Assembly (NCBI RefSeq): GCF_024494595.1
Contig: NZ_JANHDI010000001.1
Location: forward strand, 62,001-126,000
Direction of reading: 5' to 3'
DNA: 64,000 nt
From: Halobellus rarus
GTDB lineage: Archaea; Halobacteriota; Halobacteria; Halobacteriales; Haloferacaceae
In this document: piece after piece, positions 1-64,000 of the stretch
How positions within the stretch are numbered: the stretch's first letter is position 1
Layout of the letters: the number at the start of each line of letters is the position of its first letter
The notes under the pieces: generated by a model
The model's input: the letters and a program-made list of their open reading frames with translations, nothing else
Told to the model about the DNA's origin: nothing
Database searches by the model: none
Program-made: the position numbers and the translations under genes

Positions 1-567
1 GTCGAACTCGCGCGCGCGGGCAACGACGTCGTCCGGCTGAAAGGCGGCGACCCGTTCGTCTTCGGCCGCGGCGGCGAGGAGATGGAACACCTCGCCAGTG
101 AGGAGATTCCGTTCGAGGTCGTGCCGGGAATCACCTCGGCGATCGCCGGCCCCGGCACGGCGGGGATCCCGGTCACCCACCGCGATCACGCCTCCTCGGT
201 CTCGTTCGTCACGGGCCACGAGGACCCGACGAAGGAGGAGTCGGCGGTGGACTGGAACGCGCTCGCGGCGACCGGCGGGACGCTCGTCGTCCTGATGGGC
301 GTCGGTAAACTCCCGGACTACACCGCGGCGCTGCGAGACGCCGGGATGGCTCCGGACACCCCCGTCGCGCTGGTCGAGCGGGCGACGTGGCCGGAGATGC
401 GCGTGGCAAGCGGGACGCTCGACGACATCGTCGACGTCCGGGATTCCGAGGGGATCGAACCCCCTGCGATAACCGTGATCGGCGAGGTGGCCGCGACGCG
501 AGCGCGCGTCGTCGAATTCCTGCGGAACCGAACCGGCGCGGCGTCGACGGAGGTGCCAGAGCAGTGA
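1..567 (+). CDS. cobA: Uroporphyrinogen-III C-methyltransferase, 3' part (SUMT)
   Basis: The reading frame is open from base 1, so the 5' end lies outside the window; at least 188 C-terminal residues are present. The visible start carries the SUMT signature RLKGGDPFVFGRGGEE, followed by VVPGITSAIAGPGTAGIPVTHR and the later VVLMGVGKL strand, all typical of the SAM-dependent tetrapyrrole methylase fold. It converts uroporphyrinogen III to precorrin-2 on the way to siroheme, cobalamin or heme. The stop overlaps the GTG start of the next gene (GTGA), indicating translational coupling with hemD. Assignment is firm; only the N-terminus is missing. Confidence 0.95.
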   Translation, partial: VELARAGNDVVRLKGGDPFVFGRGGEEMEHLASEEIPFEVVPGITSAIAGPGTAGIPVTHRDHASSVSFVTGHEDPTKEESAVDWNALAATGGTLVVLMGVGKLPDYTAALRDAGMAPDTPVALVERATWPEMRVASGTLDDIVDVRDSEGIEPPAITVIGEVAATRARVVEFLRNRTGAASTEVPEQ

Positions 568-1349
568 CCCGCGACGTCCGCGTGGCCGTCTTTCGGCCGG
601 ACGACGAGCGGATGGTGCGAGCGGTCGAACTGCTCGACTCGCTCGGCGCGACTCCCGTCCCCGACCCGATGCTCGCCGTCGAACCCACGGGAGCGATTCC
701 CGGTAGAGGGGACGGCGACGACCCCGACACGGACCGATCCGCGGCCGGCCCCGAGTTCGTCGTCCTGACGAGCAAGACGGGCGTCGAACTCCTCGCCGAG
801 GCCGACTGGACCCCGGGCGAGGCCACTCTCGCCTGCATCGGGCCGCGAACGGCCGAGGCCGCCCGCGAGGCCGGATGGACGGTCGACGTCGTCCCCGAGG
901 AGTACACCTCCGCGGGTCTCGTCGCCGCGCTCGAAGGCGACGTCGGCGGCACGGTCGTCGAGGTCGCGCGCAGCGACCACGGCAGCGACGTCCTCCTCGA
1001 CGGCCTCCGTGCGGCCGGTGCCGACGTCAACGAGACCGTCCTGTACCGACTCGTCCGCCCCGAGGGGTCCGGCCAGTCGACGGTGATGGCCGCCGGTGGC
1101 GAACTCGATGCGGTCTGTTTCACCTCCTCGCTCACCGTCGAGAACTTCCTCGCCGCGGCCGACGAGCGGGGGGTCCGCGAGGAGGCCGTCGCGGGGCTGA
1201 ACCGCGCCGTCGTCGGCGTCATCGGCGCACCGACCCGCGAGACGGCGGAAGGGTACGGAATTCGCGTCGACGTCGTCCCCGAGAACGCGACGTTCGAGGA
1301 GCTCGCGACGGCCGTCGTCGAGGAAGCGGCGCCGACGTATCACGGCTGA
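564..1349 (+). CDS. hemD: Uroporphyrinogen-III synthase
   Basis: This 261-residue protein would cyclise hydroxymethylbilane to uroporphyrinogen III, the substrate of the upstream methyltransferase. The family is poorly conserved, but the segments VVLTSKTGVELLAE, CIGPRTAEAAREAG and VCFTSSLTVENFLAAA fit the two-domain HemD fold. I chose the GTG at 564 because the protein then begins TRDVRVAVFRPDD, a normal first strand, and the start overlaps the cobA stop by 4 nt. The frame stays open further upstream, but that part overlaps cobA and is arginine-rich, as expected for a shadow frame. Confidence 0.9.
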   Translation: MTRDVRVAVFRPDDERMVRAVELLDSLGATPVPDPMLAVEPTGAIPGRGDGDDPDTDRSAAGPEFVVLTSKTGVELLAEADWTPGEATLACIGPRTAEAAREAGWTVDVVPEEYTSAGLVAALEGDVGGTVVEVARSDHGSDVLLDGLRAAGADVNETVLYRLVRPEGSGQSTVMAAGGELDAVCFTSSLTVENFLAAADERGVREEAVAGLNRAVVGVIGAPTRETAEGYGIRVDVVPENATFEELATAVVEEAAPTYHG

Positions 1350-1414
1350 GTCATCGGGGCTCCGCCGCCCCGCCTCTTTTCGCCCCTTCCTCCTCTTTCT
1401 CTCCCGAACGTGGA

Positions 1415-1420
1415 TTTAAA
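1415..1420 (+). promoter_or_regulatory. TATA-like box of the DHH nuclease gene
   Basis: The hexamer tttaaa lies about 28 nt before the ATG at 1445 in otherwise GC-rich DNA. This is the spacing expected for a leaderless archaeal transcript, and it supports that start over the longer open frame upstream. Confidence 0.6.
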
Positions 1421-1444
1421 TCCGAGAGCGCCCCACGACCGGGT

Positions 1445-2896
1445 ATGAGCGCGGACACGACGACGAGCGACGACGGTCCGGTCCCCGCCCTCCGGGAGCG
1501 GGCCGTCGCCTGCGCGGACCGACTCCGGACGGCCGATCGCGTGCTGCTCGCGTCGCACATCGACGCCGACGGACTGACGAGCGCGGCCATCGCCGCCGCG
1601 GCGCTGGAGCGCGCGGAAATTCCGTTCGAGACCGTGTTCGCGAAGCAACTCGACGAGCGGGAGGTCGCCCGCATCGCCGCCACCGACTACGAGACGGTGC
1701 TCTTCACCGACTTCGGGAGCGGGCAGTTGGACGTCATCGCCCCCTACGCCGCCGAGGGCGCGTTCACGCCGGTCGTCGCCGATCACCACCAGCCCGCCGA
1801 CCTCCCGGACGGGGTCGACGAACCGGCCCACCACCTGAACCCGCTGCTGTTCGGCCTCGACGGCGCGTCGGAACTCTCCGGCGCCGGCGCGAGCTACGTC
1901 CTCTCGCGGGCGCTCGAACCGCCCGAGGGCGACAACCGCGACCTCGCCGGCCTCGCCGTCGTCGGCGCGGTCGGCGATATGCAGGGGACCGACGGCGGCC
2001 TCTCGGGGGCGAACCAGGTAATCGTCGAGGAGGGCGTCGCCGCCGGTGTCGTCGAGGAGGCCACGGACCTGCTCGTCTACGGGCGTCAGACCCGGCCGCT
2101 CCCGAAGTTTCTCGAATACGCGACCGACGTTCGGATCCCCGGGATCACGAACGACGCGAACGGCGCGATCGAGTTCCTCTCGGATCTCGATCTGGACCTA
2201 AAAGAGGGCGGAGAGTGGCGTCGCTGGGTCGACCTGACGATGGCCGAGCGGAAGACCGTCGTCAGCGGCCTGCTGCAGCGAGCGATCGCCTCCGGTGTCC
2301 CCGCCGATCGGATCGACGCGCTCGTCGGGACGACGTACACGCTGACCGACGAGGAGCCAGGAACCGAACTCCGAGATGTGAGCGAGTTCTCGACTCTCCT
2401 GAACGCAACCGCGCGGTACGAGCGCGCTGACGTCGGTCTCGCGGTCTGTCTCGGCGACCGCGAGGGAGCGCTCGACCGCGCGCGGACGCTCCTCCGAAAC
2501 CACCGACGCAACCTCTCGGAGGGGCTCCAGTGGGTCCAGAACGAGGGAACGACGGTCGAAGACAACGTCCAGTGGTTCGACGCCGGATCGCGCATTCGCG
2601 AGACGATCGTCGGCATCGTCGCGGGGATGGCGGTCGGTGCCGCGGGCGTCCGCGGTGACATCCCCATCCTCGCGTTCGCCGAGAAATCTGAGGAGGAGAT
2701 AAAGGTGAGCGGCCGCGGCTCCCACGCGCTCGTCCGGCAGGGTCTGGACCTCTCGGCGGTGATGCGCGAGGCATCCCGCGCCGTCGGCGGCGACGGTGGC
2801 GGTCACAACGTCGCCGCCGGCGCGACGATTCCGACCGGAACGCGTGAGGCGTTCGTCGCGGAAGCGGATCGGCTCGTCGGTGAGCAACTCGACTGA
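1445..2896 (+). CDS. recJ: RecJ-like DHH-family single-strand nuclease
   Basis: A 483-residue DHH/DHHA1 phosphoesterase. The metal-binding motifs are SHIDADGLTSAA near residue 38, LFTDFGSG near residue 85, and ADHHQPAD near residue 110. The C-terminal DHHA1 motif GGGHNVAAGA is close to the end. Family members are RecJ/GAN-like exonucleases, 5'-3' on single-stranded DNA or acting on RNA at the archaeal replisome; which substrate applies here cannot be read from sequence. The start is set by the TATA-like box at 1415 and by MSADTTTSDDG, a typical acidic halophile N-terminus. Monocistronic as far as visible. Confidence 0.88.
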   Translation: MSADTTTSDDGPVPALRERAVACADRLRTADRVLLASHIDADGLTSAAIAAAALERAEIPFETVFAKQLDEREVARIAATDYETVLFTDFGSGQLDVIAPYAAEGAFTPVVADHHQPADLPDGVDEPAHHLNPLLFGLDGASELSGAGASYVLSRALEPPEGDNRDLAGLAVVGAVGDMQGTDGGLSGANQVIVEEGVAAGVVEEATDLLVYGRQTRPLPKFLEYATDVRIPGITNDANGAIEFLSDLDLDLKEGGEWRRWVDLTMAERKTVVSGLLQRAIASGVPADRIDALVGTTYTLTDEEPGTELRDVSEFSTLLNATARYERADVGLAVCLGDREGALDRARTLLRNHRRNLSEGLQWVQNEGTTVEDNVQWFDAGSRIRETIVGIVAGMAVGAAGVRGDIPILAFAEKSEEEIKVSGRGSHALVRQGLDLSAVMREASRAVGGDGGGHNVAAGATIPTGTREAFVAEADRLVGEQLD

Positions 2897-3275
2897 CGTT
2901 CTCGGCTTTCGTCTGACTTCGCGCCGCCTGCGACAACAGCTACCCTTCCTAGCGGTTGCGTCTCCTCGTCGGACGGTCGTCAGCCTCACTCATTCTATAT
3001 TGCAGTATGTGATTTATCTCTCCCGGATACGGACTATCCTCGATCGGGGGGAGAACGGAACCGATGCACTCGATTCGTGGTTCTCGCTCCACGAGCGCCC
3101 GCATTCGGACCGGAACCTCGAACAACGGTTGATGTTCCCGTCGAAGCTCTCAGTGATCGATTTTCAGACCTCGTGCCGCGTTCAGGCGCGTATCTCGCAG
3201 AAACAGATCGACATAGCCAGCGGGGTTTGCGACTGAGCCCGTATCCGAACCTGCTCACTGCCGTAGATCCGTCTT
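2897..3275. other. Intergenic stretch without a recognisable gene
   Basis: There are 379 nt between the nuclease gene and the convergent diadenylate-cyclase-like gene. Base composition is visibly lower in GC than the neighbours (for example around 2990-3020). Short open frames exist on both strands, but none has a promoter at leaderless spacing, acidic composition or a recognisable motif. I see no tRNA-like or hairpin structure. Confidence 0.5.
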
Positions 3276-3830
3276 CTAGTCGGGGCGCCACCGGCCACCG
3301 ATTTCGTCCCGAGGATAGTCGCGATACGTCCCATCCAAAAACGTGGTGACGCGGCCGTCCTCTTCGCTGAGTGTGATCGCCCAGATGACGTCCTCGCGGA
3401 GCGAGGTCTCCAGGGCGCTCAGGTGTTTGGTCCCCATCCAGTCGGCGGGATTCAGTTCGTCGATGCCTGGCACCTCGTCCCGTGGTGGATTACGGACACG
3501 CACCATCTGTTCTTGAATCGTCCCGTCGGCAGTCACCATAATCGCTCCGTCCCGCGTGATCGCCACGTCTCGGGCGACTTCCGTGAACGTCTCTAACGAT
3601 TCGGTGACGATTTTACACCGGTTGGTCGGCCACTTGTTCGCTCCAAGCGGGTCAGTGTATCCGTCGAAACTCATCTCGGCGACGATCAAAAAGTAGAGGC
3701 TGGGGCCGGAGACGTGCTGTTCGTTCCACCGATCGAACTGCAGACTTAACGACTCGGCAGCGTACCTGATCTGATCCATAAGCGCTTGGCTCGTTGCGTA
3801 TCTCTTTTTCACCCGATCGAGTGCGTCCAT
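3276..3830 (-). CDS. Small DisA_N/DacZ-like diadenylate cyclase
   Basis: A 184-residue protein resembling the DisA_N nucleotidyl-cyclase domain that makes c-di-AMP from two ATP. Support: a DGA motif (ITRDGAIMVTADG) and, about 60 residues later, MGTKHLSALETS at the place of the family GTRH(R) motif, followed by AITLSEEDGRVTTFLDG, the usual last strand. The arginine of GTRH is lysine here, so activity is not guaranteed. A helical segment precedes the domain; no DNA-binding or membrane domain is attached. The ATG is supported by a TATA-like ttaa about 29 nt upstream. The gene sits in a lower-GC patch. Confidence 0.7.
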   Translation of the reverse strand: MDALDRVKKRYATSQALMDQIRYAAESLSLQFDRWNEQHVSGPSLYFLIVAEMSFDGYTDPLGANKWPTNRCKIVTESLETFTEVARDVAITRDGAIMVTADGTIQEQMVRVRNPPRDEVPGIDELNPADWMGTKHLSALETSLREDVIWAITLSEEDGRVTTFLDGTYRDYPRDEIGGRWRPD

Positions 3831-4042
3831 CTTGGTATCTCTCTAGCTATGGACGGATTAAGGTTGTTCGGAGGCCTGTCCCCGCAATCCGGCGGTCGAA
3901 TATATCGGTCGCACTACTCAGTGCCGGTTACCCCTCGAACCGGCACGTCACGGACTCGTCACCACCTCGCGACTCTTCGGATCGAACACGCGAGACAGGT
4001 AGATATACTCTATGATGCTATACTGAATCCCTGCTCGCGTCC

Positions 4043-5176
4043 TCACTCGTCGTAGGTGCCGCCCTCTAGGTAGTACTGCGTGCGGTCGGCGGTCGACTCG
4101 GCCACTTTCAGGAATTCGACGACGCGTTGGTCGTCCTCGCGGTAGTCCTCTTCGACGTCGATAGTCAACGAGAGATCCCGCAAGTGCTCGAGGAGGGCGT
4201 CGATCTCTTCGGTTCCCCCACGGACGCGGTGCCGTTCGCCCACGGTTTCGCCCGCTTCGACCCGCCGGATGGTCTCCACGGCCGGGCGCAGGATCGACTC
4301 GCCCAGGTCGTGCGCGCGCTCTTGGAGCCGTTCTTCGCTCTCGTCGAACTCGGCGGCCTGGAACGCCTCGCGGGTGATCCGTGAGAATACGAAATCTCTC
4401 CCGAGGTCGAACAGCAGCGAGAACGCGTGTTCGAGTTCGTCGTGGTGTTTGGACTCGGTGGTGTACTTCACCATCGAGTCGCCCTCAGCCGTTTTCATCA
4501 CGACGCCCTCGCGGGCGTCGTCGTCCAGTTCTTCGACCGCCGCCCAGATCTCCTCTGTCGCCTCCGAGCGATCGTAGCGTCCGAACAGCCGAGGCTGTGG
4601 GAAGGCGTACCGTTCACAGAGGTCTCGGCGCTCGGGAACTGTGAGTGGAGCAGCGGACTCGCGGTCGCGGACATCGAACACCCGGACGGCGTCCGAGTCG
4701 ACCTCCTCGTAGTCGTGCGTCGTGTACGGCGTCTCCGGCCCGATCAGTTCGGCGCATAGCATCTTCTCGGGATGGTACTCGAAGAACTCCCCCAGATCGA
4801 GCAGTTCGCGGACTCGCGCCGTGGTGTACGGACAGACGTAGCCGCCGCGAGTGAACGCCAGCGGGCCGTCGTCCCCGACGTCCGCGACGCGGACGTTGAA
4901 CCCGTCGAGTTTCTCCTCGGCGAAGATCGTCTCGTCGGCCTCGAAAAACGAGGTGACGCCCGCGTCGAGCGCCAGCACCCGCGGGATGCTGGGATAGCCG
5001 CGGACGATGGCGTCGGCCGCATCGAGGATCACGGTCCCCCGCTCGATGCCGTGGCGGGCCGACGGAAGGACGTGGGACGGATATTCGCCGACAGACCGCC
5101 GCTCGAAGTGCTCGAACAGCTCGGCCGGATCCGACGCCGTGGAGTCCAACCGCTCGAAGTACGCGCGTTCGTCCAT
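4043..5176 (-). CDS. ATP-dependent RNA ligase, Rnl3 family
   Basis: The 377-residue length matches archaeal Rnl3 enzymes such as Pyrococcus Pab1020, which ligate or circularise RNA. Nucleotidyltransferase motif I is EEKLDGFNV, with the adenylated lysine at about residue 89. Motif V is recognisable as EGVVMKT followed by SMVKYTT. I begin at [11 protein letters not shown] (5176) rather than the longer open frame, because a TATA-like element lies 28 nt upstream (near 5204) and the extension is non-acidic. It is divergent from the RNA ligase partner gene 155 nt away. Such pairing is common in this family and suggests a joint role in RNA end processing. Confidence 0.9.
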
Positions 5177-5331
5177 ACTGTCTCTCCGGTCGGTTCGGTG
5201 AAAAGATCCGGGTCCCGCCTGGCGTCTGTCAGCTGTCGGCTCCGTGGGTCCGCTGGCCACCCCACGTCGCGGGAGGCCCGCGTCGCTCCCGTGGGGTGAC
5301 ATCTTATAGGTTCCCCGCTCGAATCGGGGGT

Positions 5332-6021
5332 ATGCCCGGAGAACTGCCGCGACAACAGTTCGTCCTCGACACGTCGCTTTTCATCACCGACGACATCCGT
5401 CGGGACGGTGAGTCGCTGACGGACGCCGCGCTTCGGCTGCTGGATCTCGTGGCGACGGCGCGACTGGAACTCAACATCTCCTGTCATATGCCGCCCTCGA
5501 TCCACGACGAACTCGCGACGATGCTGCGGGACCGCGACGTCGACGAGGAGGTGTTCTCGCGACTCGACACCTGGGTCGTCCGCAAGAGCCCCGACCGGTA
5601 CGGCGTCACTATTCCGGCGAACATCGTCTACAACTTCATCGACGAGATGAGCGACCGCGTCGACCGGGGCCTCCGCGTCTCCGAGGAGGCGCTTCGGGAG
5701 GTCGAACAGCTCGATCCGAGTGAGCTGACCCGAGACGGGGAGGACACCGCCGAGGCGTATATGACGGAGGCCGACCGCATCCTCTCGGGGATGCGCGACA
5801 AGTATCGGCAGGCGCTCCGACAGGGGGTGCTCGACTCGCGCGAGGACTTCGACCTCCTCGTCCTCGCCAGGGAACTCGAAGCCGGCGTCGTCACGGAAGA
5901 CAGGGGGATCATCTCGTGGGCCGACGAGTTCGGCCTCCGCTACGTTCGCGGCGCGCAGTTTCCGACGCTCTTGGAGGAGTACCTCCGCGCGTCCGGCGTC
6001 GATGGGTATGGCCCCGAATAA
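5332..6021 (+). CDS. RNA ligase partner protein, HARP-type PIN ribonuclease
   Basis: A 229-residue PIN-domain protein of the 'RNA ligase partner' family, homologous to the Aquifex protein-only RNase P (HARP). It shows the N-terminal acidic residue in FVLDTSLF (D13), a helical insertion in the middle, and the C-terminal catalytic cluster [20 protein letters not shown]. HARPs can remove tRNA 5' leaders; haloarchaea also have RNA-based RNase P, so this copy may act on other RNAs. The ATG at 5332 follows a TATA-like ttatag at 5304-5309. Divergent neighbour is the Rnl3 ligase. Confidence 0.9.
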
Positions 6022-6071
6022 AACCCGAATAAATCATAATATCCGTTAGTTTCCCACAAATCAACAATTCT

Positions 6072-6122
6072 CAGAAATATTTATTACGAACCACGAACAA
6101 TTAACAACTGCAATCGAGGTGA
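6072..6122 (+). promoter_or_regulatory. Promoter and ribosome binding site of hsp20
   Basis: AT-rich DNA precedes the Hsp20 gene. A BRE/TATA-like agaaatatttatta (about 6074-6087) lies roughly 45 nt before the ATG, and the Shine-Dalgarno-like gaggtga (6116-6122) sits 6 nt before it. Unlike most genes in the window, this one therefore appears to have a short leader with a usable ribosome binding site. Confidence 0.55.
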
Positions 6123-6128
6123 ACAGCA

Positions 6129-6503
6129 ATGGCGCTGCCGACAGACGCGACGAACTCCTGGACGCAGGGGCTCGGCCTCCCGTCCCGAGTCTTCGGCGAC
6201 GCTGGCAGTACAGACTACGAACTGTACGAGGAGGACGAAGAGTTCGTCCTCGCCGTCGAGATGCCCGGGTTCGATCGGGACGAGATCACCCTCGCCTGGG
6301 ACGACGGAATGTTGAACATCGCCGCCGAACACGTCGACGAGAGTCGGGGGCGGAAACGGACGTACCACCGACGCTTCCGCTTCCCGAAGGACGTCGATGA
6401 CGAGGCCATCGACGCGACGTACACGAACGGCATCCTCGAGGTGACGCTCCCCCTCGAGGGGGAAGGAACCACTCACGGCAAGACGATCCCGATCGAGGGC
6501 TGA
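6129..6503 (+). CDS. hsp20: Small heat shock protein, Hsp20/alpha-crystallin family
   Basis: A 124-residue ATP-independent holdase. The alpha-crystallin domain runs from YELYEEDEEFVLAVEMPGFD (near residue 34) to the C-terminus. It includes the YHRRFRFPKDVDDEAIDATY strand pair and the conserved NGILEVTLPL motif. The short C-terminal tail ends in KTIPIEG, an IxI-like anchor used for oligomerisation. Length is normal for archaeal Hsp20. It is preceded by an AT-rich promoter with a ribosome binding site and is not visibly in an operon. Confidence 0.93.
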   Translation: MALPTDATNSWTQGLGLPSRVFGDAGSTDYELYEEDEEFVLAVEMPGFDRDEITLAWDDGMLNIAAEHVDESRGRKRTYHRRFRFPKDVDDEAIDATYTNGILEVTLPLEGEGTTHGKTIPIEG

Positions 6504-6660
6504 TCGCTGTCGGCCGTAGCTGAAGCGAGTGGCGTCTCGGCGCGACAGACGTCACCTCGTTCCTCCTCGGTTCTCGTCGCGAGTGATTGCCGACGGGTCG
6601 CGAACCGACCGCAGAACGAACGAAAGGACTCTTTGAGTCGAACGTGTTCATCCTGAGACG

Positions 6661-7716
6661 ATGGCGGGTTCAGTCTTGTTCGTCCTCGGCGTCGCGGTCG
6701 CGGTCTTCGTCGGCGTCAACATCGGGGGGTCGTCGACGGGCGTCGCGTTCGGCCCGGCGACCGGTAGCGGCGTCCTCTCGATGCGTCTGGCGTCGGGGCT
6801 GATGGCCGTCTTCGTCCTGCTCGGCGGCGTCACGATCGGGACGAACGTCGTCGAGACGCTCGGGGGCGGGTTCATCCCGCCCGAGTACTTCACGCCCGGC
6901 GCGTCGATCGGCGTCCTGCTCTTCATCGGCGTCGGCATCCTGCTCGGAAACGTCCTCAAGGTCTCGACGAGCACCAGTCAGGCGGCCGTCGCCGCGGTCG
7001 TCGGGATGGGCGCCGCCCTCGGGGTGCTCAACTGGCGGACGGTCGGAATCGTGGTGCTGTGGTGGCTCCTCTCGACGATCCTGGCGTTCTGGCTCTGTGC
7101 GTTCATCGGTCGGTACCTCTACGACGCTTTCGTCGACGCGCTCGATCTCGAGTCCCGCGACACGCGGCTCGCAGAACTCGGGGTGATCGCCATCGCCTGT
7201 TACATGGCTTTCTCCGCCGGCGCGTCGAACGTCGGCAACGCCGTCGCGCCGCTGGTGGGGTCGGGACAGATCGGGATGCTCTCGGGCGTCGCGCTCGGCG
7301 GTCTGGCGATCGGTGTGGGCGCGTTCGCCCTCGGCCCGCGAACGATGGAGACCGTCGGCGAGGACATCACCGACCTCTCGCTCGAAGCGTCGCTGATCGC
7401 CGAGACCATCGCGGCCTCGATTCTCACGGGGTTGAGCTGGGCCGGTATCCCGGCCAGCCTCGCGGTCGTCCTCACGTCCTGTGTGATCGGCCTCGGATGG
7501 GGACGGGCGAGCCGTCGTGTGCCGCTGCAGGCGGTCGTCCGCCCGGAGGGGCTCACGGACGGGGAACAGTCCACCTGGGGGAGCGATCAGCTCAACCTGT
7601 TCGATCCGACGACGACGAAGCGCATCGTCGCGACGTGGATCGCGACGCCGACGCTCGCTGGTGTGATCGCGTTTGTCGCCTTCGATGTCGCACAGCGACT
7701 CCATCTCATCGCCTGA
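6661..7716 (+). CDS. PiT-family inorganic phosphate permease
   Basis: A 351-residue multi-span membrane protein resembling PiT/PHO-4 sodium or proton:phosphate symporters. The two inverted family repeats are visible as GVNIGGSSTGVAFGPATGSG near residue 18 and as FSAGASNVGNAVAPLVGSG near residue 182, in place of the canonical GANDVANA motif. About ten hydrophobic segments are present. No PhoU-like regulator lies next to it, so partner and regulation are unknown. Substrate phosphate is inferred from family; related anions such as sulfate are possible. Confidence 0.85.
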   Translation: MAGSVLFVLGVAVAVFVGVNIGGSSTGVAFGPATGSGVLSMRLASGLMAVFVLLGGVTIGTNVVETLGGGFIPPEYFTPGASIGVLLFIGVGILLGNVLKVSTSTSQAAVAAVVGMGAALGVLNWRTVGIVVLWWLLSTILAFWLCAFIGRYLYDAFVDALDLESRDTRLAELGVIAIACYMAFSAGASNVGNAVAPLVGSGQIGMLSGVALGGLAIGVGAFALGPRTMETVGEDITDLSLEASLIAETIAASILTGLSWAGIPASLAVVLTSCVIGLGWGRASRRVPLQAVVRPEGLTDGEQSTWGSDQLNLFDPTTTKRIVATWIATPTLAGVIAFVAFDVAQRLHLIA

Positions 7717-7809
7717 TGAGGGCTGTCGGAACAGCCACCTGCCGTCTCGATTCCCGTGACTCCGCCGATAGCCGCACAGCTTTTAGACGCGAACGGCGAA
7801 CGTCCAACG

Positions 7810-8406
7810 ATGTCACTGAGCACGCTGAGCACCCGGTTTCAGGGCCGCCAGACGCAGTTCCACATCGAACTGCTCTACGGAGCCCTCTTCGTCGTCGGCT
7901 TCGGGTATCTCGTCTTCCGCGTCGACGCGCGCGTCGCCGCGTTCGAGGGCGGACTCGTCGTCGGCTACCTGCTCCGGATCTGGGAGAAGATGTCGATCTA
8001 CGAGCGACTCATCGAGGAGGCCGTCTCCCGGGAGGCCGAAACGCAGGTCGAGGCGGAAGTGCAGGAACAGGTCGGTGAGCAGGTCGGCAAAGAGGTCGAA
8101 GAGACGGTCGATGAACGGGTCGAGGAGACAGTCGACGAACGAGTCGAGGAGACAGTCGACGAACGAGTCGAGGAGACAGTCGACGAACGAGTCGAAGATC
8201 GGGTCGGTGAAGAGGTCGAGGAGAAAGTCGACGAACGCGTCGAAGCGCAGATGGGCGAACAGGTCGGCAAACAGGTAGACGAGCGGGTCGAAGAGAAAGT
8301 CGGAGAACAGGTCGAGGAACGCGTCGCCGAAAAGGTCGAGGAACGGGTTGAAGAGGTCGAAGAACGTGTCGACGAGGTCGAGGAACGCGTCGGCGACGAC
8401 GAGTGA
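7810..8406 (+). CDS. Membrane protein with long octad-repeat helical tail
   Basis: 198 residues. Residues about 16-60 contain two hydrophobic segments (ELLYGALFVVGFGYLVF and the AAFEGGLVVGYLLRIW region). Everything after residue 75 is a low-complexity highly charged helix with valine every fourth residue, built from VEETVDER-like octads. The DNA holds three perfect 24-bp copies at 8119-8190. Hydrophobic spacing of 4 is not the 3.5 of a standard coiled coil, so a single charged helix or right-handed supercoil is likelier. The ATG at 7810 has ttttag 27 nt upstream. Function unknown; it may anchor a rod or scaffold to the membrane. Confidence 0.75.
   Translation: MSLSTLSTRFQGRQTQFHIELLYGALFVVGFGYLVFRVDARVAAFEGGLVVGYLLRIWEKMSIYERLIEEAVSREAETQVEAEVQEQVGEQVGKEVEETVDERVEETVDERVEETVDERVEETVDERVEDRVGEEVEEKVDERVEAQMGEQVGKQVDERVEEKVGEQVEERVAEKVEERVEEVEERVDEVEERVGDDE
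8119..8190 (+). repeat. 24-bp tandem repeat, three perfect copies
   Basis: The 24-bp unit (starting gtcgaggagacagtcgac) occurs three times without mismatch at 8119, 8143 and 8167. Degenerate copies lie on both sides, at least from 8095 and on to about 8400. The repeat is in frame with the host gene and encodes the octad VEETVDER. Perfect identity against a degenerate background indicates recent expansion. Confidence 0.9.
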
Positions 8407-8685
8407 ACCGATCTGCCGATGCTACTTCCCGGGTCGTGTTTATCGAGGCCACTTCTCGGAATCGGCCGTATCCGGCGTGAGTTTATACCCGAACGGGCGG
8501 CCAGGGCCCCCCGTGACGGAGGACTCGTCCCGCGCCGTTCCACGGTTGTTCGGCACGTCGGCGCGGGCGCGATCGGCCGAGCGCCGGCCGCAGTGTGCCG
8601 ACTGTTCGCCCCGACCCCGCGGAGGGGTCTTCACGTTCCGATCCACCAAGACGCCGGTTTCCGACGGAACTGCGTCGTCTCTCGC

Positions 8686-9771
8686 TTACTCGGATTCGAC
8701 AGACGAGTCGGTTCTCTCGTCGGCCGCGACGTCGAGCGGGTCGTCTAGCTCGCCCATCACGGCCTCGAAGGCGTCCGTCGCGGTCAGCAGTCCGACGACG
8801 TCGCCGCCGTCTAAGACGAGCGCGAGCTCCTGTCGTTCGACCTGGAACTGATCGACCGCCTCGCTGATCAGCGTCTCCGCCGACAGCGTCATCGGCGGCG
8901 CGGCGATCGATTCCAGCGTCGTCTCTCCGTCCCGGAGCGCGTCCACGTTCGCGACGACCGCGGGCACGTAGACGATCCCGCGGAAGTCCTCGGGACCCTC
9001 CCCGACGAGCGGGAGGCGGGTGTGGGGGTTCGACCCGATCCGATCCAGGTTCTCCTCGATGTCGTCCTCGGTCGAGAGGAACACGACCTCCTCGACCGGC
9101 GTCATCACCTCGCGGATCGAGTGCTCGCCGACCTTGAGCGCGTTGAGGACCTCCTCGCGTCGTTCCTCCGGGAGGTCGCCGCGGTCGAGCACCGAGCCGA
9201 GTTCGTGTCTGAGGTCCGCCCGCGACTCGATCGCGTCGGTTTCGGCCTCCAGCCACGCGCCCGTCATCTCGACGCCGAACAGTTTGAGCGTCAACTTCGC
9301 GACGCCGTCGCCGATCGCGATGACCGGCGAGATGAGCTTCGCGAACCAGTACAGCGGCGTCGCACCGTAGCGGACGACGAACTTCGAGCGTTCGACGCCG
9401 AGGTACGTGGGCGTCTGTTCGCCGTGGGTGAGGTGCAGGAGGTTGATGATCAGAAAGGCCAGCACGCCGCCCGCGCCGACCGACGCCAGGAACGTCGATC
9501 GGAAATACGGCTCGAAGAGGGCAGCGAGCGCCGGCTCCGCGACGATCCCGACGGCGATACTCGAGGCCGTGATCCCGACCTGACAGCTCGTCAGATAGAT
9601 CTCCAGGTCGTTGGTCATCTCCCACCCCCGGCGGAGCCCCGGTTCGTCGAACTCGGCCTCTGTGAACTGTCGAACCCGCGTGAGCGCGAACTCGATCGCC
9701 ACGAAGAAGCCGTTCATAAGGATCAACGCGAGGCCGGCGGCCAATCGGATACCGATCTCGAGACCGTTCAT
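8686..9771 (-). CDS. CNNM/CorC-type membrane protein with CBS pair
   Basis: A 361-residue DUF21 (CNNM) transporter-like protein. The N-terminal membrane domain spans about residues 8-150 with three to four helices (GLALILMNGFFVAIEFAL, LTSCQVGITASSIAVGIVAE, LASVGAGGVLAFLIINLLHL). The cytosolic CBS pair follows at about residues 200-345 (VMTPVEEVVFLSTEDDIEE and LALVLDGGDVVGLLTATDAF). Family members export Mg2+ or Co2+, with nucleotide sensing by CBS domains. The family 'GE-x-x-P-K' motif is GEQTPTYL here. Often called hemolysin-like, but there is no evidence of haemolysis. The transported ion is not determinable. Confidence 0.88.
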   Translation of the reverse strand: MNGLEIGIRLAAGLALILMNGFFVAIEFALTRVRQFTEAEFDEPGLRRGWEMTNDLEIYLTSCQVGITASSIAVGIVAEPALAALFEPYFRSTFLASVGAGGVLAFLIINLLHLTHGEQTPTYLGVERSKFVVRYGATPLYWFAKLISPVIAIGDGVAKLTLKLFGVEMTGAWLEAETDAIESRADLRHELGSVLDRGDLPEERREEVLNALKVGEHSIREVMTPVEEVVFLSTEDDIEENLDRIGSNPHTRLPLVGEGPEDFRGIVYVPAVVANVDALRDGETTLESIAAPPMTLSAETLISEAVDQFQVERQELALVLDGGDVVGLLTATDAFEAVMGELDDPLDVAADERTDSSVESE

Positions 9772-9905
9772 ATCCGAACGTCACCAACGACGTGACAAAT
9801 ACGTGGTGAAACGGCGGGACGACTGCTTCGATTTTGTCGTACGCGCGTGCCCGCCGACACGTCCGGACGAAAACCGGTTTGTACCGCCGCCGATCAATTA
9901 CGCGT

Positions 9906-10229
9906 ATGACCGACTTCGACCCCGAGAAGTTCGAGGACAAGTACGCGAACTACTTCCCAGAGCTTCAGCGCGCGTACAAGAACGCCTTCGAGACGATGAA
10001 CGACGAGTACGACTCCGAACTGATCCACGCGATCGACCAGCAGATCCTCAACGAGTCCGAACCGTTCTACGAGGACGGCGAGTTCAGAATCGAACTCCCG
10101 GAGGATCCGAAAGAGCGGCTGACCGCCGTCGTCGTCGACGAGGAGAAACTCGCGGGCGTCCTCGAGGCGTACCTCGAAGAGCTCCGCCGACAGCACCGTC
10201 GCGTCTTCGGGCTAGACCGTTCCGAGTGA
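9906..10229 (+). CDS. DUF5783-type haloarchaeal protein
   Basis: A small acidic cytosolic protein of 107 residues, beginning MTDFDPEKFEDKYANYFPEL. Mostly helical with no membrane segment, cysteine pair or catalytic motif. I recognise the N-terminus as that of the haloarchaeal family named DUF5783, whose function is unknown. The ATG at 9906 follows gcgt in the usual haloarchaeal context and the extension upstream is basic, so I excluded it. Followed 90 nt downstream by the nfu gene on the same strand. Confidence 0.75.
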   Translation: MTDFDPEKFEDKYANYFPELQRAYKNAFETMNDEYDSELIHAIDQQILNESEPFYEDGEFRIELPEDPKERLTAVVVDEEKLAGVLEAYLEELRRQHRRVFGLDRSE

Positions 10230-10319
10230 GCGGTCGCATCGGACTCTCTCGGTCGAACCTGACGAATCGAGCCACGGGTGAACCAAAGGCCTAAGCCCGT
10301 CGCCGCCGAAGCGAGGGGT

Positions 10320-10679
10320 ATGAGCACGGACGCTGCAAGCGGCGACGACGACCTGAAAGAGCGCGTCACGAACTTCCTGCGCCGGAACTTCCCCCAAATT
10401 CAGATGCACGGCGGCTCGGCCGCCATCCAGAACCTCGACCGCGAGAGCGGCGAGGTCACGATTATGCTCGGCGGCGCGTGTTCGGGCTGTGGCATCTCGC
10501 CGATGACCATCCAGGCGATCAAGAGCCGGATGGTCAAGGAGATCCCCGAAATCGAGATGGTCCACGCCGAGACCGGGATGGGCGGTGGCGGTCACGAAGA
10601 GAGTATGTCGCCGTCGTTCCCCGGCGAGAGCTCCGGCGAGGAGGCCGACAGCGACGAAGGTCCGCAGGCTCCGTTCTAA
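10320..10679 (+). CDS. NifU C-terminal-domain (Nfu) iron-sulfur scaffold
   Basis: A 119-residue Nfu protein with the family CxxC in GGACSGCGISPMTIQAIK (cysteines near residues 54 and 57), which binds a transferable Fe-S cluster at a dimer interface. Acidic tails flank the domain. It likely delivers clusters to apo-proteins alongside the SUF system, which is not in this window. The start is set at MSTDAASGDDD after the ggggt context; the upstream extension is not acidic. No operon partner. Confidence 0.9.
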   Translation: MSTDAASGDDDLKERVTNFLRRNFPQIQMHGGSAAIQNLDRESGEVTIMLGGACSGCGISPMTIQAIKSRMVKEIPEIEMVHAETGMGGGGHEESMSPSFPGESSGEEADSDEGPQAPF

Positions 10680-10751
10680 CGTCGCTCCCGCTCGTTTTTT
10701 CCGCGCCCCAGGACCGGTGACTCTTTGACCTCCTCGCCGTGAGACGTGAGT

Positions 10752-12299
10752 ATGATCACCGAATCACCCGAGAACGTTCTCTTCGTGGTGATGGATACGG
10801 TCCGCAAGGACCGACTCACCCCGTACGGGTACGACCGCCCGACGACGCCGAATCTCTCGGCGTTCGCGGAGGAGGCGACCGTCTTCGAGCAGGCGGTCGC
10901 CCCCGCCCCGTGGACGCTCCCGGTTCACGCCTCGCTCTTCACGGGAATGTACCCCTCGCGGCACGGCGCGGACCAGGAGAACCCCTACCTCGAGGGGGCG
11001 ACGACGCTCGCGGAGACGCTCTCGACCGCGGGCTACGATACCGCCTGCTACTCCTCGAACGCGTGGATCACGCCGTATACGCATCTGACTGACGGATTCG
11101 ACGACCAGGACAACTTCTTCGAGGTGATGCCCGGGGAGTTCCTCTCGGGACCGCTCGCCCGCGCGTGGAAGACGATGAACGACAACGAGGCGCTCCGGAC
11201 CGTCGCGGACAAACTCGTCAGTCTGGGCAACACCGCTCACGAGTACTTCGCCGGCGGGGGTAGCGCGGACTCGAAGACGCCCGCCGTGATCGACCGGACG
11301 AAGTCGTTCATCCGGGATGCCGACCGCTCGTTCGCGTTCATCAACCTGATGGACGCACACCTCCCGTATCACCCGCCCGAGGAGTTCGCCGAGGAGTTCG
11401 CGCCCGGCGTCGATTCGACCGAGGTGTGCCAGAACTCCAAGGAGTACAACTCGGGAGCCCGCGACATCGACGACGACGAGTGGGAGGACATCCGCGGGCT
11501 CTACGACGCCGAGATCGCCCACATCGACGATCAACTCGGTCGGCTCTTCGACTGGCTGAAGGCGGAGGGACGGTGGGACGACACGATGGTCGTCGTCTGC
11601 GCCGACCACGGTGAACTCCACGGGGAGCACGACCTCTACGGCCACGAGTTCTGTCTGTACGACCCGCTCGTGAACGTCCCCCTGATGGTGAAACACCCCG
11701 CGCTCGACGCCGACCGCCGGACGGACCAGGTCGAACTGCTCGATCTGTATCACACCGTTCTCGACACGCTCGACGTCGAGGGTGGGACGCCGGCCTCCCC
11801 GGGAGAGGACGCCGTCGGTCTCGACCGCACGCGCTCGCTCGTCTCCGACTCTTACCGCGCGTTCGACGGCCTCGCTGACGCCGAACGCGACCCCGGTCAG
11901 CGGGGCGACGGCGAGTACGCCTTCGTCGAGTACTCCCGGCCCGTCGTCGAACTGAATCAACTGGAGGAGAAGGCCGCAGACGCCGGCATCACGCTCCCGA
12001 ACGACTCGCGGTTCTACTCGCGGATGCGCGCCGCGCGCCGGACCGACGCGAAGTACGTCCGCATCGACCGGATCGACGACGAGGCGTATCGACTCGACGA
12101 GGACGCCGGGGAGACGGAGAACGTCGCCGGCGGCGACGACCCGCTGATCGAGTCGACCGACCGGATGCTCTCCGAGTTCGAGTCCGCGGTCGGCGGCGCG
12201 TGGACCGACGCGCTCGACGACGACGTCTCCGACGACGCGGTCGACGAGATGGACGACGACGCCCAGGAACGGCTCCGCGACCTCGGCTATCTGGAGTAG
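10752..12299 (+). CDS. Sulfatase/alkaline-phosphatase superfamily hydrolase or transferase
   Basis: 515 residues of the sulfatase fold. The N-terminal metal strand is ENVLFVVMDTVRKDRL; the C-terminal metal motif is CADHGELHGEH. The active-site region reads PWTLPVHASLFTGMYPSRHG. Canonical sulfatases have C/S-x-P-x-R here, with Cys/Ser converted to formylglycine. This protein has Thr (about residue 55) and His instead of Arg, as in many haloarchaeal members. A threonine nucleophile is known in phosphoethanolamine transferases and phosphatases, so sulfatase activity is doubtful. There is no signal peptide, so it acts inside the cell. A GTG two codons upstream is an alternative start. Confidence 0.8.
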   Translation: MITESPENVLFVVMDTVRKDRLTPYGYDRPTTPNLSAFAEEATVFEQAVAPAPWTLPVHASLFTGMYPSRHGADQENPYLEGATTLAETLSTAGYDTACYSSNAWITPYTHLTDGFDDQDNFFEVMPGEFLSGPLARAWKTMNDNEALRTVADKLVSLGNTAHEYFAGGGSADSKTPAVIDRTKSFIRDADRSFAFINLMDAHLPYHPPEEFAEEFAPGVDSTEVCQNSKEYNSGARDIDDDEWEDIRGLYDAEIAHIDDQLGRLFDWLKAEGRWDDTMVVVCADHGELHGEHDLYGHEFCLYDPLVNVPLMVKHPALDADRRTDQVELLDLYHTVLDTLDVEGGTPASPGEDAVGLDRTRSLVSDSYRAFDGLADAERDPGQRGDGEYAFVEYSRPVVELNQLEEKAADAGITLPNDSRFYSRMRAARRTDAKYVRIDRIDDEAYRLDEDAGETENVAGGDDPLIESTDRMLSEFESAVGGAWTDALDDDVSDDAVDEMDDDAQERLRDLGYLE

Positions 12300-12382
12300 C
12301 GGTCGGCGTCCGAGCATCGAGTCGAAACGGCGCGCAGCGCGGCAGTAGGTACTTGATACCCGAGTCGTAAGCTCGTGTTACG

Positions 12383-12472
12383 ATGTCCGGTAGCGGCGAC
12401 GAAGACGACGAGAGCGAGATCAACGAGCGGCTCGATCGTCTCGTGAACTTCCTCGCGACGTACCTTCCGTGA
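12383..12472 (+). CDS. Possible 29-residue acidic miniprotein
   Basis: ATG to TGA encodes a 29-residue peptide starting MSGSGDEDDESEINERL and ending NFLATYLP. The first half is strongly acidic, and the second half is a short amphipathic helix. A weak TATA-like cttgata sits about 28 nt upstream, the leaderless spacing. The composition is like genuine haloarchaeal proteins. No family is recognised, and the short length leaves chance possible. Confidence 0.4.
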   Translation: MSGSGDEDDESEINERLDRLVNFLATYLP

Positions 12473-12647
12473 GGTCCCGAATCGAGGAAGGATATCTCTT
12501 GACAGACGCAGTTGCAGTTGCGGGTCACACGTCCATTCGCTTGGATCTCACACTACAGCGTGTACAGATAGCGTCAGCTCGGGCGTGTAACCGTTTGAAA
12601 AATCGAGATTGGTGTCTGTCGCTGTGAGCGACAGGTGTGTCTCGGTA

Positions 12648-12854
12648 TTACTGCCGGACGACGTTCGCCGCGCGAGGCCCCTTGGGCGAGGACTCGATGT
12701 CGAACTCGACCTCAGTACCTTCCGTGAGGTCTTCGCCGCCGACATCCTCCATGTGGAAGAACACGTCTTCGTCGTCGTCGAGGTCGCCGTCGTCAGTCGA
12801 AATGAAACCGTAGCCGCCTGTGTCGTTGAAGAAATCAACCTTACCGTTTGCCAT
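12648..12854 (-). CDS. cspA: Cold-shock-domain protein
   Basis: A 68-residue CspA-type single OB-fold protein that binds single-stranded nucleic acid. RNP1-like GGYGFIST is near residue 15 and RNP2-like DVFFHMED near residue 33. An acidic insert, DDGDLDDDED, between them is typical of halophile versions. I start at MANGKVDFFN; the longer frame would add a non-family extension. It likely acts as an RNA chaperone. Transcribed alone from a promoter within 12870-12900. Confidence 0.95.
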   Translation of the reverse strand: MANGKVDFFNDTGGYGFISTDDGDLDDDEDVFFHMEDVGGEDLTEGTEVEFDIESSPKGPRAANVVRQ

Positions 12855-13071
12855 TACAAACAGACAGAGGGCCGAGTGAGGGATAACCCTTCCGAGGGTC
12901 GAGGTACCACGACCCCTCACACGACGTTCGCACAGTCTACTGCCCCCTGATTCGTCTCACAGATACGTGAAATCGACACTTCCGAGTGATTCTCAACTCT
13001 CGATCTCCAAGTTGTTCTCCCGCGAGCGAGGCCGGAGGCCGAGCGAGCGGCCTTTTTTGGTGCAGATTTTT

Positions 13072-13122
13072 TGCGGGGGTTCGAGGCCGCGCGCAGCGCG
13101 GCCGAGGACCCCCGAGAAAAAA
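13072..13122 (-). terminator. Hairpin and T-runs downstream of polD large subunit
   Basis: Immediately after the polD stop, on the minus strand, a run of six T is followed by a hairpin: an 8-bp perfect stem ggccgcgc/gcgcggcc (13085-13103), inside flanking ggggg/ccccc. T-runs act as terminators in haloarchaea. The hairpin could instead affect mRNA stability. Confidence 0.5.
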
Positions 13123-13126
13123 GGTG

Positions 13127-16100
13127 CTACATGAAGTCCGCAAACCCGGACTGCTTGTTCTTGTCGTTCTCGAACACGGACTCTAAGCTCTTTTCGAGCA
13201 CTTCCAGCCGCTGTTTGGTGTACTCTCGACAGCCGAACTCCTCGGCGACGTGGATCGCGGTGTCCATGTACTTGTTCACCGACCCTTGGTGGACCGTCAG
13301 ATTCACCCGACCGCCGCACTCGCGGCAGTCGCCCGTGAGCGGCATTCGCCGGTACTTCTCGCCGCAGTCGAGACACCGCGTCTCCTGTCGCGAAAATGCG
13401 CGCAGATTCCCGATCAGGTCGGGCAGGAAGTGGTACTCGATGACGCGTTCTGCGACGTCGGTCTCGTCGACGGCGCGGAGCTTTCGCGACAGCGCCAGTT
13501 GCGCGTCCATCTTGTCCATCATCGACCCGAGCGTCTTATAGGCAGAAAGGTCGGGGCCGAGCGCGATGTCGGTGGTGTCGTGGGTGTGGTCGAAGCCGCG
13601 GTACTCCTCGTCGGTGCCGAGGGTGTCCTCGCCCAACTGGATCAGGTCCTCGACGGTCTCGGGGTCGTCGAGTTCGAGCGTGGCCTCGTAGAACTCCCGT
13701 GGATACTGCCGGACGATGTCCATGTTGTGCGCCTCGTCGTCGATCTCGCTCGGGTCGATGCGGGAGGACATCACCAGTGGCGCGTCCATCTGGCCGCCGC
13801 GTTTGTCGGGGAGGTACTGTTTCGAGAAGTTCAGGAGGCCGTCCATAAGGAGCATAACACAGTCTTCATCGCCGTCGCAGTTCCGCCGCTTCGCGGCGTG
13901 GAAGTACGGGTGCGCGTAGCCGACGGCGGCGGAGGTGAAGCCGACGACGCGGCCGACGACGGCGGCGGAGGTGTGCGGGGCCATCCCGAAGACGAGTTCG
14001 CCGACGAGGTCCTCGCGCTCCTCGACCTCGTAGAACGGCGGGAGCCCGTAGTACTGCTCTAAGAGGTCGTCGACGAAGTCCGCGGTCTTGAGCATGTGCT
14101 CGGCTGCGCCGTCCGAGAGGACGATGTCCTGGACTTTCAGTTCGACCAGCTGGTCGTCGAACTTCAGGGGCTCGCCGTCGATGTCGGTCTCGTAGCCCAA
14201 CTCCCGGAAGTCCGCGGCGGTCACGTCGAGTTCCGAGGGGCGGACGGACGTGACGGGGAGGTCCGTCATGTCGTATCGGACCGTCCCGTCCTTGAACGAC
14301 GTGACGCCGTTCTTCGCCCGGAGGACCCCCTTCTCCATCGGTTCGGGCGTCTTGTCCGCGGAAGTCAGTCCCTTGACGCCCTTCAGGATCTCGTAGGCGG
14401 ACTCGCGCTCGCCCACCGCTTCGAGCGCGCGGCGGTACTCCTCGCCGATATCGATCGAGAACCAGTCGGGGCTCGTGACGTCGCGGTCGCAGCGGTCGCA
14501 GTGCACGCGCCCCGCCTCGTCGGGCTCGATCACCTGGTTGCACTCCTCGCACTCGTAGTACGGTTCGGTGTGCGTGCCGCAGTCGGGGCACGTCGTCCGG
14601 TAGGTGTGGGCGTCGCAGTCGGGGCAGACGCGGTCGCCCACGCGGACGTCGACGACGCCCCGGCGACCCTGCTCGTCTCTGCCGCGGGCGGCCTCGCCGA
14701 CGTCCCGCTGGCTCCCGCCGGCCTCGCCGATGGGAAAGAGCGTGTGGACCGCCGGCGAGAGGTCTCGGGACTCGGACTTCTCGGGCCGGCCCATCCGGTT
14801 GCCGATCCGGGTCGGCGCGCGCTCGCGGACCTCGAACGGCGCGACCTCGTTAACTGCCTTGATCGCACTGTCGCCGGCGTCCCACTCGCGGGCGGCCGGC
14901 GAGAGGTCCGCCGGGTCCCACGTGCGACCGATCGACCCGCCCTCACCGATCTCGAATCCCAGCGATCGAACCGGCAGTCGCCACTCGGGGATTCGGATCG
15001 TCTCCTCGCGCTGAGTGTGCTCGACGAGCAGGTTTTCGAGCGTCTCGGCGACGGTTTCGGCGTTGACGAGTTCGAGGACGTAGTGGCCGTCGGCCGCCGC
15101 TCCGTCGCTCGTTTCGGCTCGTTCGGCTGAGCCGTCCGTACCGGCGAGGCCCCCGTCGGCCTCCGCGCCGACGACCCGCCCGTTCGCGACGGCGTCGGCC
15201 AGTTCTTCGAACTGCGCGACGGAGACGTCGTGCCAGAGGTAGGTGTAGTCGGGATGCAGCGGACAGTCGTAGTCGGTCGCCCACTCTTCGGCCTCCGCCG
15301 GCGTCGGGTGTTCGAGGTCGACAGCGGGGTCGTCCCCGAGCGCTTGCACGGGTGCGCCGGCGGCCTCGAAGTCCTGGACCCACCACTCGTAGACGTAGGA
15401 GGCGGGCGCGAGCGGGTGGTTGTTCTCGACGAACTCCCCGAAGTTCACGAGGTACTCGCCGAGGTCGAGGATCTTCTCGACGCCGTTTCTGACTTCGAGC
15501 GCCTCCTCGGGGTCGTCGATCCGCCGGACGTCGCCGTTCGCGAGGCGGACCGTCGGTCCCTCGATGGAGTCGACGGGGATGACGCCCGCGGCCTTCCCGG
15601 GCCGTTCTGTCTTGATCTGCGTCCCGGTCGCGAGGAAGTCGTCGACGAGGTGCATCGTCGCCGGGTGGACGCCGGCGGTCGCGAAGCCGTGGTTTCGCGC
15701 GCGGCCGTATCGAAGTCTGAACCCGCCCTCGGCGCTCGGGTGCCCGAAGACCGGTCGGCCGGCGATGAGGTCTCGAAGGAACTTCGTCGACGGATCGAGT
15801 CGGGGCGGCCCGGTTCGTCCGTCGAGGGCGTCGTCTTCGTCGTCTCCACTCTCCATTTCCTCTGTGCCGTCGCCGTGTTCTTCGTCCCCGCCCGACTCGC
15901 TGGCGTCCGCTGCTTCGGTGTCCGCGTCGGCGGCGTCCGCGTCCGCCTCTGCGTCCGCTTCGTCCTTCCCGATCGTCCCGTCGATGAGGTCCTGGAGCCA
16001 CGGCCAGTCGACCTCGTCGAGGCCGCGGGTGTAGCGCTGGATCTTCGGGGCCTTCAGCGCGATGCCCTCCGCGAGGACGAGACACATCCCGCCGCGGGCG

Positions 16101-16807
16101 GAGTTGGTGTCGACGCGTTCGAGGTCGCGGAAGCCCGAGACCTCCTCGTCGCCGGTGGCCTCGCCGTCGAGCATGATCGGCATGTGCTCGGCGATGAACT
16201 TCGTCTCCTTGTCCTTCGGCGAGTACTGCAGTCCCGTCTCCTTGTCGTAGAGGGAGATCTCCTCGGCGTACCGCTCGGTCTCGATCGTGCGCGCGTTGTA
16301 CTCCTCGATGCCGAGCAGCGAGCGGGCGTAGTCGGCCACGAGGACCGAGAGGGCCTGGGCGGTCCCGCCCGCCGAGCGGATCGGCCCCGCGTAGTAGACG
16401 TTCACGAACTCCGATCCGTCGTCGTTCTCCAAGATCTCCACGCGGTCGATGCCCTCGATGGGCGCGGCGACGACGCCCTCGGTGAGGAGCGCGACCGCCG
16501 TCCGCACCGCGCCCTCGACCTTCCCCGCGCGGCCCTCGTAGTCGCCGACGGTTCCCTCGACGAAGTCAGTCACGAGCTCCAGGGCGGCCTCCTCGCGGGA
16601 CATCTCGCCTTCGAGCTCGCGGACGCGCGCTGCGACGCCGGAGATCCCGAGGATGTTCTCCACCCTGTCGGCCATGTCCTTCGCGACGGGAATCTCGACC
16701 TCGGGTTCGGGGTCGTAGCCCATCCCCTTCGCGCGCTCGGCGCGGTCGAACGCCTCGTCGAGTCGGGATTCGATCCGCTCGAAGTACCGCTCGTCCTCGG
16801 CGCGCAC
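13127..16807 (-). CDS. polC: DNA polymerase D, large subunit DP2
   Basis: The 1226-residue catalytic subunit of the archaeal replicative polymerase PolD. Visible landmarks: N-terminal YYAGPIRSAGGTAQALSVL, a multi-cysteine zinc region (CPDCDAHTYRTTCPDCG and following cysteine pairs), the catalytic acidic loop NCDGDEDCVMLL near the lethal-site Asp pair, QYLPDKRGGQMDAPL, and a C-terminal zinc module (CLDCGEKY...CRECGG). Length fits an intein-free protein; inteins are common at this locus in halophiles. Residues about 281-334 are an acidic low-complexity insertion. GTG start, 2 nt after the stop of the upstream PPC-domain gene, so the two are co-transcribed. Confidence 0.95.
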   Translation of the reverse strand: MRAEDERYFERIESRLDEAFDRAERAKGMGYDPEPEVEIPVAKDMADRVENILGISGVAARVRELEGEMSREEAALELVTDFVEGTVGDYEGRAGKVEGAVRTAVALLTEGVVAAPIEGIDRVEILENDDGSEFVNVYYAGPIRSAGGTAQALSVLVADYARSLLGIEEYNARTIETERYAEEISLYDKETGLQYSPKDKETKFIAEHMPIMLDGEATGDEEVSGFRDLERVDTNSARGGMCLVLAEGIALKAPKIQRYTRGLDEVDWPWLQDLIDGTIGKDEADAEADADAADADTEAADASESGGDEEHGDGTEEMESGDDEDDALDGRTGPPRLDPSTKFLRDLIAGRPVFGHPSAEGGFRLRYGRARNHGFATAGVHPATMHLVDDFLATGTQIKTERPGKAAGVIPVDSIEGPTVRLANGDVRRIDDPEEALEVRNGVEKILDLGEYLVNFGEFVENNHPLAPASYVYEWWVQDFEAAGAPVQALGDDPAVDLEHPTPAEAEEWATDYDCPLHPDYTYLWHDVSVAQFEELADAVANGRVVGAEADGGLAGTDGSAERAETSDGAAADGHYVLELVNAETVAETLENLLVEHTQREETIRIPEWRLPVRSLGFEIGEGGSIGRTWDPADLSPAAREWDAGDSAIKAVNEVAPFEVRERAPTRIGNRMGRPEKSESRDLSPAVHTLFPIGEAGGSQRDVGEAARGRDEQGRRGVVDVRVGDRVCPDCDAHTYRTTCPDCGTHTEPYYECEECNQVIEPDEAGRVHCDRCDRDVTSPDWFSIDIGEEYRRALEAVGERESAYEILKGVKGLTSADKTPEPMEKGVLRAKNGVTSFKDGTVRYDMTDLPVTSVRPSELDVTAADFRELGYETDIDGEPLKFDDQLVELKVQDIVLSDGAAEHMLKTADFVDDLLEQYYGLPPFYEVEEREDLVGELVFGMAPHTSAAVVGRVVGFTSAAVGYAHPYFHAAKRRNCDGDEDCVMLLMDGLLNFSKQYLPDKRGGQMDAPLVMSSRIDPSEIDDEAHNMDIVRQYPREFYEATLELDDPETVEDLIQLGEDTLGTDEEYRGFDHTHDTTDIALGPDLSAYKTLGSMMDKMDAQLALSRKLRAVDETDVAERVIEYHFLPDLIGNLRAFSRQETRCLDCGEKYRRMPLTGDCRECGGRVNLTVHQGSVNKYMDTAIHVAEEFGCREYTKQRLEVLEKSLESVFENDKNKQSGFADFM

Positions 16808-16809
16808 GG

Positions 16810-17229
16810 TTACAGCCAGAGATCCAGGTCGGTGGTCTCGTCGTGCTCGCGGACGAGCGCGTCGTCGAACGCGCGGAGGTACACCTCGCCGGCGAAGACG
16901 GTCGCGGCGTTGAGATGGCCCGCGAGCGCCTGCCCGCTCGGCCGCGAGAGCACGGCGTGCGTGTGCGCGAAGCGCTCCCCGTCGAGGTCGGAGACGTTAC
17001 CGACGCAGGCGGCCACCTCCAAGGGTTCGTCGAAGGTCACCGACTGGTACTCCTTCGTCTCCTGGTCGTAGAACCACACCTCGGCGTCCTGGACGGCTCC
17101 CATCGCCTGAAACCACGCGGCGTCGATGTCTTCGAGGTCGGCGAACTCCTCGATTTCGGTGCGCCAGTCCGCCCCCGTTTCGAGTCGAAGCAGGAACTCC
17201 CGACTCGCGTCGACCTCGCGATAGTGCAT
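16810..17229 (-). CDS. PPC/DUF296-domain protein
   Basis: A 139-residue single-domain protein of the plant-and-prokaryote-conserved (PPC, DUF296) family, linked to DNA binding in some members. Landmarks are FLLRLETGADW, WFQAMGAVQDAEVWFYD and the conserved FAHTHAVLSR...GQALAGHLNAATVFAGEVYLR, with histidines that suggest a metal site. The start at MHYREVD follows the gggt context; the nine-codon extension upstream is dropped. It is translated just ahead of polD large subunit with a 2-nt gap, an association that suggests shared expression, not necessarily function. Confidence 0.85.
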   Translation of the reverse strand: MHYREVDASREFLLRLETGADWRTEIEEFADLEDIDAAWFQAMGAVQDAEVWFYDQETKEYQSVTFDEPLEVAACVGNVSDLDGERFAHTHAVLSRPSGQALAGHLNAATVFAGEVYLRAFDDALVREHDETTDLDLWL

Positions 17230-17329
17230 ACCCGTCCCCTCGGGAGAGGCGGACAAAAATCCTGCCGGTCGTGGCTCCGTGACTGACGGTCGGTGAAAAA
17301 TACGGAAAAACCGCTCGGTAGGCGGAACC

Positions 17330-17497
17330 CTATGCCCAGTCTCGAAGCGACGGCGCTTCGGACAGTCGCATCGAAAGCCACGCGTCGTCGCGGGAAATGT
17401 CCGCGATAACGAACTCCGATTGGGCGGGAGTGGAGTCCACCGAGGCCATCACCTCGGCGCGCGACGCGTCGGACACAGCCGTCGCATTCGGCGTCAT
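17330..17497 (-). CDS. Small conserved haloarchaeal protein (DUF7556-like)
   Basis: A 55-residue ORF encoding MTPNATAVSDASRAEVMAS... and ending DAWLSMRLSEAPSLRDWA. The core FVIADISRDDAWLSM is a pattern I associate with a haloarchaeal small-protein family (DUF7556; name recalled, not checked). The start is supported by gggtttatg on the minus strand (about 17522-17530), 28 nt upstream, so leaderless. Function unknown. Codon use is strongly GC3-rich, as in real genes here. Confidence 0.75.
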   Translation of the reverse strand: MTPNATAVSDASRAEVMASVDSTPAQSEFVIADISRDDAWLSMRLSEAPSLRDWA

Positions 17498-17711
17498 GTT
17501 TGTGAGTGTGTCTCATTCATACATAAACCCGTCGGATCGGTGCCGTGAGTTACTTCACGATTATGTATATTATGGAGTCCAAAATAGCACGTTAGTGTAT
17601 AAGTAACGGCTAACAGAAAACGTATGATCGGTCTCTACCGCCAATCCGTGGCAAGGTATAACATCCCAATTACAGGCAGTCGGGGGTGGAGAACGTCTCC
17701 GAGCCAACGGG

Positions 17712-17722
17712 CAAGTCATATA
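17712..17722 (+). promoter_or_regulatory. TATA-like box of hydroxy-acid oxidase gene
   Basis: The sequence gtcatatacc lies about 30 nt before the ATG at 17746, at the end of a 248-nt AT-richer intergenic region (17498-17745). No other gene is visible in that region. Confidence 0.5.
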
Positions 17723-17745
17723 CCAATTGACAACACACCACAGGT

Positions 17746-18921
17746 ATGAGCGACGAACTCCCGAGGCAGCCGGGACCGCGACGGATGACCCAGGTGTTCA
17801 CGGACGGGATGGCGGGGGAGAAACCCGACGTTCCGATGGCGTTCGAGGACCTGGAGGCGGCCGCGCTCGACGCGCTCTCGGCGGAGGCGTACGACTACGT
17901 CGCCGGCGGTGCGGGCAGCGAGTCGACGGTCGATCGGAATCGAGCGGCTTTCCAAGAGTACCGGTTGCTCCCGCGACTGCTCCGGGACGTCGGCGAGCGA
18001 GATCTCTCGACGACGGTCTGCGGGACCGAACTGGCTCACCCCGTGATGCTCGCGCCGGTGGGCGTCCAGTCGATCATTCACGAGGAGGGCGAGCGCGCGA
18101 CCGCTCGCGCCGCCAGCGGACTGGATCTGGGAATGGTCTCCAGTTCCGCGGCCTCGACGACCTTAGAGGAGATCAGCGCGGAACTCGGCGACGCCCCCGG
18201 ATGGTTTCAGCTCTACTGGGGTTCGGATCACGACCTCGCCAGGAGTTTCGTCGACCGCGCGACCGAGGCGGGATACGAGGCGCTCGTCGTGACGCTCGAC
18301 ACGCCGATGCTCGCCTGGCGCGAACGAGATATGCAGCGGGCGTACCTCCCCTTCCTCGACCGCGACGGCGTCGCGAACTACTTCTCGGACTCGACGTTCC
18401 AGTCACGGGTCGACGGCGATGTCGAGGAGCACAAGCGGGCCGCCGTCGAGGAATTTCTCGACGTGTTCAGCGATCCGACGCTCACCTGGGAGGACTTCGC
18501 GTGGCTCTGTGAGTACAGCGACCTCCCGGTCGTTCCGAAGGGGATTCTCCACCCCGAGGACGCCGAGCGGGCCGTCGAGGCGGGCGCAGCGGGAGTCGTC
18601 GTCTCGAACCACGGCGGCCGCCAGGTCGACGGTGCGGTGGCGGCGCTGGAGCAACTGCCGGACGTCGTCGACGCCGTCGGCGACGACGCGGACGTGCTGT
18701 TCGACAGCGGGATCCGCCGGGGTGCGGACGCGCTGAAGGCGCTCGCGCTCGGAGCGGACGCGGTGCTGCTCGGCCGGCCGTACGTGTACGGGCTGGCGCT
18801 CGACGGCGCGGACGGCGTTCGAGAGGTGTGCGAGAACTTCCTCGCCGACTTCGATCTGGGGCTGGGACTCGTGGGCTGTGACGACGTCGACGACCTCGAC
18901 GAGTCGATGATCGCGACATAG
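17746..18921 (+). CDS. FMN-dependent alpha-hydroxy-acid oxidizing protein (lactate 2-monooxygenase-like)
   Basis: A 391-residue TIM-barrel flavoprotein of the glycolate oxidase/lactate monooxygenase family. Landmarks are PVMLAPVGVQSIIHEEGE, WFQLYWGSDHD, the catalytic histidine in SNHGGRQVDGA, and the FMN-phosphate loop FDSGIRRGADALKALALGADAV. It oxidises a 2-hydroxy acid such as lactate to the keto acid (or acetate with CO2 if monooxygenase). Oxidase, dehydrogenase and monooxygenase cannot be separated by eye. The gene stands alone. Confidence 0.88.
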   Translation: MSDELPRQPGPRRMTQVFTDGMAGEKPDVPMAFEDLEAAALDALSAEAYDYVAGGAGSESTVDRNRAAFQEYRLLPRLLRDVGERDLSTTVCGTELAHPVMLAPVGVQSIIHEEGERATARAASGLDLGMVSSSAASTTLEEISAELGDAPGWFQLYWGSDHDLARSFVDRATEAGYEALVVTLDTPMLAWRERDMQRAYLPFLDRDGVANYFSDSTFQSRVDGDVEEHKRAAVEEFLDVFSDPTLTWEDFAWLCEYSDLPVVPKGILHPEDAERAVEAGAAGVVVSNHGGRQVDGAVAALEQLPDVVDAVGDDADVLFDSGIRRGADALKALALGADAVLLGRPYVYGLALDGADGVREVCENFLADFDLGLGLVGCDDVDDLDESMIAT

Positions 18922-18988
18922 AATCCGCCCTGGGAGCCGTCCGAGAACCTTCAAAGAGTACAAGAGGTGTGACGCAGTACAACGCCCC

Positions 18989-19834
18989 ATGAACGTTGCC
19001 GACGCGATGACTCCCCGCGAGGACGTGGTCACTGTCGAACTCCCGGGGACCCGCGACGACGTGTTGGAGTACCTCCAGGAGCGCGGCTTCTCCTCGGTAC
19101 CGGTCGTGAAGAACTCCGCCGACGGCGAGGAGTACCGCGGGCTCGTCTCCCGCGAGGAACTGATCGAACGCCCCGACGAGGACCAACTCGCCGTACTGAT
19201 GCGTGAGGTCCCCACGGTCACCGCCGACACGAGCGTCGAGGAGGCGGCGCACCTGATGCTCGAGACCGGCTCCCGGCGCGTCCCGGTCGTCGATGGGCGA
19301 TTGGAGGGCATCGTCACCGTCACGGACGTCGTCCGTGCGATCGCCCGCGGGGAGGTCGACGTCGACGCCACCGCCGGAGACGTCGCGACCGCGGACGTGA
19401 ACACGACCTACGCGGGGACGCCGCTGCCCGTCGCCGAGCGCGAGATCTACTACGCGAACGTCCCCTACACGGTGTGTCTCGACGACGGCGGTCGGATGAG
19501 CGGTATCCTCACGGAAGTCGACATCATCGAGGTCGCCCGCGTCGTCGAGGGCGAGGACGACACGGGCGACTCCGTCGCCGGCCAAGACGACGAGTGGATG
19601 TGGGAGGGAATCAAGGCCATCGGAAAGCGCTACGTCCCGACCCGGAACGTCGAGATCCCCTCCGAACCGGCCTCGAAGTTCATGTCCGACGGCCTCGTGA
19701 CGGTCTCGAAGCGCAAGTCGATCGTCGAGGTCGCCCAGGCGATGATCACCGAGGACATCGAGCAGATTCCGCTCGTCACCGGCGACGAACTGATCGGCAT
19801 CGTTCGCGACGTCGACCTCCTGGAGGCGCTGTAA
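18989..19834 (+). CDS. Protein with four CBS domains
   Basis: 281 residues made almost entirely of CBS motifs in two Bateman modules, beginning MNVADAMTPREDVVTVELP. Repeats include RGFSSVPVVKNS, TGSRRVPVVDGRLEGIVTVTD, YTVCLDDGGRMSGILTEVD and EDIEQIPLVTGDELIGIVRD. CBS modules bind adenine nucleotides and act as energy sensors. The TAA stop overlaps the ATG of glyS by one base, so the two genes are coupled, and a link to translation control is possible. The ligand is unknown. Confidence 0.88.
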   Translation: MNVADAMTPREDVVTVELPGTRDDVLEYLQERGFSSVPVVKNSADGEEYRGLVSREELIERPDEDQLAVLMREVPTVTADTSVEEAAHLMLETGSRRVPVVDGRLEGIVTVTDVVRAIARGEVDVDATAGDVATADVNTTYAGTPLPVAEREIYYANVPYTVCLDDGGRMSGILTEVDIIEVARVVEGEDDTGDSVAGQDDEWMWEGIKAIGKRYVPTRNVEIPSEPASKFMSDGLVTVSKRKSIVEVAQAMITEDIEQIPLVTGDELIGIVRDVDLLEAL

Positions 19835-21633
19835 TGAGCGAGGAGCGAACGGAGGGCGAGCGACTCGCCGAACTGGCCAAGCGCCGCGGCTACTTCTTCG
19901 GCGCGAGCGGCGCGTACGGCGGTGCCGCCGGCTTCTACACGTTCGGCCCCCAGGGCGCGGCGCTGAAGTCGAACGTCGAGGACGCCTGGCGCGATCGCTT
20001 CACGGTCCAGGAGGGCAACTTCGAGATCGAAGCGCCGACGATTATGCCCGAACCGGTCTTCGAGGCGTCGGGGCACCTCGACGGCTTCGACGACATGCTC
20101 GTCGAGTGCCCCGACTGCGGGGAGTCCCACCGCGCGGACCACCTCGTCGAGGACAACACCGACGTCGAGGACGCCGAGTCGCTCCCCATCGAGGAGGTCG
20201 AAGCGCTCATCGCCGACAACGATCTCCGGTGTCCGAACTGCGGCGGATCGCTCGCGGGCGAGGAAATCGAGGACTTCAACCTGATGTTCGAGACGAACAT
20301 CGGGCCGGGATCGTCGACGCCGGGGTATCTCCGCCCGGAGACCGCGCAGGGCATCTTCGTGGAGTTCCCGCGCATCAAGGAGTACGCGCGGAACAGCCTC
20401 CCGTTCGGCGCGACGCAGATCGGTCGCGCCTACCGCAACGAGATCTCGCCCAGAAAGAGCATCGTCCGCACGCGGGAGTTCACCCAGGCCGAGTTAGAGC
20501 AGTTCGTCGACCCCGAGCGCGACGAACCGGACCTCGAATCTGTCGCGGACGTCGAGGTGACGCTGTACCCCGCGACCGAGCAGGGGAGCGAGGACGGCGA
20601 GTACGTCGAGACGACGGTCGGCGAGGCGGTCGAGGAGGGAATCGTCGGCGACGCGTGGATCGGCTACTTCCTCGGGATCGCCCAGGAGTGGTACGAGCGC
20701 GTCGGCGTCGATATGGACCGCTTCCGCTTCCGACAGCACCTCGCGGGCGAGCGCGCCCACTACGCCGCGGACTGCTGGGACGCGGAAAGCGAGGTCGACG
20801 GCGACTGGATCGAGATCGCCGGCTTCGCTTACCGAGGGGACTACGACCTCTCGAAGCACGGCGAGCACAGCGACGACGACTTCACGATCTTCCGGCAGTT
20901 CGACGAGCCGAAAACGGTCGAAAAGGCGGTCGTCGACCCGGACATGAGCGTTCTCGGACCCGAGTTCGGCGGGGCCGCCGCGGACGTGAAGTCGGCGCTC
21001 GAAGAACTGGCCGAGCGCGACCCCTCGGCGTTCGACGACGAGACGGTCTCGGTCACGGTCGGCGGCGAGGCCAAGACCGTCGATAGCGACGTGGCGAACT
21101 ATCGGGTCGAAGAACAGACGGTCTCCGGCGAGCACATCACGCCACACGTGATCGAACCGTCGTTCGGGGTCGATCGGACGGTGTACACGCTCCTCGCGCA
21201 CGCGTACAACGAAGACGAGGTGGACGGCGAGACGCGGTCGTATCTCTCGCTGTCGCCGACGGTCGCGTCGACGGACGTCGGCGTCTTCCCGCTGGTCTCG
21301 AACGTCGGGGAACTCACGGCGCGCGCCGAGGCGCTCGTCGAGGACCTGCGCGAATCGGGCTTCAGCGTCGTCTACGACGACTCCGGAAGCATCGGTCGTC
21401 GGTACCGCCGGCAGGACGAGGTCGGCACGCCCTTCTGCGTCACCGTCGACCGCGACGGCTTGGAGGGTGACGGCCCCGACAGTGTCACTATCCGCGAGCG
21501 CGACACCGCCCGGCAGGTCCGCGTCCCGATCGACGCCCTGGTCGAAGAGTTACGGGCCGTCGCGGGCGACGAGACTTCCTTCGACGACCTGGTCGAGGAG
21601 TACGACCTCGTCGCGCCGGGCGCGGACGCGTAG
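19834..21633 (+). CDS. glyS: Glycyl-tRNA synthetase
   Basis: A 599-residue class II alpha2-type glycyl-tRNA synthetase. Landmarks are RGYFFGASGAYGGAAGFYTF, the zinc cysteines CPDCGESH and CPNCGG, ETAQGIFVEFPRI, motif 2 YRNEISPRKSIVRTREFTQ, and motif 3 EPSFGVDRTVYTLL, followed by the anticodon-binding domain. ATG at 19834 overlaps the preceding CBS gene stop. The frame is open further upstream, but only as shadow of the CBS gene. Acidic inserts are halophile-typical. Confidence 0.96.
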   Translation: MSEERTEGERLAELAKRRGYFFGASGAYGGAAGFYTFGPQGAALKSNVEDAWRDRFTVQEGNFEIEAPTIMPEPVFEASGHLDGFDDMLVECPDCGESHRADHLVEDNTDVEDAESLPIEEVEALIADNDLRCPNCGGSLAGEEIEDFNLMFETNIGPGSSTPGYLRPETAQGIFVEFPRIKEYARNSLPFGATQIGRAYRNEISPRKSIVRTREFTQAELEQFVDPERDEPDLESVADVEVTLYPATEQGSEDGEYVETTVGEAVEEGIVGDAWIGYFLGIAQEWYERVGVDMDRFRFRQHLAGERAHYAADCWDAESEVDGDWIEIAGFAYRGDYDLSKHGEHSDDDFTIFRQFDEPKTVEKAVVDPDMSVLGPEFGGAAADVKSALEELAERDPSAFDDETVSVTVGGEAKTVDSDVANYRVEEQTVSGEHITPHVIEPSFGVDRTVYTLLAHAYNEDEVDGETRSYLSLSPTVASTDVGVFPLVSNVGELTARAEALVEDLRESGFSVVYDDSGSIGRRYRRQDEVGTPFCVTVDRDGLEGDGPDSVTIRERDTARQVRVPIDALVEELRAVAGDETSFDDLVEEYDLVAPGADA

Positions 21634-21636
21634 ACA

Positions 21637-22290
21637 GTGTCCTCTTCCCAGCCGTCGAACGGCGTGCTCTCGGGGGTGTCCCGGAGCGAGCTCAAGCGGC
21701 GGCTGGTCCACGTCAGCGGGACCGGCCTCCCGCTGCTGTACGTCCTCGGATTCGTGACGTGGACGCAACTCGGCTACGTGATGCTCCTCGCGTCGGCGAT
21801 CGCGGCCGGCCTGGAGTTCGTTCGACTCGTCGTCGGCCTCGACTGGTCGATCTACGACGACCTCACGCGCTCCTACGAGCAGTCGAACGTGGCGGGCTAC
21901 GCCCTGTTCGTGTTCAGCATCACCGCGGTCGTCCTCGCGTTCGCGCCCCACATCGCGGTTCCCGCCGCGCTGATGCTGACGATCGGCGACCCGATCTCGG
22001 GCGTGCTCGGGACGACTCGCGAGGCCGGCGAGCCGAAGCGACTGCGGACGCTCGGCGCGATGTTCACCGTCTGTCTCGTCGTCTCGGTCCCGTTTCTCCT
22101 GCCCGTCGCGGGCATCGCGATCGGTCTCGCGGCGTCGGTCGCGGCGGCCCTCGGCGCGACGCTCGCCGACGGCTTCAAACCCGTCATCGCGGGCTACGTC
22201 GTCGACGACAACCTCTCGATTCCGCCGGCGGCGTCGGTCGCCGCGGGGGTCGTGCTCGCGGCCACCGGGGCCGCGCCGGTGTTCGGGTGA
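21637..22290 (+). CDS. Dolichol-kinase-like integral membrane protein
   Basis: 217 residues, six or seven hydrophobic segments, starting GTG three nt after the glyS stop. The motifs ELKRRLVHVSGTGLPLLYV and LTIGDPISGVLGTT match the phosphatidate cytidylyltransferase/dolichol kinase superfamily (CTP-binding D-x-x-AS/ISGxxG loop). Likely phosphorylates a polyprenol used in N-glycosylation or in lipid salvage. Substrate is inferred from family. Operon position after glyS appears conserved by spacing only. Confidence 0.8.
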   Translation: MSSSQPSNGVLSGVSRSELKRRLVHVSGTGLPLLYVLGFVTWTQLGYVMLLASAIAAGLEFVRLVVGLDWSIYDDLTRSYEQSNVAGYALFVFSITAVVLAFAPHIAVPAALMLTIGDPISGVLGTTREAGEPKRLRTLGAMFTVCLVVSVPFLLPVAGIAIGLAASVAAALGATLADGFKPVIAGYVVDDNLSIPPAASVAAGVVLAATGAAPVFG

Positions 22291-22392
22291 GGGCGTTCGA
22301 GTGAGAGATCCCGTTCCCGGCCGGGGTCGCCCGCAACGCTCGCCGGCCGAGCCACACGACGATTTTTGTACGATCACGACGAAGCACGGGCC

Positions 22393-22878
22393 GTGACGGT
22401 CTACGAGAGCGATCTCCCGGGCGTCGGCAAGAAACACGAGATCGACCTGCCGGACGGGTCACAGCTCGTCGTCGTGACCCACAACGAGGGGCGCAGGGAG
22501 GTCTTCCTGCGGGCAGATTCCGACAGCGACTCCGAAAAGCTGTTCGAGTTGCCCGACCGCCTGGCCCGACAGGTCGGGACGATCTTGGAGGGCGCGTACT
22601 TCCAGCCAGTCAAGTCCCAGGACATCGAGACGCTGCTGGGTGGCGACACGCTCTTGGAGTGGGTCGACGTCGGAGACGACTCCCCGATCGCCGGACGGAG
22701 CCTCGGTGAGTCCGACCTGCGTGCAGAGACCGGCGCGTCCGTCGTCGCGATCGAACGGGGCGAAGAGGTGATCCCCTCGCCGGGCGGGGAGACGACGATC
22801 CAGGAGGGTGACCGGCTCGTCGTCGTCGGCACGCGAGCCGACTGCGACGCGTTCAAATCGCGCGTGGACGGGGCATAA
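22393..22878 (+). CDS. TrkA-C-type regulatory subunit of K+/H+ antiporter (KhtT-like)
   Basis: 161 residues. The N-terminal half starts TVYESDLPGVGKKHEIDL, matching KhtT-like regulatory proteins. The C-terminal half is a TrkA-C (RCK-C) domain, LLEWVDVGDDSPIAGRSLGESDL... GETTIQEGDRLVVVGTR. KhtT gates a CPA2 antiporter in response to pH or c-di-AMP in bacteria. The GTG at 22393 is preferred to a TTG upstream because the family starts there. Its stop overlaps the next ATG (TAATG), so regulator and transporter are coupled. Confidence 0.88.
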   Translation: MTVYESDLPGVGKKHEIDLPDGSQLVVVTHNEGRREVFLRADSDSDSEKLFELPDRLARQVGTILEGAYFQPVKSQDIETLLGGDTLLEWVDVGDDSPIAGRSLGESDLRAETGASVVAIERGEEVIPSPGGETTIQEGDRLVVVGTRADCDAFKSRVDGA

Positions 22879-24077
22879 TGGCGGCCGGGCTGCTCGAACT
22901 CGGGCAGGTCTTCGCGGTGCTCGCGCTCGCCGGAGCCGTGGCGCTGCGGGTCGGACTCTCGGTGATCCCGCTGTACGTCGTCAGCGGGATGCTCGCGGGC
23001 CCGTTCGTCGCCGGGCGGACGGGCGCTCCGTACGTCCCGGACGGGGAGCTACTCACCGTGCTCGCGGAGGTCGGAATCGTGCTCCTCCTCTTCTTTCTGG
23101 GACTCGAGTTCAGCCTCGATCGCCTGCTGGCGGCGCGCTCGCGGATCACCCGCGCGGGCGTCGTCGACGTCGCGATCAACCTGCCGCTCGGCATCGCGAT
23201 CGGCCTCGCGCTCGGCTGGTCGGTCGTCGAGGCGCTGCTGCTGGGCGGAATCGTCTACATCTCGTCGTCGGCGATCATCACGAAGACGCTGATCGATCTC
23301 GGGTGGATCGCCAACGACGAGGCCGAGCCGATCCTCGGGACGCTCGTCTTCGAGGACCTCTTCATCGCCGTCTATCTGGCGGTCGTCACCTCGCTCGTCC
23401 TCGGCGGGGCCGACGCCGGGCTGAACGGCCTCGGGCGATCGCTGGCGGTCGCCTTCGGCTTCTTGGGGGCGCTGTTTCTCGCCGTTCAGTACGGGACCGA
23501 GTTCTTTTCACGCGTCCTCGACGTCTCCGACACGGAGTCGTTCGTCCTCCGGATCCTGGGCGTCGTCGTTCCGATCGCGGGCGCCGCACTGACACTGGGT
23601 GTGAGCGAGGCCGTCGCGGCGTTCTTCGTCGGGATGGGCTTTTCGACCAGCGGACACCGCGAACGGATCGAACGGCTGTTGACGCCCGTCCGGGACGTCT
23701 TCGCCGCCGTGTTCTTCTTCTGGATCGGCGTCGGGACCGACCCGCGGCTGCTCGTCGGCGTCGCCGTCCCGCTCGTGGCCGCCGTGGCTCTGACCACCCC
23801 CGCGAAACTGATTTCGGGCTATCTGGGCGGACGCGTCTACGACCTCTCGGAGGGTCGGTCGCTCCGCGTCGGTCTCGGGCTGGTGCCGCGGGGAGAGTTC
23901 TCGCTCGTCATCGCCGCGCTCGCGGCCGGCGGATCGACGACGGTGATGCAGGACGTCATCCCCGCGCTCGCGGTCGGGTACGTCCTCGTGATGAGTGTGC
24001 TCGGTACGGTGTTGATGCAGCGCTCGGACGCCGTCGAGGGTCTGATCGACCGGGTGCGCCCGGGCGCACCGACGTGA
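22878..24077 (+). CDS. CPA2-family cation/proton antiporter (KhtU/KefB-like)
   Basis: A 399-residue integral membrane protein with about twelve hydrophobic segments, typical of monovalent cation:proton antiporter-2. Landmarks are LYVVSGMLAGPFVAGR, VGIVLLLFFLGLEFSLDRL, YISSSAIITKTLIDLG and GTLVFEDLFIAVYLAV, with the acidic pair needed for ion exchange. With the upstream KhtT-like subunit it would export K+ or Na+ against protons. A third gene (TrkA-N) is not fused. There is potential c-di-AMP control, since a cyclase-like gene is at 3276, but no direct evidence. Confidence 0.9.
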   Translation: MAAGLLELGQVFAVLALAGAVALRVGLSVIPLYVVSGMLAGPFVAGRTGAPYVPDGELLTVLAEVGIVLLLFFLGLEFSLDRLLAARSRITRAGVVDVAINLPLGIAIGLALGWSVVEALLLGGIVYISSSAIITKTLIDLGWIANDEAEPILGTLVFEDLFIAVYLAVVTSLVLGGADAGLNGLGRSLAVAFGFLGALFLAVQYGTEFFSRVLDVSDTESFVLRILGVVVPIAGAALTLGVSEAVAAFFVGMGFSTSGHRERIERLLTPVRDVFAAVFFFWIGVGTDPRLLVGVAVPLVAAVALTTPAKLISGYLGGRVYDLSEGRSLRVGLGLVPRGEFSLVIAALAAGGSTTVMQDVIPALAVGYVLVMSVLGTVLMQRSDAVEGLIDRVRPGAPT

Positions 24078-24085
24078 TCGAATCT

Positions 24086-24100
24086 CGAAAGCGTTTTGTG
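24086..24100 (+). promoter_or_regulatory. Promoter-like element before the Arg-rich mini-ORF
   Basis: The sequence cgaaagcgttttgtg has the haloarchaeal BRE (cgaaa) and T-rich TATA layout. It lies about 29 nt before the ATG at 24125, consistent with a leaderless transcript starting at that codon. Confidence 0.45.
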
Positions 24101-24124
24101 CGCCGACTCAGTTCTACACACCCA

Positions 24125-24256
24125 ATGACGCGGCTCTCTCCGACACGCGTCCGCGCCCCCCAGAGAGCCGCGACTTCGGCCGTCTCGGCCCGTACGACCA
24201 CGTTCTCCGCCGAGACGACCGTCGCCGCGCGCCGACCGCGACGACGGGCCGCTTAG
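24125..24256 (+). CDS. Arg-rich 43-residue leader-like mini-ORF before argG
   Basis: ATG to TAG encodes 43 residues starting MTRLSPTRVRAPQRAATS and ending VAARRPRRRAA. Ten residues are Arg, one is Glu and none is Asp, the reverse of normal haloarchaeal proteins. A promoter-like element sits 29 nt upstream, and the argG promoter begins about 100 nt downstream. An arginine-rich reading frame directly ahead of arginine biosynthesis genes is suggestive of a sensor peptide, but attenuation of this kind is not established in archaea. It may also be chance in GC-rich DNA. Confidence 0.4.
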   Translation: MTRLSPTRVRAPQRAATSAVSARTTTFSAETTVAARRPRRRAA

Positions 24257-24345
24257 GCCCACCACTACCTCACTTTCACGTTGCATCGAATCAACCCACA
24301 AGCGATTAGCGTCTCTATAGGCATCTCTGCGCTTTAATTTCTAAA

Positions 24346-24369
24346 ATTTAAACCGTGTAATTTATACGG
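24346..24369 (+). promoter_or_regulatory. argG promoter
   Basis: An AT-rich block (24330-24370) ends in aatttatacgg, whose TATA core is centred about 30 nt before the argG ATG. A short ggag lies 5 nt before the ATG, but the spacing to the TATA box implies a leaderless or nearly leaderless mRNA. Confidence 0.6.
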
Positions 24370-24393
24370 GAGAGCGTCCGATTCGGAGATATA

Positions 24394-25608
24394 ATGACAA
24401 GCGTGGCACTCGCGTTCTCGGGCGGCCTCGACACCACAGTCTGCGTCTCGCTCCTGCAGGAGGAGTACGGGTACGACGAAGTCGTCGGCGTGACCGTCGA
24501 CGTGGGCCAGCCCGAGTCCGAGTTCGAGGAGGCACAGGAGACCGCCGACGCGCACGGCCTCGACCTGCACGTCGTCGACGCGAAAGCGGAGTTCGCAGAC
24601 CTCTGTTTCGACTCCGTCCGCGCGAACGCGACCTACCAGGGCTACCCGCTCGGCACGGCGCTGGCCCGTCCGGTGATCGCGAACGCGATTCTCGAAGTGG
24701 CCGAAGAAGAGGGCTGCGACGCGCTCGCACACGGCTGCACCGGCAAGGGCAACGACCAGCTCCGTTTCGAGGTCGTCTGGCGCGCCTCCGACCTCGACGT
24801 GATCGCGCCCGTCCGCGAACTGGAACTCACCCGCGAGTGGGAACAACAGTACGCCGAGGAGCACGATCTTCCAGTTCAGTCGGGCAACTCCGGCGTCTGG
24901 TCGATCGACACGAACCTCTGGAGCCGTTCCGTCGAGGGCGGACAGCTGGAAGACCCCAACTACGTGCCTCCGGAGGACATCTACGAGTGGACCGACGACC
25001 CCGCCAACGCCACCGAGACCGAGTTGGTCGAGATCACCTTCGAGGACGGCTATCCCGTCGCGCTCGACGGTGAGGACCTCTCTCCCTCCGAACTGATCGA
25101 GGCGCTGAACGAGCAAGCCGGAAAGCACGGCGTCGGCCGCACGGATATGATGGAAGACCGGATGCTCGGGCTGAAGGTCCGCGAGAACTACGAGCACCCG
25201 GCGGCGACGACCCTTCTGACCGCCCACGAGGCCCTCGAGCAGCTCGTCCTCACGAAGGACGAGCGCGACTTCAAGCGCTCGATCGACGCCGAGTGGGCCC
25301 AGAAGGGCTACGAGGGCCTCGTCGACCACCCGCTCGTCGACGCGCTCGAAGGGTTCATCGACGAGACGCAGTCCCGCGTCACCGGCACGGTGACGATCAA
25401 GTTCCAGGGCGGACAGGCCCGTCCGGTCGCCCGCGACTCGGAGTACGCCGCCTACTCCGAGGACGCCGCCTCGTTCAACACCTCCGGCGTCGGCGACATC
25501 ACCCAGCAGGACGCGACGGGCGTCGCGAAGTACCACGGCTTCCAGTCGCGCCTCGCGAACGCCGCCATCGACGCCGCCGAGGACGACGACGAAGGCGACT
25601 GGGAGTAG
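24394..25608 (+). CDS. argG: Argininosuccinate synthase
   Basis: 404 residues. Joins citrulline and aspartate with ATP to argininosuccinate, the penultimate step to arginine. The N-type ATP pyrophosphatase loop AFSGGLDTTVCVSLLQEE is at residues 6-23. Other family segments are AHGCTGKGNDQLRFEV, GVWSIDTNLWSRSVEGG and EDRMLGLKVRENYEHPAAT. ATG follows an AT-rich promoter. First gene of the arginine cluster; argH starts 3 nt after its stop. Confidence 0.97.
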   Translation: MTSVALAFSGGLDTTVCVSLLQEEYGYDEVVGVTVDVGQPESEFEEAQETADAHGLDLHVVDAKAEFADLCFDSVRANATYQGYPLGTALARPVIANAILEVAEEEGCDALAHGCTGKGNDQLRFEVVWRASDLDVIAPVRELELTREWEQQYAEEHDLPVQSGNSGVWSIDTNLWSRSVEGGQLEDPNYVPPEDIYEWTDDPANATETELVEITFEDGYPVALDGEDLSPSELIEALNEQAGKHGVGRTDMMEDRMLGLKVRENYEHPAATTLLTAHEALEQLVLTKDERDFKRSIDAEWAQKGYEGLVDHPLVDALEGFIDETQSRVTGTVTIKFQGGQARPVARDSEYAAYSEDAASFNTSGVGDITQQDATGVAKYHGFQSRLANAAIDAAEDDDEGDWE

Positions 25609-25611
25609 ACG

Positions 25612-27093
25612 ATGACGGGCGAGGGCACTGATCACGGCGAGGAGCGTTCGGGCGTCGTCCGCCGCGACCGCTTCAGCGGCGGTCCCGCGCGCGGGTTTAT
25701 GTCCAGCCTCGCCGCCGACGAGCGGATCTTCGAAGCCGATCTCGCGGTCGACCGCGCGCACGTAGTGATGCTCGCTGAGCAGGACGTCGTCAGCGACGAG
25801 GTCGCGGGCGACATCCTCGCCGCGCTCGACGATGTCGAGTCGGCGGGTCACGCGGCGCTCCCCGAGGGCGAGGACGTCCACGAGGCCATCGAGACGGCCG
25901 TCGTCGAGCGCGTCGGCCCCGACGGCGGAAAGATGCACACCGCCCGCAGCAGAAACGACGAGGTCGCGACCTGCATCCGCTACCGCCTGCGCGAGGACCT
26001 TCTCGACTCCATCGAGGCGACGGTCGCGCTGCGTGAGGCGCTCGCCGAGGTCGCTACCGAGCACGTCGACACCGTGATGCCCGGCTACACGCACCTCCAG
26101 CCCGCCCAGCCCACGACAGTCGCGCACTTTCTACTCTCCTACGAGTCGGCGGTCGCCCGCGACACCGCGCGCCTCTTCGACGCCTACGACCGGACGAACC
26201 GCTCGCCGCTCGGCGCGGCGGCCTTCGCCGGGACGCCGTTCGACATCGACAGAGCGCGGACGGCCGAGCTACTCGGATTCGAGGGGACCGTCGCGAACTC
26301 GATGGACGCCGCCGCGGGGAGAGACTTCCTCGCGGAGTCGACGGCGGCGCTCGCGACGCACGCGACGACGCTCTCGGGCCTCGCCGAGGACCTCGTGATC
26401 TTCGCGAACAAGGGCTACGTCGACCTCGCCGACGAGTACTCATCGACGTCGTCGATCATGCCGCAGAAGGTGAATCCGGACACGTTAGAGCTCGTCCGCG
26501 CGGTCGCGGGCGACGCCGTCGGCGGGCTCACCGGCCTCCTGACGACGCTGAAGGGCCTTCCGCGCGCGTACAACCGCGACCTCCAGCGCGCGACCCCGCA
26601 CGCCTGGGAGACGGTCGACGCGGTGTCGGAGGCGACGGCCGTCGTCGCCGGCGCGGTCGCCAGCGCGGAGTGGCCCGCCGAGACGCTCGAAGCGGCGTCG
26701 GGCGAGGGCTTCTCGACGGCGACTGGCGTCGCGGACGCGCTCGCGATGGCCGGCGTCCCGTTCCGCACCGCCCACGAGGTGCTCGCGGCGGCCGCGGAGC
26801 GCGCAGACGGCGAGACGCCCGACATCGAAACACTTGACGCGGTCGCAGGCGACGTGCTCGGCGAGTCCCTCTTCACCTACGTGAGCCGCGACCGCGTCGA
26901 GGCCGCACTCGATCCCGTCGCGAGCGTCGCGAGCCGCGATTCCGCCGGCGGCCCCGCCCCCGAGGCCGTGGCCGCCCAGGTCGACGACGCCGAAGCGGGG
27001 ATCGACGCCGACGCGACGGCCCTCGGCGACCGCCGCGACGCGCTGGACGCCGCCGCGGAGACGCTCGCATCGGAGGTCGACGACTATGTGTGA
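25612..27093 (+). CDS. argH: Argininosuccinate lyase
   Basis: 493 residues of the fumarase/aspartase superfamily. Cleaves argininosuccinate to arginine and fumarate. Landmarks are the N-terminal GGPARGFMSSLAADERIFEAD, TARSRNDEVATCIRYRLRE, the GYTHLQPAQPTTVAHF segment, and the signature loop SSIMPQKVNPDTLELVR with the catalytic serine. Co-transcribed with argG. Slightly longer than the usual 460 residues because of acidic loops near the C-terminus. Confidence 0.97.
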   Translation: MTGEGTDHGEERSGVVRRDRFSGGPARGFMSSLAADERIFEADLAVDRAHVVMLAEQDVVSDEVAGDILAALDDVESAGHAALPEGEDVHEAIETAVVERVGPDGGKMHTARSRNDEVATCIRYRLREDLLDSIEATVALREALAEVATEHVDTVMPGYTHLQPAQPTTVAHFLLSYESAVARDTARLFDAYDRTNRSPLGAAAFAGTPFDIDRARTAELLGFEGTVANSMDAAAGRDFLAESTAALATHATTLSGLAEDLVIFANKGYVDLADEYSSTSSIMPQKVNPDTLELVRAVAGDAVGGLTGLLTTLKGLPRAYNRDLQRATPHAWETVDAVSEATAVVAGAVASAEWPAETLEAASGEGFSTATGVADALAMAGVPFRTAHEVLAAAAERADGETPDIETLDAVAGDVLGESLFTYVSRDRVEAALDPVASVASRDSAGGPAPEAVAAQVDDAEAGIDADATALGDRRDALDAAAETLASEVDDYV

Positions 27094-27309
27094 ACGCCGA
27101 GATTGGGCGATCCCCGGGCCGCACCTGCGACGTCGACGGTCGTCGCTCCGGCGTCGGCGAGCGCATCTCCGACGTCGGCCGCGACGGTCCCCTCCCGGGG
27201 ACGATAACATATGAAATCAGACATCGATTTCACACGGGCGGACTGATCGACTGTTTTACGCCGTTAGTGGTTTCGCCCATCAGTTAATTTATCCGACAAC
27301 TTCGATGGG

Positions 27310-27315
27310 TTTAAG
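27310..27315 (+). promoter_or_regulatory. TATA-like box of the lysW-argF gene run
   Basis: The box tttaag is centred 27-28 nt before the lysW ATG, the leaderless spacing. The 246-nt gap after argH holds no credible gene, so argG-argH and lysW onward are probably separate transcription units. Confidence 0.6.
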
Positions 27316-27339
27316 TCGCTTCCTCGCCCACCCACGGAT

Positions 27340-27519
27340 ATGGCAGCAACCATCACCGCGGAAGACCCGCTGACCGGAGAGGAGATCGAGATCCCCGCCG
27401 ACGTCGAGGTCGGCGAAATCGTCGACAGCCCCGCGACCGGCGCGGAGCTGGAGGTCGTCTCGGTCGACCCGCTCACACTCGAAGAGGCCCCGGAGCTCGA
27501 AGAGGACTGGGGCGAATAA
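27340..27519 (+). CDS. lysW: LysW/ArgW amino-group carrier protein without zinc cysteines
   Basis: A 59-residue carrier of the LysW family. In the LysW route the gamma-carboxylate of its C-terminal glutamate is joined to the amino group of glutamate, which protects it through ornithine synthesis. The hallmark C-terminus EDWGE is intact, and the strand order ...EIEIPADVEVGEIV...GAELEVVSVDP matches. However, all four zinc-ribbon cysteines of classical LysW are absent: the expected CPxC positions read DPLTG and SPATG. The fold must therefore hold without zinc, perhaps helped by high salt. Next gene (argX) starts 1 nt after its stop. Confidence 0.88.
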   Translation: MAATITAEDPLTGEEIEIPADVEVGEIVDSPATGAELEVVSVDPLTLEEAPELEEDWGE

Positions 27520-27520
27520 G

Positions 27521-28393
27521 ATGCACGTTGGGCTGCTCTACTCCCGGATCCGGAAGGACGAGAAGCTCCTCCTCACGGAGCTTCGCGAGCGCGGACACGA
27601 GGTGGAGAAGATCGATGTCCGGAAAGAGCAGTTCAACATCGCCGAACCGCCGAAGTCGATCGAGGGCGTCGACCTCGTCGTCGACCGCTGTCTGGCGACG
27701 AGCCGAAGCCTCTACACGACGCAGTTTTTAGACGCCTACGACGTCCCCGTCGTCAACAGCGCCGAGACCGCGGACGTCTGCGCCGACAAGGTGAAGAACA
27801 GCCTCGCGCTCGAACGCGCGGGCGTTCCGACGCCGAACACGGAGGTCGCCTTCACCACCGACTCGGCGATGGAGACCATCGAGGAGTTCGGGTACCCCTG
27901 CGTCCTGAAGCCCGTCGTGGGCTCGTGGGGACGCCTGATGGCGAAGGTCGAGACCCCCTCGGCCGCCGAGGCCATCCTCGAACACAAGGCGACGCTGGGG
28001 CACTACCAGCACAAGGTGTTCTACGTCCAGGAGTTCGTCGAGAAACCCGGCCGCGACATCCGCGTCCTGGCCGTCGACGGCGACCCGATCGCCGCGATGA
28101 CGCGCTCCTCCGATCACTGGCTGACCAACGCCGCGAAGGGCGGCGAGGTGAACGCGTTCGACCTCGACGACCGCGCGAGAGAGCTCGTCGCCGCCGCCTC
28201 CGACGCCGTCGGCGGCGGACTGCTCGGCGTCGACCTGATGGAGACCGGATCGGATTACACCGTCCACGAGGTCAACCACACCGTCGAGTTCAAGGCGCTG
28301 AACGACGCCGTCGACGTCGACGTCCCCGCGGAGGTAGTCGACTGGCTGGAATCGAAAGCCGAACAAGCGGCGGGCACGGAAGCGACGGTATGA
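27521..28393 (+). CDS. argX: Glutamate--LysW ligase (ArgX/LysX family)
   Basis: A 290-residue ATP-grasp ligase that couples glutamate (or 2-aminoadipate) to the C-terminus of LysW. Landmarks: MHVGLLYSRIRKDEKLLLTEL, CADKVKNSLALERAGVPTPNT, YPCVLKPVVGSWGRLMAKV, FYVQEFVEKPGRDIRVLAVDG, and GGGLLGVDLMETGSDYTVHEVNHTVEF with the metal ligands. Arginine rather than lysine pathway is inferred from the surrounding arg genes. Ends in an ATGA overlap with argC. Confidence 0.93.
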   Translation: MHVGLLYSRIRKDEKLLLTELRERGHEVEKIDVRKEQFNIAEPPKSIEGVDLVVDRCLATSRSLYTTQFLDAYDVPVVNSAETADVCADKVKNSLALERAGVPTPNTEVAFTTDSAMETIEEFGYPCVLKPVVGSWGRLMAKVETPSAAEAILEHKATLGHYQHKVFYVQEFVEKPGRDIRVLAVDGDPIAAMTRSSDHWLTNAAKGGEVNAFDLDDRARELVAAASDAVGGGLLGVDLMETGSDYTVHEVNHTVEFKALNDAVDVDVPAEVVDWLESKAEQAAGTEATV

Positions 28394-29460
28394 GTGCTTC
28401 CCACACGGATGCCGGCGACGACGCGGCCTACACGGCCGCCGTCGTCGGCGGCTCCGGTTTCACCGGCGGCGAGCTCCTCCGCCTCCTGTATCAGCACCCG
28501 GCGTTCGACGTCCTGCAGGCGACGAGTCGCTCGAAGGAGCGCAAGACCGTCGGGCACGTCCACCCGAACCTCCGCGAGATGGACCTGCGGTTCACGTCCC
28601 CCGAAGATCTCGAATCCGTCGACGTCCTCTTTGCGGCGACGCCGCACGGCGTCTCGATGGAGCACATCGACGAGTTCCAGGACGCGGCGGACACGGTCGT
28701 CGACCTCTCGGCTGACTTTCGCCTCGACTCGGAGGAACAGTACGACGAGTGGTACGACGGCCACGTGTGCTCCGAGTACCTGGAGAAATCGGAGTACGCC
28801 CTGCCGGAGATCAACCGCGACAATCTTCCCGGCGCGGACCTGATCGCCTCCGGCGGCTGCAACGCCACCGCGACGATCCTCGGGCTGAAGCCGCTCTTCG
28901 ACGCCGGAATCCTCGATGGCGACGAGCAGGCGGTCGTCGACGTGAAGGTCGGCTCCTCGGAGGGCGGCGCGGGCGGCGGCGACGCCTCCAGCCACCCGGA
29001 GCGTTCGGGCATCGTCCGCCCGTACGCTCCGACGGGTCACCGTCACGAGGCCGAGATCGAGCAGTTCCTCGGGCTCTCGGTCTCCTTTACCGTCCACGCG
29101 GTCGATATGACTCGCGGCGCGAGCGCGACCTGTCACCTCTTCCCGAACGCGCCCGTCTCGAAAGGCGACCTCTGGACGGCCTACCGCGACGCCTACGCCG
29201 ACGAGCCGTTCATGCGGACCGTCGCCGGCGGTGGCGGCGTCTACCGCTACCCCGAACCGAAGGCGGTCGCCGGGACCAACTTCGGCGAAGTCGGCTTCGA
29301 GGTCGATCCGGGCAATCGCCGGCTGGTCGTCTTCTCGGCGATCGACAACATGATGAAGGGATCGGCCGGCCAGGCCGTCCACGCCGCGAACGTCGCGCTC
29401 GGGATCGAGGAGACCGCCGGCCTGGAGTTCGCCGGCCTCCACCCCGTCGGCGCGCCGTGA
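28390..29460 (+). CDS. argC: LysW-glutamyl-phosphate reductase (ArgC/LysY family)
   Basis: 356 residues. NADPH-dependent reduction of the LysW-bound gamma-glutamyl phosphate to the semialdehyde. The Rossmann motif AAVVGGSGFTGGELLRLLY is near residue 15, and the catalytic cysteine is in ASGGCNATATILGLKP. Downstream landmarks are SSEGGAGGGDASSHPERSG, which is typical of the LysY type, and PTGHRHEAEIEQFLG. The ATG at 28390 overlaps the argX stop by 4 nt. Confidence 0.95.
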   Translation: MSASHTDAGDDAAYTAAVVGGSGFTGGELLRLLYQHPAFDVLQATSRSKERKTVGHVHPNLREMDLRFTSPEDLESVDVLFAATPHGVSMEHIDEFQDAADTVVDLSADFRLDSEEQYDEWYDGHVCSEYLEKSEYALPEINRDNLPGADLIASGGCNATATILGLKPLFDAGILDGDEQAVVDVKVGSSEGGAGGGDASSHPERSGIVRPYAPTGHRHEAEIEQFLGLSVSFTVHAVDMTRGASATCHLFPNAPVSKGDLWTAYRDAYADEPFMRTVAGGGGVYRYPEPKAVAGTNFGEVGFEVDPGNRRLVVFSAIDNMMKGSAGQAVHAANVALGIEETAGLEFAGLHPVGAP

Positions 29461-29495
29461 CGACCACCGATTCTCACGTACCACGAAGGACACGT

Positions 29496-30566
29496 ATGAC
29501 CACCGAACCCACCACACACGACGACACACGCGACGCCCGCCAGACGCAGCAGTTCGAGACCGAGGCGGCGCGACAGCTTCGCGCCGACGGCGGTCGACCC
29601 GCGACGGACGCCGATAGCGGCGTCGCTGCCGAGCGCGTCGTCACTGACGGCGGCGACGCGTCGCTCCCACCAGTCGTCGTGAAGGTCGGCGGCGCACGCG
29701 CGGTCGATCCCGCCGGTGCGGTCGCGGACGTCGCGGCGCTCGTCGACCAGGGACGGAACGTCGTCGTCGTCCACGGCGGCTCGACTGCCGTCGACGACAC
29801 GCTCGAAGAGTTGGGTGAGGAACCGACCTACGTCGAGACGCCCGGCGGCGTCGTCGGGCGCTTCACCGACGAGCGTACGATGGAGGTGTTCTCGATGGTG
29901 ATGCCTGGAAAATTGAATACCGACCTCACCGTCACCCTCCGCAACGCCGACGTCGACGCGCTCGGCCTCTCCGGCGTCGACGGCGGCCTCCTGACCGGGC
30001 CGCGCAAGTCGGCCGTCCGGGTGATCGAGGACGGTAAAAAGAAGATCAAGCGCGGCGACCACTCGGGGAAGATCACCGACGTGAACGGCGCGCTGCTGGA
30101 GACGCTGCTCGCCGATGGGTACACTCCCGTCGTGACCGTCCCGATGCTCGCCGACGACGGCGTCGCGGTCAACGCCGACGCCGACCGCGCCGCGGCGGCC
30201 GTCGCCGGCGCGCTCGGCGCGGAACTGGTCGTCCTCACGGACGTCGCCGGCGTCTACGCCGATCCCGACGACGCGTCGACGCTGATCGAGTCGGTGTCGA
30301 CGCCCGACGAATTTGACAATTTGAAAAACGCCGCGGAAGGGTTTATGACGAAGAAAGTGATGGCGGCAAAGGAAGCGCTCGACGGCGGCGCGGTGAAAGT
30401 CGTTGTCGCCGACGCGAACGCCGACGATCCGATCCTGTCGGCGCTCGACGGCGACGGGACGCACATCGACGCGAGCGCGGTCGCCGATCCCGAGGGCGGA
30501 AGTGACGCCGACAGCGACGCCGACGGCGACGACAACGACGCCGACGAGACGGAGGTGGCACAATGA
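29496..30566 (+). CDS. argB: LysW-glutamate kinase (ArgB/LysZ family)
   Basis: A 356-residue amino-acid kinase that phosphorylates the LysW-bound glutamate. The family core is 260-300 residues; here a polar 55-residue N-terminal and an acidic 30-residue C-terminal extension (from about GGSDADSDADGDD) are added. Core landmarks: VVVKVGGARAVDPAG, VVVVHGGSTAVDDTL, ALGLSGVDGGLLTG, VNADADRAAAAVAGALGAE and LTDVAGVYADPDD. The ATG follows argC by 35 nt, the largest gap in this gene run. An internal start that would drop the N-extension is possible. Confidence 0.93.
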   Translation: MTTEPTTHDDTRDARQTQQFETEAARQLRADGGRPATDADSGVAAERVVTDGGDASLPPVVVKVGGARAVDPAGAVADVAALVDQGRNVVVVHGGSTAVDDTLEELGEEPTYVETPGGVVGRFTDERTMEVFSMVMPGKLNTDLTVTLRNADVDALGLSGVDGGLLTGPRKSAVRVIEDGKKKIKRGDHSGKITDVNGALLETLLADGYTPVVTVPMLADDGVAVNADADRAAAAVAGALGAELVVLTDVAGVYADPDDASTLIESVSTPDEFDNLKNAAEGFMTKKVMAAKEALDGGAVKVVVADANADDPILSALDGDGTHIDASAVADPEGGSDADSDADGDDNDADETEVAQ

Positions 30567-31702
30567 GCGGCGGATTCGTCTTCTCGGAGAAACCCATCCA
30601 GATCGAATCGGGCGAGGGGGCGTATCTCTACGGCGAAGACGGCACGGAGTACCTCGACTTCGGGGCCTCGTACGCCGTCGCCTCGCTCGGCCACTCCCAC
30701 CCCGCCGTGACCGAGGCGGTCCAGGAGCAGGCCGAGAAGCTGACGTACGTCCAGGCGTCGTATCCGGTCGACGTCCGAACCGAATTATACGGGAAACTGG
30801 CGACGCTCGCGCCGGGCGACGTCGACAACGTCTGGCTCTGTAACTCCGGGACTGAGGCCAACGAGGCGGCGATGAAGTTCGCCCGCTCCGCGACGGGGCG
30901 CTCGAAGATCGTCGCGACCAAGCGCGGCTTCCACGGCCGGACGCTGGGGTCGCTGGCGATGACCTGGAAGGACAAGTACAAGGAGCCGTTCGAGCCGCTG
31001 GCCGGCGGCGTCGAGTTCGTCCCCTACGGGGATGGCGAGGCGCTCGCCGAGGCCGTCGACGAGGAGACGGCCGCCCTGTTCTTAGAGCCGATCCAGGGCG
31101 AGGGCGGCATCCACCCCGCCTCCGCGGAGTACCTCCGCCACGCTCGCGAAGTGACCGAAGACGCGGGCGCGGCGCTCGTCTTCGACGAGATCCAGACCGG
31201 CGTCGGGCGCACGGGCGACCTGTGGGCCTGCGAGGGCGTCGGCGTCGAACCCGACATCCTCACCTCCGCGAAGGGCATCGCGAACGGCCTGCCGCTGGGC
31301 GCGACCCTGGTGGCCGACTGGATCGCGGAGAACCCCGGCGACCACGGGTCGACCTTCTCCGGCGGCCCCGTGGTCTGCGCCGCGGCCAACGCCACGCTCG
31401 ACACGGTCGTCGAGGAAGACGTTCCGGGTCACGCCGCCCAGATCGGCGAGTACCTCCGGAGCGAACTGGAGGCGGCGACCGACGAACACGACCTGCCCGT
31501 CCGCGAGGTGCGCGGCGTCGGCCTGATGATCGGTATTCAGGTGAAGCGCGGCGCGAACCGCGTGCTGAAGAACCTCGCGCTCTCCGAGCAGGTGCTGGCG
31601 CTGCCGGCCGGCCGGACGGTCGTCCGCCTGCTCCCGCCGCTCGTGATCGACGAGTCGCACGCCGACCAGTTCGTCGACTCCTTCGTGGAGGTGCTCGGAT
31701 GA
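30563..31702 (+). CDS. argD: LysW-ornithine aminotransferase (ArgD/LysJ)
   Basis: A 379-residue class III PLP aminotransferase. Converts LysW-glutamate semialdehyde to LysW-ornithine. Landmarks: YLDFGASYAVASLGHSHPAV, CNSGTEANEAAMKFAR, GFHGRTLGSLAMT, LVFDEIQTGVGRTG, and the PLP lysine in ILTSAKGIANGLPLGA. Overlaps argB stop by 4 nt (ATGA) and argE start by 4 nt. Confidence 0.95.
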   Translation: MSGGFVFSEKPIQIESGEGAYLYGEDGTEYLDFGASYAVASLGHSHPAVTEAVQEQAEKLTYVQASYPVDVRTELYGKLATLAPGDVDNVWLCNSGTEANEAAMKFARSATGRSKIVATKRGFHGRTLGSLAMTWKDKYKEPFEPLAGGVEFVPYGDGEALAEAVDEETAALFLEPIQGEGGIHPASAEYLRHAREVTEDAGAALVFDEIQTGVGRTGDLWACEGVGVEPDILTSAKGIANGLPLGATLVADWIAENPGDHGSTFSGGPVVCAAANATLDTVVEEDVPGHAAQIGEYLRSELEAATDEHDLPVREVRGVGLMIGIQVKRGANRVLKNLALSEQVLALPAGRTVVRLLPPLVIDESHADQFVDSFVEVLG

Positions 31703-32916
31703 GCATCGAACTCGACCCCGAGGAGACGGTCGACCCAGAGGAGACCGACGAGCCGCCGGCCGAGGACGCGCCGACGGATCCCGACGCGATGTACGCCGAC
31801 TTCGACGCCGACGGGACCTCCGAACTCCTCCGCGACGGCGGGATGGCCTTCGCGACCGAACACGAGGTCTTCGACGTCCAGGACGGGCTCACGGACGGAT
31901 TGACCGAGGCACAGACCTTGCTCGCGGACCTGGTCTCGATTCCCTCGCCGTCCGGGGAGGAAACCGCGGCTGCAGAGCGTCTGAAGGCCTTCTTCGAGGA
32001 ACACGACCGCGAGGTGTGGATCGACGAGGTCGGCAACGTCCGCGCGCCCGCGGACGACTCGGTCCTCTTGACTTCCCACATCGACACCGTCCCCGGCGAC
32101 GTCCCGGTGAAGGTCGAGAACGGCGTGCTGTGGGGTCGCGGGAGCGTCGACGCGACCGGTCCCTTGGCAGCGATGGCCGTCGCGGCCGTCGAGACCGGCG
32201 TCTCCTTCGTCGGCGTCGTCCAGGAGGAGACCAGTTCCCGCGGGTCGTGGCACCTCGTCGAGGACCGCGACCCGCCCGAGGCGGTCATCAACGGCGAGCC
32301 CTCGGGCTGGGACGGGATCACCCTCGGCTACCGCGGCTTCCTCTCGGGGACGTACGTCTCGACGAGCGAACTCGGCCACTCCTCGCGCCCGGAGGACAAC
32401 GCCATCCAGTCGGCCGTGAACTGGTGGTCGAGCGTCGCGGACTTCTTCGACGAGGACGAGTCCGACGGCGTCTTCGACACCGTGACGACGAAGCCGGTCC
32501 GCTTCGACGGCGGCCCCACGGAGGACGGCCTCGCCGTCGAGGCGACCGTCGACGTGCAGTTCCGCGTCCCGCCGAAGTTCACCATCGACGACATCAGGGA
32601 GGTCGCCGAGGGCGAACTCACCCGCGGCGGCGTCCACTGGGAGAAGCCGATCCCGCCCGTGATGACGAGTCCGCGCACGGCGGTCGCCCGCGCGTTCCGC
32701 GTCGCGATTCGGCAGGCCGGCGGCGAGCCGAGACTGCTCAGGAAGACGGGCACCAGCGATATGAACATCTTCGCCGGCACGTGGGACTGCCCGATGGCGA
32801 CCTACGGCCCCGGCGACTCGGACCTGGATCACGCGCCGAACGAACACCTCGACCTCGCGGAGTACGACAGCTCGATCGACGTGCTCGTCGACGTCTGCGA
32901 GCGCCTGCAGGAGTGA
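31699..32916 (+). CDS. argE: LysW-ornithine hydrolase (ArgE/LysK, M20 family)
   Basis: 405 residues. Releases ornithine from LysW, freeing the carrier. M20 metallopeptidase motifs are LLTSHIDTVPGDVP (metal), GRGSVDATGPLAAMA (metal and catalytic Asp), VQEETSSRGSWH (catalytic Glu pair) and NGEPSGWDGI. About 70 N-terminal residues, highly acidic, precede the family core (LTEAQTLLADLVSIPSPSG), so this start may be late-acquired or annotated too far upstream; an internal Met near residue 31 or 49 is an alternative. ATGA overlap with argD supports 31699. Confidence 0.92.
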   Translation: MSIELDPEETVDPEETDEPPAEDAPTDPDAMYADFDADGTSELLRDGGMAFATEHEVFDVQDGLTDGLTEAQTLLADLVSIPSPSGEETAAAERLKAFFEEHDREVWIDEVGNVRAPADDSVLLTSHIDTVPGDVPVKVENGVLWGRGSVDATGPLAAMAVAAVETGVSFVGVVQEETSSRGSWHLVEDRDPPEAVINGEPSGWDGITLGYRGFLSGTYVSTSELGHSSRPEDNAIQSAVNWWSSVADFFDEDESDGVFDTVTTKPVRFDGGPTEDGLAVEATVDVQFRVPPKFTIDDIREVAEGELTRGGVHWEKPIPPVMTSPRTAVARAFRVAIRQAGGEPRLLRKTGTSDMNIFAGTWDCPMATYGPGDSDLDHAPNEHLDLAEYDSSIDVLVDVCERLQE

Positions 32917-32921
32917 GAGAG

Positions 32922-33821
32922 ATGCTCGAAACCGACCACTTCCTCGACATCGACGACCTGACGACCGACGAACTGGAGACCGTCATCGACCGCGCCGCGG
33001 CGATCAAGGCCGGCGAGGACGACGTCACACTGCCCGATCAGACGCTCGGGATGCTCTTCGAGAAGCCGAGCACCCGCACCCGGATCTCGTTCGAGACCGG
33101 GATGACACAGCTCGGCGGCCACGCCATCTTCCTCGGTCCCGACGACATCCAACTCGGTCACGGCGAACCGCTCTCTGACACCTCCCGCGTCCTCTCGCGG
33201 TACGTCGACGCCGTGATGGCGCGGCTGTTCGACCACGAGGACCTCGTCGAGATCGCCGAGTACTCCGACGTCCCGGTGGTCAACGGCCTCACCGACGACG
33301 CCCACCCCTGTCAGACGCTCGCCGACCTGCTGACCATCGAGGAGGCCTTCGGCGGGTTCGACGACGTGGAGGTCGCCTGGGTTGGCGACGGCAACAACGT
33401 CGGCCAGTCGTTCGTGATCGGCGCGGCGATGGTCGGCCTGGACCTGACGGTCTCGACGCCCGAGGACTACGGGATGGACGACGACGTACTCGAACAGGCC
33501 GCAGACCTCGGCCACGAGCCGACGATCGTCGACGACCCGAAAGACGCCGTCGACGACGCGGACGTCGTCTACACCGACGTCTGGATCTCGATGGGTCAGG
33601 AGGACCAGCGCCACGAGAAACTGGCGGCCTTCGACGGCTACCAGGTGAACGAGCGCCTGCTCGCCGATTCCGACGCGCAGGTGATGCACTGTCTGCCCGC
33701 CCACCGCGGCGAGGAGATCACCGACGACGTGCTCGAATCGGACCGCGCGCTCGTCTGGGATCAGGCCGAGAACCGCCTGCACGCCCAGAAGGGACTGCTC
33801 GTCGAACTGCTCGACGCGTAG
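32922..33821 (+). CDS. argF: Ornithine carbamoyltransferase
   Basis: 299 residues. Ornithine plus carbamoyl phosphate to citrulline. The carbamoyl-phosphate signature is EKPSTRTRISFETGM near residue 45. Ornithine-side motifs are DDAHPCQTLADLLTI and VMHCLPAHRGEEI (HCLP loop). Starts 5 nt after argE stop. It supplies argG with citrulline, closing the arginine route encoded from 24.4 to 33.8 kb; a carbamoyl-phosphate synthase is not in the window. Confidence 0.97.
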   Translation: MLETDHFLDIDDLTTDELETVIDRAAAIKAGEDDVTLPDQTLGMLFEKPSTRTRISFETGMTQLGGHAIFLGPDDIQLGHGEPLSDTSRVLSRYVDAVMARLFDHEDLVEIAEYSDVPVVNGLTDDAHPCQTLADLLTIEEAFGGFDDVEVAWVGDGNNVGQSFVIGAAMVGLDLTVSTPEDYGMDDDVLEQAADLGHEPTIVDDPKDAVDDADVVYTDVWISMGQEDQRHEKLAAFDGYQVNERLLADSDAQVMHCLPAHRGEEITDDVLESDRALVWDQAENRLHAQKGLLVELLDA

Positions 33822-33869
33822 GCGTCGACCGCGTTTCGTTCCCGTCTCGTTTTCCCTCTCTTCCACCTC

Positions 33870-33889
33870 GGCACGACCGTTGTCGTGCC
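33870..33889 (+). terminator. Perfect 8-bp hairpin after argF
   Basis: The sequence ggcacgac-cgtt-gtcgtgcc forms an 8-bp perfect stem with a 4-nt loop. It lies 48 nt beyond the argF stop and 40 nt before the stop of the convergent surface-protein gene, and is preceded by pyrimidine-rich, T-containing DNA. It may terminate or insulate either convergent transcript. Confidence 0.55.
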
Positions 33890-33929
33890 GCCTCGGCCCC
33901 AGAGCCGCCCGTCGCCTCGCTGCCCGATC

Positions 33930-36122
33930 TCATTCGGCACGGTTGCGTCGAACGACCGCCGCGACGCCGAGCGCGACGACCCCGACGACGGCGACGACGG
34001 GGCCGAACCCGGGCGTGCCGGTATCCGTCTGTTCGCCGCCGTCGCCAGCGTTCCCGGCAGGAACCGTGACGACGGCCGTCTCCGAGGACGCGTTTCCGAG
34101 ACCGAACACGTACGTTCCGGGCTCTTCGAGTCGAACCGCGGTCGTGACTGTCGCGTCTGCGCCGGCGTCGAGTCGGACGGTCCGCGTCTCGAACGGTTCG
34201 CCGTCTCGGGCAAACGCGAGGGCTACCTCGCCGGGGTAGTCGGCGTCGTTGCGCACGTTCGCGGATAGTTCCACCCACTCGCCGGCCGACAGGTCCGTTC
34301 TGTTCGCCGAAAAGCTACTCACCTGCGCCGGCGCCGGCTCTCTGACTGACACCCGGAGCGTCGCGTCGCCGACGGAGACGACGCGCTCACCGGGACTGTC
34401 GAACGCGTGCTCGAACGTCAGCGTCGTCGACTCCTCGGGAGCGAGCTGGCCGGTCCGCGTCGTCAGCGGCTCGTCGTCGACGCGGAGGGTGGCCTCGTAA
34501 TCGCCGTCGTTCCCGCCGAAGTTAGTCGCGACGACGTCGACCCCGAGCCGTTCGCCCGGGACGAGTACGACCGGTCGCTCCGATCCCAGCGAGCGGTTGC
34601 GGTACGGGCCGCCGACGCGCACGGCGTCGCCCCCGCTCGGTATCGCGTAGGTGATCCGTGCGGGGTCCGGGAGGTCGCCGAACGCCTCGCGGTGCTCGTC
34701 GACACTCCACGCGGTCGGTCGGGTCGTCGTCTTCGTGTACCGGTCGCTCGCTCGGGCGACCGAGTCACCGCCCGTGACCGACAGATACGACCGGACGTCG
34801 GACGCCGCGACGACATCGCCCTTCGCGTTCATCCGTCGGAAGGGTTCCTGCAGCGACGCGTCGCCGCCGGTCGAGAGCCTGATCTGTCGATCCAGTTCGC
34901 CGGCCACGAGCGCGCCGACGTGGTAGTTCGCGTTGCGCTGCCAGGTGTCCGGTTCGGTCAGAACCGACCCGCCGTAGTCGCGTTCACCGAGCGCCAGGCG
35001 CGCGCGGAACTCGGGGTAGGTGATCCGCTCCTGTTCGAGCGTCAAGAGCGCGGCGTAGTAGACGGCGCTGGCCTCGGTGAACCAGCGGCTGTCCTCGGCG
35101 GCCGTGTACGCCTGACGGCTGTGGACGTACTCGTGGAGCCAGACGTTGTTCGCCTCGTCGAGGCGCTCGACGTCCCGAACCCACATATCCGAACCCCCGG
35201 TATGGAGGCCGCGGACGCCCCATTCGATCCCCTCTGGCGTCGGCGCGGCGACGAGGAACACCGTCTCGTCGCGGTCCCCGACTCGCAGCCGGTCCGAGGC
35301 CGCCGAGAGCGATGCGAACAGCTCCTCGGGCGACTCCTCGAGGTCGGCCGCGTCGGGGACGATCAGCCGGAACTCCTGGCCGTGTGCCGTGTGCGTGTAC
35401 TCCTCGTGGGGGCCGAGGTAGGCCACCGTGCCGCCGGTCGCCCCCTCGTCCGTCGTCATCGACCGCTCGAAGCCGACGGACTCGGTTCCGACCCACCCCC
35501 AACTGTGGGACGTCGCGGGTGCGGAGACGAGCGCCCACTCGCCGACGTCGACGAAGGTCAGCCGCCCGGGAGCGCCGATGGGCCCGGTCTGGTCGACGGT
35601 GCGATTCGCCGGCGTCCGGTACTCGATCCGGGGATTCGACGTCGCACCGTCCCACTCGTAGGTGCGGTCCTCGCGTCGATCGAACCCGGTCGTCGAGACG
35701 ATCGTCGACTCCGCCGGCAGCGTCACCTCCAGCCGACGGAGCCCCTCCGGTAGCCGATACCGGTGGGCGACGCCGTAGACCCCCGGCCGCTCGGGCACGA
35801 GCCGCAGGTGTTGGGTGAGTTCGACGTTCGATCCGCCGCTGGCGGTCGCGGTCGACTGCGCCGCGTTCGCCGCCACCGTCGAGGACGCGATCGAACCCGT
35901 CGCGTTCGTCGTCGCTATCGAGGACGTGACGTCCGCCGCTGTCGCGTTCGCCGCCGTATCCTCCACCGCCGTCGCGTTCGCCGTAGCGCTCTCCACCGCC
36001 GTCGCGTTCGCGACGTCATCGCTCCCGACGTCGGTCGCCGCTGCGGTCGGAGCCGCGAGCGCTCCGAACCCGACGACGAGGACGCCGGCGATCAAAAGTA
36101 GCCGCGTCGCCCCCCGACCCAT
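33930..36122 (-). CDS. Secreted PGF-CTERM protein with HExxH metallopeptidase-like site
   Basis: 730 residues. A signal peptide (residues 1-29) is followed by a Thr/Ala-rich region with N-A-T sequons at residues 39, 49, 59 and 73, the first three exactly 10 residues apart. The middle carries HEYVHSRQ (330-337) with WFTEAS (Glu about 350) downstream, a gluzincin-like zinc site. Then comes a beta-rich region with two CARDB-like stretches. The C-terminus is TPGFGPVVAVVGVVALG plus RRN, a PGF-CTERM tripartite sorting signal recognised by archaeosortase ArtA. It should be lipid-anchored to the S-layer face. Substrate unknown. Confidence 0.85.
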   Translation of the reverse strand: MGRGATRLLLIAGVLVVGFGALAAPTAAATDVGSDDVANATAVESATANATAVEDTAANATAADVTSSIATTNATGSIASSTVAANAAQSTATASGGSNVELTQHLRLVPERPGVYGVAHRYRLPEGLRRLEVTLPAESTIVSTTGFDRREDRTYEWDGATSNPRIEYRTPANRTVDQTGPIGAPGRLTFVDVGEWALVSAPATSHSWGWVGTESVGFERSMTTDEGATGGTVAYLGPHEEYTHTAHGQEFRLIVPDAADLEESPEELFASLSAASDRLRVGDRDETVFLVAAPTPEGIEWGVRGLHTGGSDMWVRDVERLDEANNVWLHEYVHSRQAYTAAEDSRWFTEASAVYYAALLTLEQERITYPEFRARLALGERDYGGSVLTEPDTWQRNANYHVGALVAGELDRQIRLSTGGDASLQEPFRRMNAKGDVVAASDVRSYLSVTGGDSVARASDRYTKTTTRPTAWSVDEHREAFGDLPDPARITYAIPSGGDAVRVGGPYRNRSLGSERPVVLVPGERLGVDVVATNFGGNDGDYEATLRVDDEPLTTRTGQLAPEESTTLTFEHAFDSPGERVVSVGDATLRVSVREPAPAQVSSFSANRTDLSAGEWVELSANVRNDADYPGEVALAFARDGEPFETRTVRLDAGADATVTTAVRLEEPGTYVFGLGNASSETAVVTVPAGNAGDGGEQTDTGTPGFGPVVAVVGVVALGVAAVVRRNRAE

Positions 36123-36164
36123 AGGAGGGCCGACGGAAGTGGTCGGTATTATACTGTCGGCCGC

Positions 36165-36290
36165 GCGCCCCAGTCACCTCCCCTGTCAGCCTCTCTCGTC
36201 TCCCCTGTCAGCGCCCCAGTCACCTCCCCTGTCAGCCTCTCTCGTCTCCCCTGTCAGCGTCCCTCGTCTCCCCTGTCAGAGTCTCTCGTC
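36165..36290. repeat. 46-bp direct repeat made of 23-bp half units
   Basis: Two perfect 46-bp copies occupy 36165-36210 and 36211-36256. Each consists of two related units of about 23 bp sharing cccctgtcagc. Two further partial units run to about 36290. The stop codon of the four-TM gene (36276-36278) lies inside the last unit. There are no spacers, so this is a minisatellite, not a CRISPR array. Confidence 0.9.
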
Positions 36291-36752
36291 TAAGCGTCCC
36301 TGGAGACCGGCGTAGACGACGCCGAGGACAGCGCCGTAGACCACGTGGCCGACGAGGCTCATCACGTTCACGTTCGGCAGGGGCGGGTTCGCCGGCGAGC
36401 CGACGACCGAGAGCCAGACCGGCATCACGAGGACGGCGAGGACGACCCACAGGACCACGCCGTACCCGACGCCCAAGGCCAGACTTCTCACTGGCGTCAG
36501 ATCGGCCTGCGTCGAGGCGAGCGCGGCGAACACCACGCCGAGTACCGCGCTGTGGGCGACGTGGACGGTGATCCCCGCGGCCCCGCCCGAGAGGAAGTAC
36601 ATCGAGGGGATCGCCACTTCGATGACCGGGCGCATCTGCATCACCATCAGCGCGCCCATCACGAGGCCGGCGATGACACCGCCGACGACGCCGTACTGCC
36701 ACGCGTTCTCTTCTATCTGTGCTGTCGTCGTCGTGCTCGTTTCGGTCGCCAT
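36276..36752 (-). CDS. Four-TM membrane protein of unknown function
   Basis: 158 residues. After a polar Thr-rich N-terminus (MATETSTTTTAQIEENAWQ) there are four hydrophobic segments: YGVVGGVIAGLVMGALMVM, a GITVHVAHSAVLGVVFAALA stretch, LALGVGYGVVLWVVLAVLVM, and VNVMSLVGHVVYGAVLGVVY. Two histidines lie in membrane helices. No kinase or transporter motif is visible. The ATG at 36752 is preferred to a longer frame because the added 20 residues are basic. The 3' end runs into a tandem repeat. Confidence 0.75.
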   Translation of the reverse strand: MATETSTTTTAQIEENAWQYGVVGGVIAGLVMGALMVMQMRPVIEVAIPSMYFLSGGAAGITVHVAHSAVLGVVFAALASTQADLTPVRSLALGVGYGVVLWVVLAVLVMPVWLSVVGSPANPPLPNVNVMSLVGHVVYGAVLGVVYAGLQGRLDERL

Positions 36753-36885
36753 ACTAGAGAGAGACCGCGCCCTCCCGAATAACGGCATCTCGGCGGCGCG
36801 ATCCGGACGCACGAGGCCGGTAGAACTATGCGTGATGGTAACGTTCCTATCTAGGTTACGATCGGACGCTCCGACCGTCCGAGGC

Positions 36886-36891
36886 TTTTAA
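36886..36891 (+). promoter_or_regulatory. TATA-like box of XPD-like helicase gene
   Basis: The hexamer ttttaa is centred 27-28 nt before the GTG at 36916, supporting GTG as the leaderless start of the helicase gene. Confidence 0.6.
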
Positions 36892-36915
36892 TTCGAGGAG
36901 GGCGGAGAGACCACC

Positions 36916-39093
36916 GTGTCGACGACCGGCGAGTACGAGCGGTTCTTCCCCTACGAGGAGCCGTATCCGAACCAGCGCTCGGCGATGGCGGAGATCGCCG
37001 AGGCGCTAGACGACCAGCGGGACGTCCTCCTCGAAGGAGCCCCGGGGACCGGAAAGACGCTCTCGGCGCTCGTCCCGGCGCTCGAGTACGCCCAGCGGAC
37101 GGACAAGACGGTGGTCATCACCACCAACGTCCACCAGCAGATGCGCCAGTTCGTCGCCGACGCCCGCGCGATCACCCGCGAGGAGCCCGTCCGGGCGGTC
37201 GTGTTCAAGGGTAAGTCCTCGATGTGTCACATCGACGTCGAATACCAGGAGTGTCAGACGCTGCGCGATACGACCCGAACGCTCGTCGAGAAGGAGGAGG
37301 AGCGCGCCGAACTCACCGAGCGGGCGGAGGCGCTCTTAGATCGGATTCGCGAGGGCGCGGAGGGGGCCGGCGAGGCCCGAAGCGCGGTGACAGACGAACT
37401 CGACGACGTCGAGTCCGAGCTCGAAGAGCTCCGCGACGGCAACGTCTGCGAGCACTACTACAACAACCTCGCGGGCGACAACGACGAGTTCTTCGAGTGG
37501 CTCTTCGCGGACGTCAGGACGCCCGAAGAGATCTACGAGTACGCCGAGGAACGTCGGCTCTGCGGCTACGAACTCCTCAAGGAGGGGATGGAGGCGGTCG
37601 ACCTCGTCGTCTGCAACTATCACCACCTGCTGGACCCCAACATCCGCGAGCAGTTCTTCCGGTGGCTGGGGCGGGAACCGGAGGACGTCGTGACCGTCTT
37701 CGACGAGGCCCACAACATCGAGTCGGCCGCCCGCGACCACGCGAGCCGGGCGCTCACCGAGAACACCCTCGAGGAGGCGCTCTCGGAGCTGGAGGACGCC
37801 GACGACTCGCGCGCGGAGCCCGCCGAGAACGTCCTCTCGGCGTTCCTGGGCGCGCTGCGGGCGACGTACGACGAGGCGCTGGGGTTCGGCGAGCGCGAAC
37901 AGGTCGGCGACGACTGGCACGACCTCTCGATCGCCAACCCCGACCGCCGGGACGACCTGACGCTCGCCTTCCTGGACCGCTACGAGGGCCGCGGCATCGA
38001 CGCGGAGGTCGACCTCGCGCTCCAGCTCGGTCGGACGCTCGATCGGGAGTACGAGGAGGCGTACCGCGAGGGCGAGGCGACGACTCGGACGGAGTGCCAG
38101 ACGCTGCAGGCGGCACAGTTCGTCGCGGCGTGGATGGCCGACGGCGGCGACCTCGGACAGCACCCGCTGTGTTCGGTGCGGCGCGACTCCGGGACCGACG
38201 AGGTGTACGGGCGCGCGGAACTGTACACCTGTATCCCGCGAGAAGTGACCGAGACGCTGTTCGAGGAGGTCCACGCGAGCATCCTGATGTCGGCGACGCT
38301 GCGCCCGTTCGACGTCCTGGAGGACGTCCTCGGCGTCGACGACCCGGCCACGATGGCCTACGGACTGGAGTACCCCGAGGACCGCCGGCGAACCCTCGCC
38401 GTGGAAGCGCCGGCGCTTTTCAGTTCCGATCGCGCGGACCCCGACACCCAGTCGGCGATCGCGGACGTGCTGGCGGACGCGGCGCGCTTCACGCCCGGGA
38501 ACGCGCTCCTGTTCTTCCCCTCCTACGCCGAGGCCGAGCGGTACCACGACCGTCTCCGGGGCCGGTCCGACGTAGAAAGTCAGCTCCTGCTCGACGGCTC
38601 GGACGTCGACACGGAGTCCCTCCGGCAATCGTTCGTCGACGGCGACGACGCGACGCTCTTCACCTCGCTGTGGGGGACGCTCGCGGAGGGCGTGAGCTTC
38701 GACGGCGACGACGCCCGGACCGTGGCGGTCGTCGGCGTGCCGTACCCGCACCTCTCGGAGCGATTAGAGGCGATCCAGGACGCCTACGACCGCGCGTACG
38801 ACGACCGGGACGGCGCGGGCTGGCGCTACGCGGTGGAGATTCCGACGATTCGGAAGACCCGGCAGGCGCTCGGTCGCGTCATCCGCGCGCCAGACGACTT
38901 CGGGGTTCGACTGCTCGTCGACAAGCGCTACACCCAGAAGAGCGTCGAGATGGGGAAATACGGCGTCCGCGAGAGCTTCCCCCGCGAAGAGCGGATCGAA
39001 CTCGTCGACGTCGCGCCACATAAACTGAAGTTCTCGATGCTGAACTTCTACGCCGACCTCGACGCCTACGAGGGATCGCCGCCGCGGCCGTAG
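36916..39093 (+). CDS. XPD/Rad3-like Fe-S DNA helicase
   Basis: A 725-residue superfamily 2 helicase. Walker A GAPGTGKT is at residues 41-48 and DEAH at 263-266. Four cysteines (about 104, 113, 178 and 216, in SSMCHID, YQEC, NVCEHYY and RRLCGYELL) lie where XPD holds its 4Fe-4S cluster. A long helical insert at about 120-175 belongs to this domain. C-terminal motifs are DDATLFTSLWGTLAEGVSFDG and RQALGRVIRAPDDFGVRLLVD. Likely a 5'-3' helicase in DNA repair. XPD and DinG are close relatives; XPD is the better match by archaeal context. Confidence 0.92.
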   Translation: MSTTGEYERFFPYEEPYPNQRSAMAEIAEALDDQRDVLLEGAPGTGKTLSALVPALEYAQRTDKTVVITTNVHQQMRQFVADARAITREEPVRAVVFKGKSSMCHIDVEYQECQTLRDTTRTLVEKEEERAELTERAEALLDRIREGAEGAGEARSAVTDELDDVESELEELRDGNVCEHYYNNLAGDNDEFFEWLFADVRTPEEIYEYAEERRLCGYELLKEGMEAVDLVVCNYHHLLDPNIREQFFRWLGREPEDVVTVFDEAHNIESAARDHASRALTENTLEEALSELEDADDSRAEPAENVLSAFLGALRATYDEALGFGEREQVGDDWHDLSIANPDRRDDLTLAFLDRYEGRGIDAEVDLALQLGRTLDREYEEAYREGEATTRTECQTLQAAQFVAAWMADGGDLGQHPLCSVRRDSGTDEVYGRAELYTCIPREVTETLFEEVHASILMSATLRPFDVLEDVLGVDDPATMAYGLEYPEDRRRTLAVEAPALFSSDRADPDTQSAIADVLADAARFTPGNALLFFPSYAEAERYHDRLRGRSDVESQLLLDGSDVDTESLRQSFVDGDDATLFTSLWGTLAEGVSFDGDDARTVAVVGVPYPHLSERLEAIQDAYDRAYDDRDGAGWRYAVEIPTIRKTRQALGRVIRAPDDFGVRLLVDKRYTQKSVEMGKYGVRESFPREERIELVDVAPHKLKFSMLNFYADLDAYEGSPPRP

Positions 39094-39170
39094 CGGGGCC
39101 GGCTGCTCGCGGACCCGCCCGGGTCGAAACGGCCGAACGGCTCATACGCCTCCAGTCCAACTACTCTTCG

Positions 39171-40541
39171 ATGCGTACGAAGCCACCCGGTCCCGCGGGC
39201 GTACCCCTGTTCGGGAACAGCCGCCAGTACGCGCGCGATCCCTTCACGTTCCTCGCGAGCGTCGAGGCCGCCTACGGCGACGTCGTCCGGTTCGACCTCG
39301 GCCCGCTGGAGACGTACCTGCTCACCAACCCGGCGGACATCGAGCGGGTCCTCGTCGCCGACGACGCCACGTACCGGAAGCCCGACTTCCAGGACGACGC
39401 CATCGGAACGCTGCTCGGCGACGGCCTGCTGCTCAGCGAGGGCGAGACGTGGCGAAAACAGCGGCAACTCGCCCAGCCGGCCTTCGCCCCCAAGCGGATC
39501 TCGTCGATGGACGAGCTGATCGCCCGCCACGCGCGCGAGATGGTCGACGAGTGGGACGCCGGCGACCTGCGCGACGTAAACCTCGATATGGCGCGCGTGA
39601 CGGTTCGTATTATCGTCGAAGCGATGTTCGGGTCGCGACTCACAGACGAGCAGACGCGGACGATCCAGGAGCACCTCGAACCGCTCGGCCAGCGCTTCGA
39701 GCCGGATCCGATGCGGTTTCTCGTCCCCGACTGGGCCCCGACGCGGGAGAACCGCGCGTACCGCGATTCCGTTCGGACGCTCGAAGGCGTCATCGACGAC
39801 ATCGTCGCCGAACGTCGCGGGACCGAGGACGATCCCGCGGTCGACCCGGCCGCCGGCTCCGCCGACGGGGACGAACCGATGGACCTGCTGTCGATCCTGC
39901 TGCGAGCGCAGCGCCGCGGCGAGCAGACCGACGCGCAGCTCCGCGACGAACTGATGACGATGCTGCTCGCCGGCCACGACACCACGGCGCTGACGCTGAC
40001 GTACACGTGGTACCTCCTCTCGGAGCACCCGTCGGCCGAGGCCCGGGTCCAGGCCGAAGTCGACGAGGTCTGCGGGGGCGCGCCCCCGACCGCGGCCGAC
40101 GCGCGCGACCTCGACTACCTCGAACGGGTGATACAGGAGGCGATGCGGCTGTATCCCCCGGTGTACGTGGTCTTCCGCGAACCGAAGGTCGACGTGCGAC
40201 TGGGCGGCTACCGGATCCCGCACGGCTCGGCCGTGATGCTCTCGCAGTGGGCCACCCACCGCTCCGAACGGTGGTACGACGATCCCGAGGCGTTCGATCC
40301 CGACCGGTGGCTTCCCGAGCGCCGGGCGGACCGCCCCCGGTTCGCGTACTTCCCGTTCGGCGGCGGCCCGCGCCACTGTATCGGCAAGCACCTGTCGCTG
40401 CTGGAGGCGAAACTCATCGTCGCGACCGTCGCACAGGAGTACGAACTCGACGCCGCCCGAAGCGGGCCGCTCGACCTCCGCGGATCGCTGACGATGCACC
40501 CCGAGGAACCGGTCTCGATGCGGGTCCGCCCGCGCTCGTAG
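39171..40541 (+). CDS. Cytochrome P450
   Basis: 456 residues. The haem-cysteine loop FPFGGGPRHCIGKHL is near the C-terminus. The I-helix oxygen motif is LLAGHDTTALTLTY, the ExxR of the K-helix is in EAMRLYPPVYVVFREP, and the meander contains FDPDRWLPERR. The N-terminus begins directly with the proline-rich PPGPAGVPLFGN, without a membrane anchor, so it is soluble. Sequence is CYP102/CYP4-like rather than the CYP119 type. Substrate and redox partner are not encoded nearby. Confidence 0.93.
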   Translation: MRTKPPGPAGVPLFGNSRQYARDPFTFLASVEAAYGDVVRFDLGPLETYLLTNPADIERVLVADDATYRKPDFQDDAIGTLLGDGLLLSEGETWRKQRQLAQPAFAPKRISSMDELIARHAREMVDEWDAGDLRDVNLDMARVTVRIIVEAMFGSRLTDEQTRTIQEHLEPLGQRFEPDPMRFLVPDWAPTRENRAYRDSVRTLEGVIDDIVAERRGTEDDPAVDPAAGSADGDEPMDLLSILLRAQRRGEQTDAQLRDELMTMLLAGHDTTALTLTYTWYLLSEHPSAEARVQAEVDEVCGGAPPTAADARDLDYLERVIQEAMRLYPPVYVVFREPKVDVRLGGYRIPHGSAVMLSQWATHRSERWYDDPEAFDPDRWLPERRADRPRFAYFPFGGGPRHCIGKHLSLLEAKLIVATVAQEYELDAARSGPLDLRGSLTMHPEEPVSMRVRPRS

Positions 40542-40594
40542 TGGCGCCGTTCGCGACGACGCCTCGGTCACAGCGGGCTTCCGACGACGCCTCG

Positions 40595-41113
40595 TCACAA
40601 CGGAATCCGCGCGGTGTCCTCGCGGTACCGCGAGTCCCTGATCCGGAGCTCCTCGGTCGTCCACTCGACCGGCTCGATACGCGTTCGATCGATCAAGTCG
40701 ATGGCGTCCGCGATCCGCCCGCCGCGGGCGAGCGTCACGTGCGGATCGTACTCGTCGCCTTCCAACCCTTCGACCGTCCCGAACGACTCGCACAGGCGGC
40801 GGTGAAGTGCGTACAAATCGTCGCTCTCGACGACGAGATAGACCACCGGTCCGGGGCCGCGCGGCGGCGTCTCGAAGTAGTCGAGGCCGGTCACCCGCAG
40901 ATCGAGGCTTTTGGCACCGTGGCTCCGCAACAGGGGTCGGAGTCGCTCGCGGAGTCGCGGCAGCGAGTCGGCGTCGTCGTCGAGCGCGGTGTCGAAGCGC
41001 TTCGCCAAGAGCGAGTGGCGCTCGCGGATCCGCTCGAAGCGCGTGAGCTCCGGGTGGAGCTCCGAGGCGAGCCGCGCGACCTGTCCCGGAACGGGGACGT
41101 TCAGACTGAACAC
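40595..41113 (-). CDS. 2H phosphoesterase (2'-5' RNA ligase family)
   Basis: 172 residues. I use the GTG at 41113, giving MFSLNVPVPGQVARLA, a typical first strand; the upstream extension is arginine-rich and non-halophilic. The two catalytic-type motifs are RHSLLAKRF (near residue 34) and PHVTLARGG (near residue 127), corresponding to the H-x-T/S pairs. 2H enzymes hydrolyse or join 2',5'-linked or 2',3'-cyclic nucleotide ends. Here the first motif is HSL rather than HxT. Function on RNA is an inference. Confidence 0.8.
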   Translation of the reverse strand: MFSLNVPVPGQVARLASELHPELTRFERIRERHSLLAKRFDTALDDDADSLPRLRERLRPLLRSHGAKSLDLRVTGLDYFETPPRGPGPVVYLVVESDDLYALHRRLCESFGTVEGLEGDEYDPHVTLARGGRIADAIDLIDRTRIEPVEWTTEELRIRDSRYREDTARIPL

Positions 41114-41199
41114 GCTCCGGAATGGGTTTTCAGCGGGCAAGAAGCCGTCGGGAGCCGATTCCCCGTGAGCGTTATTGCCGGTGGGCGTGATTCGCGGGT

Positions 41200-41820
41200 A
41201 TGTTCGGTCGTCTCTCGGCCTCTCGAGGGGAACTGCTCCCGACGTCCCGACGGGCGGTGCTCTCGGGACTGGCGGGCACGTCGACGGTCGGGTTGTTGGC
41301 GGGCTGTAGCGGGCGATCCGACGGAAACGGTGGTGACGACGAGTCGACATCGACCGAGCGCGACGACGGCGGTGCGTCGACAACCGCCCCGAGCGACGGG
41401 GATGACGGCGGATCGACCCCGAACGGATCCGATTCCCCCTCGGAGCCGGAGCTCGACCTCCGGGAGGCGAACGTCGTCGACGTGGCGTTCGACGGCGACG
41501 GGGGAAGCTACACCTTCGACGTGGCGCTGCACCACGACGACGACGGCGAGGACGGCTACGCGAACTGGTGGCAGATAGAGCGACTCGACGGGACGCGGCT
41601 CGGACGACGCGAGCTACTTCACGCCCACTCCCGGCAGCCGTTCACCCGCTCCGATACCGTCGAGATTCCGTCGGACGTCACCTGCGTCGTCGTCCGGGGA
41701 CACGATCAGACGCACGGCTACGGCGGACGGACGATGGTCGTGAACCTGTCGTCGAGCGCGACGCGGGCAGTCGAGCAGGGCTCAGATCGAAAGTCCGTCG
41801 ACCGGAGCGACTGTCCGTAG
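41200..41820 (+). CDS. Tat-exported putative lipoprotein
   Basis: 206 residues. The N-terminus has the twin-arginine motif TSRRAVLSGLAG (Arg 17-18) and a lipobox GLLAGC with the lipidated cysteine at about residue 36. A Gly/Asp/Thr-rich linker (about 37-85) precedes a beta-rich domain (EANVVDVAFDGDGGSYTF...DGYANWWQIERLDG...VVVRGHDQTHGYGG). No enzymatic motif. Anchored to the outer face of the cell membrane. Function unknown; the domain is often found in haloarchaeal lipoproteins. Confidence 0.8.
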   Translation: MFGRLSASRGELLPTSRRAVLSGLAGTSTVGLLAGCSGRSDGNGGDDESTSTERDDGGASTTAPSDGDDGGSTPNGSDSPSEPELDLREANVVDVAFDGDGGSYTFDVALHHDDDGEDGYANWWQIERLDGTRLGRRELLHAHSRQPFTRSDTVEIPSDVTCVVVRGHDQTHGYGGRTMVVNLSSSATRAVEQGSDRKSVDRSDCP

Positions 41821-41853
41821 CGCGCCCTCGGAGAACCGCGGGGAACTCGCGGT

Positions 41854-42054
41854 TCAGATCCGGTCCAGCAGCCACAGGACGATCAGCACAATAATAACTA
41901 AGCCCACGAGTGGGCCGGCGAAGCTGAAAATGAATCCGAACGCGGCGTCTAAGATTTCGAGGACGAGCAGGATGACAACGAGCACCAGGACGATCTTCAG
42001 CAGGTCCTCGACCTCCAGCGCCGCGCGGTCGGTACCGGGACTCGGTAAACGCAT
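41854..42054 (-). CDS. Small two-TM membrane protein
   Basis: 66 residues. A short polar start (MRLPSPGTDRAALEVEDLL) is followed by two hydrophobic segments, KIVLVLVVILLVLEILDAAF and LVGLVIIVLIVLWLL. I recall similar haloarchaeal proteins (DUF7554-like, unverified). The ATG at 42054 is favoured; a longer frame adds nine residues with two cysteine-like positions not seen in the family. Located between lipoprotein and SPFH genes, on the opposite strand. Confidence 0.7.
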   Translation of the reverse strand: MRLPSPGTDRAALEVEDLLKIVLVLVVILLVLEILDAAFGFIFSFAGPLVGLVIIVLIVLWLLDRI

Positions 42055-42185
42055 ACCACATCCCTGACCGGCCACCATCAAGTGCCTTCGGGTGGCCGAT
42101 TGCCGGGGGCTGACCGCCGAGAAACGCTATCTCGGCCGTCTTCGACGCTCGCTCGCCGGGACACGCTTAATGCCACAGGATCACA

Positions 42186-43376
42186 ATGTCGACTATGGCG
42201 AACCTCTTCCGCGAACTCGGTCGGGTCTCCGCGCGGGGGCTCCCGGGTTGGCTCCTCCCCGCCGCGGCCGTCGCCGCCGCCCTCCTCGTCGCCGGAACCC
42301 TCTTCGGCGGCGATCCGATGGTCGCGGTCGGCCTCGGCGTTCTCGCGCTCGCGATCGCGACCGTCTACAGCGCCGTCGAGATCGTCAACGCCTACGAGAA
42401 ACGGGCGCTCACGGTGTTCGGCGAGTACCGGAAACTGCTGGAACCCGGTATCAACTTCGTCCCGCCGTTCGTCTCGAAGACGTACACGTTCGATATGCGG
42501 ACCCAGACGTTCGACGTGCCGAAGCAGGAGGCGATCACGCGCGACAACTCGCCTGTCACCGCCGACGCGGTCGTCTACATCCGCGTGATGGACGCGAAAC
42601 GGGCGTTCCTCGAGGTCGACAACTACCAGCGCGCCGTCTCGAACCTCGCGCAGACGACGCTGCGGGCGGTCCTCGGCGATATGGAGCTCGACGAGACGCT
42701 CTCGGAGCGCGAGAAGATCAACCGCCGCATCGCGACGGAACTCGACGAACCGACCGACAGGTGGGGGATCCGCGTCGAGAGCGTCGAGGTCCGCAGCGTC
42801 AAACCCAGCGCGGCCGTCCAGACGGCGATGGAGGATCAGTCCTCCGCCGAGCGCCGCCGCCGCGCGATGATCCTCGAAGCGCAGGGCGAGCGGCGCTCCG
42901 CGGTCGAGACCGCCGAGGGAGACAAGCAGGCGAACATCATTCGCGCGCAGGGCGAAAAGCAGAGCCAGATCCTCGAAGCGCAGGGCGACGCCATCTCGAC
43001 GGTCCTCCGCGCGAAGTCCGCCGAGTCGATGGGCGAGCGCGCGATGATCGACCGCGGGTTCGACGCGCTGACGTCCATCGGAACGTCGCCGTCGACGACG
43101 TACGTCCTCCCGCAGGAACTCACGAGCCTCCTGGGCCGATACGGCCGCGGGCTCACCGGCTCCGACGTTCAGGAGTCGGCCGGCCTGGAGAGTCTCGACT
43201 TCGACGCCGAGACGCGCGAACTCCTCGGTCTGGACGAGATCGACGAGATCGCCGCCGCGGTCGAGGAAATCGAGGGCGTCGAGGCCGTCGGCGACCTGCC
43301 CGGCCGCGACGACGGCGAAACGGCGGCCGATGCCGACGTCGAACTGAATATCGACGAGGCGTACGAGACCCGCTAG
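42186..43376 (+). CDS. SPFH/band-7 (prohibitin-like) membrane protein
   Basis: 396 residues. N-terminal hydrophobic hairpin at about 20-63 (LLPAAAVAAALLVAGTL and VAVGLGVLALAIATVYSA). SPFH domain follows: VNAYEKRALTVFGEYRKLLEPGI, RTQTFDVPKQEAITRDNSPV, then the helical region with repeats of EAQGERR/EAQGDA (about 230-275), as in stomatins. The C-terminus is acidic. SPFH proteins form membrane microdomain rings, often with NfeD or FtsH partners; none is next to it here. ATG at 42195 is an alternative start. Confidence 0.88.
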   Translation: MSTMANLFRELGRVSARGLPGWLLPAAAVAAALLVAGTLFGGDPMVAVGLGVLALAIATVYSAVEIVNAYEKRALTVFGEYRKLLEPGINFVPPFVSKTYTFDMRTQTFDVPKQEAITRDNSPVTADAVVYIRVMDAKRAFLEVDNYQRAVSNLAQTTLRAVLGDMELDETLSEREKINRRIATELDEPTDRWGIRVESVEVRSVKPSAAVQTAMEDQSSAERRRRAMILEAQGERRSAVETAEGDKQANIIRAQGEKQSQILEAQGDAISTVLRAKSAESMGERAMIDRGFDALTSIGTSPSTTYVLPQELTSLLGRYGRGLTGSDVQESAGLESLDFDAETRELLGLDEIDEIAAAVEEIEGVEAVGDLPGRDDGETAADADVELNIDEAYETR

Positions 43377-43453
43377 CGACGACCCGTCCGCGCTCTCCCC
43401 GGACATCATAAACAATCGTTAGTGTTATTTTGCACCCTGATAGAGTCTGACAT

Positions 43454-43609
43454 ATGAGTCACGAGCGTGGTCCGGCCGTCTCCGGCGATGGAAAGACGCC
43501 CGAAACCCCTGAGAAACGGTTTCTGCGTCGACTGCGGCGGCATCTCCTCGAGTGGTCCCGTCGCTACGTCGAGATGCGCGTCGGTGCGATCGAAAATAAA
43601 AGCAATTAG
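43454..43609 (+). CDS. Basic 51-residue miniprotein
   Basis: ATG to TAG encodes 51 residues starting MSHERGPAVSGDG, with a strongly basic centre (EKRFLRRLRRHLLEWSRRY) and the end GAIENKSN. A TATA-like ttattt (43425-43430) sits 27 nt upstream, supporting a leaderless start. The basic helix is unusual in a halophile and could bind nucleic acid or the membrane surface. Third-position GC is lower than neighbours. No family recognised. The next small gene starts 26 nt downstream. Confidence 0.5.
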   Translation: MSHERGPAVSGDGKTPETPEKRFLRRLRRHLLEWSRRYVEMRVGAIENKSN

Positions 43610-43635
43610 GTGAGCGCCCGGCCCATCGTCATTCG

Positions 43636-43794
43636 ATGTCTCTTCCGCTTCATCTGGGACTGGAACATCCCAGCGCGCTGTGGATCGTTGCTGTCGCCTT
43701 CCTCGCGTTCGTCGCAGGGTTGGCCGTCAATCTGTATCGCTCGTACCGCTCGGGGGCGTCCCCGAACGGGGTCAGTGACAACGAGTCCGCTTAG
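43636..43794 (+). CDS. Single-TM 52-residue protein
   Basis: ATG to TAG encodes 52 residues starting MSLPLHLGLEHPSAL, with one membrane segment WIVAVAFLAFVAGLAVNLY and a short basic then acidic tail ending SDNESA. It overlaps the stop of the convergent UspA gene by 4 nt. It may be co-transcribed with the basic miniprotein upstream. Likely real because of the coherent TM layout and acidic tail; function unknown. Confidence 0.55.
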   Translation: MSLPLHLGLEHPSALWIVAVAFLAFVAGLAVNLYRSYRSGASPNGVSDNESA

Positions 43795-44237
43795 TCACCC
43801 GTCGTGGGGTCGCCCTGAACCGTCAGTACGGGAACCGGGGAGTGACGGACCACCCGTTCCGTGACGCTCCCGAGCAGGTAGCGGTCGATCCCCTCCCGCC
43901 CGTGAGTTCCCATCACGACGATCTCAGCGGCCGTCTCCTCGATAAGACGGAGGATCTCGTCCTGTGGGACACCCGTGACGACCGTCCGTTCGATTTCGAC
44001 CTCCGACGGGAGCTCTGCGGCGGTCTCCTCGATCGCTGCCTCGGCGCGCTCGCGCTCCGTCTCGCGCCACGCCTCCGGAGCAAGACCGCTGCTCGGGCTC
44101 TCGAATCTGTTCCGGCTATCCGCGACCGAGACCACGTTGACCACCGAGCCCGCTGTCCGGGCGAGCGATCCGGCGTGGGTCGCCGCGGCTAGGGAGGTCT
44201 CGCTCCCGTCCGTCGGTAGGAGTACCCGTTCGTACAC
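43791..44237 (-). CDS. Universal stress protein (UspA)
   Basis: 148 residues, single Usp domain starting VYERVLLPTDGSETSLAAATHA. The ATP-binding signature G-x2-G-x9-G-S is seen as GTHGREGIDRYLLGSVTE near the C-terminus, so it likely binds ATP. GTG start lies 1 nt after the stop of the upstream TSUP transporter gene, an arrangement suggesting a shared stress or ion-transport role. Confidence 0.93.
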   Translation of the reverse strand: MYERVLLPTDGSETSLAAATHAGSLARTAGSVVNVVSVADSRNRFESPSSGLAPEAWRETERERAEAAIEETAAELPSEVEIERTVVTGVPQDEILRLIEETAAEIVVMGTHGREGIDRYLLGSVTERVVRHSPVPVLTVQGDPTTGD

Positions 44238-44238
44238 G

Positions 44239-45360
44239 TCAGATCCCTCCCGCGGCCATCAGGAAGAGAGCGACTGAGATGACCGCGAACAGTCCGCCCA
44301 CGAAGGTCTTGATCGTCGACGTGCTGAGCGCGTTCGAGACGTAGGGAGCGATCTGCCCGCCGGTCACCGTCGCCGGAACCGTGAAGACGACCATGTTCCA
44401 CGGTGTCGAGGCGAGACTGAGGCTGTGACCGCCGACGAGACCGCCGCCGAACACGTGGACCAGCGAGGCCAATATCGCCGTGAGCGCGACCACGATGTGG
44501 TTTGTCCCGATGGCGATCCGAACCGGGACCTTCGTCCCGAGCATCGAGATGATTCCGAGTTCGCCGACGCCGAAGCCGGCGAGCCCCTGGAACGTCCCGC
44601 CGATGCTGTAGTTGGCGAAGCGACGGAGATATCCCTCGCGGGTGTACCGGTAGTCGTCGCCCTCGCGGTCGACACGCGTCACGTTCCCGTCTTCGTCGGT
44701 GCGAACGCCCGCGGGCCCGAGCTTTCCGGGATCGTCCGGCATCTCCGCGTGGCCGCCGTCGGTCGCGGTTTCGACGTCGCCGTCGACGGCCGGATCCGAT
44801 TCGCCTTCGGCGTCGACACTGTCGCCTGTGCTGTCTCCTTCGTGATCGAGATCGGTCTTGAACAGCAGGTAAGACGCGGCGAGGAGTGCGATACCGAGCA
44901 GCCCGTGGAAGAGCGGTTCCGGAATGACGAACGACAGGAGCGCGCCCGCAACGACGAAGGGGACTGCTCCGCCGACGAGCGCGACCGCCAGTCGCCGGTC
45001 GACGAGTCCGTACTGGATGAACGCGATCGACGAACTCGAGAGCCCGAACGCCTCGCTGATCAGCCCGACCTTCACGATCGTCGGCGGGTCCAGCGGATTC
45101 GCGAACAGCGGATACACGAAGATGAGGAAGGGCACGAAGATCGCTGAACCGCTGATCCCGACGGTGTTGACGATCGTGGCACCGAGCAGGAACGCCGGGA
45201 ACAACCACCAGTACTCCAGCCAGTAGCTCGCCCCCGCCTCGCTCGGCGTGGGAGCGCCGAAGAACACCCCGGCGATGAAAACGACTGGCGCGAGAAACAC
45301 GAAGATGTGCTGGTACCGCAGGAACGACCGCTGGACGCGGCTGTAGGGGGTTGATGTCAT
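44239..45360 (-). CDS. TSUP (TauE/SafE) family sulfite/organosulfonate exporter-like protein
   Basis: 373 residues with about eight hydrophobic segments. Landmarks: YQHIFVFLAPVVFIAGVFFG, VNTVGISGSAIFVPFLIFVY, TIVKVGLISEAFGLSSSS and FANYSIGGTFQGLAGFGVGELGIISML, typical of TSUP permeases. A hydrophilic acidic loop (about residues 175-240) interrupts the two halves. Substrate is inferred as sulfite or sulfonate but could be another anion. Followed by uspA 1 nt later. Upstream is a mini-ORF and a tandem-repeat ORF. Confidence 0.85.
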   Translation of the reverse strand: MTSTPYSRVQRSFLRYQHIFVFLAPVVFIAGVFFGAPTPSEAGASYWLEYWWLFPAFLLGATIVNTVGISGSAIFVPFLIFVYPLFANPLDPPTIVKVGLISEAFGLSSSSIAFIQYGLVDRRLAVALVGGAVPFVVAGALLSFVIPEPLFHGLLGIALLAASYLLFKTDLDHEGDSTGDSVDAEGESDPAVDGDVETATDGGHAEMPDDPGKLGPAGVRTDEDGNVTRVDREGDDYRYTREGYLRRFANYSIGGTFQGLAGFGVGELGIISMLGTKVPVRIAIGTNHIVVALTAILASLVHVFGGGLVGGHSLSLASTPWNMVVFTVPATVTGGQIAPYVSNALSTSTIKTFVGGLFAVISVALFLMAAGGI

Positions 45361-45374
45361 TGGTCTCGTAGCGT

Positions 45375-45611
45375 TCAGTCGTCGAGAATGCTCGGTCGCT
45401 GCGCGATCGAGGGATCGGCCGGTTCCGGTCGAATCGACAGCTCGGGCACGCCGGATCCCCGGGCGTCCGCATCCGCCAACTGGACGTCAGCGTCCGACCG
45501 CTGGACGTCAGCGTCCGATCTTCGAACGCCCACGTCCGATCTTCGAACGCCCACGTCCGATCTTCGAACGCCCACGTCCGTTCGCCCGGCCACGGCCCCA
45601 CGGCGACTCAT
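45375..45611 (-). CDS. Possible 78-residue repeat protein upstream of TSUP gene
   Basis: An ORF from ATG directly after a TAG stop (TAGATG) to a TGA 14 nt before the TSUP start. The middle is a tandem VGVRRSD heptapeptide repeat derived from the 21-bp DNA repeat; the end reads VPELSIRPEPADPSIAQ. Because the 21-bp unit is open in all three frames on this strand, a coding role is not proven. It may be a translated leader or a minisatellite. Confidence 0.35.
   Translation of the reverse strand: MSRRGAVAGRTDVGVRRSDVGVRRSDVGVRRSDADVQRSDADVQLADADARGSGVPELSIRPEPADPSIAQRPSILDD
45470..45595. repeat. 21-bp tandem repeat (minisatellite)
   Basis: Units start at 45491, 45512, 45533, 45554 and 45575 with period 21. 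Those at 45512, 45533 and 45554 are identical (cgtccgatcttcgaacgccc plus a). The unit at 45491 and the flanking ones at 45470 and 45575 are diverged. Located in the 5' region of the TSUP gene. No spacers. Confidence 0.92.
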
Positions 45612-45683
45612 CTACGTGATCCCCCCGAGTGCGCTCCGGCGACGTTCGTTACTGATACCGACGCCGACCGACTCTGCATACAT
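45612..45683 (-). CDS. Possible 23-residue leader peptide
   Basis: ATG at 45683 to TAG at 45612 encodes a 23-residue peptide starting MYAESVGVGISNERR. A promoter-like cttatttttcg on the minus strand (about 45709-45720) lies 30 nt upstream, the leaderless spacing. The stop touches the next ATG. Too short to be sure, but it marks where the transcript of the TSUP-uspA unit is likely to begin. Confidence 0.35.
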   Translation of the reverse strand: MYAESVGVGISNERRRSALGGIT

Positions 45684-45804
45684 CGTAGCCGCCGGATAGC
45701 GACGACCGAAAAATAAGTTTTGAGGTTCGGTTCCGTCGTGGGATCTTCTCACGTACGAAGGCGCGTCGTCGTCACGACCGCACGCGACTCCGAAGTCGCC
45801 CCCG

Positions 45805-47931
45805 TCAGGTATCTTCCGGCGGGATCCCGTCGTCGACCGAGAGGTCGGCGCCGTCGAGCGGATCCGCGCCGGGATCGACGCCGTCGTCGCCGCGGGATCC
45901 CTCGTCGTCCTCCCGGATCCCGAACTCCTGTCGGAGCTCGCGGATCCGATCGCGGATGTCGGCCGCGAGTTCGAATTCGAGGTTGTCCGCGGCTTCCCCC
46001 ATCCGCTCCTCCAGATACGCGATCTGTTCGCGCGCCTCGTCCTCGTCCGTCGGTTCGTCGGTCGGGGACCGCTCGCTCCGGTCGCCGCTTCCGGGGAGGT
46101 TCGTCTCGCCGACCGCCTTCTCGATGGTCTTCGGCTCGAAGCCGTGCTTCTCGTTGTACTCCCGCTGGATGCGCCGGCGACGCTGCGTCTCCTCGATCGC
46201 GGCGGCCATCGAATCGGTCTTCTCGTCGGCGTAGAGGACGACCTCGCCCTCGACGTTCCGCGCGGCCCGACCCATCGTCTGGACGAGCGTCGTCTCCGAG
46301 CGGAGGAAGCCCTCCTGGTCGGCGTCGAGGATGGCCACGAGCGAGACTTCCGGGATGTCGAGGCCTTCCCGGAGGAGGTTGATCCCGACGAGCACGTCGA
46401 TGTTCCCCAGTCTGAGGTCGCGGATCAGTTCGTGACGCTCCAGGGTGTCGGTCTCGTCGTGCATGTACGCCACGTCGACGCCGGACTCGTCGAGGAATTC
46501 GGTGAGGTCCTCGGCCATCCGCTTGGTGAGCGTCGTGACGAGCACGCGCTCCTCGCGTTCGATCCGCTCGTCGATCCGGTCCAGCAGGTCGTCGACCTGT
46601 CCGGTGGCGTCTGCGACCTCGATGGCGGGGTCGACGAGGTGGGTCGGCCGAACGATCTGCTCGACGATCTGCTCGGAGTGCTCCCGCTCGTAGTCGCCGG
46701 GCGTCGCCGACACGTAGAGCGTGCGGTCGGTCTTCTCCCCGAACTCCTCGAACGTCAGCGGGCGGTTGTCGTACGCCGTCGGGAGCCGGAAGCCGTTCTC
46801 GACGAGGGAGTCCTTTCGCGATTTGTCCCCGGCGTACTGCCCGCGGATCTGCGGCAAGGTCTGGTGGGACTCGTCGACGACGGTGAGGAAGTCCTCCGGG
46901 AAGTAATCCAAGAGCGTGTAGGGCGCCTCGCCGCTGTCGCGGTCGGACATGTGAACCGAATAGTTCTCGATGCCCGAGCAGTAGCCCGTCTCTCTGAGCA
47001 TCTCGATGTCGAACGTCGTCCGCTCCTCGATGCGCTGGGCGGCGACGAGGTCGCCCTGCCGCTCGAAGTACTTCACGCGGTCTTCCATCAGTTCCTCGAT
47101 CTCCGAGATCGCCTCCGCTAACTGCTCCTCGGGAATCGAGTAGTGCTCGGCGGGGTGGATCAGGGTGGCGGGCTCCTCGGAGACGACCTCGCCCGTGAGC
47201 GGATCGAGCTTCGTCAGGCGGTCGACCTCGTCGCCCCAGAACTCGATCCGGACGGCGTAGCGGCCGTACATCGGGTACACTTCGACGGTGTCGCCGCGGA
47301 CGCGGAACGTGCCCTGCTGGAAGTCGACGTCGTTGCGCTCGTAGTTCAGATCGACGAGGCGCGCCAGCAGTTCGTCGCGGTCGAGTCGCTCGTCCCGCTC
47401 GACGCGGAGGGCCATATCGGTGTAGTTCTTCGGGTCGCCCAGCCCGTAGATCGCCGAGACGCTCGCGACGACGATGACGTCGTCGCGGGTCAGCAGCGAT
47501 CGCGTCGCGGAGTGTCGCAGCCGGTCGATCTCCTCGTTGATCGACATGTCCTTGTCGATGTAGGTGTCGGTCTGTTCGACGTAGGCCTCCGGCTGGTAGT
47601 AGTCGTAGTAGGAGACGAAGTACTCGACGGCGTTGTCCGGAAAGAGGTTCTTGAACTCCTCGTAGAGCTGCGCGGCGAGCGTCTTGTTGTGGGCGATGAC
47701 CAGCGTGGGCTGCTGGAGCTCCTCGACCGTCCACGAGACGGTATTGGTCTTCCCCGAACCCGTGACGCCGAGCAGCGTCTGCTTTTCCATCCCCGATTCG
47801 AACCCCTCGACCAGTCGCTCGATGGCCTCGGGCTGGTCGCCCGCCGGCTCGAACGGGGCGTCGACGCGGAACTCCCGCTCTCCGACCGGTCTGTCGGGCG
47901 AGAGCGGACTCGACCCGGAGGTGTCGCTCAT
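45805..47931 (-). CDS. uvrB: Excinuclease ABC subunit B
   Basis: A 708-residue bacterial-type nucleotide-excision-repair helicase. Walker [11 protein letters not shown] is at about 53-62, the damage-verifying beta-hairpin is [10 protein letters not shown], and DESHQ is the DExH box. Helicase motifs [19 protein letters not shown] and QTMGRAARN follow, and the C-terminal UVR motif ([20 protein letters not shown]) binds UvrC. The C-terminal tail is acidic. Haloarchaea carry UvrABC from ancient transfer. uvrA and uvrC are not in the window. Monocistronic. Confidence 0.97.
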
Positions 47932-48023
47932 CGGGAGTTCGTTGGGGGCACAGGCACTTGAGGCGGTCGGTCGGGCCGGCTTCGCGGGACCCGATCGAAG
48001 CCGGTCGACGGCCCCGACCCGGT

Positions 48024-48728
48024 CTAGACGGCGAGGTACTCGTCGACGGCGCCGGAGGATTCGATCTCTTCGGGCGTCCCCTGCTCGACGACACGACCCG
48101 TCTCGAGCACGTAGCAGTAGTCCGCGACTGCCATCGCGAGGTTCAGGTTCTGCTCGACGATGAGTACCGAAATCCCGCGGTTGTCTCGGATGCGCTTGAG
48201 CTGCTCGCCGATCTCGTGCACGATCGACGGCTGGATGCCCTCCGACGGCTCGTCGAGCAACAGATGGCTCGGATCGGCGTTGAGCGCTCGGGCGATCGCC
48301 AGTTGCTGTTTCTGCCCCCCGCTCAGCGTCCCACCCTTTGCTCCCGATTTCTCTTCGAGTGCCGGGAAGTACTCGTAGATGAACGGCGGAACGTCGGATT
48401 TCAACAGGAACTCGTCGCTGCTCGCGCTTCCGAGCCGGATGTTGTTCTCGACGGAAATCGCCCCGAAGATGTCCCGCGACTGGGGGACGTAGCCGACGCC
48501 CTTCGCGGCCATCTCGAACGGTCGCAGCGTCGAGACGTTCTCGCCGTCGAGGAACACGTGGCCGCCCTGGAGGTCGTTGAGACCCATAATCCCCCGGAGC
48601 AAGGTCGTCTTCCCGACGCCGTTGCGACCGAGGACCGCGACGATCTGGTCGGTTTCGACCTCGATATCGACGTCCCAGACGACCGTGCTTTCGCCGTAGC
48701 CGATCTGGACGTCTGAGGTCCTAAGCAT
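48024..48728 (-). CDS. urtE: Branched-chain/urea-type ABC transporter ATPase (UrtE)
   Basis: A 234-residue LivF/UrtE-type ATP-binding subunit. Walker A is [14 protein letters not shown] near residue 35, the signature [15 protein letters not shown] near residue 134, and Walker [12 protein letters not shown]. The ATG overlaps the urtD stop by 8 nt. Last gene of the urtABCDE-like operon. Substrate assigned by context as urea or short amides. Confidence 0.9.
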
Positions 48729-49485
48729 CGGCTGCCTCCCCGAGGTAGATCCGCTGTACCGTCTCGTCGTTCTCTATCTCGTCGATCGTTCCGCTGGCGA
48801 TGATTTCGCCACGATCGAGAACGGTGATGCTCTCCGAGACCTTTCTGATGAAATCCATATCGTGTTCGATGACGACGATGGCGACGTTTTCCTTCGATCT
48901 GATCTCCTCGATGAGGTCGACGGTGTCGTCCGTCTCGCCGACGCTGATCCCGGAGGTCGGCTCGTCGAGGAGCAGTAACTCCGGTTCGGCGCCCACGGCC
49001 ATCACGATCTCCAGCCACTGCTTTTCGCCGTGCGAGAGCGTGCCGACCGTCGTGTGCTGCTCGTCGTGCAGGTTCGCGATCGAGAGCAACTCCTCGATCC
49101 GGTCGCGGATGTCGCTGTCGTCGTGCGTTCGGAGCAGCTCCCACGGCGACGACGCCCGCGACCGGAACGCGAGTCGCATGTTCTCCAGGACGGTTTCGTC
49201 CTCGTAGACGCTCGTGATCTGATACTTTCGGATGATTCCGCGCTGTGCGCGCTCGTGCGGCGACACGTGCGTGACGTCCTCGCCGTCGAACGTGATCGTG
49301 CCCTCGGTCGCGGAGAGCTTCCCCGTCAGGAGGTTCTGAAAGGTCGTTTTTCCGGCCCCGTTGGGACCGATCAGAGCCTTCGTCTCGTTCGGCTGGACCG
49401 TGAAATCGACGTCGTCGACCGCGGTGAACTCGCCGAAGCGCTTTGTCAACCCCTCGGCCCGAAGCAGCGGCTCGGTGTCAGTCAT
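48721..49485 (-). CDS. urtD: Urea/amide-type ABC transporter ATPase (UrtD)
   Basis: 254 residues from the ATG at 49485; a GTG three codons upstream is an alternative. Walker A GPNGAGKTTFQNLLTG is near residue 35. The signature LSHGEKQWLEIVMAVG is characteristic of UrtD rather than LivG. Walker B is LLLDEPTSGI. The ATGACTGA arrangement gives an 8-nt overlap with urtC, the same geometry as at urtD/urtE. Confidence 0.9.
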   Translation of the reverse strand: MTDTEPLLRAEGLTKRFGEFTAVDDVDFTVQPNETKALIGPNGAGKTTFQNLLTGKLSATEGTITFDGEDVTHVSPHERAQRGIIRKYQITSVYEDETVLENMRLAFRSRASSPWELLRTHDDSDIRDRIEELLSIANLHDEQHTTVGTLSHGEKQWLEIVMAVGAEPELLLLDEPTSGISVGETDDTVDLIEEIRSKENVAIVVIEHDMDFIRKVSESITVLDRGEIIASGTIDEIENDETVQRIYLGEAADA

Positions 49486-50515
49486 CGAGCTCACCTCCCG
49501 CTCCGAGGTCGCCTCGGTTCGCGGAATCGAGGCTCGTCTGGACTCCCTCGACGGTATCGGAGAGGAGACCGACGATCCCTCGCGGCGCGCCGATCACCAC
49601 CGCGATGAACAGCACCGCGAGGCCCATCTCCCAGTAGTTGATCAGCACGTCGCTCAGCGTCGAGTTGAGATACTGGATGAGGATCGCTCCGAAGACCGCC
49701 CCGATGAGCGTTCCGCGGCCGCCGACGGCGATCCAGATGACCACCTGCGTCGACAGCACGAAGCCCAAGAGGGGCGGGGAGACGAACCCGTCGATGGTCG
49801 CGTACATACTGCCCGCGACGCCGGCCATCGCTCCGCTCAGGGTGAACACGATGAGTCGGTACCGCTGCGTGTCGTAGCCGAAGAACTCCGTCCGCTCTTG
49901 GTTCCCGCGGATCCCGCGCAGGACGCGACCGAACGCGGAGCCCACGAGCAACCGCAGGAAGAGGTACGACCCGACCAGTATCCCGAGCGCGAGGTAGTAG
50001 CTCATCGTCGCCGTCAGCTCGAAGCCGACGACCTGTATCGACGGAACCCCGTAGATCCCGTTGAAACCGCCGAGGAAGCCGACGAACTCGCCGGCGACGC
50101 TCTCGAAGATGATCGAGACGATGAGCGTCGTGATCGCGAAGTACGACCCCTTCACGTCCGCGCTGAAGAGGAACCAGCCGAGCCCGAGCGTGAGCAGCGC
50201 CGCGAAGGCGGGTGCGACGACGAACACGACCGCCGCGTCCGGGACGGCGGGAACCTCCTTCAACAGCTTCGCGGTGACGTACGCCCCCGCGCCGAAGAAC
50301 GCCGCGTGGCCGAGCGTCAACAGTCCGGTGTACCCCCACACGAGATCGATCGAGAGCGCCAGGAGCGCGAACGTGAGGTACGTCGACCACGTGGAGACCT
50401 GGTACTCCGAGACGAACAGCGGGAGCGCGACGAGCGCGAGGAGCCCCGCGAGCTTCGCGATCTCCCCCGGGGTCTTGAGATCGACCGCTGCGTCTGCCGT
50501 CGCCATTTCACTCAC
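49478..50515 (-). CDS. urtC: Urea/amide-type ABC transporter permease (UrtC)
   Basis: 345 residues, LivM/UrtC-type permease with about ten hydrophobic segments. Landmarks: YLTFALLALSIDLVWGYTGL, HAAFFGAGAYVTAKLL, and the coupling loop with ALLVGSAFGRVLRGIRGNQERTEFFGY broken across two segments. GTG start overlaps urtB stop by 8 nt; an ATG three codons later is possible. Confidence 0.9.
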   Translation of the reverse strand: MSEMATADAAVDLKTPGEIAKLAGLLALVALPLFVSEYQVSTWSTYLTFALLALSIDLVWGYTGLLTLGHAAFFGAGAYVTAKLLKEVPAVPDAAVVFVVAPAFAALLTLGLGWFLFSADVKGSYFAITTLIVSIIFESVAGEFVGFLGGFNGIYGVPSIQVVGFELTATMSYYLALGILVGSYLFLRLLVGSAFGRVLRGIRGNQERTEFFGYDTQRYRLIVFTLSGAMAGVAGSMYATIDGFVSPPLLGFVLSTQVVIWIAVGGRGTLIGAVFGAILIQYLNSTLSDVLINYWEMGLAVLFIAVVIGAPRGIVGLLSDTVEGVQTSLDSANRGDLGAGGELDD

Positions 50516-51404
50516 CCCGTTCGCCCGCGGGGATGAGCCCCTGCGGCCGGTACCGGATGATGATCAACGCGACTACTAACACCGCCGCCTGGGCGATCGA
50601 TGTGTACCCCGAGATGACCGTCCGAAACAGGTTGTCGAGACCACCGAGGAGGATCCCGCCCGCGATGGTGCCGGTGAACGTCCCGACGCCGCCGACGATG
50701 ACGACGAGGAAGGAGTCGGCGAGCCACGCGATGCCCATCGTCGAGTTGACGCTCAGCAGGGGCGCCATGATCGCGCCGGAGAGCCCCGCGAGCGCGGATC
50801 CGAATCCGAAGGTGGTCCGATCCGACACCCGCGTGTTGATGCCGACGGCCGAGGCCATCTCTCGATCCTGTATCACGGCGAGCGCCATGATACCGATGTC
50901 GGTGTAGGCGAACAGGCCGATCGTGATCGCCATCACCACGATCGTCACCACGATGATGAACGCCCAGTGAGCGGGGTAGGTCACGCCGAGCAGCGAGACC
51001 GAGCCCTCTATTGGGGGCGCGACGCTCTTTTGTGACGTCCCGAAGGCGATCGTCACGGCCTCCTGCAGCACGATCGCGATACCCCACGTCGCGAGGAGCG
51101 TGTCGAGCGGCCGATCGTAGAGCCGCCGGATGAGAGTCACCTCCATCGCGACCCCGATTAGCCCCACGACGAGTGGCGCGATCACGATACCGAGCCACGG
51201 AGAAAACCCGGCACTCTGGACGGCGTAAGCCGTGTACGCACCGACCATCATCAGCGCGCCGTGGGCGAGGTTGAGCACGCCCATCAGCCCGAAGATGATC
51301 GTCAATCCGGAGGCGACGAGGACGAGCCCCGAGATCGATGTGAGCGATATGAGTACCCGGTCGGCCAACTGTAGCGGAACGACCGATGCTATCGTTGTGA
51401 TCAT
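50508..51404 (-). CDS. urtB: Urea/amide-type ABC transporter permease (UrtB)
   Basis: 298 residues, LivH/UrtB-type permease with about eight hydrophobic segments. Landmarks: GLTIIFGLMGVLNLAHGALM, ALAVIQDREMASAVGINTRV and DSFLVVIVGGVGTFTGTIAG. Starts 23 nt after the urtA stop. Part of the operon with the substrate-binding protein first. Confidence 0.9.
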   Translation of the reverse strand: MITTIASVVPLQLADRVLISLTSISGLVLVASGLTIIFGLMGVLNLAHGALMMVGAYTAYAVQSAGFSPWLGIVIAPLVVGLIGVAMEVTLIRRLYDRPLDTLLATWGIAIVLQEAVTIAFGTSQKSVAPPIEGSVSLLGVTYPAHWAFIIVVTIVVMAITIGLFAYTDIGIMALAVIQDREMASAVGINTRVSDRTTFGFGSALAGLSGAIMAPLLSVNSTMGIAWLADSFLVVIVGGVGTFTGTIAGGILLGGLDNLFRTVISGYTSIAQAAVLVVALIIIRYRPQGLIPAGERGE

Positions 51405-51427
51405 AACATATCAGTTGTGAGCGTGGC

Positions 51428-52765
51428 TTAGACGTCCAGACAGCCCTCTGCGACGGTGATTCCCGACGGTTCTATCTGGCCGAACTCGTTCAGCACCTCG
51501 AACGTCCCGCTCTCGGCGTCGAACTCGCCGACGCGCGACTGCAGCGTCGCGTGGTGCGTTCCGGGATCCATCTCGACGGTCCCCTGTGGAGCGTCCAGCG
51601 AAATCGGATTCTCCAGCGCGGATTTGACTTCACTGCCGGACGTTGCGCCGGGTGCGTATTCGACCAGGGCGTCGCGCAGCATCAGCGGTCCCCAGTAGGC
51701 CGCCTCCGCGACGAAGTTCGGCGTCGTGTCGGTGCCGTACGCCTCCTCGTAGCTCGAAATGTAGGTGTCGTTGGCCTCGCTTTCGAGGCTCGTGAAGTAG
51801 GGGGCGGACGTCAGCACACCGTCGGCGGCGTCGCCGGCGCCCCTCGCTTCCTGTTCGCTCATGATGTTGCCGGCCCAGACCATCTCGTCGACGAGGCCGA
51901 CCGAGCCGGCCTGATTCAGCATCTCGACCATACTCGTCCCGACCGTGGTGAAGTAGACTGCGTCGGCGTCCGACGACTGGATGTCACTGAGCTTCGATCC
52001 CCAGTCGGTGAAGCCGAGCGGGACGTAGTCCTCGGCGACGATCTCGCCGCCGTTCTCCTGGACGAAGTCGTCGACGACCGCGTTGGTCGTGTGCGGCCAC
52101 ACGTAGTCCGATCCAATGAGGTAGAAGGAACTGACGTCGTACTCCTCCATCAGCCACGGGAGGTACGGCTGGATCTGCTGCTTCGGGACGGCACCGTTGA
52201 AAAAGACCCATTCGAGGCTCTCCTGCGGGACGTTGATCTCCCCGCTGAACCCCTCTGCGCCCTCGATCTCGCGACAGACGCCGCCCTCGTAGAGGGTCGG
52301 GTAGAACAGCGGGACCTCGTTTCCGACGTAGATCTCGGTGATGGCGTTCCGCATCGCGCTGGTGTACGCCCCGAAGACGACGCTACACCCGTCGCGGTTG
52401 ATGAGCTGTCTCGACTTCTCGATCCCCGTTTGGGGATCCGACGCCGTGTCGGCCTTCACGAGTTCGATCTCGCGGCCGTCGATCCCACCGGCGTCGTTGA
52501 TCTGCTGGACCGCGAGTTCCGTGGAGTTCATCATCGGACGACCGATGACCTCCGTGCTCCCACTCAGCGCGTACAACGCGCCGACCGTCAGCGGCTCGTC
52601 GCTGCCACCCGAATCGCTACTCTCCTCGGTGTCTGTACTACCGCCTGAAGACCCGCCACCAGTACATCCGGCGATCCCGGTGATCCCCGCCAATCCGGCC
52701 ATCTTGAGTGCACTGCGGCGGTTGAGTGTACGATCGCGTCCTGATCTGGAACTTTCGTCGTCCAT
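51428..52765 (-). CDS. urtA: Urt/FmdD-like periplasmic-type substrate-binding lipoprotein
   Basis: 445 residues. Twin-arginine signal (NRRSALKMAGLAG) with lipobox IAGC at about residue 33, then a Gly/Ser/Asp linker. The binding domain begins TVGALYALSGSTEVIGRP. The UrtA-type segments VFGAYTSAMRNAITE and FYPTLYEGGVC are clear. This family includes urea binders, FmdD (short amides) and the AmiC sensor. Start at MDDESSRSG is set by a TATA-like stretch upstream; a longer frame adds a hydrophobic, cysteine-bearing extension that is not a signal. Divergent neighbour is amiE. Confidence 0.9.
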   Translation of the reverse strand: MDDESSRSGRDRTLNRRSALKMAGLAGITGIAGCTGGGSSGGSTDTEESSDSGGSDEPLTVGALYALSGSTEVIGRPMMNSTELAVQQINDAGGIDGREIELVKADTASDPQTGIEKSRQLINRDGCSVVFGAYTSAMRNAITEIYVGNEVPLFYPTLYEGGVCREIEGAEGFSGEINVPQESLEWVFFNGAVPKQQIQPYLPWLMEEYDVSSFYLIGSDYVWPHTTNAVVDDFVQENGGEIVAEDYVPLGFTDWGSKLSDIQSSDADAVYFTTVGTSMVEMLNQAGSVGLVDEMVWAGNIMSEQEARGAGDAADGVLTSAPYFTSLESEANDTYISSYEEAYGTDTTPNFVAEAAYWGPLMLRDALVEYAPGATSGSEVKSALENPISLDAPQGTVEMDPGTHHATLQSRVGEFDAESGTFEVLNEFGQIEPSGITVAEGCLDV

Positions 52766-53086
52766 ACCCTCCCCGAACAGGGAGATAAGTAAACAGATGC
52801 GTATTAGTGCAGTATTTGCAAACGAACAATTAAAATTAGTAAGGATTAGTGTATGATTGTACACCTAATACAGTATATAGTGAGTGTATGTCTCAACACT
52901 TTCCGCACCGCTCGCGGTCGCCCGTGATAGATTATTTCGGCCGAATACCAGTCTAAGCGGGTGAAAAACAAACGTAATTGGAAGATAATACCTTTAGGAA
53001 CACTATATACAACTCTATCTGGGAATAATATAGATGAATACTAAGAAAGAGTTATTCAACCGGTCGGGTATCTCGTAACCGTACCG
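52766..53086. promoter_or_regulatory. AT-rich divergent control region between urtA and amiE
   Basis: 321 nt with much lower GC than the window average. For urtA (minus) a tttacttatc-like box lies about 30 nt upstream, and a small hairpin ctccc-cgaaca-gggag (52769-52784) sits four nt before the ATG. For amiE (plus) gttattc (53051-53057) lies about 32 nt upstream. Between them are repeated attagt words (for example 52814-52860) that could be operator half sites. No gene is seen here. Confidence 0.55.
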
Positions 53087-54133
53087 ATGAGACACGGTGA
53101 CATATCTTCATCCGGAGACGCGGTCGGCGTCGCGGTCCACCAGACGTCGGCTCCGAGCCCGGAATCGAAAGAGGACGTACTGGAACAGTGTGAGAACCTC
53201 GCGAACAAGATCGAGGGGATCAAGACCGGTGCCCCCGGCGTCGACCTGGTCATCTTCCCGGAGTACTCCACACAGGGGATCACGTACGACGAGGAGTTGA
53301 TGAACGAACTCGCCACGGAGGTCCCCGGCCCCGAGACCGAGATCTTCTCGCGGGCGTGTCGTGAGAACGACGTCTGGGGGGTCTTCTCGATCACGGGCGA
53401 GAAGCACGAAGACCACCCCGAGCGGAACCCGTACAACACGCTGCTTCTGATCGACGACGAGGGCGAGATCCGCCAGAAGTACCGCAAGATCATCCCGTGG
53501 ACGCCGATCGAGGGATGGACCGCGGGTGACCAGACCTACGTCACCGAGGGCCCGAAAGGCCTGAAGATCAGCCTCATCATCTGTGACGACGGAAACTACC
53601 CCGAAATATGGCGGGACTGCGCGTACAAGGGTGCTGAACTCATCGTTCGGTGTCAAGGGTACATGTACCCCGCGGCCGACCAGCAGGAGATCGTCGCGCG
53701 ACACGCCGCGTGGGCGAACAACTCCTACGTCGCCGTGGCGAACCTCGCCGGCAGCGACGAGGTGTACTCGTTCTTCGGCAACTCGAACATCGTCGGCTTC
53801 GACGGACGCGTGCTCGGACAGTGCGGTAGCGACGAGGACGTCTGGCAGTACGCCGAACTCTCGGTGCCGGAGATCCGCGACGCGCGGACGAACTGGCAGA
53901 GCCAGAATCACCTGTACAAGCTCCTGCACCGCGGGTACACGTCGACGGAGGCGGCCGGCCTCGGCGACGGCGAGGCGGAGGTCCCGTTCGACTTCTACAA
54001 GGACTGGGTCGAAGATCCGGAAGCGGCCAAAGCGCAGATGGAGAGTCTCACGCGCTCGACGACCGGAACGCCCGACGCACCGATCGAGGGGCTCTCGATG
54101 CCCGAACCGGAGGACCTGACCGCGGACGACTGA
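53087..54133 (+). CDS. amiE: Aliphatic amidase (acylamide amidohydrolase)
   Basis: 348 residues. The start [17 protein letters not shown] is nearly the same as that of Pseudomonas AmiE. Catalytic residues fall at identical numbering: Glu59 (FPEYSTQG), Lys134 (QKYRKIIPW), Glu142 (IEGW) and Cys166 ([11 protein letters not shown]), and the C-terminal [15 protein letters not shown] is retained. It hydrolyses short aliphatic amides to ammonia and carboxylate. Formamidase (AmiF) is a close relative, but length and N-terminus favour AmiE. The divergent urt-like operon probably imports the substrate. Such similarity suggests acquisition from bacteria. Confidence 0.93.
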
Positions 54134-54264
54134 ACCTCCTCCTTGACGGCTATGCAGACGCGGGTCCGCCCGTTTCGAACGCGCTTGACTAGTCGATTTC
54201 GTTCCGCCGGACCCGAAGCCGAGAGAGAGAACTATTTTGACACTGCTGATCGTACGTGGTTGGT

Positions 54265-54534
54265 ATGTCACACGAACTCCTCGAAACGGCCAGCCAGCGA
54301 CTCCGCGACGCCTCCGAAGCCGCCGAGGGCGACGTCCAGCGTCGAATCTACGAGCAGTCCGACGCACTCGCGACGCTCGCGGCGCGGGATCGAAAGCCCG
54401 ACCACGGGCGACTGGCCCGCCACATGAACGCCCTCGCCGAACTCGCCGAGGCGACCGACGGCACGGCCCACGAGGCGGTCGTCGACGCCCGGTCGACGCT
54501 TTCGGAGTTCCGCGAAGGAGTCGAAGGCGTCTGA
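54265..54534 (+). CDS. Small helical haloarchaeal protein
   Basis: 89 residues, MSHELLETASQRLRDASEA..., predicted all-alpha and acidic; contains RIYEQSDALATLAARDRKPD and ends STLSEFREGVEGV. No metal or catalytic motif. A promoter-like ctatttt lies about 30 nt upstream. Haloarchaeal proteins of this layout are common and uncharacterised. Start chosen at the second Met of the open frame for the family-like N-terminus. Confidence 0.7.
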   Translation: MSHELLETASQRLRDASEAAEGDVQRRIYEQSDALATLAARDRKPDHGRLARHMNALAELAEATDGTAHEAVVDARSTLSEFREGVEGV

Positions 54535-54759
54535 CGACTGACCGACGCCCGTCAGCCGCCGTTCGACGGTTTCAGCCCTCGAACCCCTTCATTTCGAGTG
54601 GAGATTGCGAACAGTTCACAGGACCAGTGCGCCGGTATCGGTCACGGCATCCGACCCGACCGTCCGCGTGCTCCGCCGATCCGATGTCTCCGTTCGACCG
54701 ACACCGCCGTCGCCGACCGGACGTCCCTTCGGGTACTCGAATAAGCCCCCCGAAGCGGC

Positions 54760-55380
54760 TCAGCAGACGTTCTTCGGCTTGATGCCCATCGATTCGAGCG
54801 TCTCGACGTAGTCCTCGTAGGCGGCCTCGATCACCGCGTCGGCGGCCTCGCGGGCGGCCTCCCAGTCCGCTTCGGACGCGCAGGCGTCTTCGAGCGCGTC
54901 GGCGACGCGGTCCCGTTCGCTCTCCAAGTCCGAGCGGCGGTCGCGGAAGGCGTCGGCGGCCATCGGGTCGGCGTCGCCGACGAAGAACCCGACCATCTGC
55001 CCGGCGTGCTCCAGCGCGACGAGATACCGGCCGAGGAGGCCGCCGAGTCGGGCGGGCGTCGACTCCAGCGTGGCGAGGACATCGTACAGCCGCGGCGCCT
55101 CGTCGAGAGCGGGGTCGTCGACGACGTCCGCCGCGTGCTCGCGGGCGGCGTCGGCCAGATCTGCGAACAGGCCGCTCCGTGGCGTCTCCGACTCCGCTTC
55201 GCCGACCCACGAATCGAGCGTCTCAGCGAGCGCGAGCGCGTCGTTCGCGGCCGCCCACCGCACGTGCTCGCCGTCCATTTCCCCACCGGTGAGGGCGTAC
55301 ATCGCCTTCGAGGAACCCAGCCGAGAGAAGGCCGTCTCGTGGTCGTCGCGTAGCTCCGCCGCGAGGTCGGATCCGTTCAT
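54760..55380 (-). CDS. Uncharacterised helical haloarchaeal protein
   Basis: 206 residues, MNGSDLAAELRDDHETAFSR... The whole protein appears helical, with a C-terminal KPKNVC. Segments LALAETLDSWVGEAE and ARLGGLLGRYLVALEHAGQ resemble ferritin-like bundles, but ligand histidine/glutamate pairs are not clearly placed. Some databases label relatives as transcription antitermination proteins; I see no RNA-binding motif to support that. The ATG at 55380 follows the gggt context. Confidence 0.7.
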   Translation of the reverse strand: MNGSDLAAELRDDHETAFSRLGSSKAMYALTGGEMDGEHVRWAAANDALALAETLDSWVGEAESETPRSGLFADLADAAREHAADVVDDPALDEAPRLYDVLATLESTPARLGGLLGRYLVALEHAGQMVGFFVGDADPMAADAFRDRRSDLESERDRVADALEDACASEADWEAAREAADAVIEAAYEDYVETLESMGIKPKNVC

Positions 55381-55489
55381 ACCCGTCCCTTCGGCGGCCG
55401 ATCGCTTGTAGGCATCGACACGGGTCGTTTCGCCCTCACTGGACCACTCCCCGAGGCCCCGAAGGTCTTTGCTCGCGGATCGAGAATTC

Positions 55490-57055
55490 GTGACCGTGAA
55501 CCCCTCCACCGCCCTCCGGACCGGCGGCCGGTTGCTCTGGGAGCGATCGACGTCGGTGATCCCGCTGTATCTGCTCGCCTCCGGGCTCTACGGCGTCGCC
55601 CGCGTCCCGCTACTCGTTGCCGTGCTGCTCGCTGTCTGGTACCTCGCGGCCGCCGGTCGACTCGAACCGTTCGTCGACGCGCTCCGGGGGCTGGGCGACG
55701 GGTCGGCACCGACCGCTCCCGACGCGACCGACGTCGATCAGGTCACCCCTGAACTGAGCGAGGCGATCGTCGGCCTGTTGACGCCCGAAACGATCACGCT
55801 CCTCGCCGCGGGCGGATTCCTCGCTCTCGTCCTCGGCGCACTCGCCTCGGCGATCGGCAACGCCGCCGCCGTCAGCGGGCTGTACGGCCTGCTTCGCGAC
55901 GAGGACGGCGTTCGCGCGGGGGTCGACGGCGCGCGTCGGTACTGGCGTTCGATCCTCGGCGTCAGACTCCTGTTACTCGCTGTGCTCGGGGTCGTCGCCC
56001 TCCCGCTCGTCGGCTTCTTCGCGGCTGTCGGGGGCTATCTCACCACCGCGGTGGCGTCCGCGTCGACGACCGGAACGCCGCCGTCGTGGGCGGCGCTGGG
56101 GTCCGGCGTGCTCGCGCTCCTGTTCGGCGTCCTCGTCGCCGTACTGCTCCTCGCCGCGGTCTTCGTCCTCTTCGCGTTCGCGGAACAGGCGGTCGTCGTC
56201 GACGACGTGGGCGCCGTCGAGGCGGTCCGACGGAGCGTTCGCTTCCCCTTCCACCGACCGTGGGACGCGCTCGGATACGTCGCCGTCGCCTTCGGCGCGC
56301 TCGTCGTCTCCGGTTCGGTCGGGAGCTCTGCGGTGGCGTTCGGCGCGCCCCGGGTGACGGCGCTCGTCGGGGCGATACTCCTGCCGCCGGTAGTCGACGG
56401 CTTCAAGACCGCCCTGTACGCCGACCTCGAACTCCCGGAGACCGAGCTCTCGCGCCCGGAGGAACGGCTTCGCGCGGCGTTCTGGGGCGGGATCCGGACT
56501 GTCGGCGGGTTCGTTCGTGCGCACCCCCTCGCGAACCTCGCGTCGCTCGGCCTCGTCGCGATCGGCGGAATCGCCGGTTGGCGGGCGACGTCGTCGATCG
56601 GGCCGCCGATACCGATCGGCGGCGACGTCGGCTCCGTCTTCGGCTCGTTCCCGCTCGGGACGTTCTTCAACCTCGCAGTGAACAATTGGCTGGTGGCGGC
56701 CGATCTGGCCTACAGCGGCCTCGCGATCGGGATCCCCGCGGCCGTCGGCCTCGCGTTCAACGGACTCGTCGTCGGTGCGGTCGGCGGCGTCTTCGACCCC
56801 GTCGCGTTCGTCGCGCTCGTCGCCCCGCACGGGATCGTCGAGATCCCGGCGATCGTCGTCGGCGGCGCACTGGGCCTCTGGCTGGGCGGTGTCGCTCTCG
56901 GCGTCCTACGGGGCCGACGCGACGGCGACGACGTGGCGGCGGCGATCCGACGGACGTACCGGGTGCTGCTCGGACTCGTTCCCCTGTTCGTCTTCGCGGC
57001 GTTCGTCGAGGCCTTCCTCACGCCGGCGATCGCGAGCCTCGTGCTCGGCGGGTAG
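55490..57055 (+). CDS. Polytopic membrane protein with C-terminal SpoIIM-like domain
   Basis: 521 residues with about 10-12 hydrophobic segments. The first two thirds (about 1-310) match a DUF7847-like 'membrane domain' with a conserved VEAVRRSVRFPFHRPWDALGY cytosolic loop. The last third (NLAVNNWLVAADLAYSG...VALVAPHGIVEIPAIVVGGALG) is the stage II sporulation M (SpoIIM) domain with the PHGxxE motif. SpoIIM-type proteins in archaea are often next to RDD or MoxR genes; not here. The fusion is notable. GTG at 55490 preferred to TTG upstream. Confidence 0.82.
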   Translation: MTVNPSTALRTGGRLLWERSTSVIPLYLLASGLYGVARVPLLVAVLLAVWYLAAAGRLEPFVDALRGLGDGSAPTAPDATDVDQVTPELSEAIVGLLTPETITLLAAGGFLALVLGALASAIGNAAAVSGLYGLLRDEDGVRAGVDGARRYWRSILGVRLLLLAVLGVVALPLVGFFAAVGGYLTTAVASASTTGTPPSWAALGSGVLALLFGVLVAVLLLAAVFVLFAFAEQAVVVDDVGAVEAVRRSVRFPFHRPWDALGYVAVAFGALVVSGSVGSSAVAFGAPRVTALVGAILLPPVVDGFKTALYADLELPETELSRPEERLRAAFWGGIRTVGGFVRAHPLANLASLGLVAIGGIAGWRATSSIGPPIPIGGDVGSVFGSFPLGTFFNLAVNNWLVAADLAYSGLAIGIPAAVGLAFNGLVVGAVGGVFDPVAFVALVAPHGIVEIPAIVVGGALGLWLGGVALGVLRGRRDGDDVAAAIRRTYRVLLGLVPLFVFAAFVEAFLTPAIASLVLGG

Positions 57056-57236
57056 CGCGGCGTCTGTCGCGTGAGCGACGATCGCGCCGTTGAGCGTCTT
57101 CGACCCCGTCAGGCACCCGTTCGGGACTCGCTTCGCCCAGCTCTCGATTCGAGGGCGTCAACGGGGGAGGAAAGACGTTCGAAAACAGTTCGGGCGGGGC
57201 CAGCGCGTTCAGCGGGGGTCCGACGGTACCGGGTCG

Positions 57237-58097
57237 TTACTCGCCCGTCTCGATCGGCGCGCCGACGAGGTTGCCCCACTCCGTCCAGGAGCCGTCGTAG
57301 TTGACGACCTCGTCGTAGCCGAGCAGTTCGTGGAGCGCGAACCACGCGATCGAGGAGCGCTCGCCGATCCGGCAGTAGGCGACCGTCGTCTCCGAGCCGT
57401 CGATTCCCTGGTCGGCGTAGAGTTCGCGCAGTTCCTCGGCGGACTTGAACGTCCCGTCGTCGTTGACGGTCGCCGCCCACGAGATGTTCTCCGCACCGGG
57501 GATGTGGCCGCCGCGCTGGGCGGTCTCCTGCAGTCCCGGCGGCGCGAGGATCTCGCCTGAGAACTCCTCGGGCGACCGGACGTCGACGAGCGGCAGTCCC
57601 TCGCCGACGGCGTGTTCGACGTCGTCGCGGTACGCGCGGATGGACTCGAACGGTCCCTTCGCGGTGTAGTCGACGGGCGAGAAGTCGGGGACCTCGTCGG
57701 TGGTCGGGTAGTCGTTGTCGATCCAGTAGTCGCGTCCGCCGTTCAGGAGTTTGACGTCGTCGTGGCCGTAGTACTTGAACTGCCAGTAGGTGTAGGCGGC
57801 GAACCAGTTGGAGTTGTCGCCGTACAGCACCACGGTGGAGTCCTCGGAGATCCCGTGGCTTCCGAGCAGGTCCTCGAAGTCCTCTTTGTCGAGGATGTCG
57901 CGGTTCGTCTGGTCCTGGAGCTGGCTCTCCCAGTTGAAGCCGATCGCGCCCGGGGCGTGACTCTCGTCGTACGCCTCGGTGTCGACGTCGACTTCCACCA
58001 GTCGATAGCCGGGGTCGTCGCTCTCGAACTCCGCGAGGTTGTCTTCCACCCACTCGGGTGACACGAGCACGTCTTTGGCGTAACCGTCGTCTGTCAT
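57237..58097 (-). CDS. Thiosulfate/3-mercaptopyruvate sulfurtransferase (tandem rhodanese)
   Basis: 286 residues, two rhodanese domains. The C-terminal domain has the catalytic loop CRIGERSS (Cys near residue 240), which follows DGSETTVAY; the N-terminal domain is inactive. CRIGERS is the thiosulfate-type loop. Landmark strings: VLYGDNSNWFAAYTYWQF, LVDVRSPEEFSG. Start MTDDGYAKDVLV is set by a TATA-like ttatac on the minus strand (58125-58130), 30 nt upstream. Divergent from a second tandem rhodanese. Confidence 0.9.
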   Translation of the reverse strand: MTDDGYAKDVLVSPEWVEDNLAEFESDDPGYRLVEVDVDTEAYDESHAPGAIGFNWESQLQDQTNRDILDKEDFEDLLGSHGISEDSTVVLYGDNSNWFAAYTYWQFKYYGHDDVKLLNGGRDYWIDNDYPTTDEVPDFSPVDYTAKGPFESIRAYRDDVEHAVGEGLPLVDVRSPEEFSGEILAPPGLQETAQRGGHIPGAENISWAATVNDDGTFKSAEELRELYADQGIDGSETTVAYCRIGERSSIAWFALHELLGYDEVVNYDGSWTEWGNLVGAPIETGE

Positions 58098-58124
58098 TGC
58101 AACTCTCTCTATGTGCCCACCCCG

Positions 58125-58130
58125 TATAAT
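58125..58130 (-). promoter_or_regulatory. TATA-like box of the sulfurtransferase gene at 57237
   Basis: The minus-strand hexamer ttatac is centred 30 nt before the start codon at 58097. This supports a leaderless transcript and rules out the longer upstream frame. Confidence 0.55.
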
Positions 58131-58250
58131 CTTCACATCTACGGCGCGTACTGCCCGTCCTCCCGATATCCAGAAAATATTACCGCATCAGTCGAACCCG
58201 ACAGAACGCGGCAGTCCCACATCGTACCCACGACCGGGGTACAGCCGCCG

Positions 58251-58290
58251 GTCCGAGAAATTATGTGCAATATTTTCCTCTTTCTCGGAC
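58251..58290. repeat. Perfect 10-bp inverted repeat with 20-nt AT-rich loop
   Basis: The arm gtccgagaaa (58251-58260) is exactly complementary to tttctcggac (58281-58290). The 20-nt centre is AT-rich and contains aatatttt. It lies 61-100 nt before the start of the plus-strand rhodanese gene and about 155-195 nt upstream of the minus-strand one. It could be an operator or a transcript hairpin. Confidence 0.85.
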
Positions 58291-58350
58291 ACCGGGCGAA
58301 CCAAGGCCGGATCGCTCACGTTGAAGGGTCGGCCGCCGGTACGTCCGTGT

Positions 58351-59133
58351 ATGTACGAACAGGTCGTCGTCTCGGCCGACTGGCTGGCCGGGCGACTCGA
58401 CGAGGTGCGGGTGATCGACGTCCGCGACGCCTGGGAGTTCGACGGCATCGGCCACGTGCCGGGCGCGGCGAACGTCCCCTTCGCGGCGTTCCGCAGCGAG
58501 GCGGGCGACGAGGGGATGCTTCCCGGGAGGGAGACCTGGGAGGCGCTGCTCTCGAACGCGGGCGTCGGCCCCGACGACGACGTCGTCGCCTACGACGACA
58601 CCCACGGCGTCTTCGCGGCCCGGTTCCTCGTGACGGCCGAGCTGTACGGCCACCCGCCCGAGCGGCTCCACCTCCTCGACGGCGACTTCAGCGCGTGGAA
58701 CCGCGAGCACGAGACGACGAGCGAGTCGTCGCCGCCGCCGGAGACCGACTACGCGGTCCGCGACCCCGAGCGCTCGCCGCTCGTCGACTACGAGACGGTG
58801 CTCGACGCGCTCGACGACGCGGACACCGTGGTCGTCGACACCCGCGATCCGGGGGAGTACGCCGAGGGGCACCTCCCGGGCGCGGTCAACCTCGACTGGC
58901 GTGAACTCGTCGACGACGAGACGCGCGGGCTGAAACCCGAGTCGGAACGCAGCGACATCCTCGCCGACGTCGGCGTGACGCCCGACACGCGGGTGATCCT
59001 CTACTGCAACACCGCCCGTCGGATCAGCCACACGTACGTCGTCCTGCGCTCGCTCGGCTACGAGAACGTCGGCTTCTACGAGGGGAGCCTGACCGAGTGG
59101 ACCGAGCGCGGCGGGCCGGTCGAGACGGCGTAG
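58351..59133 (+). CDS. Second tandem rhodanese sulfurtransferase
   Basis: 260 residues, two rhodanese domains: MYEQVVVSADWLAGRLDEVR at the start, VIDVRDAWEFDG in the first domain, and the active loop ILYCNTARRISHTYVVLRS in the second (Cys near residue 219). Its loop CNTARRIS differs from the CRIGERSS of the neighbour, so the acceptor or donor may differ. The ATG at 58351 was chosen because the sequence upstream is not acidic and contains the inverted repeat. Confidence 0.88.
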   Translation: MYEQVVVSADWLAGRLDEVRVIDVRDAWEFDGIGHVPGAANVPFAAFRSEAGDEGMLPGRETWEALLSNAGVGPDDDVVAYDDTHGVFAARFLVTAELYGHPPERLHLLDGDFSAWNREHETTSESSPPPETDYAVRDPERSPLVDYETVLDALDDADTVVVDTRDPGEYAEGHLPGAVNLDWRELVDDETRGLKPESERSDILADVGVTPDTRVILYCNTARRISHTYVVLRSLGYENVGFYEGSLTEWTERGGPVETA

Positions 59134-59209
59134 GCGATCGGTTCGTCTGGCTCCGTCCTCGCCGCCGCCGATCGCCCCGTTCCGACCGCTCGGCGACCGG
59201 GTCGAATAG

Positions 59210-59214
59210 TTTTA
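59210..59214 (+). promoter_or_regulatory. TATA-like box of zinc-finger gene
   Basis: The pentamer tttta centred at 59212 lies 28 nt before the ATG at 59240, the standard leaderless spacing. Confidence 0.6.
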
Positions 59215-59239
59215 TCCGCGCGCTCGCGGAGACACGACT

Positions 59240-60160
59240 ATGCCGATGCGCCAACTCCGCGCCTGCGACTTCTGCGGCGACGACGCCGCGGGCGTCTACG
59301 AGGTGCTCCCGTCGGAACTGTCGCCGACGGAGGCCGAACAGCGTCGGGTCGTGCTCTGTGCGGACTGCCTGGAGACGCTCGAGACCGTCGTCGATCCGCT
59401 CTTGAACCGGCTCGGGATCGACGGTGACCCTGACGCCGAACCGACCGCGAAGTCGACGTCACCGGCTGACGGACCGTCCGCGGGGCCGACGGTACGCCCC
59501 GGCGACGAGGCCGCGACCGAGGCATCGACGTCACGCGTCGACGAGACACCACGCGCCGACGAGACACCACGCGCCGACGAGACGTCGCCGCCGGCCTCCG
59601 CCGACGCGGCGGCTTCCGACGCCCCGAGCACGGCCGACTCGTCGCGTCGGTCCGGCGGTTCCGAGAGATCGAGCGCGTTCAACGCCCCGGAGGGGTTCAC
59701 CGACATCGCCGAGTCCGACGAGGTCGATCTGGGTGGGTCGCCCGACGGCTCTCCCTCCGATTCGGACGCCAACGGCGTCGCCGACGCCTCACCGGTATCC
59801 GGTTCCCCGGACTCCCGAGACGGCACACGGCGCGAGAAGTCCGCGGGGGACACGAGCGAGGATTCTAGCGGTGCCGAGGACACCGCCTCTCCGGACGCAC
59901 CGGACCGTGAGTCCCCCGACGCCTCGGACCGCGAGGAGACGTTGGGCTCGGGCCGGAACGCGGTCGGTGCGGAGCCCGACGAGTTCCGCACCGTGATGCG
60001 CCTGCTCGGTAACCGGGAGTTCCCGATCGGACGGAGCGAGGTCGTCGACCTCGCGGCGGGCGCGTACGACCTCGACGAGACGCACGTCGAGCGGATCGTC
60101 GATCACGCGATCGATCGCGGCGTGCTCGCCGACGAGGACGGCACGCTCAGACGGTCCTGA
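59240..60160 (+). CDS. Zinc-finger protein with long disordered acidic linker
   Basis: 306 residues. The N-terminal treble-clef-like zinc site is CDFCGDD (near residue 9) and CADCLETLE (near residue 40). Residues about 65-235 are disordered Asp/Ser/Thr/Pro-rich, with short tandem repeats such as TPRADE. The C-terminal 65 residues form a helical domain (FRTVMRLLGNREFPIGRSEV...HAIDRGVLADEDG), winged-helix-like. This domain order suggests a DNA- or RNA-binding regulator; no family recognised. Confidence 0.75.
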   Translation: MPMRQLRACDFCGDDAAGVYEVLPSELSPTEAEQRRVVLCADCLETLETVVDPLLNRLGIDGDPDAEPTAKSTSPADGPSAGPTVRPGDEAATEASTSRVDETPRADETPRADETSPPASADAAASDAPSTADSSRRSGGSERSSAFNAPEGFTDIAESDEVDLGGSPDGSPSDSDANGVADASPVSGSPDSRDGTRREKSAGDTSEDSSGAEDTASPDAPDRESPDASDREETLGSGRNAVGAEPDEFRTVMRLLGNREFPIGRSEVVDLAAGAYDLDETHVERIVDHAIDRGVLADEDGTLRRS

Positions 60161-60196
60161 GGACAGACAGCGCAGGGGACGACGGTCGATCGGCGG

Positions 60197-60892
60197 TCAG
60201 AGTTTTCCCTTCGTGCTCGGCGTGTCGCTCCGGCGCGGGTCGACGCGGGTCGCGTCGTCGAGCGAGCGCGCGAGCGCCTTGAACAGCGCCTCGACCTCGT
60301 GGTGGGCGTTGACGCCCTTCACTTCCGTGTGCAGCGTCAGGCCCGCGTTCATCGCGAGCGAGTACGCGAAGTGCCGGGCCATGTCGCTCGTGAAGTCGCC
60401 GATCCGCTCTTGGGAGAACTCCCCCTCGAAGTCGAAGTGCGGCCGGCCGCTGACGTCGACGACGACCCCCGCGACGGCTTCGTCGAGCGGGACCTTCCGG
60501 TCGGCGTAGCGGACGATGCCGCGCTTCTCGCCCAGCGCCTCGGTGAACGCCTCGCCGAGGACGATCGCGACGTCCTCGACGGTGTGGTGGTCGTCGATCT
60601 CTAAATCGCCGTCGCAGCGGACCGTCAGGTCGAACAGGCCGTGCTTCGCGAACGCTTCGAGCATGTGGTCGAAGAAGCCGATCCCCGTCTCCACGGCGCT
60701 GTCGCCGTCGCCGTCGACGGAGAGCGTCACGTCGATCGTCGTCTCGGCGGTCTCGCGGGAGACCGCCGCGGTCCGGTCGGTTCCGGCTTCCTCGCCGGCG
60801 CGTTCGTCGCTCCCGGCGTCGCCGGCTTCCTCGTCAGCGTCTCCGGCTTCCCCGTCAGCACCCCCGGTGACTTCCTCGTCGACGTCGGTCAT
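60197..60892 (-). CDS. hisB: Imidazoleglycerol-phosphate dehydratase
   Basis: 231 residues; the sixth step of histidine biosynthesis. The family core starts about residue 40 ([16 protein letters not shown]), after an acidic extension of about 40 residues ([16 protein letters not shown]...). Metal-binding motifs are [13 protein letters not shown] and [11 protein letters not shown], then [14 protein letters not shown] and [12 protein letters not shown]. No internal Met would remove the extension. Divergent from hisG, 131 nt away. Confidence 0.96.
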
Positions 60893-61023
60893 ATCGGCGA
60901 ATCGACGCCCGTGCGTATGATCGTTGTGCCTCTCGTCTCTCGCTCCCGCTCGGTTCCCGTCCGGTGCTCGCCTCTCCCGTTCGCGAGCGAAAGTGGTACG
61001 TCCCGGGCGCGTGAGGTTTCGGT

Positions 61024-61869
61024 ATGCGCATCGCCGTGCCCAACAAGGGCCGCCTGCACGATCCGAGCGTCGACCTGCTGGAACGGGCCGGACTCCACAT
61101 CGAGAGCGCCGCCGACCGGAAGCTGTACGCCGACACCGTCGACCCCGAGGTGAGCGTGCTGTTCGCCCGCGCGGCCGACATCCCCGAGTACGTCTGGGAC
61201 GGGGCCGCCGCGGTCGGCATCACCGGCCGGGACCAGGTCGTCGAGTCCGGCCGCGACCTGGTCGAACTCGTCGACCTGGAGTTCGGTCGCTGCCGACTCG
61301 TCCTCGCCGCGCCCGAAGACGGCGACATCGCCGATCCGGCCGACGTGGCGGGCAAGAGCGTCGCGACCGAGTTCCCGCGGATCACGCGGGAGTACCTGGA
61401 ACGCGAGGGGATCGACGCCGACGTCGTCGAGGTCACGGGCGCGACGGAACTGACCCCGCACGTCGAGATGGCCGACGCCATCGTCGATATCACCTCGACG
61501 GGGACGACGCTGCGGATGAACCGCCTCGCGATCGTCGACGAGGTGCTCGAATCCTCCGTCCGGCTGTACGCCCACCCCGACCACGCCGACGATCCGAAGG
61601 TCGAACAGTTGGTGACCGCCTTCGAGTCGGTGCTGGCCGCGGAGAACAAGCGCTACGTGATGATGAACGTCCCCCGAGAGAGACTCGACGACGTCCGGGA
61701 GGTCATCCCCGGCCTCGGCGGTCCGACGGTGATGGACGTCGCCGGCGACGACACCGTGGCGGTGCACGTCGTCGTCGACGAGCGCGACGTCTTCGAGGTC
61801 GTCAACGACCTGAAGGCCGTCGGCGCGTCCGGCATTCTCGTCACCGAGATCGAGCGGCTCGTGGAGTAA
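61024..61869 (+). CDS. hisG: ATP phosphoribosyltransferase, long form
   Basis: 281 residues. First committed step of histidine synthesis, ATP plus PRPP. Starts [19 protein letters not shown]. The PRPP loop is [13 protein letters not shown] near residue 157. The C-terminal ACT-like regulatory domain ([20 protein letters not shown]...) shows this is the long form, which binds histidine as feedback inhibitor and does not need HisZ. hisB is divergent next door; the remaining his genes are not in the window. Confidence 0.96.
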
Positions 61870-61883
61870 CCGGACGTAGCTTT

Positions 61884-62261
61884 TCAGGCTGGCGCGCTCG
61901 TCGCGAGCGCCCAGATCCCGAAGAGGATCGTCCCCAGGATGACGCTGACGACGAAGTGGATCAGCGTGATGTAGGCGGACAGTCTCCGGGACTCTCCGTA
62001 GACGTACGCGATCGCGACGCCGTCGAGGACGAGCGCGGCGAACAGGCCGCCGAACAGGACGGCGTCGCTCTCGGCGAACGTCGCGACCAGGATGCTGACC
62101 GCCGCCGGTATCGGCCCGACGAGAAACGCGTTGCGAACGGGGACGTCGCCGAGGACGTTTCGGGCGGCGATGTACGCCGTGATCGAGAGAAAGACGGCGA
62201 ACGTGGCGAACGTGCCGGCGATGGCGAGCGGGTCGGCGGCGGACTGCAGCGGGACCAACAT
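61884..62261 (-). CDS. Four-TM haloarchaeal membrane protein beside tbp
   Basis: 125 residues from the ATG at 62261; a GTG three codons upstream is an alternative. Four hydrophobic segments: IAGTFATFAVFLSITAYIAA, NAFLVGPIPAAVSILVATFA, AVLFGGLFAALVLDGVAIAY and ITLIHFVVSVILGTILFGIW. No functional motif. It directly follows tbp on the same strand (21-nt gap), so co-transcription is likely. Similar haloarchaeal proteins exist (DUF7473-like, recalled, unverified). Confidence 0.72.
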   Translation of the reverse strand: MLVPLQSAADPLAIAGTFATFAVFLSITAYIAARNVLGDVPVRNAFLVGPIPAAVSILVATFAESDAVLFGGLFAALVLDGVAIAYVYGESRRLSAYITLIHFVVSVILGTILFGIWALATSAPA

Positions 62262-62282
62262 CTGTGACACGGAAACGACCGA

Positions 62283-62846
62283 TCAGTCGTCGAGGAGACC
62301 GAGTTCGCTCAGCCGGGACACGATCACGTCGACGGCCTCGCGGGCGTCGTCGGGCGCCTTTCCGCCGGTGATGACGAGCTTACCCGAGCCGAACAGTAGC
62401 GCGACGACGGACGGCTCGTCGAGGCGGTAGACGAGACCGGGGAACTGCTCGGGTTCGTACTCGATGTTCTCGAGTCCGAGCCCGATGGCGATGGCGTTGA
62501 GGTTGAGATTTCTACCGAGGTCGGCGGAGGTGACGATGTTCTGAACGGTGATCTCGGGGTCGTCGTCGACGGGGATTTGCAGTTCTCGGAGCTTCTCGAA
62601 GACGATGTGGAGGCTCTCGTGGACGTCGTCGGTCGACTTCGCGCCGGTGCAGACGATCTTGCCCGAGCGGAAGATGAGCGCCGCCGACTTCGGGTCCTGC
62701 GTCCGATAGACGAGGCCGGGAAACTGCTCGGGATCGTAGTCGGCGCCCTCGAGGTCCATCGCCACGCTCTGGAGGTCGAGCTCCTGACCGATCCCGGTGG
62801 AAGCGACGACGTTTTCGATGTTGATCGTGTCCTTGGGGTCGCTCAT
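62283..62846 (-). CDS. tbp: TATA-box-binding protein
   Basis: 187 residues, the archaeal general transcription factor that recognises the TATA box and recruits TFB and RNA polymerase. The two imperfect direct repeats of the saddle are visible: EQFPGLVYRTQDPKSAALIF with SGKIVCTGAK, and EQFPGLVYRLDEPSVVALLF with SGKLVITGGK. N-terminus MSDPKDTINIENVVAS is standard. Haloarchaea often have several TBPs; this looks like the principal type. Its promoter region carries three TATA-like boxes. Confidence 0.97.
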   Translation of the reverse strand: MSDPKDTINIENVVASTGIGQELDLQSVAMDLEGADYDPEQFPGLVYRTQDPKSAALIFRSGKIVCTGAKSTDDVHESLHIVFEKLRELQIPVDDDPEITVQNIVTSADLGRNLNLNAIAIGLGLENIEYEPEQFPGLVYRLDEPSVVALLFGSGKLVITGGKAPDDAREAVDVIVSRLSELGLLDD

Positions 62847-62852
62847 ATATCG

Positions 62853-62880
62853 ACTTAAACGACGTATTTAAGGTTTAAAA
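62853..62880 (-). promoter_or_regulatory. Three TATA-like boxes in front of tbp
   Basis: On the plus strand acttaaac (62853-62860), tattta (62865-62870) and tttaaaa (62874-62880) lie at centre-to-centre steps of about 10-11 bp. The most distal is about 31 nt before the start codon, fitting a normal promoter. The two proximal ones are too close to serve as leaderless TATA boxes. Confidence 0.6.
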
Positions 62881-62986
62881 AGGTTGGTGCGCGCAACTGC
62901 GAGTCCGCGCGCCCGGATTTGCCCCGCAAATACCGACGCTCCGGCCGATCCGATACCCTGATTTGCGACCCCGACGAGGTTCGGCC

Positions 62987-63976
62987 GTGTACTACCTGGA
63001 ACTCGCGGGGGCGGCCGGCGACGAGGCGATGGCCGCGCTCGAAGCCGAGCGCGCGGCCGCCTCGGCCGTCTCGCGCGTCGCGCCCGGACTCGCGACCGCC
63101 CGCGGCGTGCGGGTCGACCGCGTGCCGACGCTCGCGTACACGCGGCACGTCTCCGAACTCGTCGGGCGGGCGGAGGCGTCCGTCGCCGACGCCGCCGCGG
63201 TCCTCACTGCGGCCTCGTTCGACCGGGCGGGCAGCATCGCGGTCCGAGCCCGGAACGTCCGCTCGACGGCCGATGCGAGCACGGCCGAAGCCGAGCGCGA
63301 ACTCGGCGGCGTGCTCGTCGACCGCGGGTTCTCCGTCGACCTCGACGACCCCGATCACGAACTCCGGGTCTGCTTCTCCGAGGACGTCTGTCTCCTCGGG
63401 TGGGCCGTCGCCGAACGCGACGCGGCGTTCGGATCGCGCGCGCCCACGGACCGCCCGTTCTTCCAGCCGGGGAGTATGGCCCCGTTGGACGCCCGCGCGT
63501 ACGTCAACCTCGCGGCCGGCCCGTCGCTCCCGGACGCGACGGTCCTGGACCCGATGTGCGGTACCGGCGGCCTCCTCATCGAGGCCGGTCTCGTCGGCGC
63601 CCGCGGCGTCGGCTCCGACGCCCAGTGGAAGATGGCCCGCGGCGCGGCCGAGAACCTCGATCACTACCTCCCCGACTCCCGCTGGGACGTCGTCCGCGGC
63701 GACGCCACGGAGCTCCCCTTCTCCGCCGACGCCGCCGACGCCGTCGTCTTCGACGCGCCCTACGGCCGGCAGTCGAAGATCGCCGGGCACGAACTCGCCG
63801 ACCTCGTCGGCGGCGCGCTCGCCGAGGCCGCGCGGGTCGCGCCGGCGTGCGTCCTCGTCGCCGACCGCTCCTGGGAGCCGGCGGCCGAAGACGCCGGGTG
63901 GACGGTCACGGAGCGGTTCGAACGCCGGGTCCACGGGTCGCTGGTGCGACACGTCCACGTGTTGGACCGGGCGTAA
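62987..63976 (+). CDS. tRNA (guanine-N2)-dimethyltransferase, Trm-G10 type
   Basis: 329 residues. The archaeal Trm11/PAB1283-like enzyme methylates G10 of tRNA using SAM. An N-terminal THUMP-like domain starts MYYLELAGAAGDEAMAALE from GTG. The Rossmann methyltransferase core has VLDPMCGTGGLLIEAGL (SAM) and the catalytic VVFDAPYGRQSKI, where the usual DPPY is DAPY. The GTG at 62987 gives the usual N-terminus; the upstream extension is basic. Convergent with nothing; the window ends 24 nt downstream. Confidence 0.9.
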   Translation: MYYLELAGAAGDEAMAALEAERAAASAVSRVAPGLATARGVRVDRVPTLAYTRHVSELVGRAEASVADAAAVLTAASFDRAGSIAVRARNVRSTADASTAEAERELGGVLVDRGFSVDLDDPDHELRVCFSEDVCLLGWAVAERDAAFGSRAPTDRPFFQPGSMAPLDARAYVNLAAGPSLPDATVLDPMCGTGGLLIEAGLVGARGVGSDAQWKMARGAAENLDHYLPDSRWDVVRGDATELPFSADAADAVVFDAPYGRQSKIAGHELADLVGGALAEAARVAPACVLVADRSWEPAAEDAGWTVTERFERRVHGSLVRHVHVLDRA

Positions 63977-64000
63977 CGCCGCGTTCTGGTCCGCTCACCG

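Follow-up and report, generated by a model that had tools for sequence, protein, structure and literature searches.

The region upstream of argG in Halobellus rarus

The window, the whole stretch of 64,000 nucleotides that was analysed, comes from Halobellus rarus and carries the gene for argininosuccinate synthase, argG, preceded by a short arginine-rich open reading frame (ORF). ArgG of the window is 93-98% identical to that of five Halobellus strains and 88% identical to that of Halobellus salinus, and the gene is followed by argH, a gene for a LysW-type carrier and an argX/lysX-type gene. The features of the region are listed below in order of position.

24086..24099, + strand: predicted leader promoter, BRE CGAAAG and TATA-like TTTTGT (-31 to -26 from the leader ATG)
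24125..24256, + strand: leader ORF, 43 codons and TAG, with a predicted leaderless start
24230..24247, + strand: terminal Arg codon cluster CGC CGA CCG CGA CGA CGG (RRPRRR)
24246..24260, + strand: GC hairpin GGGCC-gctta-GGCCC, with the TAG stop (24254-24256) reaching from the loop into the first base of the 3' arm
24261..24279, + strand: G-free, A/C/T-rich tail directly after the hairpin, with TTTC at 24274-24277
24353..24369, + strand: predicted argG proximal promoter, the near-palindrome CCGTGTAATTTATACGG with a TATA box TTTATA at 24361-24366, nearly invariant in 11 Halobellus loci
24394..25608, + strand: argG, argininosuccinate synthase, the gene proposed to be regulated (Pfam PF00764 and PF20979)

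The leader ORF at 24125-24256 translates to MTRLSPTRVRAPQRAATSAVSARTTTFSAETTVAARRPRRRAA* (43 amino acids), a peptide with ten Arg, one Glu and no Asp in which five of the last eight residues are Arg. This agrees exactly with a preliminary description of the same DNA, which also gave the distance from the end of the ORF to argG correctly as 137 nt, the argG ATG being at 24394. Searches with Rfam covariance models gave a miRNA model as the only match to the region, scoring 19 bits where the cut-off is 110, and no T-box or other regulatory RNA. A scan for sigma-70 promoters and terminators was set aside as uninformative for archaea.

Spurious Arg-rich frames are abundant here, and a chance out-of-frame reading of GC-rich DNA is one explanation of such an ORF. 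The leader frame is also open far upstream, as part of an open frame of 482 amino acids at 22808-24256, so that openness by itself is weak evidence in this single sequence and the evidence has to be supplied by relatives.

Conservation of the leader among Halobacteria

Eighty Halobacteria argG loci were fetched by ArgG similarity and 79 of them had enough upstream sequence; these loci are not independent because several genera were sampled repeatedly. An ORF with an Arg cluster precedes argG in all 79 readable loci, and the cluster is nearly always at the end of the ORF. Most of these ORFs were detected by script and some (e.g. L014, L015, L018, L048, L051 and L075) were placed by reading the sequence. 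In four loci of Halohasta/Halonotius type (L026, L028, L051 and L075) the Arg cluster and the hairpin lie within a longer ORF and not at its end. The leaders vary in length from 21 to 87 codons, with 78-155 nt between the stop codon and argG. The leader promoter, ATG, terminal Arg codons, stop codon and argG promoter are all kept in the 11 aligned Halobellus loci, and the leader stays with argG in several Halobellus genomes in which inserted sequence separates the upstream antiporter match from the argG match. The preliminary description had proposed a comparison of argG upstream regions, with a missing ORF or a frame broken in close strains as grounds for rejection. Neither occurs among the Halobacteria loci read; the ORF, its frame and the terminal Arg codons are kept in every one. 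No leader was found before argG at 23 loci from other classes of the phylum, and all seven Halobacteria genomes of that cross-class set carry it.

Two controls bear on chance. Strict script criteria, i.e. an ATG, an AT-rich box at promoter distance, an Arg cluster and a position 55-175 nt before the gene, select 64 of the 80 argG loci compared with 2 of 233 control genes (400 kb of stretches from the same genome). In a frame-blind test the ATG was picked solely by its distance from the TATA-like box, which gives a chance of one third that it is in frame. In 69 of 70 loci this ATG shares its frame with the Arg codons at the hairpin base, with no intervening stop codon, which points to translation of the leader; the exception, L015, is compatible with a GTG start. 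Together with the class-wide conservation of frame and Arg codons, the low control rate and the frame-blind result make a chance reading scarcely conceivable.

A covariance model comprising the Arg codons, hairpin and tail, which was built on one loop length and misses other stem types, has matches in 54 of 97 genomes, with one site in nearly every one. All 40 sites that were taken as loci in the class and genus searches sit just before argG. The predicted leader element is thus essentially single-copy and argG-specific.

The end of the leader and its body are conserved to different degrees. For the body, pN/pS is 1.06 in Halobellus, 1.18 in Natrinema, 0.84 in Halorussus and 0.25 in Haloferax; judged by these values, the leader body is drifting freely in three of the four genus sets and is under constraint in Haloferax only. 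The conserved amino acid sequence and purifying selection expected of a functional small protein were not found, as pN/pS is near 1 in three of the four sets, nor does the peptide have a Pfam match. A stand-alone Arg-rich protein acting in trans, e.g. by binding nucleic acids, would account for an ORF with its own promoter next to a gene that has a separate promoter in 51 loci, but it would hardly be expected to be unconserved both in sequence and in length, to match no Pfam family and to remain beside argG as one element per genome. This explanation is very improbable.

Across loci, 37% of the 12 terminal residues are Arg, compared with 14% earlier in the leader. The clusters differ between loci (RRPRRR, RRFRPG and RRLRRLPRAG, for example), with Arg kept while the codons vary. 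CGA constitutes 69% of the Arg codons in the terminal part of the leader, 3% in argG and 13% genome-wide (window's species). In theory, attenuator leaders are expected to use codons read by the isoacceptor that is most sensitive to starvation, and the regulated genes to avoid such codons. Part of the reason for the CGA run may lie in a constraint on the RNA and not in codon choice.

Promoters, hairpin and a model for control of argG

The promoter-like element that the preliminary description had placed at leaderless spacing is CGAAAGCGTTTTGT (24086-24099), with its TATA-like box at -31 from the leader ATG. It is kept as CGAAAACGTTTAGTG in the Halobellus alignment, and a TTWW box starting 29-33 nt before the leader ATG is present in 68 of 79 Halobacteria loci. 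A second TATA box, belonging to argG itself and about 30 nt before its ATG, is present in 51 loci, Halobellus included, and absent in 28, where the sequence at this position is C/A-rich. In these 28 loci the leader promoter is the sole visible one, and the leader would therefore be part of the argG message. In the other 51 the leader cannot govern every argG transcript. The putative leader in Halobellus-type loci can thus affect only the argG transcription that comes from the upstream promoter, and for the window's species this restricts the model more than anything else.

The conserved promoter of argG in the window's species went unmentioned in the preliminary description. The near-palindrome CCGTGTAATTTATACGG lies over the argG TATA box and is a possible operator for a DNA-binding regulator. 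In addition, CTATAGGCAT at 24315-24324, before the argG promoter, is shared with Haloferax and belongs to the palindrome GCCTATAGGC.

In 76 of 79 loci, compared with 11% of shuffled sequences, the last Arg codons mark the start of a GC stem with five or more pairs, and the hairpin surrounds the stop codon in most loci. Its sequence varies with compensatory changes (GGGCC/GGCCC, GGCCC/GGGCC, GGGTC/GACCC, GGGGC/GCCCC and CGGGC/GCCCG), and in 7 of the 27 sequences of a fixed-length subset both partners of the central pair have switched, turning G-C into C-G. Alignment of 53 tails with MAFFT misaligned the hairpins and hairpin-anchored sequences were used instead. The hairpin occupies different codon phases in different loci. 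From the geometry, the position of a ribosome could decide whether the hairpin folds.

These nucleotide features raise the alternative that a conserved RNA or DNA element, namely the hairpin with CGACGAC at its base, is bound by a protein or ligand, and that the reading frame is incidental. Both CGACGAC and the hairpin are strongly conserved as nucleotides, and the body shows little coding constraint in three genus sets (pN/pS 1.06, 1.18 and 0.84). An incidental frame does not explain why, in 69 of 70 loci, the ATG at TATA spacing reads into the Arg codons without meeting a stop, why Arg is kept despite varying codons, differing clusters and differing codon phases of the hairpin, or why the Haloferax bodies have a pN/pS of 0.25. 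Nor does it explain why the leaders before ilvB, pheS and trpS, described below, each bear their own cognate amino acids. A bound element with an incidental frame is accordingly improbable.

The hairpin is followed by sequence poor in G (2% in the first 10 nt across loci). Between hairpin and argG, TTTTC is found in 19 of 49 loci with an argG TATA box, where 6.2 are expected, and TTTC in 23 of 28 loci without this box, where 12.5 are expected. Intergenic terminators of Haloferax volcanii are of this type, a T-run with a C after it, and in the same species 59% of transcripts were terminated in vivo by a hairpin element (PMC7237163). The argG loci do not have a bacterial-type terminator with a U-tract immediately after the hairpin; the tail is A/C/T-rich, and the T-runs lie further downstream and are absent in some loci. 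A competing antiterminator or a mutually exclusive pair of helices common to the class was not found in the argG loci. One candidate, the pairing of the CGA run with a downstream TCGTC seen in some folds, was dropped, since complements of this sort occur widely in the GC-rich DNA of haloarchaea and covariation was not demonstrable.

The promoter, the ATG at leaderless distance, the drifting body, the terminal and mostly CGA Arg cluster, the GC hairpin, the G-poor tail and the gene specificity are all established from the sequences. That some kind of ribosome-sensing leader acts in cis before argG is very probable on these grounds. It is also probable, with somewhat less confidence, that the ORF is a cis-acting leader peptide which senses arginyl-tRNA and controls argG in the manner of a bacterial amino-acid attenuator. 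A sensor of tRNA charging would be consistent with the rarity of CGA, the position of the hairpin at the Arg codons and the lack of an argG promoter in 28 loci. This reading had been raised as an analogy in the preliminary description and is supported further by the class-wide conservation and by cognate leaders elsewhere.

In the model, a leaderless RNA would start at the leader ATG and be translated during its synthesis. When arginine is ample, the ribosome would clear the CGA codons, terminate and depart, leaving the hairpin and the pyrimidine-rich tail exposed. The RNA would then end before argG, at the hairpin or at the T-runs beyond it, perhaps with the participation of FttA/aCPSF1. When Arg-tRNA is scarce, and especially the tRNA that reads CGA, the ribosome would stall on the Arg codons and cover the 5' arm of the hairpin, and transcription would run into argG. 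Since argG avoids CGA (3%), it would still be translatable under the shortage. In Halobellus-like lineages the second promoter would yield a basal leaderless argG transcript. We infer the step of transcription termination in this model; exclusion of FttA by a coupled ribosome is put forward as a hypothesis in a paper on the FttA structure (PMC11616081).

The leader peptide might instead act on argG translation or RNA stability, through refolding or decay near the argG start caused by a stalled ribosome and not through termination. Where argG lacks a TATA box of its own (28 loci), it would have a long 5' UTR, which is C/A-rich and poor in G just before the ATG, and in one group of these loci a possible pseudoknot before argG has paired changes by eye. 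In the other 51 loci, on the other hand, an argG transcript from the gene's own promoter would be leaderless and would have no upstream sequence that could refold, and the enrichment between hairpin and argG of T-run-plus-C motifs, the Haloferax type of intergenic terminator (PMC7237163), also speaks against this alternative. Action on translation or stability is consequently rather unlikely. The possible pseudoknot is of H type (CCGCCC..GTCGGGT..GGGCGG..ACCCGAC) and lies just before argG in L037, L040, L062, L071, L072, L073 and L081, all without an argG TATA box; the paired changes are in L071 and L081 and were read by eye because MAFFT misaligned the region.

Published 5'-end mapping bears on how strongly the leader is transcribed. 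In Haloferax the leader ATG is about 215 nt upstream of argG, and the list of uORFs in 5' UTRs of 150-250 nt in H. volcanii omits argG (HVO_0049) (PMC4983044). This omission counts against strong transcription of the argG leader in that species under the conditions used.

Leaders before other genes and comparison with known systems

Leaders with clusters of cognate amino acids are also found before ilvB, pheS and a paralogue of trpS, so the argG case is not an isolated one. The ilvB leaders end in Ile/Val clusters, such as SLIIVGV, or QIIVGAL in the window's genome. Their layout of ATT ATT GTA, GGGG, a loop bearing the stop codon, CCCC and a G-poor tail is the argG design. This pattern is found exactly once per genome in 56 of 97 Halobacteria genomes and not at all when the pattern is read backwards, and all 30 of the sites checked share the strand of ilvB and precede it by 175-316 nt. 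The copy in the window's genome (C2:115441-115462, locus L287) carries the codons ATC ATT GTA, and the adjoining GGGG..CCCC hairpin surrounds the stop codon. All 30 loci checked (L320-L349) also have a leuA-like gene upstream of the ilvB leader and in the same orientation.

The pheS leaders carry Phe clusters, for example GFGFFFGA and GFGFEFGFR, and GSGFFFGIE in the window's genome (L213 on C6; the other loci are L216-L221, L225, L226, L228 and L230). The region after their stop codon does not resemble the argG and ilvB design, being G-rich with a TGA stop. Trp clusters of PWRWW type precede the trpS paralogue at two loci in Haloferacaceae genomes. The clusters are TPWRWRE in L252 and PWRWWS in L253, and the H. 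volcanii uORF published for HVO_A0127 is possibly the counterpart of these leaders. Such clusters of Phe, Trp or Ile/Leu/Val were found in none of 237 control genes, and no leaders of the same kind were found before trpC or hisG in Haloferacaceae by the criteria applied.

On balance these leaders point to a family of attenuators across Halobacteria (Arg at argG, Ile/Val at ilvB, Phe at pheS and Trp at the trpS paralogue) that would consist of leaderless ORFs. At argG and ilvB, a GC hairpin around the stop codon and adjoining the cognate codons, followed by a G-poor tail, would direct an archaeal and possibly FttA-dependent termination. The preliminary description had stated that a leader-peptide mechanism is not established in archaea, and no description of amino-acid leader peptides or attenuation in archaea was found in the literature searched, which left most subscription journals out of reach.

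The closest archaeal observations are uORFs in the long leaders of pheS and a trp-tRNA ligase in H. volcanii, found by 5'-end mapping (dRNA-seq) and neither of them marked with a separate start site (PMC4983044). Genes of these kinds are preceded by Phe and Trp clusters in the relatives. In contrast to the leaders described here, argG and ilvB are unlisted in that uORF table, and the text stresses low isoelectric points and not clusters of amino acids (PMC4983044).

The fungal arginine attenuator peptide, encoded by the uORF of CPA1/arg-2, is likewise an arginine-related uORF before an arginine gene. It has a conserved nascent-chain sequence and stalls the ribosome at high arginine, whereas the argG leader conserves only Arg codons. 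TnaC, with termination linked to the stop codon and Rho, is similar in that a ribosome near the leader stop would set the access of a termination factor to the sequence downstream, and the argG tail is G-poor and pyrimidine-rich. However, TnaC senses free tryptophan by way of the nascent chain and has a conserved peptide, while the body of the argG leader is unconserved and its signal would be the codon run. To our knowledge, archaea are without Rho.

In bacteria, leader peptides that act through ribosome-mediated attenuation are a textbook case of gene control. The systems trpL, hisL, ilvL, pheM/pheST and leuL share with the haloarchaeal loci a short ORF before a cognate biosynthesis or aminoacyl-tRNA synthetase gene, a run of cognate codons, an adjoining hairpin and rare leader codons that are nearly missing from the regulated gene. 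They differ in that the haloarchaeal ORF is predicted to be leaderless, without a ribosome-binding site and in an archaeal host, and in that about two thirds of the argG loci have a second promoter before the gene. Where the bacterial attenuators have competing helices and a hairpin-plus-U-tract terminator, the haloarchaeal loci have a single small hairpin, which in most cases encloses the stop, and a tail poor in G. The proposed argG leader is thus one that works like a bacterial attenuator yet departs from it in one defining character, the hairpin-plus-U-tract terminator with a competing helix.

Archaea terminate transcription with machinery that differs from that of bacteria, and the way in which they couple transcription and translation is a subject of current work. 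In haloarchaea, which are amenable to genetics, a class-wide element would allow coupling and conditional termination to be tested directly with simple reporters. If the model is true, codon-sensing attenuation has evolved in archaea separately from the bacterial systems, and the two have converged on the same logic.
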